In this document: piece after piece, positions 1 through 56,980 of the stretch
How the letters are laid out: every line of letters begins with the position of its first letter
How positions within the stretch are numbered: the stretch's first letter is position 1
Source: Candidatus Baldrarchaeum yapensis
Lineage (GTDB): Archaea > Asgardarchaeota > Baldrarchaeia > Baldrarchaeales > Baldrarchaeaceae
NCBI GenBank assembly: GCA_016840465.1
Contig: JAEOSH010000008.1
Coordinates: 1 to 56,980 of the forward strand
Length of the DNA: 56,980 nt
Direction of reading: 5' to 3'
Program-made: the position numbers and the translations under genes
Notes under the pieces: generated by a model
Databases searched by the model: none
Told to the model about the DNA's origin: nothing
The model's input: only the letters and a program-made list of their open reading frames with translations

Positions 1-31
1 TAAATTCAGATGAAGTTGTCAGGTGAGAGGG

Positions 32-1663
32 TTGGCTGAGGAAGTAATCTTCGTCAGGAAGGCTACTGGGCTAGTCAGAGAAGTTGGTCCATTCACAGCA
101 ATGAGCATCGTACTCTGCCACGTTATCGGTGGTGGTATTAACTTTTATTCGGTAAAAGCGTCCGTAACTGCACCTGGTGCTAACATCCACCTAGCATTCA
201 TCATTGCAGGCATTCCAACGCTCTGTCTGGGTCTGGCATTTGCCCTCATGGGCATCATGATGCCAAGAACCGGCGGCGACTACATCTTCGTAACCAGGGT
301 CCTAGACCCAACGGTCGGATTCCTGACCTCTTGGATGTTTTGGTTCACTGAAGCAATATCTTATGGAGTAATCGCATATTTGGACGTTGCATTCTGGGGT
401 CTCGGGGTCTGGATAGTCGGTCTTGCGTTCGGCGACCAGGGCCTTATGGATATAGGAAATTGGCTTATGAAAGCGTGGGATGTAGGATCAGTAGCTGGAC
501 TTGCCATAGGAGCACTTCTAGTAATAATATGGTGGATCATAGGACTGGTCGGTCTCAGAGTTTATGCCGCGATAATGAACATCGTCTTGATAATTCCCGC
601 TATCGGTAGCCTTATAACTCTTGGCCTCTTCGGATCTGCAATGCTCAACCCCGACCTGCCTGTAAAGATGTGGGAATCAAGATTCGGGACGGGATCCGTC
701 GAGAAAGTCTTCCAACTCGCAGAAGAACTGGGATGGGATCCTAACAAATACGCCTATGGTGCAAGCTGGCCAGGAACAATGGCAGCATCAATCGCTGCTA
801 CATGGGCGTTCATAGGATTCACCGCAACGGCCTTCGTAGGATCCGAGGTTAAACACCCAACGAGATCTATGTTAGTTGGTATGTTCGTTGGAACCCTGAT
901 GATCGCTGTTTACTACGTTGCTTTAACATTCATGATGTACGGCGCTTGGAACATTAATGGCAAGAACTTCATATCTGCGTACGCCTTCGCCTTCACGGAG
1001 AACTCATCAAAACTCTCCGCGGAGGCCCTCGGTGGGAAGCCTGCACCAATGCCATGCTTGCCACTCTTTGCAGCAATTTTAACGGACAACTTCGCTATAG
1101 CATTCTACGTCGCAATAACAGCGGCCTTCTGGCTGATGAATGACATTCCCGCATTCCTGCTAGTATGTAGTAGAACTGTCTTCGCATGGTCCTTTGATAG
1201 ATTCTTCCCAGAGATCTTTGCTGCCGTTAATGAGAGGTTCCACACACCACACTGGGCGGTGTCCATAAGTAGTATCATTGGAATAATTGGAGTCACCGGA
1301 TGCTATTTACCAATGTTAGGACCATGGTTCATGATGGTTGGGACAACGGTCTTCTGCATATTCAGGTACCTCTTTGATTGTCTCACTGGTATAATGGTAC
1401 CCTTCAAGAGACCCGAGATTTACGAGCGTGGACTCAAGATCGAGATCGCAGGAATTCCACTGATATCCATTGTTAGCTGGATTGCACTGGTGTTCTGGAG
1501 TTATATCTTCTGGTGGGCATGTTTAGAACTTGACCCGATGACAATCAACACCTACACTGTCTGGATCGCAATCGGTATGCTGATATTCTCAGGGTACTAT
1601 GTGTACAACAGGAAACGTGGAATCGATGTTGCATCGATCTACAGAGAGGTTCCACCAGCTTAA
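32..1663 (+). CDS. APC-superfamily amino acid permease
   Basis: Polytopic inner-membrane protein of about 540 residues with roughly 12 hydrophobic segments. The N-terminal block (PFTAMSIVLCHVIGGGINF) has the glycine-rich first helix of amino acid/polyamine/organocation permeases, which import amino acids by proton or cation coupling. The end (YVYNRKRGIDV) is a typical cytoplasmic tail. A GTG at 23 opens the frame, but AGGTGA at 21-26 overlaps that codon and is well spaced for the TTG at 32, so I place the start at 32. There is a roughly 100-residue loop between the middle helices. The substrate cannot be read from sequence. It seems monocistronic as far as the window shows and is followed by T-rich sequence. 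A second, shorter APC permease lies at 21.8 kb. Confidence 0.85.
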   Translation: MAEEVIFVRKATGLVREVGPFTAMSIVLCHVIGGGINFYSVKASVTAPGANIHLAFIIAGIPTLCLGLAFALMGIMMPRTGGDYIFVTRVLDPTVGFLTSWMFWFTEAISYGVIAYLDVAFWGLGVWIVGLAFGDQGLMDIGNWLMKAWDVGSVAGLAIGALLVIIWWIIGLVGLRVYAAIMNIVLIIPAIGSLITLGLFGSAMLNPDLPVKMWESRFGTGSVEKVFQLAEELGWDPNKYAYGASWPGTMAASIAATWAFIGFTATAFVGSEVKHPTRSMLVGMFVGTLMIAVYYVALTFMMYGAWNINGKNFISAYAFAFTENSSKLSAEALGGKPAPMPCLPLFAAILTDNFAIAFYVAITAAFWLMNDIPAFLLVCSRTVFAWSFDRFFPEIFAAVNERFHTPHWAVSISSIIGIIGVTGCYLPMLGPWFMMVGTTVFCIFRYLFDCLTGIMVPFKRPEIYERGLKIEIAGIPLISIVSWIALVFWSYIFWWACLELDPMTINTYTVWIAIGMLIFSGYYVYNRKRGIDVASIYREVPPA

Positions 1664-2007
1664 ATACAATTCCGCCCCCACAACATAGTTTTTAATTAAC
1701 TTAACCTCAATTTTTATTTTTGAGTTCACTCGTTTTCTGTAGCAAATGAAGTATTATTCTCGGCTTGGGATCCGTTCTGGGAAACATCAACCATTACATT
1801 ATTTGGAACAGATGCTTTACGGGAATATAACTCTCATAATTCTCAAGGCATCCTTTTTTATCAGCAAGTTGCTGTATCTTAACAAAGAGTGCAAGATTTT
1901 AATTATAGCTTTCATCGGGCGTGACGATGATTTAATAAACGTCGTACTTTCCAATATGTTTAACGTCCAACGGAGTGTAGTGATGTTCATATGCGAAGGT
2001 GTTCGAA
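1664..2007. other. intergenic region, T-rich end and short leader
   Basis: About 340 bases without a convincing gene. The first part (about 1688-1722) is rich in T runs and TTAATTAA-like sequence, consistent with transcription termination after the permease. A frame open from 1746 to 2153 on the plus strand has low-complexity, unrecognisable coding and overlaps the better-supported gene that begins near 2008, so I regard it as chance. Confidence 0.4.
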
Positions 2008-2706
2008 TTGCTGAGAAGGCCGCGCCAGCTTATGAAGAAGGTGAAGCAGAAGACGAAACCATTAGACAAGTTGAGATGTTTGAGTTCGCTGATCTCAATG
2101 ATAGATTCCTACAGAGCGATGGTCCTCGTGGCCCCAGAGAAGGTCGAGTATAGAGCAGCGGAAAGTGGAATACCAGGGATAAGAAGCGAGGTCCGTGGGG
2201 TTATGCATGACATTAATAGAATAGTAAAGGCGATAAGAGCAGAGAGGAAATTGTACAATTTAATAAGACTATCATTGGTTCTTAAAATAGCAGCAGCGGC
2301 TCCATTGGTTGCGCTTCTTATAATATTGTTAATAGGCTGGCAGGGTGGTCAGACCCACTTGCTGAGGATTTTTACGATATTTCCGCTAATGGTATTATTC
2401 ATTGTAGTTCTTCCAAACGCGTTCCTAATATTTGATTACTTTGTTCGGATGCGTATAGCGGAGTTTAAGGGAAAAAAAGTAAGAGGAGTCCAGAGAAGTG
2501 TCGAGAGATTAAGAGATACAGCACAGAGGCTAATCTTCAAGTTAAATATCTTAACGGAGAGATGGGGAGTCGACCCGGAAAAAGTAACAATAAGATTATA
2601 TCACTCGGATTATGATGGCATTTTGATAAAGAAGAAGCCGTCCTTTTTACTTCCATATTACGTTGCAGTTCCCGTACTAGGTGGAGAAAGTGAAGAGGAG
2701 GCATGA
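2008..2706 (+). CDS. two-TM membrane protein of unknown function
   Basis: About 232 residues. A basic N-terminal part with helical sequence is followed by two hydrophobic segments at roughly residues 90-112 and 122-145, and then by a basic, probably cytoplasmic domain with coiled helices (RSVERLRDTAQRLIF). No family recognised. The start is uncertain: GTG at 1999 is possible, but AAGGTG at 1996-2001 is better spaced for the TTG at 2008. The 3' end overlaps the next gene by about 17 bases, so the two are probably translationally coupled. The arrangement (helical N-part, two TM helices with a VVLP motif at the second, helical C-part) resembles the protein encoded at 18176-19057, but similarity is weak and relatedness is only a guess. 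Confidence 0.7.
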   Translation: MLRRPRQLMKKVKQKTKPLDKLRCLSSLISMIDSYRAMVLVAPEKVEYRAAESGIPGIRSEVRGVMHDINRIVKAIRAERKLYNLIRLSLVLKIAAAAPLVALLIILLIGWQGGQTHLLRIFTIFPLMVLFIVVLPNAFLIFDYFVRMRIAEFKGKKVRGVQRSVERLRDTAQRLIFKLNILTERWGVDPEKVTIRLYHSDYDGILIKKKPSFLLPYYVAVPVLGGESEEEA

Positions 2707-3565
2707 ACATTTACTAGAACCCGAAGTACCGTACGAAGAGGAGGATGAATTGAAATTCGAAGAGGAGGAAAAAAGAGCAATGGTATTAATAGACCTAGGC
2801 CACGATGAACTTTTTGCAACGGGTATTGGCAGAATGCCGGGAATAATCGCGGGGGTTGTAGCGGGGGGGAGACCTTTCGTTAATTGGTTGATACACCATA
2901 GAGATTATGAGGTTGCCTTAACTGAACATCGTCTATCTAGGTCGTTGCTATCTGACTGGGACATTCTCCTTATAATAAATCCATCAGGAGATAAAGAGTT
3001 CTTTCCCGAGGAAGTGGACGCAATATTAGAATGGGTGAAAGGAGGAGGTTGTTTGCTATTTGCGAGGCCAATCGGAAAAAACATGTTAGAGTCCTTCACG
3101 AGGAAAATAGGGCTCATATTCACCCGCAGGAAACTCTCCCAACCTTACTTTTTTGCCGATATTAACGACAGGATAATGAAGCAAGATCCCGAGGCATACG
3201 GTAAGATCAAAGAATTACTGAATGAGCATTTCATAAATAAGGGAGTGCCTGTTGTTGCCGAGGGCCCGTATAAGTCGAAATTGTACCCCTACGCCATAGA
3301 GGTGGATGATAACTGGAAGGTCATAGGAGTTGGAATTGGAGAGAGGGGAAATCCTGAGGTTGTTGCTGCAGTTAGGGAGTTTGGAAACGGTGCAATAGTT
3401 GCCCTAGGGATGATGTACATATTTTATACTTGGAACTTCTGGTTACGAAATGAAAAGTATGAAAGGGATCCACGTGCAACTCTCAGAACGGTTACGTTCT
3501 TTAATAGAATCTTTGACTATTTTGACATAATCGTCGAAAGGAAAAAAGCGAAACAACGTGAGTGA
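2690..3565 (+). CDS. cytosolic protein with GATase-like/DUF4350-like fold
   Basis: About 291 residues with an acidic N-terminus and no membrane segment. The middle contains a beta-strand, LLIINPSGDKEF, then PEEVDAILEWVKGGGCLLF. This is the pattern of the class I glutamine amidotransferase-like (DUF4350/GldG-type) fold, in which a strand ending in NP is followed by a helix with W-V-x-x-G-G. A catalytic Cys-His pair is not evident, so it is more likely a binding than an enzymatic domain. The start is GTG 2690, preceded by AGGTGG at 2678-2683; GTG 2681 is an in-frame alternative. It overlaps the two-TM gene, suggesting a membrane-associated two-component complex. The name of the fold is an inference from one motif region. 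Confidence 0.6.
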   Translation: MKRRHEHLLEPEVPYEEEDELKFEEEEKRAMVLIDLGHDELFATGIGRMPGIIAGVVAGGRPFVNWLIHHRDYEVALTEHRLSRSLLSDWDILLIINPSGDKEFFPEEVDAILEWVKGGGCLLFARPIGKNMLESFTRKIGLIFTRRKLSQPYFFADINDRIMKQDPEAYGKIKELLNEHFINKGVPVVAEGPYKSKLYPYAIEVDDNWKVIGVGIGERGNPEVVAAVREFGNGAIVALGMMYIFYTWNFWLRNEKYERDPRATLRTVTFFNRIFDYFDIIVERKKAKQRE

Positions 3566-3998
3566 TAGGAAGAATAAAACATCATCCGTTTTTTCAAGAC
3601 ATAATTTGACAATAATCTCTTTTTCATCTTTGTAAAATTACGATCCTAGTTTTTATGTACACATCATCATCATTTTGCTTCTATTCGTTTCTTAGCATGC
3701 TTTTGCGAAACCGAGTCATCATAGAAGCACATCTTTGCAAGATCTCTATAAGAACGATTGAGAAGCATAAGAGTGATGGCTCAACTTTATTGCCTAGATT
3801 GATGAAATATGAGATGGTTGGTGGGTGATATGGATGGATCTGAACATTATGTTTTGACAGAAAAGGAGACCAGCAAATCTCCGATTAAAAATACAAAAGA
3901 GGGATTCGATGGCATCCAAAAAATCAATTCTGACTTTTACGAGGAAGAAAATACTATTTGAGTGGTACATAGGACAATTTTGAAGCGAGGCGAGTAAT
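3566..3998. other. intergenic region
   Basis: Around 430 bases between two plus-strand genes. It contains AT-rich sequence with short T runs just after the upstream stop and one short open frame (listed separately). No tRNA, repeat or recognisable pseudogene was seen. Confidence 0.35.
3830..3961 (+). CDS. possible small protein (43 aa), hypothetical
   Basis: An open frame of 43 codons starts at ATG 3830 (or ATG 3809, giving 50 codons) and ends in TGA at 3959-3961, 37 bases before the aminotransferase start. The product is polar and charged (MDGSEHYVLTEKETSKSP at its start) with an acidic end (YEEENTI). GGTGA lies directly before the 3830 start, closer than usual in this genome. There is no recognisable family. 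It could be a small acidic protein or a chance frame. Confidence 0.2.
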   Translation: MDGSEHYVLTEKETSKSPIKNTKEGFDGIQKINSDFYEEENTI

Positions 3999-5126
3999 TT
4001 GGGGAAAGTTTCTGCAAAATTTTTCAAAAATCACGTAATATCCACGGAATATTACATGGAAGACGAAATACGTCGTTACGGTGCTAAGGTACTGAGCTTA
4101 GTGTGGTGCAGTAGAGATTTTGCTAGAATGATGGGAAATGAGAACCCTTACGGTCCCTCGTCTAAGGTTATAGAGGCAATAAAGCGATCAATTCATGAAA
4201 TCTATAGGTACCCTGAGCCCACTTATATTCGTTTGCTGGAAAAACTTTCGGAATACGTGGGTGTAGGAAAAGAAAATATCCTAATAGGCGCCGGCTCAAT
4301 GGAACTCATAGATAGTACTCTCAGAGCGTTCATCGACCCGAATGATGAGGTCGTGCTCTCAGCTCCGACCTACAAACCCTACCTTCTAAGGATAAGGATC
4401 TGCGGCGGAAAACCAGTACTGATACCTATGAGAAGGCTACCTCACGAATTTCGTTACGACGTTGAGGGAATGCTAGAGGCGGTGACTCCTCGCACGAAGG
4501 CTGTAGTGATAATAAATCCTAACAACCCGACGGGCGCGCTCATGGATGGGAAGAGAATAGAGGAATTCCTCGACAAGGAGGTATTGGTAATGGTTGACGA
4601 AGCATATTTTGAATTTTCGGGAAAGACAGTTGCGCATCTTGCACCTGAAAATGAAAATCTGATAGTTCTGAGGTCCATGTCCAAGGCATTCGGCATAGCG
4701 GGCCTAAGAGTTGGTTACGCAATCATGCACCCTAAAGTTGCTGATTATATTCGACGAGTCCAGTTACCATTCCGATTGTCAGAATTGAGCGCTGCGGCCG
4801 CACTCGCCGCACTCGAAGATCTCGATTACATGCGAGAAACTGTAAAGAAGATAGTTGACGAAAGAGAGAGACTATTTGATGAATTGAAGAAGATAAACGG
4901 GCTTCATCCCTACAAGTCCAATGCTAACTTCATACTTGTCGGAGTTAAGCGGAAAGACGTGACAGCAGGTCAACTATCCTCTAAATTGTTGTCGAGAGGA
5001 GTAATTGTGAGGGATTTCACGGGAGCGCCGGGGCTCGAGGACGGCTCCTATTTCAGGGTGAGTGTAAGCACTCCGGAGAATAATGCTAAATTGGTGAATG
5101 CACTAAAGGGAATACTGGGAGAGTGA
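3999..5126 (+). CDS. class I/II PLP aminotransferase, HisC-like
   Basis: A 375-residue fold-type I pyridoxal-phosphate enzyme related to histidinol-phosphate aminotransferase. Visible motifs are NENPYGPS near the N-terminus, INPNNPTGA for substrate/PLP binding, VDEAYFEF for the Asp and Tyr that contact the cofactor, and SMSKAFGIAGLRVGY with the Schiff-base lysine and phosphate-binding arginine. The length matches HisC. No other his genes are nearby; the gene overlaps a sugar kinase by four bases and heads a glycan/sugar-type cluster, so the substrate may be an amino acid or keto-sugar other than histidinol phosphate. The start is TTG 3999 with a GGCGAG-type ribosome site; the first 35 residues are not typical HisC and could be shorter in vivo. 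Confidence 0.85.
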   Translation: MGKVSAKFFKNHVISTEYYMEDEIRRYGAKVLSLVWCSRDFARMMGNENPYGPSSKVIEAIKRSIHEIYRYPEPTYIRLLEKLSEYVGVGKENILIGAGSMELIDSTLRAFIDPNDEVVLSAPTYKPYLLRIRICGGKPVLIPMRRLPHEFRYDVEGMLEAVTPRTKAVVIINPNNPTGALMDGKRIEEFLDKEVLVMVDEAYFEFSGKTVAHLAPENENLIVLRSMSKAFGIAGLRVGYAIMHPKVADYIRRVQLPFRLSELSAAAALAALEDLDYMRETVKKIVDERERLFDELKKINGLHPYKSNANFILVGVKRKDVTAGQLSSKLLSRGVIVRDFTGAPGLEDGSYFRVSVSTPENNAKLVNALKGILGE

Positions 5127-5131
5127 TTGAC

Positions 5132-6670
5132 ATGCCCGAGAAATATCTTCTCGCGTACGACATAGGTACGGGAGGTACGAAAACAACACTCGTGAGCGTG
5201 GATGGAGAAGTTATAGGATCAACGATAAAGGAGTATCCTGTTCATTACCCCCAGCCGGGATGGGCGGAACAGGATCCTGAGGACTGGTGGAAGGCAATAG
5301 TGGAGGGAACACGTGAGGTCTTGCAGAGGACGGGTATCAATCCATCCGACATTGCGGGTATAAGTTTCGATGCTCAGATGATAAATGTCATCCCGGTGGA
5401 TGAAAAAGGCAGGCCACTTCGTCGATCAATAATATGGTTAGACGCAAGAGCGGGCGAGGAGTCTAGGGAATTGGAAGAAATGGTCCCGGTTATTTTGATG
5501 GCAAAGGAAGGTCTTCTTCCCATGACATCAGCGAAGGACGTGATGCCCAAGATTCTGTGGATAAAGAAGCATGAGCCAAAAATATTTGAGAAAGCGCGGA
5601 AATTTGTGGACTGTAAGGATTACATAATTTTTAAGATGACCGGAGAGTTTCATATCGACTGGTCATGCGCTTTTCTCACCGGGATGTTCAACCTCTACAC
5701 GAAGGATTGGTATGATGACATTCTGGAGTACATTGGCATAACGAGAGAGAATCTTCCAAAATTGGCAAAAACGACGGATATCGTCGGAACATTAACCTCC
5801 GAAGCAGCAAAAGAATTAGATCTTGTTGAGGGAATTCCGATAATTTGTGGCACTGGGGACATACAAGCAACGGCACTGGGATCTGGGGCAGTGGGGATCG
5901 GGGAGGCACACGTTTACATAGGATCATCTTCATGGGTCTGTGTACACACGAGTTTTGATATGTATACGCTTGATGCAGAAACAGGTATGGGCACAATACT
6001 GTCGGGAGATCCGTCGAAGTTGATACTTACCGGAGAAATGGAGAGTTCTGGGGCATGCTACAAGTGGTTCAAAGAGAACTTGGCAGCAGAGGAGAGAATT
6101 GAAGCGGAAAAAAGGAATATAAGCGTATATAGGATTTTAGACGAAGAAGCATCGAAAGTACCCCCCGGATCCGACAAACTGATCTTCCTTCCGTGGATGC
6201 TAGGAGAACGCGCACCGCTTCAGGATCATACCGTCCGAGGGGGCTTCATAAACCTAAGTTTGAGGCATACTAGAGCCCACATGGTCAGAGCAATACTCGA
6301 GGGAGTCGCCTACCATTTGAGATGGATTGTCGATTGTATGGAGAGGTTAGGCTTCAAGATACCTCAACTTAACGCGTGTGGAGGTGGCGCGATGAGTCCT
6401 CTCTGGATGCAGATACTCGCGGACGTCATAAACAGACCAATAAGAGTGATACATAAACCACTGGAGGGATCATCCCTCGGGGCTGCTATGATCGGCGCCG
6501 TAGGTCTCGGCATATGTAAGAACTTTGAAGAGGCAGCAGACAGGTTTGTGAAAATAGAAAGGGAATATTTGCCGAGAGAGGAGAATCGCGCAGTGTACGA
6601 CGAACTTTATGAGGCGTTCAAGGAAATATACCGAAGGCTGTACACGCTATTCTATGATCTGAACGAGTAG
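5132..6670 (+). CDS. FGGY-family carbohydrate kinase (xylulokinase-like)
   Basis: About 512 residues, the normal length for FGGY sugar kinases. The N-terminal actin-like nucleotide-binding fold begins YLLAYDIGTGGTKT. The sugar-site region has WLDARAGEE and GTGDIQATALGSGAVG, and the C-terminal half has NACGGGAMSPLWMQILADV and EGSSLGAAMIGAVGLG, both typical of xylulokinase-like members. It should phosphorylate a sugar or polyol with ATP in the cytoplasm; the sugar is not readable. The start is ATG 5132, since GAGTGA upstream is correctly spaced; GTG 5123 would overlap the aminotransferase stop. The following gene begins just past its stop codon. Confidence 0.88.
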   Translation: MPEKYLLAYDIGTGGTKTTLVSVDGEVIGSTIKEYPVHYPQPGWAEQDPEDWWKAIVEGTREVLQRTGINPSDIAGISFDAQMINVIPVDEKGRPLRRSIIWLDARAGEESRELEEMVPVILMAKEGLLPMTSAKDVMPKILWIKKHEPKIFEKARKFVDCKDYIIFKMTGEFHIDWSCAFLTGMFNLYTKDWYDDILEYIGITRENLPKLAKTTDIVGTLTSEAAKELDLVEGIPIICGTGDIQATALGSGAVGIGEAHVYIGSSSWVCVHTSFDMYTLDAETGMGTILSGDPSKLILTGEMESSGACYKWFKENLAAEERIEAEKRNISVYRILDEEASKVPPGSDKLIFLPWMLGERAPLQDHTVRGGFINLSLRHTRAHMVRAILEGVAYHLRWIVDCMERLGFKIPQLNACGGGAMSPLWMQILADVINRPIRVIHKPLEGSSLGAAMIGAVGLGICKNFEEAADRFVKIEREYLPREENRAVYDELYEAFKEIYRRLYTLFYDLNE

Positions 6671-6679
6671 GTGTCTATA

Positions 6680-7231
6680 ATGCCTATTTACGAGTTCAGA
6701 GGTAAAAAACCGAAGATTGACAAGACGGCGTTTGTACATCCCGATGCGGTGATAATAGGGGATGTGGTGATAGGCTCTAAGGTGTTCATAGCTCCATGCG
6801 CCGTTTTAAGGGGAGATAACAATAGAATAACGATAGGAGAATGTAGCAACGTTCAGGATAATGTTGTGATACATACAGAGCCTGAATTTGAAACAATAAT
6901 TGGAAGGTACGTGAATATAGGACATGGCGCTGTGATACATGCTCACATTATCGAGGATTACGTAGCAATAGGAATGAATGCCGTTCTTGACTACAAATCG
7001 ATAGTAAGAAGGGGCGCAATCGTTGGAAACGGCGCCGTTGTGACGGCATTTGAAGAAGTGCCGGAAGACACAATAGTCGTAGGAGTCCCGGCTCGTCCGC
7101 TGAGGAAGGTAAAGGGCGACGACGATCCGGCAAGAGCAAAGATAAGAGAGTTCGTAAACCGGTATCTCAAATTTACTGAGGAGTACAGGAAGTATTTACG
7201 TCAGGTGCGGTTAGAAGAAGTAACCGTCTAG
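6680..7231 (+). CDS. gamma-class carbonic anhydrase-like hexapeptide protein
   Basis: About 183 residues with left-handed beta-helix repeats (VIIGDVVIGSKVFIAP, GRYVNIGHGAVIHAH), then a C-terminal helix. The three histidines expected as zinc ligands at trimer interfaces are present: one in VVIHTE and two in IGHGAVIHAH. The family includes real carbonic anhydrases (Cam/CamH) and inactive or acyl-transfer homologues. I do not see the acidic loop of Cam, so CamH/YrdA-like is the better description. The start is ATG 6680, with TAGGTG 5 bases before; GTG 6671 overlaps that site. It is tightly spaced with the sugar kinase upstream and the flavoprotein downstream. Confidence 0.85.
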   Translation: MPIYEFRGKKPKIDKTAFVHPDAVIIGDVVIGSKVFIAPCAVLRGDNNRITIGECSNVQDNVVIHTEPEFETIIGRYVNIGHGAVIHAHIIEDYVAIGMNAVLDYKSIVRRGAIVGNGAVVTAFEEVPEDTIVVGVPARPLRKVKGDDDPARAKIREFVNRYLKFTEEYRKYLRQVRLEEVTV

Positions 7232-7250
7232 GCAAATCGGTGCATAGTAT

Positions 7251-8594
7251 ATGAAGAAGGTTGCAGTGCTGGGTGGGGGTTTAGCAGGCACATACCTCTC
7301 ATTGAAACTAAAAGAGCGTTTTCCTGGAATCGAAGTTATAGTGTTCGAAAAGGAGAAAAACCCGTCGGGCCTTCTGAGAACAGAGATTATAAATGGGCAC
7401 GTCTTCGACACGGGCGGTTCTCATATTATTTTTTCAAGAAATAGAGAAATACTATCGGAAATGTTAAGCTATCTCGGAAATAACATTGTGAGACACAAAC
7501 GTGACACGAGAATCCTTATAGACGGAGAATTTGTGAAATATCCTCTCGAAAATCACATTTATATGCTAAAACCCGAGGATAGGGCAGAAGCGGTAATAGG
7601 ATTTGTAAGAGTATTATTAAAGAGAGCCAAAATGCCGAAATGGCACCCAAAGAACTTATTGGAATGGATAACAATGTTCTTCGGAGATGGAATGGCGAAC
7701 CTGTACCTAATACCGTATAATGAGAAAATATGGAAGCGGAGGCTCACCGAAATCTCAGCAGATTGGGTGTACAAACCGGGGCGACTTCCCATACCCCACT
7801 GGGAGGATGTCTTAAAGGCCGCGGTTGGCATACCTACTGAAGGCTACGTCGAACAATCCACTTTTTACTACCCCAAAACTGGCGGAATACAAGCGTTCTA
7901 CGAGGGCATTAGGAAAAGGGCAGAACATCAGGGAGTTAAGTTTCTAAACAGTACCTACGTGAGAGAAATAAAAGAAAGAAACGGCAAATGGGCAATTAAC
8001 GGCAAATACGTTGTTGATAAAGTGTTTTCAACCATACCATTAGCAGAGCTTACCTATGCGCTTGACGCTCCTGATGATGTTATTAAAGCAGCACAAGATC
8101 TCGACTATAACCAGTTACTCGTAATAGGCGTTGCTCTAAAAAGGCAGACTCCTCATAGTTACCACTGGGTCTACGTTCCCGATAGAAAGATAATATTTCA
8201 CCGATATGCCTACATAAGCAATTATTCTCCTGAAAACTCCCCACCTGGTAGAGGAAGTATACTCATAGAGGTAACGATACCGAGAACCCGAAAACTGACG
8301 GATGAAGACGTCTTGAATATTAAAGAGCAGGCCATAGAGGGGCTTATAGATTTAGAGATCATAAAACCGAGTGACATAGCATTTGTAAAATGTTGGTATA
8401 ACAAATACGGCTACCCTGTGTACACATTAGGACATGAGAGAGCGCGTTCAAAGGTTTTCGATTATCTGGAAAGTATCGGGATAGAGAGTGTCGGCAGATG
8501 GGGCTCGTGGCACTATTGGAATATGGATCGAGTATTAATGGCGGTGAGGGAACTATTAAGCAGAGTATCGTCCAATTTGCATGAGCAGGAATGA
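7251..8594 (+). CDS. FAD-dependent oxidoreductase, UDP-galactopyranose mutase/HemG-like
   Basis: A 447-residue protein with an N-terminal Rossmann FAD-binding motif VAVLGGGLAG and an adjacent FEKEKNPSGLLRTE stretch as in the amine-oxidase/protoporphyrinogen-oxidase/UDP-galactopyranose-mutase group. YNEKIWKR and the closing WGSWHYWNMDRVLMA are characteristic of members found in glycan clusters. It overlaps the downstream glycosyltransferase frame by four bases. The context of sugar kinase and two glycosyltransferases favours a nucleotide-sugar or glycan redox/isomerisation step over haem synthesis, but that is inference. The start is ATG 7251 with CGGTG upstream. Confidence 0.8.
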   Translation: MKKVAVLGGGLAGTYLSLKLKERFPGIEVIVFEKEKNPSGLLRTEIINGHVFDTGGSHIIFSRNREILSEMLSYLGNNIVRHKRDTRILIDGEFVKYPLENHIYMLKPEDRAEAVIGFVRVLLKRAKMPKWHPKNLLEWITMFFGDGMANLYLIPYNEKIWKRRLTEISADWVYKPGRLPIPHWEDVLKAAVGIPTEGYVEQSTFYYPKTGGIQAFYEGIRKRAEHQGVKFLNSTYVREIKERNGKWAINGKYVVDKVFSTIPLAELTYALDAPDDVIKAAQDLDYNQLLVIGVALKRQTPHSYHWVYVPDRKIIFHRYAYISNYSPENSPPGRGSILIEVTIPRTRKLTDEDVLNIKEQAIEGLIDLEIIKPSDIAFVKCWYNKYGYPVYTLGHERARSKVFDYLESIGIESVGRWGSWHYWNMDRVLMAVRELLSRVSSNLHEQE

Positions 8595-8605
8595 TGGTGG
8601 TAGTC

Positions 8606-9877
8606 ATGCAAGCAGAGCAACAAGAGCGTCCGAAAATTTACATCGGGGCATGCGGCATAGGACATGGGCACATTCGTAGAATGTTATATTTTGCAAGAGA
8701 AGTAAGGAATTTCGCTAGAATTCTCTTTTCCACGTATGGAGATGGGATCCCGCCGTTAAGGAGGGAAGGGATGAGATTTGTTGAGTGCCCACCAATAGAA
8801 CTTGAGTATGGAGGGCCTCAGATAAAGATAGAACCCCGTTTATTCTTGGCAAAGATCCCGCAGAAGCTATTCAGGTTCTTCCTCCAAATTCTTTGGGAAA
8901 TAAGGCACATTAAAATGTTCAGACCAGATCTAGTAATTTCGGACACGCGACTTTCAACAATAGTAGCAGCAAGGATACTCGGAGTTCCAAGCATTCTAGT
9001 GGCAGATCAGTTGCACATAATCATTCCGAGTAGGGACGAAAAACTTCTCCCACGGTGGAAACTTTTATTGAAGAGGTTTGCAGAGCAGGTCATAGCAATA
9101 ATAATGTTAAAATTGTGGAGTTTGTCCAATAAAATTGTCATACCGGACCTCCCGCCACCCTATGACCTCTCTCGTGATATACACAAATTCGCTTTACGAT
9201 ATATACGGAGGAAATTGGCGTTCATAGGGCCGATGTTATCAAGGCGCATAAGGCTATCTAAAGTCGATAACAAGGATTTCCTCCGAGAGAAATATGACGT
9301 GTCGAAAAACAAAGTTTTAGTGTACATTTTGATAAGTGGGGCAAGATACGAGCGTGCTCTGATGATACGTGCAATTAAGCGATTATTGCAGTCTAAGCGC
9401 TCCCTAGATGATATGCTCGAGTTTATAATTTCGTTGGGCAATCCTAAAGGAACCCTTAGAAGGAGAATTGGGAAAAACTTCCAAATATGGTCTTGGATCC
9501 CCGACAATTTGGAGGTTATTGCGATATCCGATGTTGCCGTGATAATGGCAGGACCGATGACTATGTATGAGGTCCTCTTCTTCGGAAAACCGATAATTGC
9601 AATACCATTTCCTCAGCACACACAGAAAGAAGCTAATGCTTGCATGTTGGAGGAGTTGGGCGTGGGTAGAGTTTTAAGAATCGATGACTTCAATTACGAT
9701 GAAATAAGTAAGCAGGCGCTCGAACTTGTGAAAAGTGCACCGACTTCAAAGTTAGAGAAAATAAGAAAACTAATAGAGTTGTTTGATGGCGTCGAAAAAC
9801 TGACAGCGTTGGTAAGAGATATGCTTAAAGCAAATGTGGGTCAAGAAAGTCGTAAGGTGAACGCCGGTGATAAGTAA
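8606..9877 (+). CDS. MurG-like glycosyltransferase (GT-B), copy 1
   Basis: About 423 residues with two Rossmann-like halves. The N-terminal acceptor-site loop is GACGIGHGHIRRM, and the C-terminal nucleotide-sugar site includes [20 protein letters not shown] and GKPIIAIPFPQHTQKEANA, as in the GT28/MurG group. It probably transfers a sugar from UDP-sugar to a membrane-bound or glycan acceptor at the cytoplasmic face; hydrophobic patches (PQKLFRFFLQILWEI) suit membrane association. The start is ATG 8606 with GGTGG spaced before it; ATG 8591 is four codons earlier and overlaps the flavoprotein. A clear paralogue (roughly half identical residues by eye) is encoded at 10160-11422, suggesting successive transfers to one glycan. 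Confidence 0.85.
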   Translation: MQAEQQERPKIYIGACGIGHGHIRRMLYFAREVRNFARILFSTYGDGIPPLRREGMRFVECPPIELEYGGPQIKIEPRLFLAKIPQKLFRFFLQILWEIRHIKMFRPDLVISDTRLSTIVAARILGVPSILVADQLHIIIPSRDEKLLPRWKLLLKRFAEQVIAIIMLKLWSLSNKIVIPDLPPPYDLSRDIHKFALRYIRRKLAFIGPMLSRRIRLSKVDNKDFLREKYDVSKNKVLVYILISGARYERALMIRAIKRLLQSKRSLDDMLEFIISLGNPKGTLRRRIGKNFQIWSWIPDNLEVIAISDVAVIMAGPMTMYEVLFFGKPIIAIPFPQHTQKEANACMLEELGVGRVLRIDDFNYDEISKQALELVKSAPTSKLEKIRKLIELFDGVEKLTALVRDMLKANVGQESRKVNAGDK

Positions 9878-9964
9878 ACAAAGCTGATAATAAGACCTCT
9901 TTGCACACGAAAACGCTGAGAAAGTCGACATAAGTCAATCGGTTATGGGGAGAGCCGATCACGC

Positions 9965-10049
9965 GGGTGGTCGTATGAAGAGGGTGAAGACGGGGATACC
10001 CGGCATGGATGAAATACTCCACGGCGGCTTCCCCAAACGCAATGTAATC
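9965..10049 (+). repeat. 85-nt direct repeat, copy A (5' end of kaiC-like gene)
   Basis: This segment matches 11589-11673 at 83 of 85 positions by my alignment. Differences are at 10001 (C here, T in copy B) and 10046 (A here, C in copy B), both in third codon positions without amino-acid change. The repeat covers the ribosome-binding site, the ATG and about 25 codons of the KaiC-like gene. Sequence on either side is unrelated to the flanks of copy B. The two copies bracket the second glycosyltransferase. Confidence 0.92.
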
Positions 10050-10163
10050 TTTAGAACGAAGAACTCTAATTTCACAAAGTATTTTTCGATGTGGAAAGGG
10101 GCATTGGATATGAGCAAGTTAAGTACCTGCGTGACTACAGTGGCTGGGGTAAGAGTAATATGA
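9975..10163 (+). pseudogene. truncated KaiC-like N-terminus; possible leader peptide for downstream glycosyltransferase
   Basis: From ATG 9975 (GGTGG at 9966-9970) the frame reads the same first 25 residues as the intact KaiC-like protein at 11599 ([19 protein letters not shown] and onward). It leaves the homology just before the Walker A loop and runs 37 unrelated codons to TGA 10161-10163. The ATPase core is absent, so the product cannot be an active KaiC. The stop overlaps the ATG of the next glycosyltransferase (ATGA, 10160-10163), an arrangement usually giving translational coupling. It may therefore survive as a translated leader rather than as pure debris. Confidence 0.75.
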
Positions 10164-11422
10164 GCAATGTTGTTAAGACGAAAATTTACATTGGAGCATG
10201 TGGCATAGGGAGAGGACACGTTAGAAGGATGTTGTATTTCGTCGAAGAAGTTAAGAACAACATGGAAATTCTGTTTTCCACCTATAATGATGGTGTTCCA
10301 CCTCTGGAAAGAAACGGCATTCGGTTCATAAAATCTCCACCGATGGAACTTGAGTTCGGAGGCCCAGGAATAAAGATAGAGCCAAAACTCTTTGCTGCAA
10401 AGTTTCCGATTAAGGTGCTAAAGTTCTTACTGCAACTCCGTCACGAACTGATACATATGAGGAGTTTCAAGCCCGACATTGTCATATCGGACTCGCGACT
10501 ATCTACGGTGATCGCCGCAAAGCTTCTCGGCATACCGTGCATCCTTCTAGCACATCAATTGAACATAATTATTCCAAGTAAACCTCGCGACGCCCTCCCA
10601 AAGTGGAAGCTATTTGTAAAAGAGTTTTCCGAGAAAATAATAGGAATTTTCCTCTCTAGGTTGTGGCAATTAGCAGATAAAATATTAATCCCGGATGTGC
10701 CTCCACCATATAGCGTCTCCTACGAGACTCATAAACTGACTCTTGCACTCACAAAAAACCACAAAGCGATGTATATAGGGCCTCTTCTCTCCAGAGCTTT
10801 GCGGACTTATGTCGACATATATGCGGACAACATAAGAAAGAAATACGGAGTTCCTAAAGGGAAAATACTCGTATACATACTGGTTAGCGGCTCGGAGTAT
10901 GAGCGGCAACTCATGAAGAAGGCCGTAAAACGGCTGATAGAGGAAATTCCCGAAAATGACGAGATGTTTCTGATAGTGTCGTTAAGTTCGCCGAGTAAGT
11001 TATCCGTAAGGAAATGTAAGAACAACGTCCAAGTGTGGTCATGGATTCCCGATAACCTAGAAGTAATGGCAGTAGCGGATGTTATAGTCATCATGGCCGG
11101 TTACACGACAATAAATGAGGCAATATTTTTCGGAAAACCGATGGTGGTTGTACCATTCCCCTATCACACAGAAAAAGAGTCACATGCACGTACTCTAAAG
11201 AAACTCGGGGTTGCAGAGGTTCTACAGGTGGAGGAACTCACATATGAGAATCTAAAGAGGGCGGTTATCAGTCTTTTAAGAAGGGACAAGAGCGCTCTAA
11301 AAAAACTTAAAAAACTAGTAAGAGAGATGGATGGCGTCAAAACTCTCGTTTCAATAATCGGAAACGTGCTGAATCGCAGAGACGATAAGAGTAAAATCAA
11401 GAAATACACATATAAGTGTTGA
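10160..11422 (+). CDS. MurG-like glycosyltransferase (GT-B), copy 2
   Basis: About 420 residues, paralogous to the protein at 8606-9877 along its whole length: [19 protein letters not shown] at the N-terminus, [19 protein letters not shown] in the first half, and [20 protein letters not shown] with [16 protein letters not shown] in the donor site. The role is probably a sugar transfer in the same pathway. An upstream in-frame ATG at 10091 would add 23 residues not shared with the paralogue, so ATG 10160 is preferred; it overlaps the stop of the kaiC fragment. The gene sits between the two 85-nt repeats, as if inserted as a cassette. Confidence 0.83.
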
Positions 11423-11588
11423 TCGCAAAAATGGCGATAGAATGAATGCCGGTATTGAAAATTACGGAATTGCTGTCTAGTAATCAAATAAATTCTCGAT
11501 TAATGCCAGAATATATTAAAGGTCATTAATATTGGCGGTCGAAATAAACTATTTGCTATCGATACGAAATATTAAGAATAGCACATAT

Positions 11589-11673
11589 GGGTGGTCGTAT
11601 GAAGAGGGTGAAGACGGGGATACCTGGCATGGATGAAATACTCCACGGCGGCTTCCCCAAACGCAATGTCATC
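11589..11673 (+). repeat. 85-nt direct repeat, copy B (5' end of intact kaiC-like gene)
   Basis: Second copy of the repeat at 9965-10049, 1624 bases away in the same orientation, with two silent differences. Copy B forms the true start of the intact KaiC-like gene. Recombination between the copies would delete about 1.6 kb including glycosyltransferase copy 2 and leave one glycosyltransferase followed by one kaiC gene. Confidence 0.92.
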
Positions 11674-12324
11674 CTCCTTGCTGGTGGCCCTGGTACGGGG
11701 AAGTCTATCTTTGGCATGCAGTTCTTATGGGCTGGGGTCTCCCAATTCAATGAACCTGGCATTTATGTGGCCCTCGAGGAACATCCGGTCCAAGTAAGAA
11801 TAAACATGCAACAGTTTGGGTGGGATATAAGGCCATACGAAGAGGCGGGCATGTTCGCGGTTGTTGATGGATTCACGGGAGGTGTGGGGGAGGCGGCAAA
11901 ACGAGAAAAATACGTTGTGAGGTCCCCGGATGATGTACAGTCGTTAATAGATGTCCTCAGGGCAGCAATCAGAGATGTAAATGCCGAAAGGGTCGTGATA
12001 GATTCCGTGACAACACTATACCTGACAAAACCTGTAGTCGCTAGAAATACCGTAATGTTGCTAAAGAGAGTCTTAAGTGGTACCGGGTGCACCTCCATAC
12101 TCGTAAGTCAGGTATCAGTTACAGATAGAGGGTTCGGCGGCCCAGGAGTCGAGCATGCAGCAGATGGGATTATTAGACTTGACTTGGAGGAAGTAAAAGG
12201 AGAATTAAAACGAAGCCTAATCGTCTGGAAGATGAGAGGTACCGCGCATAGCATGAAAAGACATCCTTTTGAGATAACAAATGAGGGTATAATTGTGTAC
12301 CCTGACAAAACAGTGTCCTACTAG
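11599..12324 (+). CDS. KaiC/RAD55-like RecA-superfamily ATPase
   Basis: A 241-residue single-domain RecA-fold ATPase. The N-terminus ([15 protein letters not shown]) is the standard KaiC/RadA entry, followed by Walker A GGPGTGKS and Walker [26 protein letters not shown] near the end matches archaeal RAD55/KaiC-like proteins of unknown role. No second KaiC domain and no zinc finger are present. The start is ATG 11599 with GGTGG spaced before it; ATG 11587 precedes that site. A helix-turn-helix gene follows almost without a gap, suggesting an ATP-dependent regulatory or signalling pair serving the glycosyltransferase cluster. That function is inference. Confidence 0.87.
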
Positions 12325-12333
12325 GTGGTCGTC

Positions 12334-12684
12334 ATGAGTGAGGTTCCTCTCAATCCCCTCGGAAGGGAAGAAATACACAAACTCGAAACGGCACTGCTGA
12401 TCGCAACTCTCTTTAGAAAAGATGTCCTCGAAATGTTAAAGGACCCAACTCAGAGGTTTACGTGGGTTGATGCTCTCGCGGTTGCCGCCGCAGCAATAGC
12501 GAGAGAAAAAGCGAAAATGACCATTCCTCAAATAGCTGAGGACTTGGGAAGAACTGAGGCAGCAATTAGGGCTCATTTGAGCGGAAAAACCAAAGCGGGA
12601 AGGATTGTTCGGGAAACTTATGAAATGCTGGTAAAATCCGGTGGAAAATTGGAACTAGGGGAACTTGAAAAACTACTTAAGTAA
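12334..12684 (+). CDS. small helix-turn-helix regulator
   Basis: About 116 residues, predicted all-helical. The C-terminal half has a clear helix-turn-helix, MTIPQIAEDLGRTEAAIRAH, followed by LSGKTKAGRIVRETYEML, a combination I associate with small archaeal predicted transcriptional regulators. The start is ATG 12334, preceded by TAGGTGGT; the GTG at 12325 abuts the KaiC-like stop and overlaps the ribosome site. It is co-transcribed with the KaiC-like ATPase by position, so it may be the output partner of that ATPase. No ligand domain is visible. Confidence 0.75.
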   Translation: MSEVPLNPLGREEIHKLETALLIATLFRKDVLEMLKDPTQRFTWVDALAVAAAAIAREKAKMTIPQIAEDLGRTEAAIRAHLSGKTKAGRIVRETYEMLVKSGGKLELGELEKLLK

Positions 12685-12710
12685 CAAAGCGCCACCCGAT
12701 TTTTATCAAA

Positions 12711-14174
12711 TTATCCTAGGAAGGATCTTATTTTTGCAGCATGAACTATCTGTTCGCTTAAATTTGTGAAATCCCCGCGCTTTATCGCGTTTATGACGTT
12801 AGTCGATGCCACGAGATGTTCTTCATTGATCTCAAAATCGATGATATCGAGTCTCAGTCTTTTCGCTACCTCAACTGGTATGAGATCAAGAACCTTCTCA
12901 TTAAAGTATTGCAACCCGTCCGCTAGGTCTCTAAGGAAACTCGGTGCGGCATCGCAAATGAAGTCGAGATCCTTTTCTGTCAATACATTCAATCCAAGTA
13001 ACTCCGGGGGAAGACCTATAGAATATAGAGATGCACAGAATCTTATTGCGCGAGGAAGCTTCACATTGCCGACTTTGCGTGAATATCCGAATAGACCTAT
13101 GTGTAGTTTTCTCTTCCTACGATCCGGAACATACTTAGCAATCATATTTATGAGGTTTGCAAGTAGTTCCACCTGGCGTGAGTATTCTTCAGAGAACCTT
13201 CTTATTATCTCAAGTGCACGTTCTTCATCAACCAGAATTGGCCTGCCACGTTTGCTGTGATTTACTTTCTCGAGGGCTTTTATTACATCATGCGTGGGAT
13301 AATCATATTTAAACGCTGACTGGACGGTGAATGTCTGCACATCGGGATAGTTTTTAAGGCAAAGGTCAACAGTTGAAGGTTTGAAATTACCTCTGAAGGG
13401 AGCCGAGCCAACACCAACTATTGGAAATATGTCAACGGAAATTTTCTCACTAAGATGATATAATCTCTGCAATGCGATCTTATTCAGCAAAACTGCTGAG
13501 GCAACACCATAATTCAGCGCTGGATCGCTTCTTGCAAGAAATACTCTAATATATTCGAAGTCCTTATCCTTCAAGTACTCCTCAACTATCCTGTGGGCAG
13601 ACAGCATGGACTTCATGTCCTCTATTAGTGGGATTACGTGAATTTCTTCAGGCTTAAACTTCCCGACCCACTCAGAAATCGTTATGTCGCCGTCAAAGAA
13701 ACGCATATGCTGCTTCCCTGCGACATATTTCTTATAGTAGAAGTATACGCGGTTTAACTCGACATGAGAAGTCGTCATAGGAAGTATTACTTCGAATATG
13801 GGAGGCACGTCTTCTCCGTAAAACCTATGGGCTATGTCATAGGATCGGGGGATGCTTTCGAGAGTCTCAAGTAGCACTTTACCTTCGTTCTTTTCGACGG
13901 AGGGATTCGGAACTCTCGGCGTTAGGAAAACATCAACACCCAACTTGCACATCCTAAAAAAAGACTCGTACTTTGTGAGCAGTTTCCTCACAACGAAAGC
14001 ATCGACCTCTTTTCCCTCATAATCCCACATTTGTTCGTCACATCCCAGATGAGAGAAAACAAAATAGGCTTCCGTGACCTCATCGTCCCCGCCAAGTACT
14101 GCATTCTGCGCAAAGAATGGTATCGATACGTTATCAGGATGTTGGGTACTCATAGTTCTTGGGATTTTTCTCAT
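12711..14174 (-). CDS. ppcA: phosphoenolpyruvate carboxylase, archaeal type
   Basis: About 487 residues, the length of archaeal-type PEPC (half of the bacterial enzyme). The N-terminus RKIPRTMSTQHPDNV is diagnostic, and FFAQNAVLGGDDEVTEAYFVF follows as expected. It makes oxaloacetate from PEP and bicarbonate in the cytoplasm, replenishing biosynthetic precursors. The start is ATG 14174, with GGTGG six bases upstream on the minus strand; the frame can extend to GTG 14210, but the 12 added residues (two of them cysteine) are not family-like. A TATA-like element lies at 14220-14227. It is convergent with the HTH gene across a 26-base gap. Confidence 0.95.
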   Translation of the reverse strand: MRKIPRTMSTQHPDNVSIPFFAQNAVLGGDDEVTEAYFVFSHLGCDEQMWDYEGKEVDAFVVRKLLTKYESFFRMCKLGVDVFLTPRVPNPSVEKNEGKVLLETLESIPRSYDIAHRFYGEDVPPIFEVILPMTTSHVELNRVYFYYKKYVAGKQHMRFFDGDITISEWVGKFKPEEIHVIPLIEDMKSMLSAHRIVEEYLKDKDFEYIRVFLARSDPALNYGVASAVLLNKIALQRLYHLSEKISVDIFPIVGVGSAPFRGNFKPSTVDLCLKNYPDVQTFTVQSAFKYDYPTHDVIKALEKVNHSKRGRPILVDEERALEIIRRFSEEYSRQVELLANLINMIAKYVPDRRKRKLHIGLFGYSRKVGNVKLPRAIRFCASLYSIGLPPELLGLNVLTEKDLDFICDAAPSFLRDLADGLQYFNEKVLDLIPVEVAKRLRLDIIDFEINEEHLVASTNVINAIKRGDFTNLSEQIVHAAKIRSFLG

Positions 14175-14219
14175 GGAGTCCACCGCACACGGAAAGCCCA
14201 CTTTACACACCGCTTAGGG

Positions 14220-14227
14220 TTTATATT
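14220..14227 (-). promoter_or_regulatory. TATA-like box of PEP carboxylase gene
   Basis: On the minus strand this reads AATATAAA, preceded by purine-rich GATAAG that could be the BRE. It lies about 46-53 bases upstream of the chosen PEPC start, leaving room for a leader of around 20 bases with the GGTGG site. Confidence 0.45.
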
Positions 14228-14580
14228 CTTATCGAAGCATTGAACTTGACCGGAAAATTGCAACGCATCCAGAAACGGTCTTGAAATATCGCGATTATTT
14301 GCGAGATTGCCCGTCGGAGATGTACAATATCTTGATTATCTACCGCAGATGACCCTTTTAAAATAGTATAGTACGCATGAGATCTCGATTTTTCGCGTGT
14401 TGCAATAATATCATACCCGTTTATGAGATACCTACGGCTATAGTTATGATCATGATGTTTTTCGTCCTCACATGAATGTTACATATGATACTGTAGTGAA
14501 ACAATAATTTGTAAATGCAACCCCTAAATAGTGGCCGCCCCACATATATTACTGAGGTGCCAAGATTGCCAGGAGGGTAC
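14228..14580. other. divergent intergenic region between PEPC and AOR
   Basis: Around 350 bases separating two divergently transcribed metabolic genes. Apart from the PEPC promoter, it has a TTTTAAAATAG sequence near 14357 that could be a plus-strand TATA element, though it is far from the AOR start. An in-frame ATG at 14515 would extend AOR by 22 residues but lacks family similarity. No RNA gene or repeat seen. Confidence 0.35.
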
Positions 14581-16404
14581 ATGGGGAAGTTTCTGCGTGT
14601 AAACCTCTCTGATGGTACGATAAAAGAGGAAAAATTCAGCGACGAGGTACTAAAAAATTACATCGGCGGTAGGGGGCTCGGAGTTAGAATTTTATACGAC
14701 GAACTGAAGCCCGGGACTGACCCCCTCTCACCGGAAAACAAGATCCTTATAATGACAGGCCCTCTAACCGGAACTGCCGCACCACAAAGTGGAAGATGGT
14801 GTTCGGTCACCAAGTCGCCCCTCACGGGCACAATTCACGACTCTCACAGTGGAGGTAGTTTCGGGCCTGAGTTGAAATTCTCCGGATTCGACGGTATAAT
14901 AATAGAAGGCGCCGCCGAAAAGCCTGTATATCTTTGGATTCACGATGGAGAAGCCGAAATAAGAAAAGCAGACCATCTATGGGGTAAAGACACTCACACC
15001 ACCACGGATATGATCATAAAAGAACTCGGAGATCCCAACATAAAGGTCGCATGCATAGGCCCCGCCGGAGAAAATCTCGTAAGGATAGCCTGTATAATCA
15101 ATGATAAGCACAGGGCGGCGGGAAGAGGAGGCCATGGTGCAGTATGGGGAAGTAAGAAACTAAAGGCCATTGCTGTGAGAGGAACCCAGCGCCCACCAAT
15201 AGCCGATGAGGAAGCCTTTAAGGAAGCCGTCAAGGACGCAAGGGAGAAGTTCAGGGCAAATCCTGTAACCGGTCAATCACTGCCCCAGTACGGAACGGCA
15301 GTTCTCGTTAATATAATAAATGAAAGTGGATTGTTCCCAACAAGGAACTTCCAGACGGGAGTTTTCAGAACTGCAAACAGAATAAGCGGAGAAACCTTAG
15401 CGGAAACGCTCCTTGTGAAAAAGAAGCCCTGCTGGGGATGCATGATAGCATGTGGAAGAGTAACAAAGGTACCACCATGGAGCCCGTACAGCGGAGAGGG
15501 AGAAGGACCAGAATACGAGACCATCTGGGCATTTGGTGCTGACTGTGGTGTCGATAACCTAGAAGCAATCACAAAGGCAAACTATCTGTGTAATGAACTC
15601 GGGCTCGATACAATATCAATGGGCGCAGTGATCGCATGCGCAATGGAACTGTACGAGAAAGGATACATGAAGCCCGAGCAGACACGTGGCCTCGACCTGA
15701 AATTCGGCAATGCCGCCGCAATCGTGGAACTAACTTGGAGGACCGCATACAGGTCGGGTCTCGGTGATGACCTTGCTGAGGGTGCCGAGAGGTTAGCAAA
15801 GAAGTACGGAGCACCCGAGCTTGCCATGACCGTTAAGGGACAGGAATTGCCAGCATATGACCCCAGAGGAGCAAAGGGTCATGGCCTCGGATATGCGACA
15901 AGCAATAGAGGAGGTTGCCACCTTAGAGCTTACATGATATCACCGGAGATACTAGGAGTGCCCGAGAAACTCGATCCGCTAACACCTGAAGGAAAGGCTC
16001 AATGGGTCATAACGTTCCAGGATCTCTTCGCGGTTTGTGACAGCCTGATATTATGTAAGTTCAACACATTCGCAATAGGCGCCGAGGAGTTTGCAGCAAT
16101 GCTCTCCGCGGCCACCGGATGGAAGTATACGGCTGACGACATAATGAAAGTCGGAGAAAGGATCTATAACCTAGAAAGGGCATTTAACATAAGAGAAGGA
16201 TTCAAGGGACGTGAGGAGGACACACTTCCGAAGAGATTGCTGGAGGAGCCAATGCCGGAGGGTCCGGCGAAGGGTCATGTCGTCGAACTTGATAAAATGC
16301 TTGACGAGTACTACAAACTGAGAGGATGGGTGGACGGAAAACCAACTAAGGCGAAACTTAAGGAATTAGGGTTAGAAAAAGAAGCAGAAGAAGTCGGAGT
16401 ATAG
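14581..16404 (+). CDS. aor: tungsten-dependent aldehyde ferredoxin oxidoreductase
   Basis: About 607 residues, the family's usual length. It starts MGKFLRVNLSDGTIKEE, then has the pterin-binding first domain with GGRGLGVRILYDEL and SPLTGTIHDSHSGG. The [4Fe-4S] ligands are CWGCMIAC (CxxCxxxC) and a late cysteine in SLILCKFNTF. It oxidises aldehydes to acids with ferredoxin as acceptor, using a tungsten-bis-pyranopterin. The start is ATG 14581 with GGAGGG three bases before. The radical-SAM maturase gene is directly convergent downstream. The substrate subtype (AOR, FOR, GOR) is not certain. Confidence 0.93.
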   Translation: MGKFLRVNLSDGTIKEEKFSDEVLKNYIGGRGLGVRILYDELKPGTDPLSPENKILIMTGPLTGTAAPQSGRWCSVTKSPLTGTIHDSHSGGSFGPELKFSGFDGIIIEGAAEKPVYLWIHDGEAEIRKADHLWGKDTHTTTDMIIKELGDPNIKVACIGPAGENLVRIACIINDKHRAAGRGGHGAVWGSKKLKAIAVRGTQRPPIADEEAFKEAVKDAREKFRANPVTGQSLPQYGTAVLVNIINESGLFPTRNFQTGVFRTANRISGETLAETLLVKKKPCWGCMIACGRVTKVPPWSPYSGEGEGPEYETIWAFGADCGVDNLEAITKANYLCNELGLDTISMGAVIACAMELYEKGYMKPEQTRGLDLKFGNAAAIVELTWRTAYRSGLGDDLAEGAERLAKKYGAPELAMTVKGQELPAYDPRGAKGHGLGYATSNRGGCHLRAYMISPEILGVPEKLDPLTPEGKAQWVITFQDLFAVCDSLILCKFNTFAIGAEEFAAMLSAATGWKYTADDIMKVGERIYNLERAFNIREGFKGREEDTLPKRLLEEPMPEGPAKGHVVELDKMLDEYYKLRGWVDGKPTKAKLKELGLEKEAEEVGV

Positions 16405-16442
16405 CAATCTATCCTTCGGCATTTTTCTTTAATTTTAAACCA
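16405..16442. terminator. T-rich convergent terminator region
   Basis: Only 38 bases separate the convergent stops of the AOR gene and its maturase gene. The stretch contains TTTTTCTTT read on the plus strand and A/T-rich sequence on the other, fitting archaeal poly-T termination for at least the plus-strand transcript. Confidence 0.4.
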
Positions 16443-17549
16443 TTAAAATGGACATTTTATCACCTTTCTTGCCCATAGACAATCAGCACAACTTGGAGAG
16501 TTCCCCCAGCAATCTAAAACGTTTTCCTCAACAAACCAACATCCATGCTGAAACTCGCAGTCGTAGCATGAGGGAAAGTGAAATAAACGTACGATTGCGC
16601 GAAACTTGACATATTCTTCCGACTTCCATATCTCCGCAAGAGTGCGCTCTGTCAACGAACCGAATGAAATCTGCTTTATGTATTTCTTTCGAGTGCCTAT
16701 GTAGCATGGGTACGTATGCATGAAATTGTAGCAGGGTGTGACCTTACCATCCCATGTGACAGCACAGGCGTGGTTATCAATAAAGTCGCAAGACCTTTCG
16801 GTTTTTATCTCAAACCTCGGTAACAGTAGCCTGACTTTTTCGGAGAAGACCCTCTTCGTGGCAAAATCGATTATCGACTTCGCGGAGGCTATTGCTCCGT
16901 CGTCAGTGTATATTGCATTTGCAAGAACCTCCTCGGTATGCGGCAAAACATTCGACACAAATATTGAAGTAACCCCACTCTCATGCGCAACTCTCATAAG
17001 CTTAGGAAGTTCATCCATGTTATTTTTCATCATCACGAATGAAAACCACACCTCGGGACGGCGATTCCCATCCTCACCAAGCAATTTTCTAACTCCCTCG
17101 AACACTTTATGAACGTTGAATCCTCTAATCGCCTTGTAGGTTTCCTCGCTCACTCCGTCAATCGATACAACGACTCTATCAGCACTAACTCTACGTAAGA
17201 AATCAGCAAACTCCTCTAAGAGAGACCCGTTCGTAACAAGCCCTAACCACATACCACTCTTCTTTACCAACTCGGCAGCTTCTTCGAAGTGCTCATAAAA
17301 TAAGGGTTCACCGTAACCGCCGAACCATATATTCCTGACCCCTATTCTCCTACAATCCTCAATTATCCTTCTCAATAGCTTAAGTTCCATATCCGCGAGT
17401 TCTTCCTTCCAAACTCTCCTTACACACATAACGCAATTCATATTACATCGAGTCGTCAACTCTAAGAACAACGTTTTCAGTGGATCCATCAGATCGGCAA
17501 GTACAGTGAGTCCCTTCAATTTTAATGCACAAAAACGCTTGTTAGTCAT
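16443..17549 (-). CDS. cmo: radical SAM/SPASM maturase of tungsten oxidoreductase
   Basis: About 368 residues. The radical-SAM cluster motif CNMNCVMC (CxxxCxxC) follows LFLELTTR. The GGYGEPL motif binds SAM. A SPASM region near the C-terminus carries many cysteines (VTPCYNF, CYDCEFQHGC, CADC) for auxiliary Fe-S clusters. Homologues encoded beside aor genes, as in Pyrococcus, are named cofactor-modifying protein, and the AOR neighbour here makes that assignment likely. The probable role is maturation of the tungstopterin enzyme; the exact chemistry is not established. The start is ATG 17549 with TTGGTG before it; GTG 17561 is an upstream alternative. Confidence 0.85.
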   Translation of the reverse strand: MTNKRFCALKLKGLTVLADLMDPLKTLFLELTTRCNMNCVMCVRRVWKEELADMELKLLRRIIEDCRRIGVRNIWFGGYGEPLFYEHFEEAAELVKKSGMWLGLVTNGSLLEEFADFLRRVSADRVVVSIDGVSEETYKAIRGFNVHKVFEGVRKLLGEDGNRRPEVWFSFVMMKNNMDELPKLMRVAHESGVTSIFVSNVLPHTEEVLANAIYTDDGAIASAKSIIDFATKRVFSEKVRLLLPRFEIKTERSCDFIDNHACAVTWDGKVTPCYNFMHTYPCYIGTRKKYIKQISFGSLTERTLAEIWKSEEYVKFRAIVRLFHFPSCYDCEFQHGCWFVEENVLDCWGNSPSCADCLWARKVIKCPF

Positions 17550-17723
17550 TATAAACACCAAGACTAATGTATCACCCTAGAATCTTAAGGTTCTTGGTAT
17601 CAGAATCCATAGGAGGAGTATTTTCATATATCACGTAATCAAAATGTAAACGTACGAAAGTGTACCAAAATCTTAATCAAAAATCAATATATTGGTGGAC
17701 TTTTGCCAAAACAGGAGATAAAC

Positions 17724-18161
17724 ATGAGCGAGAGCATCGAACTCGTAAGAACAAGAAGAATCTTATCGCTAGAAGATGCAGCGGCGTTTCATGGACATAA
17801 GGGCTCTTTTTTATATTAGATTATAGAATCGGAAGATTAGCCGTTTCGGTTTTGAGACCAAAGGATGAATTTGACCTCATAGCTAAGGTACATGTGCCCT
17901 ATAAGCATCCGTTCTCCTGCATACTCGACGGAATTCAATGTTCGACAAAATGTATTATTGGGAAGGAAAACCTAATGTTTTTCAAATAGCGGTGAAATGC
18001 TGATAGAATTTGAGTGTAAAAGTGCCAAAAAGAAGATGCTGATATTTCTGAATAGGAAATTAACAAATAAAATTCTCAAGGAGGAAAATATTCTCGAAGT
18101 TATAAATACGATGCAAGAATTGCCACTAGAAAAAATTGTCGAGAAACTGGAAGTTCAATAG
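17724..18161 (+). pseudogene. FmdE-like protein gene broken by two frameshifts
   Basis: ATG 17724 opens a frame reading SLEDAAAFHGHKGS, the FHGH start of the FmdE family (formylmethanofuran dehydrogenase subunit E-like), then hits TAG at 17817-17819. One extra T in the six-T run at about 17805-17812 would restore reading: ILDYRIGRLAVSVLRPKDEF, later SCILDGIQCSTKCIIGKENL, which is the second hallmark of the family. A second frame loss occurs at the five-T run near 17973-17978; removing one T continues into MLIEFECKSAKKK and ends at TAG 18159-18161. Both lesions are in poly-T runs, so sequencing error is as plausible as real decay. Confidence 0.78.
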
Positions 18162-18175
18162 AGAATTTTGCATGC

Positions 18176-19057
18176 CTATGAAGGACGGGCTGTTTTCTCC
18201 TCAAACCACTCGCTTAACTCTAGGCATGTCAACTTTATGATAAAAGGCAACAGCTTAAACACTTCGGCGATATCATCGTAGTACGGAAGCGGAGAGTGAA
18301 TGGCGAGCGTCAGCTTATCTCCTTCCAACTGAACAATTATTTCATGCGTAAGGGAAATATACTTCGAAAACCTTCGTAAAATCTCCAGAACTCCGCTGAG
18401 ATCGGGAAGCAATCTCATATTTTTGGGGATATATTCCTTGATCACGTACTTTGGTGTCACAAAGAGTTTTAATTTCTCATACCGTTTTGCATCCCGTTTT
18501 AACGAGACTACCAGATACCTTCCGATTATCCCATCAAAAACATCAGACTCGGCGATCAGAAAGTCTCTCATTCTGATAGAGAGAGGCCTTGGACCATAAG
18601 CGATTTCAAAAGCCTTGCCATCTACGATCATTCTGCAAAAATCTCTGAGTGTCGGAGCATTAATAACCTCGGCAGAGGAATTAAAAACTCTTTCTAAGAA
18701 GGAGATATCTTTTTTAAGCAAGTTTACTGCCATTTTTGCAGAGTTGCATTTTTCTGCATGTTTGATAGCGATCCATGTACAAAGCGAACTCAATAAGACA
18801 TTTGTAGGAAGAACAACAACCACGCATACCAAGAGCAACTCGGAGAATAGCACCATCACTGCGGTTCGCATCGGAAGTATTTCCAAAGCCGTCCTGAACG
18901 CTGTGCAGTAAAAGATTAAAAAGATGAACAGCGTTTCTAAAAGCACTACCCAGGGTTCATCTAACTTCTGGCAAACTCTCTGAAGTTTACTCTCATGAAG
19001 TACGCGCTTTCTATCTTCAACTGCCAAATCTACTAACTTTTTCCTTTCATCGCTCAC
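18176..19057 (-). CDS. two-TM membrane protein of unknown function
   Basis: 293 residues. A charged N-terminal helix (DERKKLVDLAVEDRKRV) is followed by two hydrophobic segments at about residues 36-58 and 66-95, then a long, probably cytoplasmic domain of about 190 residues containing mixed helix and strand. No family recognised. It is the third gene of a minus-strand unit: eight bases separate it from archaemetzincin, which in turn follows the TPR-like/Ig-like protein. The GTG start at 19057 has AAGG upstream. It may anchor the other two products at the membrane, or be a substrate of the protease; both are guesses. Confidence 0.7.
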   Translation of the reverse strand: MSDERKKLVDLAVEDRKRVLHESKLQRVCQKLDEPWVVLLETLFIFLIFYCTAFRTALEILPMRTAVMVLFSELLLVCVVVVLPTNVLLSSLCTWIAIKHAEKCNSAKMAVNLLKKDISFLERVFNSSAEVINAPTLRDFCRMIVDGKAFEIAYGPRPLSIRMRDFLIAESDVFDGIIGRYLVVSLKRDAKRYEKLKLFVTPKYVIKEYIPKNMRLLPDLSGVLEILRRFSKYISLTHEIIVQLEGDKLTLAIHSPLPYYDDIAEVFKLLPFIIKLTCLELSEWFEEKTARPS

Positions 19058-19065
19058 TCAAAACC

Positions 19066-19635
19066 TTACCCCCGATCGGAAAGTGCACGTGCGATGTTCC
19101 TTCTAAGCACATTGAAGCATTTCTCACAAAAATCTTCGCTCTTGGCATCCGTATCCCAGATGCTGTTACTAAACCTCATGATACAGACAGGATTGCTACA
19201 ATGATTTAAACCGAACGTGTGCCCTATTTCGTGGATTGCCTCCTTAATCGCCCGTTCCACTAAGAGGTTAAAGTTTGGAGGATCTCCATAAACCTCTGGG
19301 CGTAACATGAATAGAGATATTACGGCGCCTCGCCCCCAAATTCTCGCCTCTCCGAAAACGAAGTTCAGTCCCGGCGCATAAATATTAACATCGGTAATGG
19401 ATAGAACCCTTAAAGCTCCGGTCCTCCTAGCATGAAACTCCGCAATCTGAACGAAGTAAGACGCAAGGTACTGCCTTCTCAATGGTGAATATGCCTCCTT
19501 AGGAACATCATATGAGATCTCGCTCACATCGCATTTGAGACCGAACTTCTCACTTAACTTCCTGCTTATATGCCTCAGAATTTCGGGGTCTACTGAACCC
19601 ACCGGTAAGATGGTAATCACGGGTTTCACGTCCAT
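19066..19635 (-). CDS. amzA: archaemetzincin-family zinc metalloprotease
   Basis: About 189 residues. The zinc-binding and family signature HEIGHTFGLNHC continues with SNPVCIM and a downstream CEKC, giving the HExxHxxGxxxC...CxM...CxxC pattern that defines archaemetzincins. The catalytic glutamate, three histidines and the four cysteines for a structural zinc are all present. The family is widespread in archaea; substrates are unknown. The start is ATG 19635 with GGTGA five bases before. GTG 19644 would overlap the preceding gene by eight bases. It lies in the middle of a three-gene operon with a helical-repeat protein and a membrane protein. Confidence 0.92.
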   Translation of the reverse strand: MDVKPVITILPVGSVDPEILRHISRKLSEKFGLKCDVSEISYDVPKEAYSPLRRQYLASYFVQIAEFHARRTGALRVLSITDVNIYAPGLNFVFGEARIWGRGAVISLFMLRPEVYGDPPNFNLLVERAIKEAIHEIGHTFGLNHCSNPVCIMRFSNSIWDTDAKSEDFCEKCFNVLRRNIARALSDRG

Positions 19636-19636
19636 T

Positions 19637-21025
19637 TTACTCACCGATGATGTCCTTTAACGCGGTATCAACGGCCCTCGAGATACGCTCCTTAATAGCA
19701 CTTGCTGCGTTTTTCCTTATCTCACTCGCCAACTTCTCAAATACTCCCTCAAGATTCTTCGTGAGAACCTCCTCAAACCTCTTAATGATTTCTTCGGTCA
19801 TATTTATCAATAACCTGACTTCGGGATACATTTTCCTACCAATTCCGTACTTTATCTCGGATAACAGCCAAGATGGTATGTCCAAAATTGGCGATAAGGC
19901 GGTCCTCAGAAGTTCAGGCAACATTTTGGCTTTATCCCCGAGATTCTTGACCCTTTTCTCTAACTCCGATGTTATACTCTTAAGAGCGTCTTCCTCAGAC
20001 GTTGTAACTGTTATTGTCAGAGTACCGCTCATATGATACTTCATTTCGAAGGGATCCATGAATTCCATGCCCACCTTAATAGAGCGTCTTCCAGGAGGCA
20101 CGTTCTTCCCAGCAAACAACGTAAACTCTCTCGTTACCCGCTCCCCTGCACCGATATCGCCTATCAATATCTCGCTTCCTGGGCTCTTAACTTCAAATCC
20201 GTCTAATGACTCCAATCTCAAAATTACATTTGAAGCCTTTCCGCGACCGCTGTTAACGATATTCACCGAAATGTTAAACTCGGTACCTGGTACAACGCTC
20301 GACGGTCCATCCAAGCTCAAAGATAACTGTGGAATCGCTGTTCTGCCCTTTAGTCTCTCATTTAATAACTCGAAAGCCCTATCTATTGCGTTGCTCAGCT
20401 CTAATCCTCTGACCACTGACAAGAGAGGTTTGAGGTGAGCAGTTACCTCCATTTGAGCCTCTGTCAATGCGTTCAAATTTCCGGATTTAACGGCGGAAAT
20501 AACCTTATCTCCTATATTGAGTAACATACGAGCTTTCGCCCCTTCCTTTATCTGAGATTTTGCCCATTTTAAAATATCAGCAGCCTTAGAGTCCATATCA
20601 AGGGACGATAGTATTATCACCGCCACCAGTGAGAACGCTGCCGCCTTGTTGCTCTCTCCCCACGCCAAATAATCCTTTGCAACATTCGCTAGGAGATCTG
20701 AAACCCTGATCATCAGGCCCTTTGCCCTTCCCTCATCTCCAGCCGAAATATATGCAAAAGCGGCCTTACAAAAGTGCTCTGCTGCTGCTTTGTAGCTTTT
20801 TGCCCTTTCTGCAAGTTCTCCCGCCTTCTCAAAATTTTCTCCCGCCATTTTGAGAAGCCTTCTCGCTTCATCTTCTTTCCCTTCTCTTTTGGCCCTCTCT
20901 GCCTCTTCCAAGTATTTAGAGGCCGTAGCTTCGTAACCTCTCCTTTCAGCAAGGAGCCCTGTCTCTTTCAGTATCTTTCTTACGACATCCTCCGCTCCCA
21001 AGTCACAACACCCGCAATCGTGCAC
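19637..21025 (-). CDS. TPR/SNAP-like helical repeat plus Ig-like domain protein
   Basis: 462 residues in three parts. Residues 15-200 are alpha-helical with TPR/SNAP-like alternation (YLEEAERAKREGKEDEA, FEKAGELAERAKSYKAAAE). Residues about 225-345 are a CARDB/Ig-like beta-sandwich (NISVNIVNSGRGKASNVIL). Residues 350-462 are amphipathic helices. There is no signal peptide or membrane segment, so a cytoplasmic scaffold or adaptor is likely. The N-terminus MHDCGCCDLG is odd; TTG 21001 is an alternative start with GGGTG upstream that would remove it. The gene leads the operon with archaemetzincin and a two-TM protein. I do not recognise a family. Confidence 0.72.
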   Translation of the reverse strand: MHDCGCCDLGAEDVVRKILKETGLLAERRGYEATASKYLEEAERAKREGKEDEARRLLKMAGENFEKAGELAERAKSYKAAAEHFCKAAFAYISAGDEGRAKGLMIRVSDLLANVAKDYLAWGESNKAAAFSLVAVIILSSLDMDSKAADILKWAKSQIKEGAKARMLLNIGDKVISAVKSGNLNALTEAQMEVTAHLKPLLSVVRGLELSNAIDRAFELLNERLKGRTAIPQLSLSLDGPSSVVPGTEFNISVNIVNSGRGKASNVILRLESLDGFEVKSPGSEILIGDIGAGERVTREFTLFAGKNVPPGRRSIKVGMEFMDPFEMKYHMSGTLTITVTTSEEDALKSITSELEKRVKNLGDKAKMLPELLRTALSPILDIPSWLLSEIKYGIGRKMYPEVRLLINMTEEIIKRFEEVLTKNLEGVFEKLASEIRKNAASAIKERISRAVDTALKDIIGE

Positions 21026-21821
21026 CTAATTACTTATCATTTTAGGCGATATAAAATATGCGTGGATTTTATGGCTTGAAGATATTTCATATTTCGGGAA
21101 AGTACTAAACTATCCGGGGCATGAACCCGTTCGGTCACTAATGTATTCTGATTCTCGACCGTCCGCGAGCCAAAATGTTTCATAATTTAAAAATAATGTT
21201 TTCATCGAGATAAAATAATGTTACAAGTAGAATGTCGCCTTTACCTCAGTGCAGATGATATTAAAGGGGTGATGAGATCGGGTCGTCATCGTTCATCTGG
21301 CGCGAATACGGACATGTCCATTGAGAATACTGTTGATTCCGCGGATAACTGGCAATGATGTGTCAAAATGATCAAAAAGCACATCAAAAAGGCGACATCC
21401 TCGGAAGACCATCAGTGAACGAATATTAAAAATGAAGAAACATATCAACTCGATGTCCTGGTTGCACAAACGAATGCGTCTCATTCGTAAGACCGGAGTA
21501 ATAATCGGGGCATCATCAGCATATGTAGATAAAATACCGGGTGATCCTATTATCAAGACATGATTTCGGGGGAATTTATTTCTTATAAAATGATATACCG
21601 CGGATTTCTACATCATGTGAGTTATGTACCTCGATCCATATTTCGAGTTATCATCGCGGTCGATACCGTTTACGCCTCGAGATCAATATTATCCATAGTA
21701 AATGGCCGAAGATTCTCCGAGTATTCTAAAAGAGAAGACCATATCTACCGTAATATACGGAAAGCTTTAAATTTCTTACCAGTACATCTCAGCATTCAGG
21801 TATTAGGTGAGATGACCCCAA
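21026..21821. other. long divergent intergenic region
   Basis: Nearly 800 bases between divergent transcription units. Frames of 87-109 codons exist on both strands but show no recognisable motifs, and one overlaps the permease start. A 7-bp perfect hairpin (ACGAATG, loop CGTCT, CATTCGT) lies at about 21470-21488. AT-rich stretches at 21180-21220 could hold promoters for the minus-strand operon. I see no RNA gene, transposon end or pseudogene. Confidence 0.35.
21765..21773 (+). promoter_or_regulatory. TATA-like box of APC permease gene
   Basis: CTTTAAATT about 50 bases upstream of the permease start, followed at about 21805 by AGGTGAG as ribosome site. The spacing fits an archaeal promoter with a short leader. 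Confidence 0.45.
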
Positions 21822-23198
21822 ATGAACACCAAATCAGTGATACAGGGTTACGGAAAGGAATTGAAAAGAGGAACCGGAAGGTTAGCTAGGAGTCTCACGT
21901 TTGGAGAAGCGGTATCTATAGGAATAGGTGCCATGATAGGAGGTGGAATTTTCGCAGTTATAGGAATCATTGTTGGAATCGCTGGGATTTTCGCTCCTGT
22001 GAGCCTAATTCTATGTACATTGATAGCTCTATTTACCGGATACAGTTATGCATACTTATCGCGTAAATATCCGCTTTGTGGAGCAAGTTATACGTATGTG
22101 AAGGAAATCTTTGGTGAACTTGCGGGAGGACTGACTGGTTGGATTTCATGGTTTGCGTGCGTATCTGCATGCGCAATGTACGCCGTGGCATTCGGATACT
22201 ACATGTCCTACTTTGTCCGAGTGCCGTGGGAGATATGGGGCGCACTTCTGATAATCCTCCTAGTAATAGTAAACATTCTGGGAGCTAAGGCCATGGGAAG
22301 ATTCGAAAGCATTTTGGTGGCATTAAAGGTCGGAATTTTATTGCTCTTCATCGGAGCAGGTATCTTACTTGCGTGGGGGAGGGTAAAAGAGGCATTTGCC
22401 GGATTGTCGGTTAAAGGGATCATGAGTTCCACCACGCCGATACTCATAGCTGCATCAATCATATTCATCGCCTACGAGGGGTTCGAGGCCATAGCCACAA
22501 GTTCTGAGGAGGTAAAGGATCCAAATGTCGTGTCCAAGGCAATATTTACGAGTATAATAGTTGTAGCATCGATATATTTGCTCGTAACTATAATAAGTAT
22601 AGGAGTTTCTGGCATAGGAAAATTCTCTGAAAGTAATGCTCCTCTCGCGTTTGCTGCGCGAAACTTCTTAGGGAACATCGGCGAAGTGCTTTTGTGGTTA
22701 GGAGGGATCTTTGCGACATCGAGCGCATATAATGCATGCCTCTACAGCGGCTCTCGCATCCTATATGCAATGGCACGTGATGGCCTCGCACCATCCACGT
22801 TTGCATCTGTAAATGAGAGAACAAATGTGCCCTATATGTCAATACTTGTCACAGCACTTCTCTCAGGGATAGTTTTCGTGGCAGTCGGAGCATTGGCGAG
22901 CACTTCCTTACTTGCAAGTCTGCTGTTCATGTTCCTGTTCTTAATAGTCAACATTTCAGCGACAAAGTCATGTATACAGAGCAGAAATGGTAAAGGAAAA
23001 ATAATGACGGGAACTGCGGCAGTATTCATAGCGTTCCTCTTCGCGATAGTATTCCTTCAGCAGACTATTTCAAACATAGCACTGGGGATGACCGCGGCAG
23101 TGCTATTGTTATCAGCACTGCTATCGTACAAATTCTCGGCGAAACTCATAAATGATGCGGAAATTCCGATCAAAATAGGAGAAGAAATATATAAATAG
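21822..23198 (+). CDS. APC-family amino acid permease
   Basis: 458 residues, about 12 TM helices, the standard length for APC amino acid transporters. The first helix has the typical IGIGAMIGGGIFAVIG, and AYEGFEAIATSSEEVKDP is the conserved helix-6 region with the loop that follows. It imports an unidentified amino acid. The AGGTGAG at about 21805 is 11 bases from ATG 21822, longer than usual here; an ATG at 21815 is out of frame, so the exact start is a little uncertain. It converges on the prenyl synthase gene, separated by only six bases. Confidence 0.88.
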   Translation: MNTKSVIQGYGKELKRGTGRLARSLTFGEAVSIGIGAMIGGGIFAVIGIIVGIAGIFAPVSLILCTLIALFTGYSYAYLSRKYPLCGASYTYVKEIFGELAGGLTGWISWFACVSACAMYAVAFGYYMSYFVRVPWEIWGALLIILLVIVNILGAKAMGRFESILVALKVGILLLFIGAGILLAWGRVKEAFAGLSVKGIMSSTTPILIAASIIFIAYEGFEAIATSSEEVKDPNVVSKAIFTSIIVVASIYLLVTIISIGVSGIGKFSESNAPLAFAARNFLGNIGEVLLWLGGIFATSSAYNACLYSGSRILYAMARDGLAPSTFASVNERTNVPYMSILVTALLSGIVFVAVGALASTSLLASLLFMFLFLIVNISATKSCIQSRNGKGKIMTGTAAVFIAFLFAIVFLQQTISNIALGMTAAVLLLSALLSYKFSAKLINDAEIPIKIGEEIYK

Positions 23199-23204
23199 GC
23201 AAAA

Positions 23205-24263
23205 TTATAGCTTCCTTCTAACAACAAAATCTGCAAGTTTTATGAAAAATTCTAAATACCTGCTGTCAAATTCCTCTTTTCTCGATATAAGTTCTCTCTT
23301 TCCCCTCTCCTTAAGATCATTGGCAAGTTTTAAAGCGCTATCGAGAGCACCGCAGCTTTTGAAAATCCTTCTGACTTCCTCGATATCTTCAGGGGATGCA
23401 TTCTCGTTCCCGAGAACGCTCATAAGCACTCTTCTCTCGTCATCATCGATGAGTTCTAGGGCCTTTACCACGAGGATCGTCATTTTTCCCTCCTTAATGT
23501 CGCTATCGGAGGGCTTTCCAGTTTCCTCTTCTTTGCCAAACGTTCCTAAAACGTCATCCCATATCTGAAATGCTTGCCCGACAGAAATAGCATACTTGCT
23601 TAATGCCTCAAGTCTCTGGTCGTTGCAACCTGCAAGCACACCACCCATGATTAAAGACTTCTCAAAAAGTGCAGCAGTCTTCAACTCTATCATTTTCAGG
23701 TATTCGTCGAGAGTGGCGCGTTTGCGCATAGCTAGATAGGTCTCAAAAACGACGCCATTAAGCACATCCTCATATGCGCGCTGGTAAAGCATTACTGCCT
23801 TAACGGTTCTCTCTGGTGAAAATCCGGCCGAAAGAATAGCGTCTAGGCCCAAATTCCACGTGGCGTCCCCACCCAGTATCCCTATCGAGAGACCAAAGTG
23901 CTCAGCGTCGGGAACATGTCGGTACTGATTATAGTACTTAATGTGAAACGTGGGAGCACCTCTTCTGATAACGTCTCTATCAATGATGTCATCATGAATT
24001 AGTGTGGAGTTATGCAGGAGTTCCACGCTTATTGCTGCGCGATAAATTTTTTCCTCACTTCCTCCGAGCGCCTTATATGCCATAACCATACTAAGAGGGC
24101 GAAGCCTCTTTCCTCCTCTCAATACGAATTCTTTGATGTTTTCATAAAACTCTCTGTTAAAACCCGAGATGCTCGCAAGAATTCTTTCTTTTTCCTCGAA
24201 GAATCTGTTTATTTCTCTATTTATCAGCTCTATCTCTCCTTTATACTCCTCGAGAAAGACCAT
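23205..24263 (-). CDS. isoprenyl diphosphate synthase (GGPP-type)
   Basis: About 352 residues. Both aspartate-rich motifs are visible: LIHDDIIDRD (first) and IWDDVLG (second), together with GGKRLRP for pyrophosphate binding. It condenses IPP with allylic diphosphates to make precursors of archaeal membrane lipids. The residue five places before the first aspartate is serine, a small side chain that normally allows C20 or longer products. The start is ATG 24263, with AGAGGTGA upstream; the frame extends to 24341, but those 26 residues are not family-like. It fits with the phosphomevalonate dehydratase subunit elsewhere in the window. Confidence 0.9.
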   Translation of the reverse strand: MVFLEEYKGEIELINREINRFFEEKERILASISGFNREFYENIKEFVLRGGKRLRPLSMVMAYKALGGSEEKIYRAAISVELLHNSTLIHDDIIDRDVIRRGAPTFHIKYYNQYRHVPDAEHFGLSIGILGGDATWNLGLDAILSAGFSPERTVKAVMLYQRAYEDVLNGVVFETYLAMRKRATLDEYLKMIELKTAALFEKSLIMGGVLAGCNDQRLEALSKYAISVGQAFQIWDDVLGTFGKEEETGKPSDSDIKEGKMTILVVKALELIDDDERRVLMSVLGNENASPEDIEEVRRIFKSCGALDSALKLANDLKERGKRELISRKEEFDSRYLEFFIKLADFVVRRKL

Positions 24264-24369
24264 ACATTCACCTCTAATATTTAAAGTGGGAGTTTGACCA
24301 ATTATTGAGAAACCCCGCCGTGAAAAATTTTTCCTCGACACTCAGTGAACCCATAGCGGATGGTGTGCA

Positions 24370-25038
24370 ATGATGCTAGCGCAAGCAAAGAAATACAGAG
24401 CTATTGTTTTCGACCTCGATGGCACATTGGTCAAAGAAGAATCATCTTGGGCCACGGTTCATAGGTATTTCGGGGTGGATCCGAGGAAGATACGCAAAAA
24501 TATGGAGGCGTATCTGTCCGGGAGGATAGATTACTGCGAGTGGATGCGAAGGGACATATCTCTATGGCTGGAGACAAAACACCCGATTCACTTAAGTGAG
24601 ATAGAGAAATGCCTCAGTAAATACACTTTGGTGAGGGGAGCCAAAGAGGTCTCAAGGGAGTTAAAAAAGCGAGGATACGTACTAGCGATTGTGACTTCCG
24701 GTCTCGACATTTTAGCACATAGGGTTGCAAGAGATCTGGGGATCGATTATGTCTTTGCAAACGGATTGGCGGTGGACGAAAAAGGCTTTTTGACAGGAGA
24801 ACCAATATGCAAGGTTCCGCTACTGAACAAGAATGTAGCGATAAAGGATCTGTGCGGGATCCTTAATGCAAAATTTGAGGAGATAATCGCCGTTGGGGAC
24901 ACAAAGTTTGACATATCTATGTTTAAATGCGCAGGCCTGAGTATTGCTCTTAACCCAAAGGACGAGGAGGTTGTCCAATTCGCCGACATTGTAATAAGGT
25001 GTGAAGACATGAGAAGCCTATTGAATTACATCTCCTAG
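24370..25038 (+). CDS. HAD-superfamily phosphatase, SerB-like
   Basis: 222 residues. HAD motif I is FDLDGTL, motif II is in IVTSGLD, and motif IV is VGDTKFDISMF. The helical cap between residues 20 and 85 and the overall length match type IB (phosphoserine phosphatase-like) members. It removes phosphate from a small metabolite in the cytoplasm through an aspartyl-phosphate; the substrate is unclear. The start is ATG 24370 with GGATGGTG upstream. The membrane protein gene begins about ten bases after its stop, so the two are probably one transcript. Confidence 0.85.
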   Translation: MMLAQAKKYRAIVFDLDGTLVKEESSWATVHRYFGVDPRKIRKNMEAYLSGRIDYCEWMRRDISLWLETKHPIHLSEIEKCLSKYTLVRGAKEVSRELKKRGYVLAIVTSGLDILAHRVARDLGIDYVFANGLAVDEKGFLTGEPICKVPLLNKNVAIKDLCGILNAKFEEIIAVGDTKFDISMFKCAGLSIALNPKDEEVVQFADIVIRCEDMRSLLNYIS

Positions 25039-25047
25039 GTGATGCTG

Positions 25048-25896
25048 GTGTCAGACAGCAACATAAGAAGGAGACAAGGGATTTTTGCACTAATTTCTGG
25101 AGTACTTATGATAGCCGTTGGAATAAGAGGGAGCGCGGCTGGATACGTTTCAACAATACTAAAAATTTCAAGCATACTTGTAATTCCATTCTGGGCAATA
25201 AGGCCCATGTTAATGATGTTTTCTTTGCTTGCAATGCTCGGAGGGGTCTCTGTGATCATAGGCGGGCTGATACATCTTGAGAAGGGGTCATCTGTGCTTG
25301 CTAATATTTTCATTGGCTGTGGAAGCGGAATTGGGGTATTTAATGTTGTCACATTCACGTTAGGTGCGACTCCCGCAATTAAGGTGTATTTAGCAAAGAA
25401 GGTAATCACAGGTATCGTGATTTTTGGTATCGACTATGCATTAGCAATTCTAGCAATGATATTTGCACTATTTGCGATGATAAAGGACATTCTGGGATTC
25501 CTACTGGGGGCTCTCTCCGGAATCTTGGTATCGCTCTCCGCCTCGTTGACAGAACTCCTAATGGTACTTACATTTCTCGTGAAAATAGGTATCGCGAAAC
25601 CATCGTCTCTTGTAATACAGATGATAAACGTACTCTTCCTATCAGGGGTACTGTTTGTATTGGGAGGCATACTTTACGGTTTTATGCATTATAAGTTGGG
25701 TGCAGGCGTCATTTTATTCGGATTAATATTTTTCTCCTTACCTATTGCTGTACTCATAACGTCCGTAGCCTTAGATGTCGTAAGTATCATGAGAATAGTG
25801 TTTGGTCTTCTTGGCTTTATGATGGCTCTACTATCTCTCGTCTACGGCTTACAGAAGTCCCGTCCGACTCCGAAAAAACTTAATCTTACCCCTTAA
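25048..25896 (+). CDS. polytopic membrane protein, unknown
   Basis: About 282 residues, almost entirely hydrophobic with seven or eight predicted TM helices separated by very short loops. Glycine-rich helices (GGVSVIIGGLIHLEKGSS, GVLFVLGGILYGF) suggest tight packing. No transporter signature, cofactor ligand or signal peptide recognised. The start is GTG 25048 with AGGTGA spaced before it; the GTG at 25039 lies within that site. Its co-transcription with a HAD phosphatase is the only functional hint. Confidence 0.72.
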   Translation: MSDSNIRRRQGIFALISGVLMIAVGIRGSAAGYVSTILKISSILVIPFWAIRPMLMMFSLLAMLGGVSVIIGGLIHLEKGSSVLANIFIGCGSGIGVFNVVTFTLGATPAIKVYLAKKVITGIVIFGIDYALAILAMIFALFAMIKDILGFLLGALSGILVSLSASLTELLMVLTFLVKIGIAKPSSLVIQMINVLFLSGVLFVLGGILYGFMHYKLGAGVILFGLIFFSLPIAVLITSVALDVVSIMRIVFGLLGFMMALLSLVYGLQKSRPTPKKLNLTP

Positions 25897-25980
25897 TTTT
25901 CGGTATCATAACACTTGTAAGTCACCAATTCTAAAACTCGTAGAGTATCATTGCAAGAATACTCCTAAGGGGGTTGTGTT

Positions 25981-26796
25981 TTGAGCAGAAAAATCCCAAC
26001 ACCGGAGGAAGTTGCTAGGATAATCGACCACACGATTTTAAAGCCTTATGCGACTGCGAGAGACATAGATAGATACTGTGAGGAGGCAATAAAGTACGGA
26101 TTTAACGCGGTTTTTGTTCATCCATGCTGGGTTAAATATTGTGTTGAGAGACTTAAGGGGACTGAAGTGAAGGTCGGGTCAGTAGTTGGCTTCCCACAGG
26201 GCGCAGAACTCCCCGAAGTTAAGGCATACTCTGCCGAGAAACTCGTATCGTTGGGAGTCCAAGAAATAGACATGGTCATGAACATAAGTGCGTTCAGAAA
26301 TGGAGACTATGACCTGGTCAAAAAGGACATCGAGGGAGTGGTACGTGCAGCAGGAGACGTTCCCGTCAAAGTGATAATCGAGGTGGGATATCTTACCGAT
26401 GAGGACATCATATATGCGTGCAAAATTGCCATGGAGGCTGGTGCGAGTTTTGTCAAGACAGCAACAGGGCTAGGACCTCTGGGAGCCTTTCCTCATCATG
26501 TGAGGATAATGAGGGAGACGGTCGGCAACAAGATGGGTGTAAAGGCGGCGGGTGGAATAAGGGACTTCAAAACTGCGGTAAGACTAATAATGGCCGGGGC
26601 GGATAGAATCGGCACAAGCACTGGTGTAGCAGTAATAGAAACAGCAAAGGACGCGAAATTCGATGAAGAAGAAGATCCATGTTTGACATGCCCAAGTTAC
26701 TATGCATCTAAAGACAAGATGCCGGAAGACGTCTATGAATATTACAAGTCGAAGTGCCTGAAATGCCCGCACGCTAAATATGGAGGCAAGCACTAA
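25981..26796 (+). CDS. deoC: deoxyribose-phosphate aldolase with Cys-rich C-terminal tail
   Basis: 271 residues; the first 225 or so are a normal archaeal DeoC TIM barrel. IDHTILKP opens it, QEIDMVMNI has the proton-relay aspartate, FVKTATG the Schiff-base lysine, and MGVKAAGGIRD the second lysine. It reversibly cleaves deoxyribose 5-phosphate to glyceraldehyde 3-phosphate and acetaldehyde. The remaining 45 residues form a tail with CLTCP and CLKCP separated by 21 residues between the CxxC pairs, a likely zinc or Fe-S site not found in usual DeoC. The start is TTG 25981 after AGGGGG. It overlaps the convergent helicase gene by four bases. Confidence 0.93.
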   Translation: MSRKIPTPEEVARIIDHTILKPYATARDIDRYCEEAIKYGFNAVFVHPCWVKYCVERLKGTEVKVGSVVGFPQGAELPEVKAYSAEKLVSLGVQEIDMVMNISAFRNGDYDLVKKDIEGVVRAAGDVPVKVIIEVGYLTDEDIIYACKIAMEAGASFVKTATGLGPLGAFPHHVRIMRETVGNKMGVKAAGGIRDFKTAVRLIMAGADRIGTSTGVAVIETAKDAKFDEEEDPCLTCPSYYASKDKMPEDVYEYYKSKCLKCPHAKYGGKH

Positions 26797-29399
26797 ACAT
26801 ACGCCTCTTCGGCCGGTATTTCCTTTTCGTCTATTTTGCTTTTTACACCTCTTATTATTTTCTCGAGAACCTCGATGGCGCCATTCTTGAATAGCGGTTG
26901 ATTATTATTACCACACTGATAAGAGTACGTGCAGTTAGGGCACCCGCTTATCGATTTACATTTACATTCCTTGAGAATCATGAGAGACCTTCTAAATCCC
27001 TCTTCTAGTCTATCATATAGGAGTTTAGAGAGACCATTACCTCCAGGGCACGCGTCATGGACGAAGATAATTCCTGTGGTTCCAAGAGAGATGCCTCCGA
27101 TTTCTCTACTTCCTCCACCTGTCAACATATTACTGCTTTCTATGAGAACGTGTTCAACAGCATGAAACGTACCTGCTATCAGATCCAGTTGTGATACCTC
27201 CGACGCTCCAAACCTTTCCACGGCATCTTCTATGGACTTCTCCGGGAACGGTGCCTGAAAGACAAAGCCCTTTGTCTCATATGTGTATTTAATTTCCTTA
27301 TCCAGATCCTTTTGATCAACAGTCTCGCCCGTGAATATGTTTTTTACAACATAACCGTGGACCACATCAGTGACTCTTAACTTACAGTAAATAACCGCAA
27401 CTCCGAAAACGCTTTTTCTGTCATAAATGTCAAGAACCTCCGGTATTGAGTAATGTAATGCCTCCGTTTTCAAATTATTGAATTCAGGGAGCTTTCTGAC
27501 GATAGCCCTCCCAACTCCTCCCCTGAATTCGAAAGAGATCGACTCGTACTGGTGTCCCCCGTGAAGATATATGGCACCGGGATGCAACTCTCGCGCGGCC
27601 ATCGGCATTTCTCGTTCTCCCAGATATCTGCCACTCTCATCATATATCACAACAATATCACCCGTTCCCCTGATGTTATACTCGGCCAATATCTTTTTCG
27701 CGATCCTCCAGTTTGGTACTAAGGTTCCATTTCTGGTCCTCACAAGTACTCCATCGTCTAACAACTTCATCTTCACATTCTCAAAGTTCGCAAACTCATC
27801 CTCACGCAGGGGCATATCCATTGCTGCTGCAAGTATTTGATAGTAGGCAACGACCTCGTTGTGCGGTTCCACGTATATCGGAGCTATATCGGTAAAGTAA
27901 TCATCCGGATGTTGGCGATAGTAGGTACTTATCGGATCTCTATCTCTGAGTGCAAGAATGGCTATACTCTCTTGTCCTCTTCTTCCTGCTCGTCCGATTC
28001 TCTGTGTTAGTTTTGTAATGTCTGTGATCATGGATATCGTTGCGTCGACGAATCCTATATCTATTCCTAACTCGAGAGTCGGCGTCGCCACAAGTACATC
28101 GAGATCTCCTCTCTTGAATCCCCGTTCAACAGCCTCTCTAACTTCTTTTCTTAAACCCGCCCTGTGAACAGCGCTTTTTATTCCCGCTCTCTTTGCCATA
28201 ATGTTTATGACTTCTGCGTCCTTGTGCGTATTACCAAACACTAGAGTCTTCCTTTTTTCATCAACGAGAGCCCTTAATGCTCCGATTATCATCGCATAAA
28301 CGGACCTATATGCAGGGTATAGCATCAAGAAGTGCATTCTTCCTCTTCGCGCTTTTTTACATACTATTTCACGCACGGGTACTCCGAAAAGCGTCTCAGC
28401 AAATTCCTTTGCATTACTTATGGTTGCGGACGCGCCAATAAATTGAAGCCTTCCTCCACATAGTCTCTTTAGTCTCTGAAGAATAAAGTGAACGTTCGCG
28501 CCAAAAGCACCCGTATATACATGAAAATCATCTAACACAACAGTCTCGACCCTAGAAATGAGATGACGGAAGGACGGATCCTTTTTACGCATATGGTAAT
28601 GAAGCATGTCAGGATTCGTAACTAAAATATCGGGAGGGGAGGAAAAAATTCTCCTCCTAACCTCAGGTGGGGTATCTCCATCAAAAGCCTCAGCTCGAAT
28701 GCCCACAGCCCCACATAATTCATGCAATCTATCCAATTGATCACGGGCGAGAGCCTTTGTCGGGTATATGAATATTGCTCTGACATGACGGCTAGGTGCC
28801 CTCTCCGGCGCCAATACACCCCATCTTGGAACATTTTTCGAAATTCTATCGATTATTGGAATAGCAAAAGCCTCAAACTTCCCCATGCCGGTCGGAGCAA
28901 CTATCACAACGTTCTCTCCTTCTATTATCGCTTTTATCGCTTCCTCTTGATATTTATACAGTCTTTTAATACCTCTCTTCTTTAGCACATTCTTTAATTC
29001 GTCCGAGATGTTAAGATCATCGACGCTGCATCCAAATTCCGGCTCCTCCTCTCTAAATAATTTGTATCTAACCAGGTAATCGCGTCCTTCTTTAATGATT
29101 TTTCTTACTGAAAGCGGGAGATCATCAAATGAAATTCCCTCTCTTTCTATCTCTTTCATTATGTCATCCAAGCTTCTCACTAGTGAGCTATCCATCTTAG
29201 GCCTAATCTCCCCCCTCTCATAAGCCTCGATGAACGAGAAGTAAGCGTCTAACTCATCTTTAGTTCTAGGCGGGCAAACATACCTTATTCTACATTCGTA
29301 ACATCTAACTACGAAATGCGGCCCCTCACGTCTGACACGGAGTTTATCGCCACAGAAGGGGCAATGCACTCCATACACGGGATTCACCATGGCATTCAA
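26793..29399 (-). CDS. DEAD/DEAH-type helicase with C-terminal DUF1998 (YprA/MrfA-like)
   Basis: 868 residues. An N-terminal zinc ribbon (CPFCG, CYEC) precedes the helicase core. Motif III is GASATISN and motif VI QRIGRAGRRGQ. The C-terminus has the four-cysteine DUF1998 module (CKCKSISGCPNC, YQCGNNNQ) as in the DNA-repair helicase MrfA. Two key positions differ: Walker A reads PTGMGKF (Phe 175 where Thr or Ser is expected), and motif II is DDFH instead of DExH. The protein may have altered or weak ATPase activity. The start TTG 29399 is uncertain; ATG 29390 is close by. Confidence 0.87.
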   Translation of the reverse strand: MNAMVNPVYGVHCPFCGDKLRVRREGPHFVVRCYECRIRYVCPPRTKDELDAYFSFIEAYERGEIRPKMDSSLVRSLDDIMKEIEREGISFDDLPLSVRKIIKEGRDYLVRYKLFREEEPEFGCSVDDLNISDELKNVLKKRGIKRLYKYQEEAIKAIIEGENVVIVAPTGMGKFEAFAIPIIDRISKNVPRWGVLAPERAPSRHVRAIFIYPTKALARDQLDRLHELCGAVGIRAEAFDGDTPPEVRRRIFSSPPDILVTNPDMLHYHMRKKDPSFRHLISRVETVVLDDFHVYTGAFGANVHFILQRLKRLCGGRLQFIGASATISNAKEFAETLFGVPVREIVCKKARRGRMHFLMLYPAYRSVYAMIIGALRALVDEKRKTLVFGNTHKDAEVINIMAKRAGIKSAVHRAGLRKEVREAVERGFKRGDLDVLVATPTLELGIDIGFVDATISMITDITKLTQRIGRAGRRGQESIAILALRDRDPISTYYRQHPDDYFTDIAPIYVEPHNEVVAYYQILAAAMDMPLREDEFANFENVKMKLLDDGVLVRTRNGTLVPNWRIAKKILAEYNIRGTGDIVVIYDESGRYLGEREMPMAARELHPGAIYLHGGHQYESISFEFRGGVGRAIVRKLPEFNNLKTEALHYSIPEVLDIYDRKSVFGVAVIYCKLRVTDVVHGYVVKNIFTGETVDQKDLDKEIKYTYETKGFVFQAPFPEKSIEDAVERFGASEVSQLDLIAGTFHAVEHVLIESSNMLTGGGSREIGGISLGTTGIIFVHDACPGGNGLSKLLYDRLEEGFRRSLMILKECKCKSISGCPNCTYSYQCGNNNQPLFKNGAIEVLEKIIRGVKSKIDEKEIPAEEAYV

Positions 29400-29472
29400 T
29401 TATCAATACTCTTAGGAACATCGTGCTTAAAAAAGAACTTTAATGGTATCACTGGATGAGGACACATAACTC

Positions 29473-30030
29473 CTACAACATAGAACTCGGATTATGCTCT
29501 TCATGCTCATTAAATCTGTTAACCTTGTAAATTAACCTAAATGAGGAATATTGGAGAACGTTTTTTGGCTTAAAAACTTTGCAAACCTCATCCGGCTCGC
29601 AAAACCCCATTTTTCTCATATTATCGCATGTAAGTTTGTATGCCCCCATAACATCGTCTATGAGACATGCAGCAATGAGATACGAGGCGACAACGGTAAT
29701 TTTATTTTTGCGGAATGCAGCCCTTACACACGGTGGAGCACGTTCGAGATGCGCTCTTAAAGCGAGATTGCGGAGTTTGTCCATTAACAAACATTTTCCA
29801 CGCTTTAACTTCCATATGCAATTCTTACAGATATTTTCTGGTAGAAGCTTGCATAGCTCACGTAATGCGGCGGTACTGAAACCATCACCTCTTAACAAGT
29901 GATAATTTAGTTCCATAAAGTATATAGGATCAAAATGTCCCAGCTCATGCACTAAACTCTGAGCCTCTCGTACTATTGTACTAATATCACATGCCCAGTA
30001 CTTCATATATTGCTCATCGCCCGAGGACAT
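29473..30030 (-). CDS. hypothetical cysteine-containing protein
   Basis: About 185 residues from ATG 30030. No family recognised. A central segment has a possible metal site, CKNCIWKLKRGKC (CxxCx8C), followed by APPC about 24 residues later; further cysteines occur near CDNMRKMGFCEPDEVC. The protein appears helical and soluble. The frame is open to 30135, but the divergent isomerase-like gene starts at 30107, so the shorter form avoids overlap and leaves a 76-base shared promoter region. It may bind Fe-S or zinc; this is unproven. Confidence 0.55.
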   Translation of the reverse strand: MSSGDEQYMKYWACDISTIVREAQSLVHELGHFDPIYFMELNYHLLRGDGFSTAALRELCKLLPENICKNCIWKLKRGKCLLMDKLRNLALRAHLERAPPCVRAAFRKNKITVVASYLIAACLIDDVMGAYKLTCDNMRKMGFCEPDEVCKVFKPKNVLQYSSFRLIYKVNRFNEHEEHNPSSML

Positions 30031-30106
30031 GATGTCTCTTTCCCCACTAATTGGTTTCTCCCCTAAACATTTAAGGTCAGAGGTCATAGTGTACCGGGGG
30101 ATATTC

Positions 30107-30877
30107 TTGGAATTCGGAATAAGTACGTGTTTCATGGGGAATATCTCGGAGAGTCTTCTCCACTACATTAAGGAACTAGGTATATCACACGTAGAGATTT
30201 GTTTCGTCAGGAGAACGGATGTATCGCGATCTGCCGCAATTAAAATCGCAAAAATGGCATATAAAATGGATTTTGGCGTCACAATTCACGCGCCATTTAT
30301 GTACGAGTTCATGGGTACACCGTCATTATACGTACATAGGGGCTCCAAACAGGATGTTAAGGTTCTCATGCGGTCATTAGAAATTGCCGCAATAGCGGGC
30401 GCGGAACTCTTAGTGGTTCATGATGAACCGTTTAGGCCTTATAGTCTGGAGTCAAGGATTTTCTTCTCAGCAATTTCAGAACTGGCGCTCGAAGGAGAGA
30501 AAGAGGGTATAGTTGTGACGGTCGAAAATTGCTGGCAAAGGGTGGGATACCTAGTTAAAGAAATAGAATCTTGCGGAATTAAGAGTCTCGGATTATGTTT
30601 GGACTTGGGCCATGCAAACATTCACATGAACCCCGCTGAGGCCATAAGGGTGGCATCTCCCGTTTTATGCCATGTCCATATCCACGATAACCGTGGAAAA
30701 TCGGATGAGCACTTGCCTCCAAGAAGGGGAACAATAGATTGGTATGCGGTGATGTCCGAACTTTTAAAAATAGGATATAGCGGGATTTGCATCCTAGAAG
30801 TTAATGAACCCAATCACGTGTTGACTCTGAAAGGAATTCTCGAGGAAGTATCAGAAAATTGTAGTCTGACGCTTTAG
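30107..30877 (+). CDS. sugar phosphate isomerase/epimerase-like TIM barrel
   Basis: About 256 residues of the AP-endonuclease-2/xylose-isomerase-like TIM barrel. Visible metal-site elements are GVTIHAPF, VVHDEPF, VTVENCW, LGLCLDLGHANI, VLCHVHIHDNRG and CILEVNEP. These correspond to the three-metal or single-metal site of this superfamily, so it is probably an isomerase, epimerase or endonuclease IV relative; I cannot choose between them. The start is TTG 30107 after GGGGGAT; the frame is open from 30029, but the extension is unlike the family. Its 3' end overlaps the convergent GDPD gene by 27 bases. Confidence 0.8.
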   Translation: MEFGISTCFMGNISESLLHYIKELGISHVEICFVRRTDVSRSAAIKIAKMAYKMDFGVTIHAPFMYEFMGTPSLYVHRGSKQDVKVLMRSLEIAAIAGAELLVVHDEPFRPYSLESRIFFSAISELALEGEKEGIVVTVENCWQRVGYLVKEIESCGIKSLGLCLDLGHANIHMNPAEAIRVASPVLCHVHIHDNRGKSDEHLPPRRGTIDWYAVMSELLKIGYSGICILEVNEPNHVLTLKGILEEVSENCSLTL

Positions 30878-31555
30878 TAGCTGAACGGCAAGTCTGGCGT
30901 TGTCCGTCGCTATTCCGTCAACGCCCATTCTTGCAAATTTGAGCATATTACGCTCATCATTGATCGTCCAAACAAGAACCTCCAAGCCGCACCTATGTGC
31001 AGATCTTATCACTTCTGATGTTGTAATCGTGTATTTGGAAACGACATATTTTGCACGAACCTCTTTACAAACCTCCACCATATTACCTCGAAACCTCGCA
31101 CCGAAAATTACTCCCGTTGTGATAGCGGGACATAATTCATGCACTCGCTGAATGCTATCCTTAATGAAGGATACTATAATGACATCGCCAAGCATGCCGC
31201 AATTCTCAATGATATCTAATACTTTATCCTCTATTCCCGTCTCCTTTATCTCTACTATAAGTTTTCCTCGCATCGAGCGAACAAGTTCAAGAACTTCACT
31301 AAGTAGAGGTATCCTTTCTCCTTTCCCAAAATCAAGTCTTCTCAAATCGTTCAGAGTCATGTCCCTAACGTATCCACTACCACTAGAAGTTCTATCCACG
31401 GTCTCGTCATGTATTACAACTATGTAACCATCTTTAGAAGACCTAACATCCACCTCCACATAATCTGCACCAACCTCTAGAGCTCTCTTTACACTTCTCA
31501 GAGTATTCTCTGGTTCCTCTGCTGGTATTCCTCGGTGCCCTACTATAAATACCAC
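30851..31555 (-). CDS. ugpQ: glycerophosphodiester phosphodiesterase
   Basis: 234 residues, the standard length. GHRG near the N-terminus, ENTLRSVKRALEVGADYVEVDVR and VVIHDETVDRTSSGSG are the catalytic and metal-binding motifs of the GDPD TIM barrel; the closing VWTINDERNM is also typical. It hydrolyses glycerophosphodiesters to an alcohol and glycerol phosphate, for example in lipid turnover. No signal peptide, so it acts in the cytoplasm. The start is GTG 31555 with TAGGCGAT upstream. Confidence 0.9.
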   Translation of the reverse strand: MVFIVGHRGIPAEEPENTLRSVKRALEVGADYVEVDVRSSKDGYIVVIHDETVDRTSSGSGYVRDMTLNDLRRLDFGKGERIPLLSEVLELVRSMRGKLIVEIKETGIEDKVLDIIENCGMLGDVIIVSFIKDSIQRVHELCPAITTGVIFGARFRGNMVEVCKEVRAKYVVSKYTITTSEVIRSAHRCGLEVLVWTINDERNMLKFARMGVDGIATDNARLAVQLLKRQTTIF

Positions 31556-31642
31556 TTTTATCGCCTACCGATATTCTAAAAATGATGATCACGGCTTAGA
31601 AAATTTTCTGCAGAGAATAAAATTAAAAAACGAAGTGAAAAA

Positions 31643-32839
31643 TCAGGACTCTCTTTCTATAAGGATGGCCTCTCCCTGCCCGCCTCCAACACAAAGAGTA
31701 GCAACTCCCCATCTTCCATCTTCCCAATGGAGAATACGGGCAAGCGTTCCAGTAATTCTAGCACCCGTCATTCCTAGTGGATGTCCGATGGCTATTGCTC
31801 CTCCTTTGACATTAACCTTTTCTGGATCTATGTTTAATTCTCTAATGGCATAGAGAGTGACTACAGCAAATGCCTCATTGATCTCCCAGAAGTCGATATC
31901 CTCAACCTTCATTCCGGCCTTCTGCAGGAGTTTCTTGCTTGCAGGTACCGGTCCCATTCCCATGACCTCAGGGTTAACTGCTGCCCATGCAACCTCTCTT
32001 ATTACTGCTAATGGCTCCAACCCGTATTCTTTCGCCTTTTTCCTGCTCATTATGACAAGGGCCGCTGCACCCGCGTTTAAGGGCGAAGAGTTTCCAGCCG
32101 TTATGACCCCACCCGGCTTGAAGGCAGGCGGAAGACTTGCAATTTTTTCAAGGCTAGTATCTGGCCTGACGCTCTGGTCTCTATCTATTATTTTCTTCGT
32201 TCCATCAGGAAATGTCACCTCTATTGGAAGAATTTCGTCCTTAAAGTAGCCCTCTTGGTACGCTTTCACCGCATATTGATGGCTTCTGAGAGACCACTTA
32301 TCCATTTCTTCTTTAGGTATTTTCGATATTTCTGCCAACCTCTCGGCAGTCAGACCCATGTTTATTGCAATACGCCAGTCAAATCTCTTTTCTTTCTGAA
32401 AATACTTGATGTTTGGAGCAGCATTGTGTCCCATTGGAATATGTGTCATGTGTTCATACCCGCCAGCGATCACAACATCGGCATTCTCTGTCCATATCTC
32501 CATGGCCGCAATCCTTATTGCGGTCATTGCAGATGCACACTGCCTATCAACCGCAAGGGCTGGGGTCTCCAATGGGAGCACTTCTGTCTGCCATACAATT
32601 GCCCTCCCGCCGTAACTCCACTGCTCTCCCGTCTGGTTGGAACATCCGAATATGCAGTCATCTACGTCTTTAGGATCGATTCCAGTCCTTTTTATTAACT
32701 CTTTTACTACAATTGCCATCAACTCGTCCGCTCTAATCCAATTGAAGACATCTCTCTCAGGTTGCTTGGGTCTCGACCTCGAGATGGGAGACCTAAGATA
32801 TCCAACGATCACCGCATCCCTATCGCCTAATTTTTTCAT
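31643..32839 (-). CDS. acetyl-CoA acetyltransferase-type thiolase
   Basis: 398 residues. The acyl-cysteine lies in AVDRQCASAMTAI, the histidine in GGAIAIGHPLG, and the second cysteine in LCVGGGQGEAILIE. NEAFAV is the fourth classical motif. All catalytic residues are intact and this full bacterial-type pattern indicates a 3-ketoacyl-CoA thiolase or acetoacetyl-CoA thiolase. It could feed the mevalonate pathway or fatty acid degradation; there is no HMG-CoA synthase next to it. AGGAGG lies at a proper distance from ATG 32839. No operon partner is evident. Confidence 0.93.
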   Translation of the reverse strand: MKKLGDRDAVIVGYLRSPISRSRPKQPERDVFNWIRADELMAIVVKELIKRTGIDPKDVDDCIFGCSNQTGEQWSYGGRAIVWQTEVLPLETPALAVDRQCASAMTAIRIAAMEIWTENADVVIAGGYEHMTHIPMGHNAAPNIKYFQKEKRFDWRIAINMGLTAERLAEISKIPKEEMDKWSLRSHQYAVKAYQEGYFKDEILPIEVTFPDGTKKIIDRDQSVRPDTSLEKIASLPPAFKPGGVITAGNSSPLNAGAAALVIMSRKKAKEYGLEPLAVIREVAWAAVNPEVMGMGPVPASKKLLQKAGMKVEDIDFWEINEAFAVVTLYAIRELNIDPEKVNVKGGAIAIGHPLGMTGARITGTLARILHWEDGRWGVATLCVGGGQGEAILIERES

Positions 32840-34053
32840 ACAAGATTCCTCCTAGTAGAACTTATCTTTTCTTCCCGCGTAGTAGATTTATGTAATTCCG
32901 GGAGAGTTAATTAACTTTTCTGGATACTAGTACTTCTGAAACTCTCTGAGAAATGGACATTTCTCGTCTATTTCCTCATCGAAACGGTCACCGACAGGCA
33001 ACTGAAATACTGTACGACAGGCGTAATGACAAACAACTTTCACATAATTCCGGATATTAGCGGAGAACCGAGGCATCTCATCACCCATCTACTTGGAAAA
33101 AGCAATACAGCGTATCGAAAAATACGTGTGACCCGCTGGGATACGTGTGAAATTAAGTAAACATACGAAAGAAAAATAACCACGGGAATTAGTAAACAAA
33201 AATCATCTGAATCAACGTTGCATGAGCACATCTATGCCCTCTCACTTTCATCATCCAGTTGTACGTCTCAACATTCTCACCTCCGCCAGTACTATAAAGT
33301 CTCATCCCAATGATAAAAAACAACACCATAACCAGTATCTTCCACGCCGTAAACTATGAGATCATTATCCGCTCGTCCTCTCTCGTTGCCTGTCCTCACA
33401 ACGTACAGGATCGCATACACCTGTCGCCCTTTTAGATCCAAGAACGGAATGCCCCTCTCACGATAACATCCACGACCTCCGCTAAGAAGAATCTATGATT
33501 CAGGCAAATCCCTCGACTTAGAGCCCTAGCCTCTCTATGTCGTGAAATCATCGCCTTGAGCACGTCGACATATCTGGCGATGGCGTCCGTCACGACGTAT
33601 CTGTATGCGCGGCATCTCTTGGTGGAGGAGTAATAGCCTCACTCGTTGTATATGCCAAAGTGGGGAATTTCTGTCGCGTCGAGGTCTCATATTAATAAGT
33701 GCTGGCGAGCAGCCGCTAAAATCCTTCACCTTCTTCGATAAAAAATTTCAGAAGTACTACTAATATCGAATGATATTGCAGATTCATGCTCTATTGATAT
33801 TACTCCGGAATACTGGCTTAAGCGTGCCAAAAAGGCACCGCTTATATCTGGACATCGCCCATATCTCCTTACATAACAGCAAATGGAAAAATTAAAGAAT
33901 TGAAGCGCGCAATTTCTAGATCTAACCGCATCATTCGGGTGAAGACATTTACTCATAAGATCTCTAACTTGTTATACTCTGCAATCGAAAAGACTATTAC
34001 GTGAGCCTTACTTCTTTTTAGCTAGTCCAATAGCACGGACGGGAGTGTTAACG
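32840..34053. other. 1.2-kb region without an intact gene
   Basis: The longest gap of the window. All open frames are short. The left part (32840-33180) is AT-rich and has two copies of ATACGTGTGA near 33121-33150. The central part (33180-33690) contains decayed minus-strand coding sequence, listed separately. The right part (33730-34050) precedes the GH130-like gene and has T-rich sequence near 34012. No RNA gene seen. Confidence 0.4.
33250..33690 (-). pseudogene. decayed minus-strand coding remnant, identity uncertain
   Basis: Read on the minus strand, a protein-like stretch TEIPHFGIYNE, stop, then YRYVVTDAIARYVDVLKAM and on through RHREARALSRGICLNHRFF to VRGAFRSWI is followed by a stop. 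After that comes another protein-like stretch, VYAILYVVRTGNERGRAD through YGVEDTGYGVVFYHWDE. The compositional quality and consecutive order suggest one ancestral gene broken by several stops or frame changes. The look is mildly reminiscent of TnpB-type transposon proteins, but none of the diagnostic TnpB motifs is present, so I leave the identity open. Confidence 0.35.
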
Positions 34054-35151
34054 ATGGCCTTGGCATTTGAAAGCGGTGAGCGTCCAGAATCCCCAGAGAT
34101 AGAGGAAAAACTTTGGAAGAAGGTGGAATTTGCTCTTAAAGAACTAAGGGAGTTCAGAGAGCCGACTGTTGATGACGTGTTTACCGTTAAACGATATTAC
34201 TTGGGACCCGAGGATTTTAAAGTGACAAACTACATCAGATCTAGGCCCTTCTCCGCCTTTAACCCAGGTGTTCTCCTACGAGGAGATAGAATACTACTAT
34301 TTCCTAGACTTGTCTTTGAATTTTACCTTTACTCCTCAAGTGTAGGATTATGCAAGATAAAAATGGAAGATGTGATTTCGGGCGAAATAAAAAAGCCTCT
34401 GGAAACGAAAATAATTCTATGGCCTAAATATCCTTGGGAGCAAATGGGATGCGAGGATCCACGGGTTTTCGAATCCGGCAACAAAGTGTATATCTTGTAC
34501 TGTGGCAAGGGCGTTTATAGAACCGCTGATGGAAAATCTGTCAATAACGACGCATTAGCCCTAGCCGTAATGGATGAGAATTGGAATGTTGAGAGGCGAG
34601 GGTACTTCTACGTTAAAATGGGAGATCTTAAGCACGTTCCATCAAACAGAGATAGTGCAATAATAAAAATGCAGGGATACAGCGCGAACATCGTAACTAG
34701 GCCTGTAATTAGGAAAGTAAAGGTGTGTTGGCGTGCAAAAATAAATGTAAATGATTTCTCCATGCCTGAAGACGAATTAAAGCCGGTATTCGCACCGGAA
34801 CATTGGGAATCTCACGTGGGTTGGTCAACGAATTGTGTGAAACTTTCGAGAAACGAGTATCTCGTGGGGTGGCACGGAGTCTCAAGCACGGATCTTACAT
34901 ATAGAAATGGCCTCGCAATAGTTGATGAAAATGGAGATCTTCTGGCTATAAGTAATTACACCCTATCCCCTAAAGGACTTATAGAGGAGTATGGAGACAG
35001 ACCTTTTACAATGTTCGGAAACGGACTAATTGTGTATAAAGAATACTTAATATGGGTAGGAGGCATCGGTGACTGTTGTATCGGGATATTTATAGCGGAA
35101 CTCGAAAAAGCTTTAGAAAAGATGAAAGATGTTAAGAGACATTTGTCATGA
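34054..35151 (+). CDS. GH130-like glycosidase/phosphorylase
   Basis: About 365 residues with a five-bladed beta-propeller pattern. GCEDPRV holds the catalytic-region aspartate typical of beta-1,4-mannosyl phosphorylases (GH130), and VGWSTNCVKL, YLVGWHGV and the terminal GIGDCCIGI match later blades. It would phosphorolyse or hydrolyse beta-mannosides or related oligosaccharides in the cytoplasm. The usual Y-G-A-A-D at the C-terminal blade is here VGGIGD, so activity is not certain. The start is ATG 34054 with GGGAGTG before it; GTG 34045 is an alternative. It overlaps the convergent phosphoesterase gene by six bases. Confidence 0.82.
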   Translation: MALAFESGERPESPEIEEKLWKKVEFALKELREFREPTVDDVFTVKRYYLGPEDFKVTNYIRSRPFSAFNPGVLLRGDRILLFPRLVFEFYLYSSSVGLCKIKMEDVISGEIKKPLETKIILWPKYPWEQMGCEDPRVFESGNKVYILYCGKGVYRTADGKSVNNDALALAVMDENWNVERRGYFYVKMGDLKHVPSNRDSAIIKMQGYSANIVTRPVIRKVKVCWRAKINVNDFSMPEDELKPVFAPEHWESHVGWSTNCVKLSRNEYLVGWHGVSSTDLTYRNGLAIVDENGDLLAISNYTLSPKGLIEEYGDRPFTMFGNGLIVYKEYLIWVGGIGDCCIGIFIAELEKALEKMKDVKRHLS

Positions 35152-35514
35152 TATTCTGAAAAAGAGCCATCTTCTTCCCTCTACTCTTCTTAATACATAG
35201 GTCCCACGAAGCCTTTCTCCATCCAGAAAGAACACTATGGTATTCTCTCCCCTTTTCTTTAGAACGTAAGTCCCACGATCCCATATCTCAACAGTTCCGG
35301 CACCGTAAAATCCATCCGGAATTTCTCCTTCAAAGTACAGATAGTCAATATCATGATCCTCAACCTCAATTGCTAACCTTTTCACACTGGTAACTGCTGG
35401 AGGCTCTTTACGTAAAACCCAACTCTTAAGTACGTCATCCATTTCTAAACGAAGATCCCAATGTAGGCCAGCCCGTTTTGCCAGATGCTTATGAATCACA
35501 AAGCGAAGCCTCAT
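35146..35514 (-). CDS. stand-alone DNA ligase D-type 3'-phosphoesterase
   Basis: 122 residues consisting only of the PE domain that bacterial LigD carries at its N-terminus. FVIHKH, LHWDLRLEMDDVLKSWVL, VEDHDIDYLYFEGEIP and GAGTVEIWDRG are all characteristic; the histidines and aspartate at the metal site are retained. It should remove 3'-phosphate and 3'-ribonucleotides from DNA ends, preparing them for repair. Free-standing archaeal versions are known. No ligase or Ku gene is near. The ATG 35514 start has AAGGTAGT directly upstream. Confidence 0.93.
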   Translation of the reverse strand: MRLRFVIHKHLAKRAGLHWDLRLEMDDVLKSWVLRKEPPAVTSVKRLAIEVEDHDIDYLYFEGEIPDGFYGAGTVEIWDRGTYVLKKRGENTIVFFLDGERLRGTYVLRRVEGRRWLFFRIS

Positions 35515-35562
35515 ACTACCTTAAACTCCAAAAAAATAATTGTGGAATTAAATACCGATGCA

Positions 35563-36576
35563 TCACTTTATTGTTTCCCCGCCATAAACATCGCTGATGT
35601 CCTTCCATATTGCAAGAGCCCAGTCTCTCAATTCGTCCATGGTCGTTGCGGGATGCAGGTGCATCCTTATGAGATAATAGTGATCATCTATTGGAGTGAG
35701 ATCTTTTTCGAAGGGATTAACAAGAATGGATAATGTCGACAAGCCGTAACTTTCAAATCTTATCGGTTGTGTTGCTGTAAGCCTTCTGGTCCTTATCAAT
35801 GTGCCTAAAATCGCCAGCACAAGTCCTGTAGCGAGTACCATGATAACCTTCTCCAACTCTTTAATTATCCCCAAAACGAACATCACCGGGGAAAGTGCAA
35901 CTAGAAGAAGGCCTAAAACTATAAGTGGGATAATTGCCAAGTCATAAGACTTTATAGAAGCAATCCCGCTTGCACCTGTTGAATGTAAGAAGTAAACGTT
36001 CCTTATACCGCGTCTCTCGACGTAATACAATGATGCCCATTGTCCAGCACGTACATTCATGTTAACTCCGCATATGTTCTTAAGAACACCTCGCTCTATC
36101 GGAAAGCAATCGTACTCTCCCTTATAATCCCTACCCGCTTTGACGAAGAAAATCCTCCTATTAGTCCTCGTAACAAAAACGTTTTCAAGTACCGTAAGAG
36201 GTTCTGAGTCTCTAGGTGTTCCCGTATAAGGATCAACATTTCGGAAGATTTCGACTTTATTGACGAAAAGCGGTAGTCCTTCAAGTTCCTCCCCCGGAAA
36301 TAGAAAATCGGCGATAACGTCTGATATCGTAAGTTTAGCCATCTTATCCAATTCACCAACTCTGTGTGCTTCTGCGAACATGGTATCCAGCGCATAAAGA
36401 AGTTTTGTCAAATTCTTATCCGGGATGTTTACCTTTTTGGACAATATTACCCCTGAGAGGTTGGCTCGTTCCCTCACAATGGCCTCCTGCAGTGTTATTA
36501 TCTTCTCCGTCGGAACCTCCTTGATAATCTGTGGAGATCTGAGCGCCGCCATGAGGTCTACTTCCCCTGTGCTCAT
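35563..36576 (-). CDS. two-TM protein of unknown function
   Basis: 337 residues. The N-terminal 210 residues are soluble with mixed structure; two adjacent hydrophobic segments at about 213-235 and 241-263 form a hairpin, followed by a C-terminal soluble part of about 70 residues ending in YGGETIK. Both soluble parts should lie on the same side of the membrane. No family recognised. ATG 36576 has GGGGAG ten bases upstream; ATG 36552 is an alternative with AGGGGAAG before it. It lies downstream of the deacetylase-fold gene on the same strand with a 149-base gap, so a shared transcript is uncertain. Confidence 0.68.
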   Translation of the reverse strand: MSTGEVDLMAALRSPQIIKEVPTEKIITLQEAIVRERANLSGVILSKKVNIPDKNLTKLLYALDTMFAEAHRVGELDKMAKLTISDVIADFLFPGEELEGLPLFVNKVEIFRNVDPYTGTPRDSEPLTVLENVFVTRTNRRIFFVKAGRDYKGEYDCFPIERGVLKNICGVNMNVRAGQWASLYYVERRGIRNVYFLHSTGASGIASIKSYDLAIIPLIVLGLLLVALSPVMFVLGIIKELEKVIMVLATGLVLAILGTLIRTRRLTATQPIRFESYGLSTLSILVNPFEKDLTPIDDHYYLIRMHLHPATTMDELRDWALAIWKDISDVYGGETIK

Positions 36577-36725
36577 GGGCGACGCACTCCCCAGTGACGC
36601 TTATAAGGAGAAAGGTCACCGCACAAAATAAGTCTTTCCAAAATAGAAAAACAAGTAGAAGATGGTATATCGATTAAACAATTAACTGTTGTCAGAGACT
36701 CAAAGAAGCTTAAGCCCTTTTTCCA

Positions 36726-37568
36726 TTATCTTCTTGCAAGAATCTTCGCAATGCGCGGAAATATATACTCTGCGACGTCTCTCCTGTGACCCCCACCCGT
36801 TAGAACGATGTATCTCCCGTTGCACACGCGTTCCGCGCACTCCTTCACAACTTCCGCTAGTTTTATGAAGAAGTCTTGGGACAATCCCCTATCGCCGTAA
36901 TCTCCTCTGCATGTATCATGCCCTAAAAAGTGAAAGATTACCTCAGGTCTAAACTTTTCCGCTCTCTTGATGAACTCCTCCTCAACCAAAGACAGATATT
37001 CCTCATCCGAAGTCCTCCACCCGACATCCACATCAATCTTTGTGTTATCGTCCTCAGCACTGGAATAGCTACAAAAGCATACATGAAGCACATCCTTATC
37101 TCCTAGAAACATATCTCTGTCTCCATCTCCGTGATGGCTATCGGTGTCGAGTATTGCAACTCTCCGAACTCCATATTTCTCTCTCAAAACAAGAACTGCT
37201 GGACCTAAACACGACAAGTAGGTACCGCCCCACGCATGACTTCTTCCGGCGTGATGGCCTGCGGCAACGGTAAAAACCAATGCATTTTTCAAATCTCCGG
37301 AAAGAACCATTTCAGAAGCTTTAACACAACCCCCAACAGCATAACGAGCCCCCTCATAGTACCACATTTTCCTCGTCCGATCCACAAGATCACGTGTATG
37401 AACTCTATAAAGCAACTCTTCATCTACTGGCTTTGGCTCTATAAGGATAACATTTGGAAGCTTTAACACATCCTCCATGACTTCAGGGAAATTTCTGAAC
37501 TTATCTCCGATTATCGGCCAATCTTTGCCGCAAAACTTTTTAGTAAAGAAAATCCCGGTCTTGGTCAT
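36726..37568 (-). CDS. histone deacetylase-fold hydrolase (HDAC/AcuC/AphA family)
   Basis: 280 residues. Family motifs are AAGHHAGRSH (general-base histidine pair), ILDTDSHHGDGDRDMF (zinc ligands), and FHFLGHDTCRGDYG (zinc aspartate). The position of the catalytic tyrosine is occupied by histidine: LTGGGHRRD (His 261) where GGGY or EGGY is usual, as in class IIa HDACs that have weak activity. It may deacetylate a protein, polyamine or small amide, or only bind one. ATG 37568 is preceded by GGGGGT. No partner gene identifies the substrate. Confidence 0.87.
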   Translation of the reverse strand: MTKTGIFFTKKFCGKDWPIIGDKFRNFPEVMEDVLKLPNVILIEPKPVDEELLYRVHTRDLVDRTRKMWYYEGARYAVGGCVKASEMVLSGDLKNALVFTVAAGHHAGRSHAWGGTYLSCLGPAVLVLREKYGVRRVAILDTDSHHGDGDRDMFLGDKDVLHVCFCSYSSAEDDNTKIDVDVGWRTSDEEYLSLVEEEFIKRAEKFRPEVIFHFLGHDTCRGDYGDRGLSQDFFIKLAEVVKECAERVCNGRYIVLTGGGHRRDVAEYIFPRIAKILARR

Positions 37569-37897
37569 AAGCGTACCCCCGCCAATGTCTCGAGTAGTGA
37601 TTAAAATTGCTGTTTATAAAAGTGAGTGGCCGTGCAAATCGTGAAAGTCGGGCCTCGATATCAACAGCAATTAAGTGATCTATCGTTCAATACGTGGCAG
37701 TAAGACCCTCCTAAAGGAAGATCTCGTGAGATGTGGGATTCCTACGCCTGCCAGATACGAATAGTTTTTTGAGCAAAGAAGCCGAATATCGTGTAGTTTA
37801 TATTTCCGTCTGCTGACACTTATGTGAGAAAGCATCATGCTCTCGATCATTAACCGATCACAATCTTCCCCCACCTCGGTATAGAGGTGCAAATTCC
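37569..37897. other. divergent intergenic region
   Basis: About 330 bases between the minus-strand deacetylase gene and the plus-strand coiled-coil gene. It should hold promoters for both directions; AT-rich sequence occurs at 37600-37625 and 37755-37815. I see no RNA gene or coding remnant; the frame at 37680-37892 on the minus strand has no recognisable motif. Confidence 0.3.
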
Positions 37898-38329
37898 TTG
37901 TCGGATAATAAGAAAAAAGAGGAAAAGCGAAACCAGCAGGAAACCGGCACCACCGACCTGTCCATAGACGAAATTATAGACTCTGAGGATGCGGTAAGAA
38001 GTGTTCTAAGGTATGTTAACGCAGTAAGTGACGTGCTCATGGAACAATATAGCGATGTCAGGAAAATGTTCACCGATCTGAGGATAGAAATGCGAAACCT
38101 AATGCTGGAGTTTAGAAGCACAAGCAAGAGCATGATGTCTTCCTTCAGCAAAGTCCTGAATATAGTTCAAGACATGATAGGAAGGCAGAGGCTCTTATCC
38201 GAAATAATAAAGTTCATCCTGCAAAGAATGGAAGCTCTAGAACAGAGAATAAGGAAGATCGAAAACTTTCTAGAAAACCTCGCCTATCCACTACTAAAAA
38301 TAAGAAAGGAAAATGCAGAAGCCATCTGA
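37898..38329 (+). CDS. coiled-coil protein, unknown
   Basis: 143 residues. A charged, disordered N-terminus (NKKKEEKRNQQETGTTD) leads into long amphipathic helices with heptad-like spacing (LRIEMRNLMLEFRSTSKSM, LQRMEALEQRIRKIENFLENL). No membrane segment. It probably oligomerises or acts as a scaffold. The start is TTG 37898 with AGAGGTG upstream. It is followed after 18 bases by the phosphomevalonate dehydratase small subunit gene, so the two are likely co-transcribed although no functional link is known. Confidence 0.7.
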   Translation: MSDNKKKEEKRNQQETGTTDLSIDEIIDSEDAVRSVLRYVNAVSDVLMEQYSDVRKMFTDLRIEMRNLMLEFRSTSKSMMSSFSKVLNIVQDMIGRQRLLSEIIKFILQRMEALEQRIRKIENFLENLAYPLLKIRKENAEAI

Positions 38330-38347
38330 TAAGATCCGAGGTGATGA

Positions 38348-38809
38348 ATGATAATAAAGAAAGGGCCGCGTGAGCACCGCGGACCTCTTAACCCCAAGGA
38401 TGTAAAGAGAGTGCTTAAGGGGAGGGGACTTGTCGAAGGATACGCCCAGGGGGTCGCGCTTGTTTCCTCGCAACCGATATCGTTTCTCGGAGGGGTGGAT
38501 CCGGAAACGGGGATGATTATAGAAAAGGGGCATGAGCTCGAAGGAGAGAAGGTCACAGGGCGCATACTCGTATTTCCACACGGCAAAGGGAGTACGGTCG
38601 GTTCTTATATTCTTTATAGACTTGCCACAAGGGGATTGGCGCCGAAGGCAATAATAAACGTGAAAAGCGATCCGGTGGTCGTAGTTGGGTGCGTGATATC
38701 GAATATACCGCTTGTTGATTCCCTTAACGGGAACCCAATTACCGAGATAAAGAGTGGAGATAGGCTTTTCGTTGATGGCTATAGGGGGGAAGTTTACATC
38801 CTCAAGTAA
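38348..38809 (+). CDS. phosphomevalonate dehydratase small subunit (aconitase X swivel, DUF126)
   Basis: 153 residues. The swivelling domain of the aconitase X family is shown by VTGRILVFPHGKGSTVGSYI, with the conserved PHGKGST loop, and by GLVEGYAQGVALVSSQPISF and SGDRLFVDGYRGEV. In the archaeal mevalonate pathway this subunit pairs with the large Fe-S subunit to dehydrate 5-phosphomevalonate to trans-anhydromevalonate phosphate. The large subunit gene is not adjacent here; neighbours are a coiled-coil gene and a HerA-like ATPase. The start is ATG 38348 with AGGTGATG before it. Confidence 0.9.
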   Translation: MIIKKGPREHRGPLNPKDVKRVLKGRGLVEGYAQGVALVSSQPISFLGGVDPETGMIIEKGHELEGEKVTGRILVFPHGKGSTVGSYILYRLATRGLAPKAIINVKSDPVVVVGCVISNIPLVDSLNGNPITEIKSGDRLFVDGYRGEVYILK

Positions 38810-38995
38810 AGAATGCGATGGAATATCTCGACCATCAGATGTCCGCTCAGCAACTCACTTATACCAGTACATGTATTATCCACATGGCGATGAAGACGCA
38901 TGGCTTAGCTGAGGGTTCCGATGATTGATTTCCCGCATCCGAGCCGCAAACGTTAGACGCGCATCATCTCTGTACCCCTTAAATAAAGAGAGGGG

Positions 38996-40834
38996 TTGCA
39001 ATTGCCAGCCGAGCATGCGTTTATAGGGAAATTCTTAGAGCCGGATGGTAAAGTCAACGGAAAAGCGTATCTCGATCTATCAAAGCCGAGAGTGGGGGTC
39101 ATTGTTGGGAAGAGGGGGTCAGGGAAGAGTTACACCGCGGGCGTGATACTAGAGGAGTGCATCAAGCGATATCCCGAGTTCGCCTATGTGGTCATAGACA
39201 TAATGGGAATTTATTGGTCTTTAAAATATCCAAACCTGTACGCGAAGGAATTGCAAAAACCCGGATTCGAGGGGGAGGTATCACCGGAGGGTTTTGAAGA
39301 TAAGATTCGAGTTCTCGTGGTGGAGGGGGATAAGGAGAAGTACACTGAGGGAACCTACGATGGAACTATTAGCTTAAAGCCTAGTGCTATTAGTTACAAC
39401 GTGTGGCTAAACGTATTCAGGCTCCGCCCAGATGAACCTCAAGCCATTTTGCTGAAACTTGCGATGGATAAGGCGAGGGAGAAGAAGGAAGATTTCACAT
39501 TAGAGGACATTATCTCTGCACTCGATGAACTCTCGGAAGGAAAACAATTCCAGAAACAAACATTTTCCGCGCTTAAAGCGAAACTGAAATACGCAGAAAG
39601 TTGGGGGATATTTTCGGGTAAGGGGCTCGATCTCAGAGATATTCTCAAACCGGGTGTAATAACGATAATAGATGTAAGTGAAAGCGACAAGGTTATCGCA
39701 AATCTGCTTGTCGGCTTTTTAGCAGAAAAAATATACGAAGAGCGGAAAAAGTTGATAAGAGCGGAAAGATGGGCGGAAGTGTCTAAAGAGAAGGCAGATA
39801 TCAAGGGGATACCACCAACATGGTTAATCATAGAGGAGGCGCACAACTTCCTGCCTAGAGAAAGGAAAACAAAGGCGACCGGACCTTTGGTGACATATGT
39901 TAAGGAAGGCAGACATCCCGGCTGTGCATTACTTCTCATAACGCAGGAACCGTCATCGCTCGATGTTAAAGTGCTAAAACAGATAGATTTCCTGATTATA
40001 CATGGCCTATCGCACAAAAACGACTTTAAGGCAGTATCACAAATAACACCATGCCCTCTTCCCGAAAACTTCGAAGATGTGCTCTTAAAGTTGGATAGAG
40101 GGCAGGCGCTGGTCTGTGTGAGCGGGTGGGAGAATGCACAACTCGTAAGCATACGCCCACGTGCATCTCTGCATATTGCGAGAACGGAGATTTTGGAGAA
40201 AAAGGAAACGGAAAAGACGGAAATTCTAGGCATATGGAAGATGCTGGAAAAGGAACACCTGAAAGTTAAAACGCTCCAGGAAAGGGTACGCTTACTAGAA
40301 AGAGAAAAAGAAGAGCTCGAGCGTAGGGTAAGGTTACTAGAAACGGAAAGAGAAAAACTGATGAAGAAGCTGGAAGAACAACACGCGGAAATATTAAGGC
40401 TGCAAGAGTTGCTTAAGGAGAGAGAGTCGAGAATGCGGGAGTTAGAAGAGACTATAAGTAGACTGATGTCACGTGAGGAGTATATGAGTGGGGATGCTCG
40501 AAGAGTCGCAGGTGCAGTTGTGAAGGCAGTTGTAAGCGCGGTCAGATCGTTAAGCCCCGAGGCAATTGAGGTACTAAAGGTAATTTCGAGAAAGGAAAGA
40601 GTGGCTACGGATGAATTGCGTAAAGATCTTCCCGTAAAGGTCAGAGTTTCAAACGCCTTAAAGGAGTTAGTTGAAAAGGGTCTTGTACGCGAAGAAGCCG
40701 TAAATAAAAAGGGAAAGAAGAAAATTTACGTCTATAATATGAAGGACGTCATTAAAAGCGTCAGTATAGTTCCTCTAACAGATCAAGATGTTGAGATACT
40801 GGTTAGAAAAATAGAGAGCATAATATTTACATAA
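38996..40834 (+). CDS. HerA-like ATPase with coiled coil and winged-helix tail
   Basis: 612 residues. Walker A VGKRGSGKSY and Walker B TWLIIEEAHNFLPRE, with LLLITQEPSSLD as sensor, mark the HerA/FtsK-like (DUF87) ATPase core in residues 1-390. Residues about 405-495 form a long coiled coil (heptads rich in E, R, L), and residues 510-580 look like a winged helix (SPEAIEVLKVISRKERVATD). Such hexameric enzymes usually pump or remodel DNA; HerA itself works with NurA, which is not present here. The start is TTG 38996 or TTG 39002; a TTAAATAAA stretch sits closely upstream. Confidence 0.85.
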   Translation: MQLPAEHAFIGKFLEPDGKVNGKAYLDLSKPRVGVIVGKRGSGKSYTAGVILEECIKRYPEFAYVVIDIMGIYWSLKYPNLYAKELQKPGFEGEVSPEGFEDKIRVLVVEGDKEKYTEGTYDGTISLKPSAISYNVWLNVFRLRPDEPQAILLKLAMDKAREKKEDFTLEDIISALDELSEGKQFQKQTFSALKAKLKYAESWGIFSGKGLDLRDILKPGVITIIDVSESDKVIANLLVGFLAEKIYEERKKLIRAERWAEVSKEKADIKGIPPTWLIIEEAHNFLPRERKTKATGPLVTYVKEGRHPGCALLLITQEPSSLDVKVLKQIDFLIIHGLSHKNDFKAVSQITPCPLPENFEDVLLKLDRGQALVCVSGWENAQLVSIRPRASLHIARTEILEKKETEKTEILGIWKMLEKEHLKVKTLQERVRLLEREKEELERRVRLLETEREKLMKKLEEQHAEILRLQELLKERESRMRELEETISRLMSREEYMSGDARRVAGAVVKAVVSAVRSLSPEAIEVLKVISRKERVATDELRKDLPVKVRVSNALKELVEKGLVREEAVNKKGKKKIYVYNMKDVIKSVSIVPLTDQDVEILVRKIESIIFT

Positions 40835-40853
40835 ACTGGATAAAGGTGATTCT

Positions 40854-42035
40854 TTGTTCCCAAAAGTCTACTATGTAACACCAAGGGCGGGTCCGGGATT
40901 CAGCCTTATCGAAAAACTGTATCTGCTTCTGGAAAAGTTGAATCTCGAAAGGAAAATAGGATCCGGCGATACGGTAGGAATAAAAACGCATTTCGGAACT
41001 ATCGGAAACACGCGATATCTTCGTCCAATATTTATAAGAGCAATTGTCGATTTTGTGAGAAAGTTGGGGGCTCAACCTTTAGTTATCGAAACGTGTGGCC
41101 ATGGCCTTGGTAATCCTTTCTCTACAAGAACAACCGCGACCGGGCACCTAGAAGTCGCAAAAGCCAACGGCTTCTGTCCAGAAACACTAAATGCTCCTAT
41201 AGTTATTCTAGACGGGCAATATGGCCTTGACTTCGAGCGTGTATCCTTTAACGGGAATTACATAAGAGAGGTATTCATACCACGAGGTCTCAAAGGAATA
41301 GATATCGTAATCGTGGCAACACACTTCAAGGGACATGGAATTACGGGTTTCGGCGGTGCAATAAAGAATGTCGGTGTTGGACTTATAGCGAAGCCCGGAA
41401 AGGGATTCCTGCACTTTCAGCGAAAATTGGAAGTAAAGTGGCGGCCTGACATTTGCCCTACCTGCCTAAAATGTGTTAAAATATGTCCAAGTAATGCGCT
41501 TAGATTCTTAAACGAGAAAATACAGTTCGTCGAAGAAAAATGCCTGCTTTGCGGAATGTGCTGGTCAGCCGAGGTCTGCGAACACAGGCTAATAAGGCCA
41601 GTGTTGAGGGATGCATATAAAGTAACGCGAATGGTTGTGGAAAATGCCAAAGCAGTCATAGAGTGGCTTGGAAAGGACAACTGGGTCTTTATAAACTTTG
41701 TACTCGATGTGACACCTGAGTGTGATTGCGTGCCATGGGCAGATCAGATCATAGTTCCCGATCAGGGAATTTTCGCTTCTTATGACCCGGTAGCGGTCGA
41801 TTCGGCATCTTACGACTTTGTATCGGCAGCATCTATTATCAAGGACTCCGTACTCGGAAAATATGACGGTAAGATCACACCTAGAGATGACAAATTCTCA
41901 CTAGTAACAGGAGTGGACACCGCCAGAGTCCAACTTGAGTACGCGGAACAAATAGGGTTAGGACGTAGAACTTACCTGCTAGAATGGGTCTTGCCGGACG
42001 CAGAGGCAGAAGCCATAAGAAGAGGCGAACTTTAA
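40854..42035 (+). CDS. DUF362 protein with ferredoxin domain
   Basis: 393 residues. The DUF362 N-terminal half shows GIKTHFGTIGNTRYLRP and THFKGHGITGFGGAIKNVGVG. A two-cluster ferredoxin insert follows: CPTCLKCVKICPS for one [4Fe-4S], CLLCGMCWSAEVC for a second with partly altered spacing. The closing region WADQIIVPDQGIFASYDPVAVDSASYDF is also family-typical. It is a cytoplasmic Fe-S protein of unknown reaction. The start is TTG 40854 with AAGGTGAT before it. It follows the HerA-like gene by 19 bases and converges on the ASCH gene. Confidence 0.9.
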   Translation: MFPKVYYVTPRAGPGFSLIEKLYLLLEKLNLERKIGSGDTVGIKTHFGTIGNTRYLRPIFIRAIVDFVRKLGAQPLVIETCGHGLGNPFSTRTTATGHLEVAKANGFCPETLNAPIVILDGQYGLDFERVSFNGNYIREVFIPRGLKGIDIVIVATHFKGHGITGFGGAIKNVGVGLIAKPGKGFLHFQRKLEVKWRPDICPTCLKCVKICPSNALRFLNEKIQFVEEKCLLCGMCWSAEVCEHRLIRPVLRDAYKVTRMVVENAKAVIEWLGKDNWVFINFVLDVTPECDCVPWADQIIVPDQGIFASYDPVAVDSASYDFVSAASIIKDSVLGKYDGKITPRDDKFSLVTGVDTARVQLEYAEQIGLGRRTYLLEWVLPDAEAEAIRRGEL

Positions 42036-42052
42036 CACCCTTCCGGAAGTAA

Positions 42053-42562
42053 TCATCTCCTAGAGTCTCTTACGATGTTGCGAGACTTCAGCAGATGTTT
42101 CGAGGACATTTCTCTTCGCGCTTCCATAGCATATTTATCCACTAGACGTGCAAGCGGATGATTCTCAGGTATGAAACAATAACTCACCGGAGGACACCAT
42201 TTGGGATCTTCTAGCGCCTCCCTTATCTTCTCGAGAAATATCGGCTCTTTATACATAATTGGATTTAAAACCTCCAGCGCAACGCCAGAATTACATCCTT
42301 TAAAGTATTGATCGAATTCGGTCTTTGTTATGCCTGCATGATCCTTCACCAGATCCCAGAGCAAATCCAAAGACATGGTATATTTTCTTCCAGCCCTGAA
42401 CTCCCCGATTATCGCCTTTACATAGCCTGACGCGTACACTATCACCCGCGTTCCGTAAGGCACAAATGTTAGGCGTCTCCTGAGTTCATATTTTTTGGTA
42501 CCCTTCAATATTTGGTACGCGTATTTGGGTTTAATCGACATGAGCATCATAGCGCATCCCAT
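42053..42562 (-). CDS. ASCH/PUA-like domain protein
   Basis: 169 residues. MSIKPKYAYQILKGTKKYELRRR at the N-terminus is the ASCH entry, with a PUA-like barrel and the GTRVIVYASGYVKAIIGEF stretch following. ASCH proteins are thought to bind RNA or modified nucleobases; the TSS and HTH-containing relatives are proposed regulators. Several in-frame ATGs lie at the start; ATG 42550 or 42541 gives the family-like beginning better than 42562. It is divergent from the acetyltransferase-ABC fusion gene with about 90 bases between, hinting at joint function in RNA or DNA modification. Confidence 0.8.
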   Translation of the reverse strand: MGCAMMLMSIKPKYAYQILKGTKKYELRRRLTFVPYGTRVIVYASGYVKAIIGEFRAGRKYTMSLDLLWDLVKDHAGITKTEFDQYFKGCNSGVALEVLNPIMYKEPIFLEKIREALEDPKWCPPVSYCFIPENHPLARLVDKYAMEARREMSSKHLLKSRNIVRDSRR

Positions 42563-42611
42563 CGCGTGTGCGTGGCAACTATTCTCCGTTATTTTCTCAA
42601 CCTAATAAAAA

Positions 42612-42619
42612 CTTTATAT
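42612..42619 (+). promoter_or_regulatory. TATA-like box of acetyltransferase-ABC gene
   Basis: CTTTATAT, 35 bases before the ATG at 42654. The ribosome site GGTGGGA follows at about 42642, giving a short leader. Confidence 0.5.
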
Positions 42620-42653
42620 TCGTTTAGAGAGCGGTATCATCGGTGGGATGTAG

Positions 42654-44618
42654 ATGAAGTTTATAGGCACAGTCGTGGAGGCAGAAATACCACGTTTCAA
42701 GCACAGGTGGTTTGGAGTTCTTGAAGTACAGCACAAAAAGAAGATTTACAGGTTATACATGAGTGGATCGATTACACAATGGTTCATCGAAGGGGAACAA
42801 GTAGAAGTGAACGTTTTAAAGAAGGGGAAGACAATAAAGGGTAAGAATATTGTAATACTTGATTTTGACGATTTTGAACTTTACAGGCTTTGGAAGGGTA
42901 ACAGAATAAAGGTGTGGCCTGTCTTTTCACGAGAGGTAACTCACTCTCGCCCCGACCCGGTCACAGGAAAAATACTGTACGAATACAAGATAAAAGCGCG
43001 TGAGGCGGTATTTGAGTCCGATTACGAAGCAATAGCATCTCTCGAACAGTACCACTATGCAAGCAAGGAGGAAATCGTCGCACTATGGAGATGCGAGAAA
43101 TGCAACGAAATTCTGGAAGCGAACACTAAACCTGAATGCCCTAACTGTAAAACCTCCGAAATGGTGCATATTCTCGAGATCAGGGGAAGCACCCCGGCGT
43201 CAAGATTCCTTGTGCTGGAGCTGCTGGAAAGAAAACCCTATGAGCCTAGAATAATAGCATACGTCAGGGTGGATCCTCCGGTTCCATCGATGCACAGAAG
43301 GGTAGAAGAGGACGGAAAAGTGATCATTGAAAGAAACATCCGCGAAAAAGTATTCGAAGAGGATTGGTTCCATCCCGTCTTCTGGCCGGAAAAGATAGCG
43401 AGAGAGAAGATAGCGAAACTAAGAAGGAAGTACGGTAGAAGAATAGCGATCCAGAAGATATGGGAAGAGGCCAAATGGGAAGCTTTGCGTCAATGTGAGA
43501 CTCAAGTCAGCCGAATTGCAAGAGTTGTTGTGCACCCAGATTATAGAGCGGATGGGCTGGGTGCTCTGAGTGCAAAGCTTGCCGTTGAGTGGATCAAGGA
43601 GAGGGCAGTTCCCGAAATGAAGCTTCCCAAGCATATGGTGGAAACGATCGCACAAATGGCAAGAGCCCACCCGTTTTTCGAGAAAATAGGATTTAAATAT
43701 GTTTGGGACACTGCCGGAGGAAGACCCGTACTTTATTACCCGATAACAGACAAAGCTCGTGAAAAACTAGAGTTCTTCCTGAAAAATGACAAATACGCGT
43801 CAAAACATGGAGGAGTTCTTTTCAAGCCAAGATATGGCACGGTTGAGAAAATATCATCACCAATAGAGTTCATAGACGTAACTAAAAGGTATGAAAGCGA
43901 GTTAGATCTAACAAGATTGCCAGGAGCGCTGAGAGATTTGTTGAGAGCCTTCGGAGTGGAGTCTAGAGTAATAGAACAAGCAGTCTTCAGGGATGTTAAT
44001 TTGAAAATTCATCCCGGAGAGGTTATAGTTGTTGTCGGAGCAAGTGGGGCCGGGAAGACCACATTTGCCAGACTGATAGTAGGCGCATCCAAGGAGTATG
44101 AGAAGGCGTTAAGAGAGAAATTGGGTGACGAGAAGTTCGACATATTGTATAAGCCGGATTCAGGAACGATAAAGCTACCTGATAATGCTAAAATTTCGGC
44201 AATTATACCCGGAGAAATAGAGCCCACCTTCGATGACCTGACGCTACTCGAAAAAATATACTCGATAACCGGAGATCAGTACTTGGCGGTTGAAATATTG
44301 AATAAATGCGGACTGGCGGATGCAGTTCTTTATAGGGCAAGGTTCAGCGAACTTTCAACTGGGCAGAGAGAAAGGGCAAGACTTGCTGTAGTTTTAGCAG
44401 AAAAGCCAAACATACTTGTAATAGACGAATTTGCAGCACATTTGGATACTCTGACCGCACAAAGAGTTGCTAGAAAGTTAAATGAGATATGTAGATCTGC
44501 TGGAATAACTTTAATAGCGATAACTCATAGACCCGAGGTTCTTGAGGCACTATCCCCAGACAGAATATTATATGTAGGGTACGGTACCCTAATTGAGCGC
44601 AGATCCTCGATAAAATGA
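42654..44618 (+). CDS. ABC-type ATPase fused to acetyltransferase-like domain
   Basis: 654 residues. Residues 1-80 form a small N-terminal domain. Residues around 147-167 hold a zinc ribbon (CEKCN, CPNCK). Residues 270-370 resemble an N-acetyltransferase, with RIARVVVHPDYRADGLGALSA matching the acetyl-CoA loop. Residues 435-650 are an ABC ATPase: Walker A GASGAGKTT, signature LSTGQRERARL, Walker B NILVIDEFAAHLD. This is the architecture of the archaeal group described as ABC-type ATPase fused to a predicted acetyltransferase. It lacks a transmembrane part and is likely soluble, perhaps working on RNA or protein. ATG 42654 follows GGTGGGAT. Confidence 0.87.
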   Translation: MKFIGTVVEAEIPRFKHRWFGVLEVQHKKKIYRLYMSGSITQWFIEGEQVEVNVLKKGKTIKGKNIVILDFDDFELYRLWKGNRIKVWPVFSREVTHSRPDPVTGKILYEYKIKAREAVFESDYEAIASLEQYHYASKEEIVALWRCEKCNEILEANTKPECPNCKTSEMVHILEIRGSTPASRFLVLELLERKPYEPRIIAYVRVDPPVPSMHRRVEEDGKVIIERNIREKVFEEDWFHPVFWPEKIAREKIAKLRRKYGRRIAIQKIWEEAKWEALRQCETQVSRIARVVVHPDYRADGLGALSAKLAVEWIKERAVPEMKLPKHMVETIAQMARAHPFFEKIGFKYVWDTAGGRPVLYYPITDKAREKLEFFLKNDKYASKHGGVLFKPRYGTVEKISSPIEFIDVTKRYESELDLTRLPGALRDLLRAFGVESRVIEQAVFRDVNLKIHPGEVIVVVGASGAGKTTFARLIVGASKEYEKALREKLGDEKFDILYKPDSGTIKLPDNAKISAIIPGEIEPTFDDLTLLEKIYSITGDQYLAVEILNKCGLADAVLYRARFSELSTGQRERARLAVVLAEKPNILVIDEFAAHLDTLTAQRVARKLNEICRSAGITLIAITHRPEVLEALSPDRILYVGYGTLIERRSSIK

Positions 44619-44942
44619 CAAATAAATCACAAATACTAGATTATAATCATTTTTGTCTCAATAAACAACCGATCAAATGTTCTAATAGCGAATATTATTA
44701 CGATCTATATTGGTCAGTATTGGAATGAAATGGCACTTATCATATACTCTCTCATTTACGAGCGATAATTGGGGACGGCTCGGTACGGACTTTTTTGTAG
44801 TGTCTACTCGCAAAATTTGAGACGCTCATCGGACATCGACCCCCGTTATAAGAGTGAATGGTTCCCCTCTGAGAACCTAGAAATCTTAAATACCGTTATG
44901 GGAAATGTTGATAATGGTATAACGACTTTTGCTGGTGGGTGA
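44619..44942. other. intergenic region with promoter
   Basis: About 320 bases. It is AT-rich with a CTTAAATA element at 44885-44892 and a ribosome site GGTGGGTGA directly before the next TTG start. No gene, RNA or repeat seen in the remainder. Confidence 0.4.
44885..44892 (+). promoter_or_regulatory. TATA-like box before beta-sandwich protein gene
   Basis: CTTAAATA with an A-rich upstream flank (TAGAAAT) as candidate BRE. It lies 51-58 bases before the TTG start at 44943, consistent with an archaeal promoter and a leader of around 25-30 bases. Confidence 0.5.
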
Positions 44943-46745
44943 TTGCAAGAAGGGGTGGAACGCTTGGAAGGAAAGAAGGTTATTGTGGACTTCAGCGAAA
45001 CCGAGGAAGTGGTTCTCGGCCCCGACTCCGAACTCGAAGAACTTAAGGTCACTGGTGCGGTCTCCGTGATCAATCCAAGTGAGAATTCGAGAATATGGAA
45101 TGCAAAGTTGCATTTGTCCAATGTACAAAATCTTGATATTCCCTCGGGAGAGTATACCGTGGGAGAGGTGGAGCCCGGAGGCAGATGGTCACGAGAATAT
45201 AAAGTCAACGTTTCTGAACCCGTTCTTCACGTTAAAGAGGTAATAGACACGTGGGCAAAGGAAGAAGGGGTAACGCATCAAGCTTTCTGCAGAGGAAAAG
45301 AAATGCCCGTATCAATCACGATAACCTTAAAGAATCAAACCGCAATGCCTGTTTTTAACGTCAGGCTCGAAAAGAAACTTCCTGACGGCTTTGAAGAGCC
45401 TGAAATAAAGGCAATGAAGGGTAATGTCACATATGAAGTGGATACTAGGAAGATCATCTGGGAAATTCCTCAGATGGATCCAGAAGCTGAACTCCTCATG
45501 CTGATTAATACTAAGACCCTTCGTGAAGATGGAAACCCCGTCGGAATGGGAGAAATAATTGTCACGTATGAGTTAAAGGGAAACTGTAGAGCAATAGCTG
45601 ATGCGCATCTCGAGTCCATCGGCAGAAGTATGACCATGATCAACATAGAGGAGAGCGAAAAGGGACCCGGCTTTTGGGAATGCGCGCTCCAGTTCCATAA
45701 TAGAAGCGACATGATATACCTTGTAAGGAAGGCCGTCGTGACAATGCAAGACCAGAAGATTGTGGAGGTTGAGCCAAACGCAGAAGTAGCACCAAATGAC
45801 AAGTGGATTCACAAGTTTACGGTTGAGGGATTAGAAAGTCCGAAACTCGATAAGGTTGTAGATTTCATAGTTGTTTATGATATACATAGAAGCCTGAAGG
45901 GTACAATAAGGAAGAAGGAAAAAGTATTACCAGTAGTTGATGTGAAATGCGAGAAGAGATTTGAGCCTCCAAGTGTACCTGCATACCAAGTGACACCATT
46001 AACCGCGATACTAATACTGGAAAATATAGGAAGTGCAGTGATAGATTCCGCCGAGTTTAGTGACCTGATACCCAAGCACTTCGTCCCACCACAACCTGAG
46101 GACATAAAGGTCGAGGTTGATGGAAGGTCGGTCGAAGATGGCATAGAGGTTCTGCTGGAACCCTCCGAGGTAACCGCAGAAACTGAGCACAAGATGCTTG
46201 TAAAAGTAACCGACCTAATCGACAGAGTTGGAGGTCTTAAACCTGGAGGTAAACTCGTAGTATCATACCAGTTTAGGGCAATGCGACCACTTCCGACGAT
46301 GGAATATCCAGCTCCCTTGAAAGTTACAGGTTATGCAAAGCCCGCAGGACCTGGCGCGGATGCTGAGACGCCAGAGGGAGAGCCTAAGATAGGGATAACA
46401 TACGTTAAGAGAAGATACACCTGCGGAAAGAGTTATGAACCCGGTGCAGCGGCCGGAGAGTTCATAATAACAATTTTGCTAAGCAATACGGGCGAAGTTC
46501 CGCTAGAGGATATAGAAGTTAAGGACGTCATACCAAGAGGATTCGAAGTTGTTGAGTGGACTCCTAAGACCGCTGAAGTCGAAACTAGAGAAGAGGAAGG
46601 AGTGCTTTACTTGGTGTGGAAGGTTCCACGCGTTCCTGCTGGGCAACAGGTAGAACTCGAATATAAGGTTAAGGGAACCGGTGAGTATGTCTCTAAGGAA
46701 CCTATAGTGACGATACATGGTGAACGACGGGTGGAAGAGACTTGA
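44943..46745 (+). CDS. large multi-domain beta-sandwich (DUF11-like) protein without signal peptide
   Basis: 600 residues made of four or five repeated Ig-like units resembling DUF11 (examples: VSITITLKNQTAMPVFNVRL, TAILILENIGSAVIDSAEF, FIITILLSNTGEVPLEDIEV). Such domains usually occur in surface proteins, yet there is no signal peptide, TM helix or anchor, so it is predicted to be cytoplasmic. Acidic overall. Start TTG 44943 with GGTGGGTGA immediately before. Its stop overlaps the start of the TIM-barrel gene (46742-46748), indicating coupling. Function unknown; a scaffold or adaptor role is a guess. Confidence 0.72.
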   Translation: MQEGVERLEGKKVIVDFSETEEVVLGPDSELEELKVTGAVSVINPSENSRIWNAKLHLSNVQNLDIPSGEYTVGEVEPGGRWSREYKVNVSEPVLHVKEVIDTWAKEEGVTHQAFCRGKEMPVSITITLKNQTAMPVFNVRLEKKLPDGFEEPEIKAMKGNVTYEVDTRKIIWEIPQMDPEAELLMLINTKTLREDGNPVGMGEIIVTYELKGNCRAIADAHLESIGRSMTMINIEESEKGPGFWECALQFHNRSDMIYLVRKAVVTMQDQKIVEVEPNAEVAPNDKWIHKFTVEGLESPKLDKVVDFIVVYDIHRSLKGTIRKKEKVLPVVDVKCEKRFEPPSVPAYQVTPLTAILILENIGSAVIDSAEFSDLIPKHFVPPQPEDIKVEVDGRSVEDGIEVLLEPSEVTAETEHKMLVKVTDLIDRVGGLKPGGKLVVSYQFRAMRPLPTMEYPAPLKVTGYAKPAGPGADAETPEGEPKIGITYVKRRYTCGKSYEPGAAAGEFIITILLSNTGEVPLEDIEVKDVIPRGFEVVEWTPKTAEVETREEEGVLYLVWKVPRVPAGQQVELEYKVKGTGEYVSKEPIVTIHGERRVEET

Positions 46746-47740
46746 TGGTGAATGTCAAGGAAATTATATACAAGGGACTAATACCGGTAATTTCTCCTAA
46801 AACTGCACCCTCCCCCCGATCATTTATTTACGAATACCGAGGTTTTCTCAAAGGGCTTGCGCTCATCGCAAGGAACGAAGAAGGTTTCTCGTACTTTCCC
46901 AGTAAAGTTGCACCCTCGGATAAGGAGAATGAAAATTTCATTCCAGAAGCCTCAGAGATCACATCAACTTTAGAAATACCGACATATTTTGTACTATATA
47001 CGCACTTTGATCCATTCATGTGGAAAAATTACAAAACTGTTCGCGCGAATAACGAAACTCCAGAAGGATTCATCTGTCCAATAAATAAGGAATATTTCGG
47101 ATATCTAATGAAACTAATAACCGAGTTGTGCGAATATAAACCCCATGGGGTAATACTCCATCTATTTGGCTTCATAAACGTAGAGTATTGTTTCTGTAGG
47201 GATTGCAGAGAGGCCCTCTCCAGGGATGAAAAAATACCCGCAGATATACCTTTCTCTGCGATTAAATCCGATAAAGAGATGTACGAGCGCTGGTTAAGGT
47301 GGAGATCCAATAATATCATGTCGATATTAAGCGAATTATCAAAGAACGTACACGAAAAGAACGTAAAGTTATATTTAGCGGTGGAAATAGACCCGTTCTT
47401 CGATTGGATAGGAGGTCTCTTTGAAAACTTTGGATACAGGATGGAAGAATTTATAGATGTGCTGGACGGGCTGATCCTCCATATTTCTCCGTGGGAGGGA
47501 TTAATACCCGAGGAGGGAACTGACGAGTACAACCAGCTAGTGAAGGCCATGGAGGAATTAGAGAGACTAAAAGCACGCGGCTTGGATATATCAATAATGT
47601 TCTGGCGACCGGATATGAGCGAGTTCAGTACAATTGTATCCTTAAAGGACAAATTTGGCATCGAAAATGTTTTCTTATCCACAGAATCTCCTACGCGCTA
47701 CGGACACTGGCGTGAAACGAAAATAGCGTACCGCCTCTAA
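46742..47740 (+). CDS. TIM-barrel glycoside hydrolase-like protein, unknown
   Basis: 332 residues (starts TTG 46742, ATG 46745 or GTG 46748; overlaps the preceding stop). Predicted TIM barrel with GVILHLFGFINVEYCFCRDC, resembling the strand and Cys pair seen in some uncharacterised glycosidase-like proteins, and LYLAVEIDPFFDWIGG with an acidic pair. LILHISPWEGL and VFLSTESPTRYGHW form the last strands. There is no signal peptide. A defined family is not recognised; substrate and activity cannot be given. Translational overlap with the large beta-sandwich protein suggests the pair acts together. Confidence 0.65.
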   Translation: MMVNVKEIIYKGLIPVISPKTAPSPRSFIYEYRGFLKGLALIARNEEGFSYFPSKVAPSDKENENFIPEASEITSTLEIPTYFVLYTHFDPFMWKNYKTVRANNETPEGFICPINKEYFGYLMKLITELCEYKPHGVILHLFGFINVEYCFCRDCREALSRDEKIPADIPFSAIKSDKEMYERWLRWRSNNIMSILSELSKNVHEKNVKLYLAVEIDPFFDWIGGLFENFGYRMEEFIDVLDGLILHISPWEGLIPEEGTDEYNQLVKAMEELERLKARGLDISIMFWRPDMSEFSTIVSLKDKFGIENVFLSTESPTRYGHWRETKIAYRL

Positions 47741-47754
47741 TTGTTATCAGCAAA

Positions 47755-47763
47755 CTTTAATTT
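47755..47763 (+). promoter_or_regulatory. TATA-like box of amidohydrolase gene
   Basis: CTTTAATTT, about 40 bases before ATG 47796, followed by GGTGAT at 47785-47790 as ribosome site. Confidence 0.45.
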
Positions 47764-47795
47764 TTTGATATTGCAAGAAATAGTGGTGATTCCAC

Positions 47796-48653
47796 ATGAA
47801 GATAATAGATACTCATTCTCAGTTATGGATCAAGGAGGCCATTGAAAGAACGCCTCTCGAAATGTTCGGACCATACGCGGATGTTTTCAAGGGCCTAAAG
47901 GATATAAAAACGGCCTTGGAGAAGTTCGCAAGCGCATTTACGGTCGAAACCATAATAAAAGACATGGATGCCGCGGGCGTCACGATGGCAGTGGTTGTCG
48001 GTATCGACGCAGAAACAACATACAATTACAAGATACCGAACGAGTTAGTTGCAGAAACGGTAAAGAAGTACCCCGATAGACTAATAGGATTTGCAGGGGT
48101 CGATCCTCGTAAGGGGCAAATCGCAGTACGTGAATTGGAACACGCAATACAAGATTTGGAACTTAAAGGTGTAAAACTTCTCCCACACTTGATGGAACTC
48201 TTCCCAAATGACCCCATATGTTACCCAATTTACGAGAAAGCAGAAGAGCTAGGGGTTCCGGTACTGTTCCATACGGGCAATCAATTTCACCGGGGAACCA
48301 GGCTAAAATATTGTAGGCCGTTATATCTCGACGACGTGGCGGTTGACTTCCCTAAACTGAAAATAATCATAGCGCACTTTGGATGGCCATGGACGGAGGA
48401 AACCCTAGCGCTAGCGTTAAGACACCCCAATGTATACTTTAATATCGCTGGTTGGGCCCCTAAGTATCTCCCGGAGGTTTTACTGAGGTACATGGATGGA
48501 CCTTTGAAGAACAAGGCCCTGTTTGGAACGGATTATCCACTTCTCCCGCGAAAAAGAGTCGTGAGCGAATTTATGGCATTACCACTAAAAGAGGAGACAA
48601 AGCGTAAAGTGCTGTACGAAAACCCAAGGAAGGTACTTGATCTCGACATCTAA
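47796..48653 (+). CDS. amidohydrolase-family metal-dependent hydrolase (COG2159-like)
   Basis: 285 residues. The TIM barrel has VLFHTGN, IIAHFGWPW and FGTDYP, corresponding to the later metal-binding and catalytic strands. The first-strand motif reads IDTHSQLW: the second histidine of the usual HxH is glutamine (Gln 9, codon 47820-47822). That would weaken the metal centre, although related one-metal enzymes can work with altered ligands. The likely reaction is decarboxylation or hydrolysis of a small cyclic or aromatic compound; no substrate can be assigned. ATG 47796 has GGTGAT upstream. Its stop is directly adjacent to the stop of the opposite-strand coiled-coil gene. Confidence 0.85.
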   Translation: MKIIDTHSQLWIKEAIERTPLEMFGPYADVFKGLKDIKTALEKFASAFTVETIIKDMDAAGVTMAVVVGIDAETTYNYKIPNELVAETVKKYPDRLIGFAGVDPRKGQIAVRELEHAIQDLELKGVKLLPHLMELFPNDPICYPIYEKAEELGVPVLFHTGNQFHRGTRLKYCRPLYLDDVAVDFPKLKIIIAHFGWPWTEETLALALRHPNVYFNIAGWAPKYLPEVLLRYMDGPLKNKALFGTDYPLLPRKRVVSEFMALPLKEETKRKVLYENPRKVLDLDI

Positions 48654-49115
48654 CTATTCTTCTTCATCCAGTAACTCCTTCAATGTCACCCTCCTAGCCT
48701 CGAGTTCAACTTTCCTCTTTTCATATTCCTCATTCGTTATCTCGCCCGACTTGTGCCTCTCCTCTAGATCGCTTAATTCCCTCTCTATCATTTTAAGCTC
48801 CGCCACCAACTCGTTTGCAATTATCTCCTCCTCTCCTAATGTTGCCTCCTTTGAAGACTCTGCCATCGAAGATGTTTCTGCAAACCCGCCCTCTCCTGTC
48901 TCTTCAGGCCTCTCACCAACTCCCTCCTCAACGGTACTGCCCAAGTATGATGGGATTATCGAAGTTAACAGAGAGTATATCCTGTTAACCCTATTTTCGA
49001 GATCCTCTATTCGCTTTAAAAGAGAACCGACATCGACTCCGCTTATTTTCTGGACTGCTTCTTTAATCTTCCTCTCTATTATTGATTCGAGCACTCTCAC
49101 CAATTCTTCTCCCAT
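48654..49115 (-). CDS. coiled-coil protein with SHOCT-like C-terminus
   Basis: 153 residues. N-terminal helix (ELVRVLESIIERKIKEAVQKI) and coiled coil (LLKRIEDLENRVNRIYSLL), a Glu/Ser/Gly-rich linker, then a C-terminal helical hairpin with LEERHKSGEITNEEYEKRK, the pattern of SHOCT-like oligomerisation motifs. No enzymatic residues. Probably an oligomeric scaffold. The stop abuts the amidohydrolase stop on the other strand. Confidence 0.7.
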   Translation of the reverse strand: MGEELVRVLESIIERKIKEAVQKISGVDVGSLLKRIEDLENRVNRIYSLLTSIIPSYLGSTVEEGVGERPEETGEGGFAETSSMAESSKEATLGEEEIIANELVAELKMIERELSDLEERHKSGEITNEEYEKRKVELEARRVTLKELLDEEE

Positions 49116-49297
49116 TTTATCCCACCAACTATCCCCAATGATACACTGTTAATAATGTGTAACTATGGCATCTCTATTGCCGGAGTATCTTATTAATATT
49201 CTCCAAACAATGTAATGTGACGTGATGTTATTACGAATAGCGGAGCGGTACTTGCGATTTGATGCAAATACAAAATTTCACATGTTGAGGGAGCACC

Positions 49298-50485
49298 ATG
49301 CCCCCTCGGGACAGAAAAATTGCCCTCATAGGGAAGGACGTAATAACACCGTTCAAGAGAATAAGAAACGGAATGGTAATCATCGACGGTGAGAGAATAT
49401 CATATGTGGGTCCAGTAATCGACATTCCATCAACGGAAAAAATAGAGGTGATAGATGCCAGCAAATATCATATTGTTCCCGGTTTTATCGATATACACGC
49501 CCATGGAGCACTTGGATGTAACGTCATGGATGCGTCCATAGAATCTCTGAGAAAGATCTCGGAACACTTTGCAAGACATGGTGTAACGGCGTTTCTAGCA
49601 ACCACGTTTACCGCACCTCATGAAAGACTCCTCTCCGTGGTAAAGAGTGTGCATATGTCGGTGAACAGCGTTACCTCGGGCGCTGAGATACTGGGGATAC
49701 ACCTCGAGGGGCCATGGCTGAATAAGGAAAAGGCGGGGTCGCAACCATCGCGCTGGCTAAGACTTCCCTCAAAGGAAGAATTCCTAGAACTGTACAAAGC
49801 GAGTAACGGAATAATAAGGATGGTGACAATCGCTCCAGAGTTAAAGGGCGCCATTGAAGTGATAGAGATTGCGAGAAAAATGGGAGTCGTGCCATCAGCA
49901 GGCCACACACTCGCTACGTTTGAATGCATGATTGCAGCCCAAAAGGCAGGATTATCCCATATCACGCACATGTTCAATGCAATGGGAGCATTTCATCACA
50001 GATCTCCCGGCCCTGTGGGCGCGGGACTCATCATTGATGATCTTACCGCTGATGTAATAGTGGATGGTGTACATGTACATCCATCGGTAGTAAAATTACT
50101 AATTCGGGTAAAAGGGGTGGATAAAATATGTCTGATCACCGATTCGACATCATTCAGCGGTTTAAAGCCAGGAGAGTATAAGATATTTGGCGATACGAAG
50201 GTGATTGTAGAAAGGGGTGCATGTTGGCTACCAAACGGGAGACTATTCGGAAGTGTACTGACAATGGATGATGCGGTTAGAAATGTCATCAAGTTCGCGG
50301 GAATACCGCTAGAGGATGCAATTAGAATGGCATCTTACAATCCAGCACGGATCCTGAATATGAGTCAGGAAATGGGATCGCTGACCGTTGGAAAAGTCGC
50401 AAACATCACCATCATAGATAATAACATCTGTGTGAAGTTGACAATTGTCCGAGGCAACATCGTCTTTAGAAGCGACTCAATATAA
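49298..50485 (+). CDS. nagA: N-acetylglucosamine-6-phosphate deacetylase
   Basis: 395 residues, full length. GFIDIHAHGALG has the HxH metal ligands, GIHLEGPW the glutamate, AGHT and ITHMFNAMG the later histidines, and LITDST the catalytic aspartate. It removes acetate from GlcNAc-6-phosphate (or GalNAc-6-phosphate) in amino-sugar recycling. No nagB or sugar kinase is next to it in the window. ATG 49298 has GAGGGAG upstream. Confidently assigned by motif set. Confidence 0.93.
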   Translation: MPPRDRKIALIGKDVITPFKRIRNGMVIIDGERISYVGPVIDIPSTEKIEVIDASKYHIVPGFIDIHAHGALGCNVMDASIESLRKISEHFARHGVTAFLATTFTAPHERLLSVVKSVHMSVNSVTSGAEILGIHLEGPWLNKEKAGSQPSRWLRLPSKEEFLELYKASNGIIRMVTIAPELKGAIEVIEIARKMGVVPSAGHTLATFECMIAAQKAGLSHITHMFNAMGAFHHRSPGPVGAGLIIDDLTADVIVDGVHVHPSVVKLLIRVKGVDKICLITDSTSFSGLKPGEYKIFGDTKVIVERGACWLPNGRLFGSVLTMDDAVRNVIKFAGIPLEDAIRMASYNPARILNMSQEMGSLTVGKVANITIIDNNICVKLTIVRGNIVFRSDSI

Positions 50486-50596
50486 CACCAGATGGAATAT
50501 ATGGAACATGTTTTCTCTCAGAAGCATCGTCTATCAACAATAATGTCGCACTTTGCATAGGTCTCCGATATTTTATCGCATTAAAATTACTCGAAA

Positions 50597-52000
50597 ATGG
50601 CGGAAAGAGATAGCTTTATTTATAGAATCGAGGAGAGAGAGGTCACATATACAGAACCGAAGGTGCAATTGTTGAGTACGAAAAGTGATATCGAAAAAAT
50701 CGGGATAGCGTTGCTATTTGCTATTTCTATAATAGTTCTCATCGCAGTAACACCGACATCAATGGCGGCATACCAATCAGTAAGTATCGGCGTATCCAAG
50801 GGCGATATATGGTCCGTTACTTGTAGAGAATTTTTCGAGGAAGGAAATTGGACCTATACGTACACATATTCGGTTCTTAACGTGAACGCCACCTCCGTAT
50901 GGCTTAACGTAAGCTACAAGTACGAACAAGAGGGCGAGGCAGGCTATTACGATAAGGTGTATAACTTCTCGGAGATCGGGTATCTGTTGGAATGGAGTCT
51001 ACTAGAGGGGGAACCACTACCTCTCCTTCCAATCAACTGGTCTCTTGTGAATGAAACTTTAGAGAGCCTGATTGGTAATTTCGAGGAGCAGAACATAACC
51101 ATTAACATGTACGAAACGAAAGAACTTCTGGGAGACAAGTACGTGACGGAAATATTGTTTGAAATGCACAAAAATGCAACGAACGAAATTGTCCATGCGG
51201 TTATGAAGTACAGTAAACACACCGGGATTATCCTAAACTTTCAGAAAACCGCCAGTTATCTGCACGATGATACTTGGTACAACTACACAATCATATGGTC
51301 ATTAAACCCCGATCTGACAACGATCCATTTCTGGGACTTTAAGTATGTAGAAAGTGTTAAGACAAGTACGGCTGTCGCGACCACCACTGGAAGCATAGCA
51401 GGTGCAGTAGCAGGGATAGCGTCGGTAGCCGTATCATCATTATCAAGCACAGTGGCTGCTACACCATCCGCGGTTGCTACACCATCGATTCCAGTCACTA
51501 GCAGTGAAACTGCAGGATATGGCGAGCGCAAACCATCGTTACGCTATCTGAAATACCTATCGAAGTTGCGGAAGCTAATAAGGAGAAAGAAGAAGACGGA
51601 AATAAAACCGCCGACAAATTCTATTCCATTTACGATTTTATGTGCCGCGATGGGGGCATTAGCTGGTGGGGCATCCATCTTGCTGGTTCCTAGCACAGTA
51701 TTTGGCACCGTCCCCCTAATTTCAATAATAAGCGCATCAGCGGGATTTGCGCTGGCGGGCGCTGGTATAAGTTTGTTTGTCAGAAGATATGTTTTCTTCA
51801 AGCGAAAGTCATTGCTGTTATCGAAGAGAGAAAAGATAATGTTACTATCGATATTAATCGGAGGAATCTATGGCGCAACGGCGTGCCCGTTATCATTGTT
51901 ATCAATATTACAAGCGGCGGTGCCCGTTATCATTCCAATAACGGCACCACTGGCACTGATAGTTCCCTACACGTACATATCGCTACAGGAAATCCGCTAA
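50597..52000 (+). CDS. membrane protein with sequon-rich extracytoplasmic domain
   Basis: 467 residues. A TM helix at about residues 34-55 precedes an extracytoplasmic domain (60-255) with at least nine N-x-S/T sequons (NWT, NAT, NVS, NFS, NWS, NET, NIT, NAT, NYT), typical of archaeal N-glycosylated surfaces. A Ser/Thr/Ala-rich stretch (260-305), a basic stretch (RKLIRRKKKT), and three or four C-terminal TM helices follow. No family recognised. The start ATG 50597 lacks a visible ribosome site; ATTAAAATT about 20 bases upstream could be a TATA element giving a leaderless transcript. Confidence 0.72.
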   Translation: MAERDSFIYRIEEREVTYTEPKVQLLSTKSDIEKIGIALLFAISIIVLIAVTPTSMAAYQSVSIGVSKGDIWSVTCREFFEEGNWTYTYTYSVLNVNATSVWLNVSYKYEQEGEAGYYDKVYNFSEIGYLLEWSLLEGEPLPLLPINWSLVNETLESLIGNFEEQNITINMYETKELLGDKYVTEILFEMHKNATNEIVHAVMKYSKHTGIILNFQKTASYLHDDTWYNYTIIWSLNPDLTTIHFWDFKYVESVKTSTAVATTTGSIAGAVAGIASVAVSSLSSTVAATPSAVATPSIPVTSSETAGYGERKPSLRYLKYLSKLRKLIRRKKKTEIKPPTNSIPFTILCAAMGALAGGASILLVPSTVFGTVPLISIISASAGFALAGAGISLFVRRYVFFKRKSLLLSKREKIMLLSILIGGIYGATACPLSLLSILQAAVPVIIPITAPLALIVPYTYISLQEIR

Positions 52001-52088
52001 CTAGAATCCGCACAACTTAATACTCCCTTCCTATTTTTTGTATATCAGAAGCATTATTGCCAAATATGAAGAGTTCTAAGGTGATCTG

Positions 52089-52844
52089 ATGAAAATAATC
52101 GTATGTGGAAAAGGTGGATCGGGCAAAAGCACGGTGGTTGCGCTCCTTGCAAAGGCGTTTGAAAGGTTAGGCAGGCGAGTTATCGTAATGGACTGCGATG
52201 AGTCAAATCCCGGGCTCTATAGATATCTTGGAGTAAAGCAACCCAAGGAGTTGATAGAGTTTCTCGGTGGGAGAAAAGCTGCACTGGAAAAATTAAATAA
52301 GGGATCCGGGCCCACCTTCTTGCACAAAGAATTCTTCACGGAAGAACTGCCACGAGAGTGTATCGAGAAAAAGGGGAACATATTTTTGATAACAATCGGA
52401 AAAATCCACGACTTCGGTCAGGGATGCGCGTGTCCCATGGGCGCGGTCTCTAGGAAACTGATTAAGAACATTAAACTTAAAGATAATGAGATCCTGCTTG
52501 CTGATACCGATGCCGGAGTCGAGCATTTCGGTAGGGGAGTCGAAGAAGGGTGCGACATCATACTTTTCGTCATAGATCCGTCCATGGATTCACTCATTCT
52601 GGCGCAAAAGGTCGATGAAATATGCCGCCGTTTGGAAAAGAGGCTATTTTATGTTATCAACAGAGCGAATGAAAAAATAGCAAGGATAATTTTAGAGAAA
52701 ATGAAAAATAAAAACGTACTCGCTATACTACCCGAGAAAGAAGAAATTCTGATAGCAGGTCTGCACGGAGAAGAACTCAAGTTGAAATATCTCGAAGAGA
52801 TAATTGATATTGCAGACAAACTCCTGAAACTCATCCATCACTAA
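52089..52844 (+). CDS. cooC: CooC-like nickel-insertion ATPase (MinD/NifH family)
   Basis: 251 residues. The deviant Walker A GKGGSGKST opens the protein; VMDCDESNPGLYRYLG, the CxC motif in GQGCACPMGAVS and ADTDAGVEHFGRGVEEGCD are typical of CooC-type maturation ATPases for CO dehydrogenase. It would load nickel into an Fe-S enzyme using ATP. No CODH gene is in the window. The start is ATG 52089, with AAGGTGAT six bases upstream. The radical-SAM gene follows after about 90 bases. Confidence 0.88.
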   Translation: MKIIVCGKGGSGKSTVVALLAKAFERLGRRVIVMDCDESNPGLYRYLGVKQPKELIEFLGGRKAALEKLNKGSGPTFLHKEFFTEELPRECIEKKGNIFLITIGKIHDFGQGCACPMGAVSRKLIKNIKLKDNEILLADTDAGVEHFGRGVEEGCDIILFVIDPSMDSLILAQKVDEICRRLEKRLFYVINRANEKIARIILEKMKNKNVLAILPEKEEILIAGLHGEELKLKYLEEIIDIADKLLKLIHH

Positions 52845-52934
52845 TGAGATTAGCGGATCGTAAAGTCTAAAAACGTTGTGCCTAATGCCCGATGGAATAA
52901 AACCTCACAGCCGTTAGACGGAGGTGGGGGTCTT

Positions 52935-53969
52935 ATGGGCTGTAAGATGGTAGAACAGGGATTTGAACGTGGGGCTTGTGAAACGTTAATGCCCGATGGA
53001 TCCTTACTTCCCGCATGTAAAGCGACTCTGAAAAAAGAGGGAAACATGTGGTATAGGTTGGTAGAAGCGGCGCATCTGAGCAGGCCTGAGCATTATTTTA
53101 GTATCTACATGAGCGGATGCAATCATCATTGTCTCAAGTGCCATTCTGCCGAGTTTACAAAAAGATATAGCGGCACGTGGATGTCCACTGAGGAAATAGC
53201 ACTTCTCGTTGCTGAATACCAAGAGCAAGTCACGGTATACGAGCCGCGTGAAAGGGCAACTATGTGGCATGCGACCGATTTATGCCACTGCTGTGGAATG
53301 TGTGTCATCGAAGGGAGAAGAGGACCCCTATGTCCTGGAGTCCTGAGCCCCGATCAGGTGATTCTGAGTCCGCAGGGTTATGGACCTGCAAGGAACATTT
53401 GCGCCTTCACTGGCGGTGATCTTGCATGTCAAGTGGAGTTTTACGCTCAATTGACCGAGATGATAAAAGATCACTGTAAAAACATGTGGGTATTATTTGA
53501 GACGAATGGATACGGTCTTACACCGCAAAATCTAGATGTGCTGAAAAGCGCTGGTGTCGATGCGTTTTGGCTTGATATCAAGGCATATAGCGAGGAAGTA
53601 TACAGGAAACTATGTGGAACATCTAACAAAACAGTCTTACAATCACCCGCTGAGATACTGGATAGAGGATTCGTTCTCGAGGTTCTCAGCCTTTACATAC
53701 CCGGCTGGGTCGAGATTGCGGAACTCGAAAAAATAGCACATCACCTAGCTGAGATCGATCCCAAGATTCCTTTCACATTGCTTGCATTCTTTCCTGCATA
53801 TAAACTAAAAAACGTGAGGCCACCTACGCTCTACGAGATGTTAACTGCATACTTTACGGTAACTAGGTATTTAAAGAACGTCAAAATTGGGAATTGCCAC
53901 GTCTTCGCTCGGACGGAGAAAGATTGGGAGATACTGATATCCGCAGTTGGAAAAAATGCAATAGGCTGA
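52935..53969 (+). CDS. radical SAM enzyme, PflA-like, with extra cysteine cluster
   Basis: About 344 residues. The radical-SAM motif CNHHCLKC follows YFSIYMSG, and ICAFTGGDLACQ and VLFETNGYG match later strands of pyruvate formate-lyase-activating-type enzymes. An insert, CHCCGMC ... GPLCPG, gives additional cysteines for a second cluster, and the N-terminal GCKMVEQGFERGAC adds two more. ATG 52935 is supported by GGAGGTGGGGG; the frame extends to 52878 but without a ribosome site. Substrate unknown; proximity to CooC suggests maturation of a metalloenzyme. Confidence 0.82.
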   Translation: MGCKMVEQGFERGACETLMPDGSLLPACKATLKKEGNMWYRLVEAAHLSRPEHYFSIYMSGCNHHCLKCHSAEFTKRYSGTWMSTEEIALLVAEYQEQVTVYEPRERATMWHATDLCHCCGMCVIEGRRGPLCPGVLSPDQVILSPQGYGPARNICAFTGGDLACQVEFYAQLTEMIKDHCKNMWVLFETNGYGLTPQNLDVLKSAGVDAFWLDIKAYSEEVYRKLCGTSNKTVLQSPAEILDRGFVLEVLSLYIPGWVEIAELEKIAHHLAEIDPKIPFTLLAFFPAYKLKNVRPPTLYEMLTAYFTVTRYLKNVKIGNCHVFARTEKDWEILISAVGKNAIG

Positions 53970-53974
53970 CCACG

Positions 53975-54760
53975 TCACCCCATCGTCAGTTTTCTGAAGA
54001 AGAATATCGATATTTCAAGCAGCACAAGTGTTATTACTACTAATATGACGAAATACTGTAACGCCTGCATACCCGATAGAGAAGACACGGATGGAACCAA
54101 AAAGTACCTTGCAAGCTCTGCTCCATATGTTAAGGGATTCAACATCGCCGCGGTCCTCATCCAGAAGTCCATAGAGTCTATTGGGTAAAATATGCTACTC
54201 AGGAACATCAGAGGCATTATTGAGAGCATCATGACCAGTTGGAACGTTTCTAAGTTACGAATATGCATCGCTATCAGGGTGCCAAGGGATGTAAAGCATA
54301 ACGCTATTAAGAAAGCTACTGCCGTGACAAAGAGGATCCCTATGACGTTTATCGATGGAACAAAGAAGTATACTGCAACCAAAATTATAAAAGAATTCAA
54401 AAGAGCCAATGTCGCATCTCCTAAACATCGACCTATGAGTGATGCCGCGCGCGGCGCTGGCGCCACAAGAATCTCCTTAAAATAGCCGAACTCCTTATCC
54501 CATATTAGTGAGGCTCCCGCCTGAAACCCTACAACAAATGCAGCCATCATAACAACGCCTGGAGCCAAGAACGCAAGGTAATCGAATCCCATTGGTGTTG
54601 CGAACCTTCTGAATCCCACACCGAATAATGCAAGCCACATTATCGGTTGTACGATGCTACTTACAACTCTGGCCTTCATGTTCAAAAATCTCTTGACCTG
54701 CCGATACCACATCGCATATATTACTCTAAAATGCCTAGAAACGTTTACCTGGCGCGCCAT
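53975..54760 (-). CDS. ABC-2-type transporter permease
   Basis: 261 residues with six hydrophobic segments and the ABC-2 signature toward the end (SSIFYPIDSMDFWMRTAAMLNPLTYGAELARYF). Such permeases export drugs, lipids or polysaccharides with a DrrA-type ATPase. The ATPase gene immediately upstream overlaps it by 16 bases, so they are a functional pair. The start ATG 54760 has GGGAG upstream. Confidence 0.88.
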   Translation of the reverse strand: MARQVNVSRHFRVIYAMWYRQVKRFLNMKARVVSSIVQPIMWLALFGVGFRRFATPMGFDYLAFLAPGVVMMAAFVVGFQAGASLIWDKEFGYFKEILVAPAPRAASLIGRCLGDATLALLNSFIILVAVYFFVPSINVIGILFVTAVAFLIALCFTSLGTLIAMHIRNLETFQLVMMLSIMPLMFLSSIFYPIDSMDFWMRTAAMLNPLTYGAELARYFLVPSVSSLSGMQALQYFVILVVITLVLLEISIFFFRKLTMG

Positions 54761-55746
54761 CGTCGCATCATCTCCCTTATGCGTTCAAAGGATCCAATCC
54801 TTTCATCTCGCAAACTTCTCCCAGTAAGGTGAATGAAAACGTCATCAAGTGTAGGAGTACTGTATCTAACCTCAGCGACTTTCACTCCTGCCCTCTGCGC
54901 AAGTTCCAGAATAACTGGCATTTCCGCGGATGCTCTTTTTACATTTACAAAGACAACTCCATCGCGATCTAACATCTTAGCCGAATATCCCTGCTTTTCC
55001 AGATGTTGCTTTAATAGCAGCGCGTCCATTGGTGTATTTGTTCTTACATAAATGATTTCACCGGAAATCATCGATTTAAGTTCTTGAGGAGACCCCATGG
55101 CGATTATTTTTCCGTGGTCTATTATCGCTATACGGTCACAAAGTCTATCCGCTTCGTCCATGTAATGGGTCGTCAGAAATATTGTCATCTTTTTCTTCCT
55201 CTTCAAATCAAGCAAGTACTCCCATATGTGAAGTCTAGCTTGGGGATCAAGCCCCAGTGTCGGTTCATCTAGGAAAAGAACCTCAGGTTCATTCAAAAGT
55301 GCTCTCGCAATCTCGAGTCTTCGAGTCATTCCGCCACTATAATATTTCACCAACACATTTGCCCATTCTTCCAACTCCACAAATTTCAACAACTCTCGTA
55401 TTTTATTTTCAAGAGCGTCATTATTTATTCCGTAAACGAGGCCATGCACTTTAAGGTTGTCCCATCCACTCAAATAACCATCTACAGTCCTGTCTTGAAA
55501 GACAACACCTATCCTTTCCCTAACCTTGTTAGGTTCCTTTAAGATATCATGCCCGCAGACGCTTGCAGTTCCCTCGTCTGGTCTTAAAAGCGTTATGAGC
55601 ATGTTTATTGTAGTTGTCTTTCCGGCGCCATTTGGCCCTAAAAATCCGAAAATTTCCCCTTCATAAACCTCGAAAGAAATGTGGTCCACCGCGGTTATTT
55701 TCCCAAATCTTTTTGTCAGATTATCACTAACCACAATCTCATTCAT
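54745..55746 (-). CDS. ABC transporter ATPase (DrrA/NatA-like)
   Basis: About 333 residues. Walker A GPNGAGKTT, signature YSGGMTRRLEIARAL, Walker B VLFLDEPTLGLDP and H-loop LTTHYMDEADRLCD are intact, so ATPase activity is expected. The C-terminal 100 residues form the extension typical of DrrA-like exporters. It is encoded between two permease genes of different families. ATG 55746 follows GGTGAT; the frame opens at 55761 but that would overlap the permease upstream. Confidence 0.93.
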   Translation of the reverse strand: MNEIVVSDNLTKRFGKITAVDHISFEVYEGEIFGFLGPNGAGKTTTINMLITLLRPDEGTASVCGHDILKEPNKVRERIGVVFQDRTVDGYLSGWDNLKVHGLVYGINNDALENKIRELLKFVELEEWANVLVKYYSGGMTRRLEIARALLNEPEVLFLDEPTLGLDPQARLHIWEYLLDLKRKKKMTIFLTTHYMDEADRLCDRIAIIDHGKIIAMGSPQELKSMISGEIIYVRTNTPMDALLLKQHLEKQGYSAKMLDRDGVVFVNVKRASAEMPVILELAQRAGVKVAEVRYSTPTLDDVFIHLTGRSLRDERIGSFERIREMMRRWRAR

Positions 55747-55757
55747 ACACATCACCG

Positions 55758-56957
55758 TCATTCGTATCTTAATGCGACCACTGGATCCAGTCTAGAAGCG
55801 CGCCACGAAGGATAAAATCCGGCGATGGCACTTAATACTACACATAACACCCATGTTCCTACGAAGGCTTTCAGCGTGAATATTGGCTGTACACCCGATA
55901 AGAAATTAGAAGATACAAAAAGTGTTAGAACTTTAGTTAATCCGATCCCGAACACCAGACCAATACCTCCACCTACACTTCCAATAATTATGGCTTCGAA
56001 TAGGAACAGAAGAAGGATATCTCTTTCACGGAATCCTATAGACTTCAGAATTCCTATTTCTCTAACTCGCTCTAACACGGAGGTCCATAGCGTCGTTATT
56101 ATTCCCACGGACGCAACAAGTAACGATATTGCTGCAACCTCAAGTACAAAGAAGGATACCGCATTGCTGACATCGCGGATGGTGTCTATTATCGATTTCG
56201 GGGATAATACTGCGACATTGTACCTTTCCTTAAGGACTTCCATGATTTTATCGTTGTAAGCAGGGTCTTCAGTTATCACGTAAATACCATCATACTTTCC
56301 GCCTCTCTCAAAGAAAGAATTTGCCGCAGACAACGAAATAAAGGCCATTTTGTCTATCGGGATAATTCCGCTACCAATATAATCTAGTATTCCACGAACG
56401 CAGAAACTCTTCTTCTTTACAATTTGCTTCCCCTCATAGTATATCGAGTACTCGAGTCTCACCGTTTGTCCAACCTCGGCAAACACTTTGCCCCCGGGCA
56501 AATATGCAACTAGATTCCCGAGCAGGATTCCAATGTTGTCTGTTGGTTGTACAATGCTTCCCTCCTTTACTGATAACTTAGGGAGTATCAAATTCAACTT
56601 TGTTTGATCAATCCCAATAACCGGTATCGACTGTGACTCCCCACGCGACTCTATCGTAACAATCTGCTGGATATATGGTATTGCGTCCTTGACACCCTCT
56701 ATTTGCTTAACCTCCGATACTATTTTATCTGTTATCTCAAAATCTGCTGACTGCGGCGTTACCACTATCAGGTTCATTCCAAGTAATGAGAACTGTTCGT
56801 CTATATATGTCAGAGTCCCCGTACTTAATGCATCAACCGCAACTAACAATCCGCATCCTATCACCACCATAAGTATCGTCAGGGAGGCCCTTAACTTCCT
56901 TTCACGCAAGGCCTCAAGCGAAAGCGACATCAGCGAAAGAATTTTTCCTCCTATCAT
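55758..56957 (-). CDS. MacB/FtsX-type ABC permease
   Basis: 399 residues. A TM helix at about residues 24-46 (LRASLTILMVVIGCGLLVAV), a large extracytoplasmic domain (50-265), then three C-terminal TM helices (FFVLEVAAISLLVASVGIITTLW; FLFEAIIIGSVGGGIGLVFG; WVLCVVLSAIAGFYPSWRAS) give the FtsX-like four-TM topology. Such permeases work mechanically with an ATPase to release or export substrates. AGGCGGAG precedes ATG 56957. An ATPase of its own may lie beyond the window edge. Confidence 0.9.
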   Translation of the reverse strand: MIGGKILSLMSLSLEALRERKLRASLTILMVVIGCGLLVAVDALSTGTLTYIDEQFSLLGMNLIVVTPQSADFEITDKIVSEVKQIEGVKDAIPYIQQIVTIESRGESQSIPVIGIDQTKLNLILPKLSVKEGSIVQPTDNIGILLGNLVAYLPGGKVFAEVGQTVRLEYSIYYEGKQIVKKKSFCVRGILDYIGSGIIPIDKMAFISLSAANSFFERGGKYDGIYVITEDPAYNDKIMEVLKERYNVAVLSPKSIIDTIRDVSNAVSFFVLEVAAISLLVASVGIITTLWTSVLERVREIGILKSIGFRERDILLLFLFEAIIIGSVGGGIGLVFGIGLTKVLTLFVSSNFLSGVQPIFTLKAFVGTWVLCVVLSAIAGFYPSWRASRLDPVVALRYE

Positions 56958-56980
56958 TATGCTCCGCCTCCCACCATCCT

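Follow-up and report, generated by a model that had tools for sequence, protein, structure and literature searches.

Archaemetzincins (AMZs; peptidase family M54) have solved structures, their natural substrates and partners are not known and some of the purified ones are inactive. In the window, which is the whole 56,980-nucleotide stretch of Candidatus Baldrarchaeum yapensis DNA analysed in this study, an AMZ gene is found between the genes encoding a TPR/Ig protein and a membrane protein with two transmembrane (TM) segments. The question raised by this locus is whether the three products work together and, if so, where and on what. The tight unit noted earlier, with the AMZ gene in the middle, was confirmed, as the neighboring genes are within 8 bp and all three genes are on one strand. 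The features of the locus are as follows.

21050..21059, minus strand: candidate TATA-like box read from the sequence, ~25 nt upstream of the start codon of the TPR/Ig gene
19637..21025, minus strand: first gene, TPR/Ig protein of 462 amino acid residues; GTG start; open reading frame, CARDB match and model; orthologues at the same place in G001–G003
20342..20995, minus strand: TPR-like helical repeats, residues 11–228; helices of the model, weak SNAP/TPR Pfam matches in relatives and weak alpha-SNAP PDB profiles
20006..20326, minus strand: Ig-like beta-sandwich, residues 234–340 (CARDB/TRAP-beta-like); pLDDT of ~85–90, Foldseek and Pfam
19646..19996, minus strand: predicted C-terminal amphipathic helices, residues 344–460; model, low confidence
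19066..19644, minus strand: AMZ (M54) of 192 amino acid residues; GTG start, with an alternative in-frame ATG at 19635
19117..19233, minus strand: AMZ active site and Cys4 site, HEXXHXXGXXHCX4CXM...CXXC; alignment of 12 archaemetzincins
18176..19057, minus strand: two-TM (hydrophobic hairpin) protein of 293 amino acid residues; GTG start; open reading frame, hydropathy and homologues in G001–G003, G006, and G015
18761..18952, minus strand: hydrophobic hairpin, residues 36–99; alignment and hydropathy, with invariant Glu41, Pro84, and Asn86

The TPR/Ig and AMZ genes share 8 bp, or are separated by 1 bp should the alternative ATG be the start of AMZ, and the spacing between the AMZ and two-TM genes is 8 bp. 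Given the position of the candidate TATA-like box, the mRNA of the first gene is possibly leaderless.

The three gene products

The AMZ of the window matched NCBIfam NF033823 at 176 bits (cut-off of 145) and Pfam M54 above threshold at 1.1e-26. Its motif was read as HEIGHTFGLNHCSNPVCIM...CEKC, and the full M54 motif HEXXHXXGXXHCX4CXMX17CXXC is present. In the alignment of 12 archaemetzincins, all metal ligands were invariant, and the three histidine residues, the catalytic glutamate and the four cysteine residues are intact in the window enzyme, for which zinc-dependent proteolysis is predicted. The polypeptide is a single soluble domain without an N-terminal hydrophobic segment, and it is the only AMZ copy found in the genome. 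Family, full motif and single soluble domain are shared with AfAmzA and MkAmzA (M54; PDB 3zvs, 4axq, and 2x7m). Different from them, the window enzyme is encoded in a fixed putative operon with the TPR/Ig and two-TM genes. Text searches of two archaemetzincin papers did not find the term "operon" (PMC3427221; PMC4681839).

The purified AMZs of A. fulgidus and M. kandleri showed no activity on the substrates tried and their active sites were occluded or closed; the authors suggested that the enzymes are highly specific or that an activating factor was lacking (PMC3427221). Given that the Thermococcus AMZ alone digests casein (PMC4681839), a partner is not always needed. The inactivity of some AMZs in vitro (PMC3427221), the Cys4 zinc site and the precedent of CarG of Myxococcus would also fit an AMZ that is a non-proteolytic, zinc-dependent binding subunit. 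CarG, however, has lost the glutamate (PMC3427221), whereas the window AMZ keeps the glutamate of HEXXH and all catalytic residues, and its match to the NCBIfam non-proteolytic model is far under the cut-off. We consider such a role highly improbable.

The fold of the TPR/Ig protein is that of a single-sequence AlphaFold model, in which the sandwich is confident and the C-terminal helices are of low confidence. The protein matched Pfam CARDB at 24.8 bits (cut-off of 22.7; E of 2.6e-5), the best PDB fold matches of its Ig sandwich by Foldseek were TRAP-beta subunits (top E of 1.6e-7; TM-score to the target of 0.59) and Pfam TRAP_beta matches were found in 6 of 12 family members. Thus, the likeness to CARDB/TRAP-beta Ig-like domains is in both sequence and fold. 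TRAP-beta is an ER-lumen protein anchored in the membrane, whereas the Ig domain of the window follows a TPR array in a soluble protein. An identity with TRAP-beta was rejected, because hydropathy revealed no N-terminal hydrophobic segment and the Ig domain has TPR repeats before it and helices after it. An adaptin appendage was also rejected, because helices, not a TBP-like subdomain, follow the sandwich and none was among the 50 best PDB fold matches; the resemblance of the helical repeat and sandwich to adaptor proteins, suggested earlier in outline only, is weak. A helical hairpin array is common to the TPR/Ig protein and alpha-SNAP/TPR adaptors, with marginal profile matches: alpha-SNAP PDB profiles matched weakly (E of ~0.02), and Pfam SNAP matches, no better than those to generic TPR models, were found in 6 of 12 family members (best E of 6e-4), the window protein having none. 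Unlike in alpha-SNAP, the array is fused to an Ig domain and C-terminal helices, and the trio contains no NSF-type partner. The C-terminal helical extension is longer in the relatives from families f17 and f4. Because neither AMZ nor the TPR/Ig protein has an N-terminal hydrophobic segment, both should be cytosolic.

The two-TM protein has a segment of net positive charge preceding the hairpin and a C-terminal region of ~190 amino acid residues after it. It had no Pfam or PDB match; Pfam Oleosin and Seipin hits were judged to be hydrophobic-hairpin noise. Its single-sequence model (pLDDT of 41) was uninformative and was left out of fold searching. From its sequence, the hairpin would place both ends of the protein in the cytosol.

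Conservation of the trio and distribution of its parts

The order was sampled with four genomes of two families, in which G001, G002, and G003 belong to a different family from the window genome. The initial annotation had named a lack of conserved neighbors in related genomes as part of what would refute its reading. This check came out for the unit: the trio was found with identical order and strand in all four genomes of the two families, with gaps between the genes ranging from -8 to +24 bp. The identities between the families were 57–58% for AMZ and 24–27% for the TPR/Ig and two-TM partners. In the 20-kb surroundings, the only shared genes are the trio and a DUF362 gene, which is ~20 kb from the trio in the window. 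The other genes of the window are scattered on a 612-kb contig of G002, except for an aldehyde ferredoxin oxidoreductase gene and a SPASM radical-SAM gene (window 14515–17561), which are adjacent in G002 too (84% and 53% identity). Thus, the trio survived as most of the gene order was lost. Its recurrence in the order is more than chance, with support that is effectively from two lineages.

From the Rab-like GTPase and roadblock genes of genomes in the same phylum, and from named Lokiarchaeota contigs (phylum Promethearchaeota) that have the AMZ–presenilin locus of f3, we take the phylum to be Asgardarchaeota/Promethearchaeota. In a survey of the trio components in 228 genomes of the phylum, AMZ was found in 136. 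The two-TM family was confined to the order (4 of 4 genomes) and two genomes of f5, a small-genome family, where its genes are away from AMZ and without a TPR/Ig protein. The full TPR/Ig protein occurs widely among Asgard archaea, except that f3 had only weak matches to the Ig part and f5 had none, and across Asgard lineages its gene is often without an adjacent AMZ gene. Given that the two-TM and TPR/Ig proteins occur apart elsewhere, the parts of the trio are not obligate partners. In a tree of 62 AMZs, whose bootstrap converged incompletely, the trio enzymes formed one clade (100/98) beside a Bathyarchaeota enzyme (97/80) and not adjacent to the other Asgard AMZs sampled, a placement that may reflect horizontal transfer. 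No trio was found at the Bathyarchaeota locus (L057). In the phylum of this Bathyarchaeota relative, 398 genomes yielded one marginal, partial match to the two-TM family, and 300 genomes yielded just Ig-domain or partial helical matches to the TPR/Ig protein.

A general archaemetzincin operon was rejected, because the neighbors of AMZ elsewhere vary and the trio was not seen outside the order. For instance, the AMZ gene of G007 (L088:8752–10138) immediately precedes proteasome alpha and exosome-type genes, which were named by eye. In f10, a gene for a Yip1-type membrane protein comes after AMZ in two genomes (L033:810–2088 and L036:320–1695), the Pfam match being checked in one of them. AMZ genes adjoin an L38e ribosomal protein gene in G012 and again in f12 and f29. 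In G002, in the other family of the order, an M48 metallopeptidase gene (L073:3832–5289) is ~3.4 kb from the trio.

Our preferred reading, held tentatively and at somewhat less than even confidence, is that the three genes are one operon and that their products work jointly on the cytosolic side of the cell membrane in membrane-protein proteolysis. The two-TM protein would be a membrane anchor or receptor with both of its ends cytosolic, the TPR/Ig protein would be a soluble cytosolic adaptor and AMZ would be a cytosolic zinc protease that is placed, and perhaps opened, by its partners. The placed enzyme would then cut the tails or fragments of membrane proteins. We infer the physical complex, topology, activation and substrate class of the trio, and a scaffold and tether reading is plausible. 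The conserved trio, the intact AMZ residues, the inactivity of the A. fulgidus and M. kandleri enzymes, the presenilin linkage described below and the Yip1-type neighbor in f10 favor our reading. The separate occurrence of the parts elsewhere, the basis of four genomes, casein digestion by the Thermococcus AMZ and the lack of a presenilin gene near the trio weigh against it.

The main rival is that the genes are co-transcribed under shared regulation, e.g., in a membrane or protein-quality stress response, and that their products form no complex. The lower identities of the two partners compared with that of AMZ are as expected of loosely coupled proteins, each part of the trio is also found without the others and the position of AMZ upstream of the proteasome/exosome genes in G007 is a housekeeping setting. 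However, both families keep the three genes in the same order, overlapping or nearly abutting, although gene order elsewhere was lost. We regard co-regulation without a complex as possible but on the unlikely side.

The neighbors of the TPR/Ig genes outside the trio are lineage-specific. In f4, f11, and f13, a roadblock gene is found two to five genes away, and a CDC48-type ATPase is part of the TPR/Ig gene cluster in f4. At L084:5737–16956 and other f4 loci, the TPR/Ig gene is found with genes for a CDC48-type ATPase, a GH38 mannosidase and a roadblock protein, and this arrangement is kept across several f4 genera. The roadblock and CDC48-type neighbors, the weak likeness of the TPR region to alpha-SNAP and the recurrence of IG-like and TPR domains in Asgard ESCRT-linked proteins (PMC10936438) are consistent with the TPR/Ig and two-TM proteins being a membrane-trafficking adaptor and its receptor, one of which AMZ would cleave or regulate. 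However, the SNAP likeness does not exceed general TPR likeness, and because roadblock genes are common in these Asgard genomes, their proximity is a lead only. Moreover, the f17 relatives instead have an LSm gene and translation/secretion genes nearby, and the model of the two-TM protein is uninformative. We consider a trafficking role improbable.

Archaemetzincin genes beside presenilin genes elsewhere in Asgard archaea

When AMZ genes elsewhere in Asgard archaea were examined for membrane partners, an unexpected linkage to presenilin genes emerged. In G012 (L090:5463–6955), the AMZ and presenilin genes are on one strand and share 4 bp, the presenilin matched PF01080 at 1.9e-22 and the L38e gene adjoins. 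In G140 and G143, presenilin homologs are divergent from and beside AMZ, the match of G143 being under the Pfam cut-off. Divergent AMZ and presenilin genes separated by 108–230 bp are also neighbors on the Lokiarchaeota contigs L067, L068, L069, L071, and L072 as well as on L221 and L222. The presenilin E-values at the six divergent loci scanned ranged from 6e-19 to 5e-28, and both catalytic aspartate residues, in the W/Y-D and GxGD motifs, were invariant in the alignment. The second AMZ of Lokiarchaeota keeps all ligands and has one extra residue within HEXXHXXGXXH.

In f3, a second AMZ copy of ~230–260 amino acid residues is beside presenilin, at ≤3 kb on the same contig in 33 of 34 informative genomes, as counted by hand among the genomes with both a second AMZ and a presenilin among the matches listed. 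In the exception, G041, the second AMZ copy is unlinked to presenilin; this copy is shorter and perhaps of a different type. Given that the named Lokiarchaeota contigs share the AMZ–presenilin locus, f3 is probably a Lokiarchaeota-like family. The f3 cases reflect a single inherited arrangement and do not count as 33 independent events; together with f11, f25, and f27, each represented by a single genome, the linkage is found in four families. Presenilin matches are also present in the genome of the window, G002, and G003, but the window itself and the trio contig of G002 contain none.

In the searchable literature, we found no prior report of the AMZ–presenilin linkage and none joining archaemetzincin with Asgard archaea; the publications naming both archaemetzincin and presenilin appear to concern human tissues or disease. 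The linkage independently supports membrane proteolysis as the setting of AMZ, not the mechanistic details, and this by-product of our analysis is more consequential than the trio. In these other Asgard lineages, presenilin would take the role of the membrane partner. A broader proposal, that AMZ serves Asgard archaea as the soluble protease in a system for membrane proteolysis, with presenilin in four families and the two-TM anchor and TPR/Ig adaptor here, is one that we advance as rather doubtful. It recalls the eukaryotic succession of ADAM sheddase and gamma-secretase in that other Asgard lineages have a metzincin gene linked to presenilin. The site of action of ADAMs is extracellular, whereas AMZ has no signal peptide and should therefore act in the cytosol; another difference is that the window trio has no neighboring presenilin.

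Meaning for the archaemetzincin family

The initial annotation proposed a membrane-tethered, scaffolded proteolysis system. The predicted cytosolic and membrane placement of the three products and the presenilin linkage elsewhere favor this proposal, but the trio is lineage-specific and not a general arrangement of AMZ. Given that the conserved trio and the presenilin partnerships name the partners to co-express, the function of AMZ becomes directly testable. Moreover, Asgard archaea are relatives of eukaryotes, and the partnerships of their AMZs bear on the origin of membrane-protein proteolysis. If the broader proposal on a membrane-proteolysis system is true, this system would parallel, in the cytosol, the eukaryotic metzincin–presenilin partnership and would place the M54 family in a functional setting.
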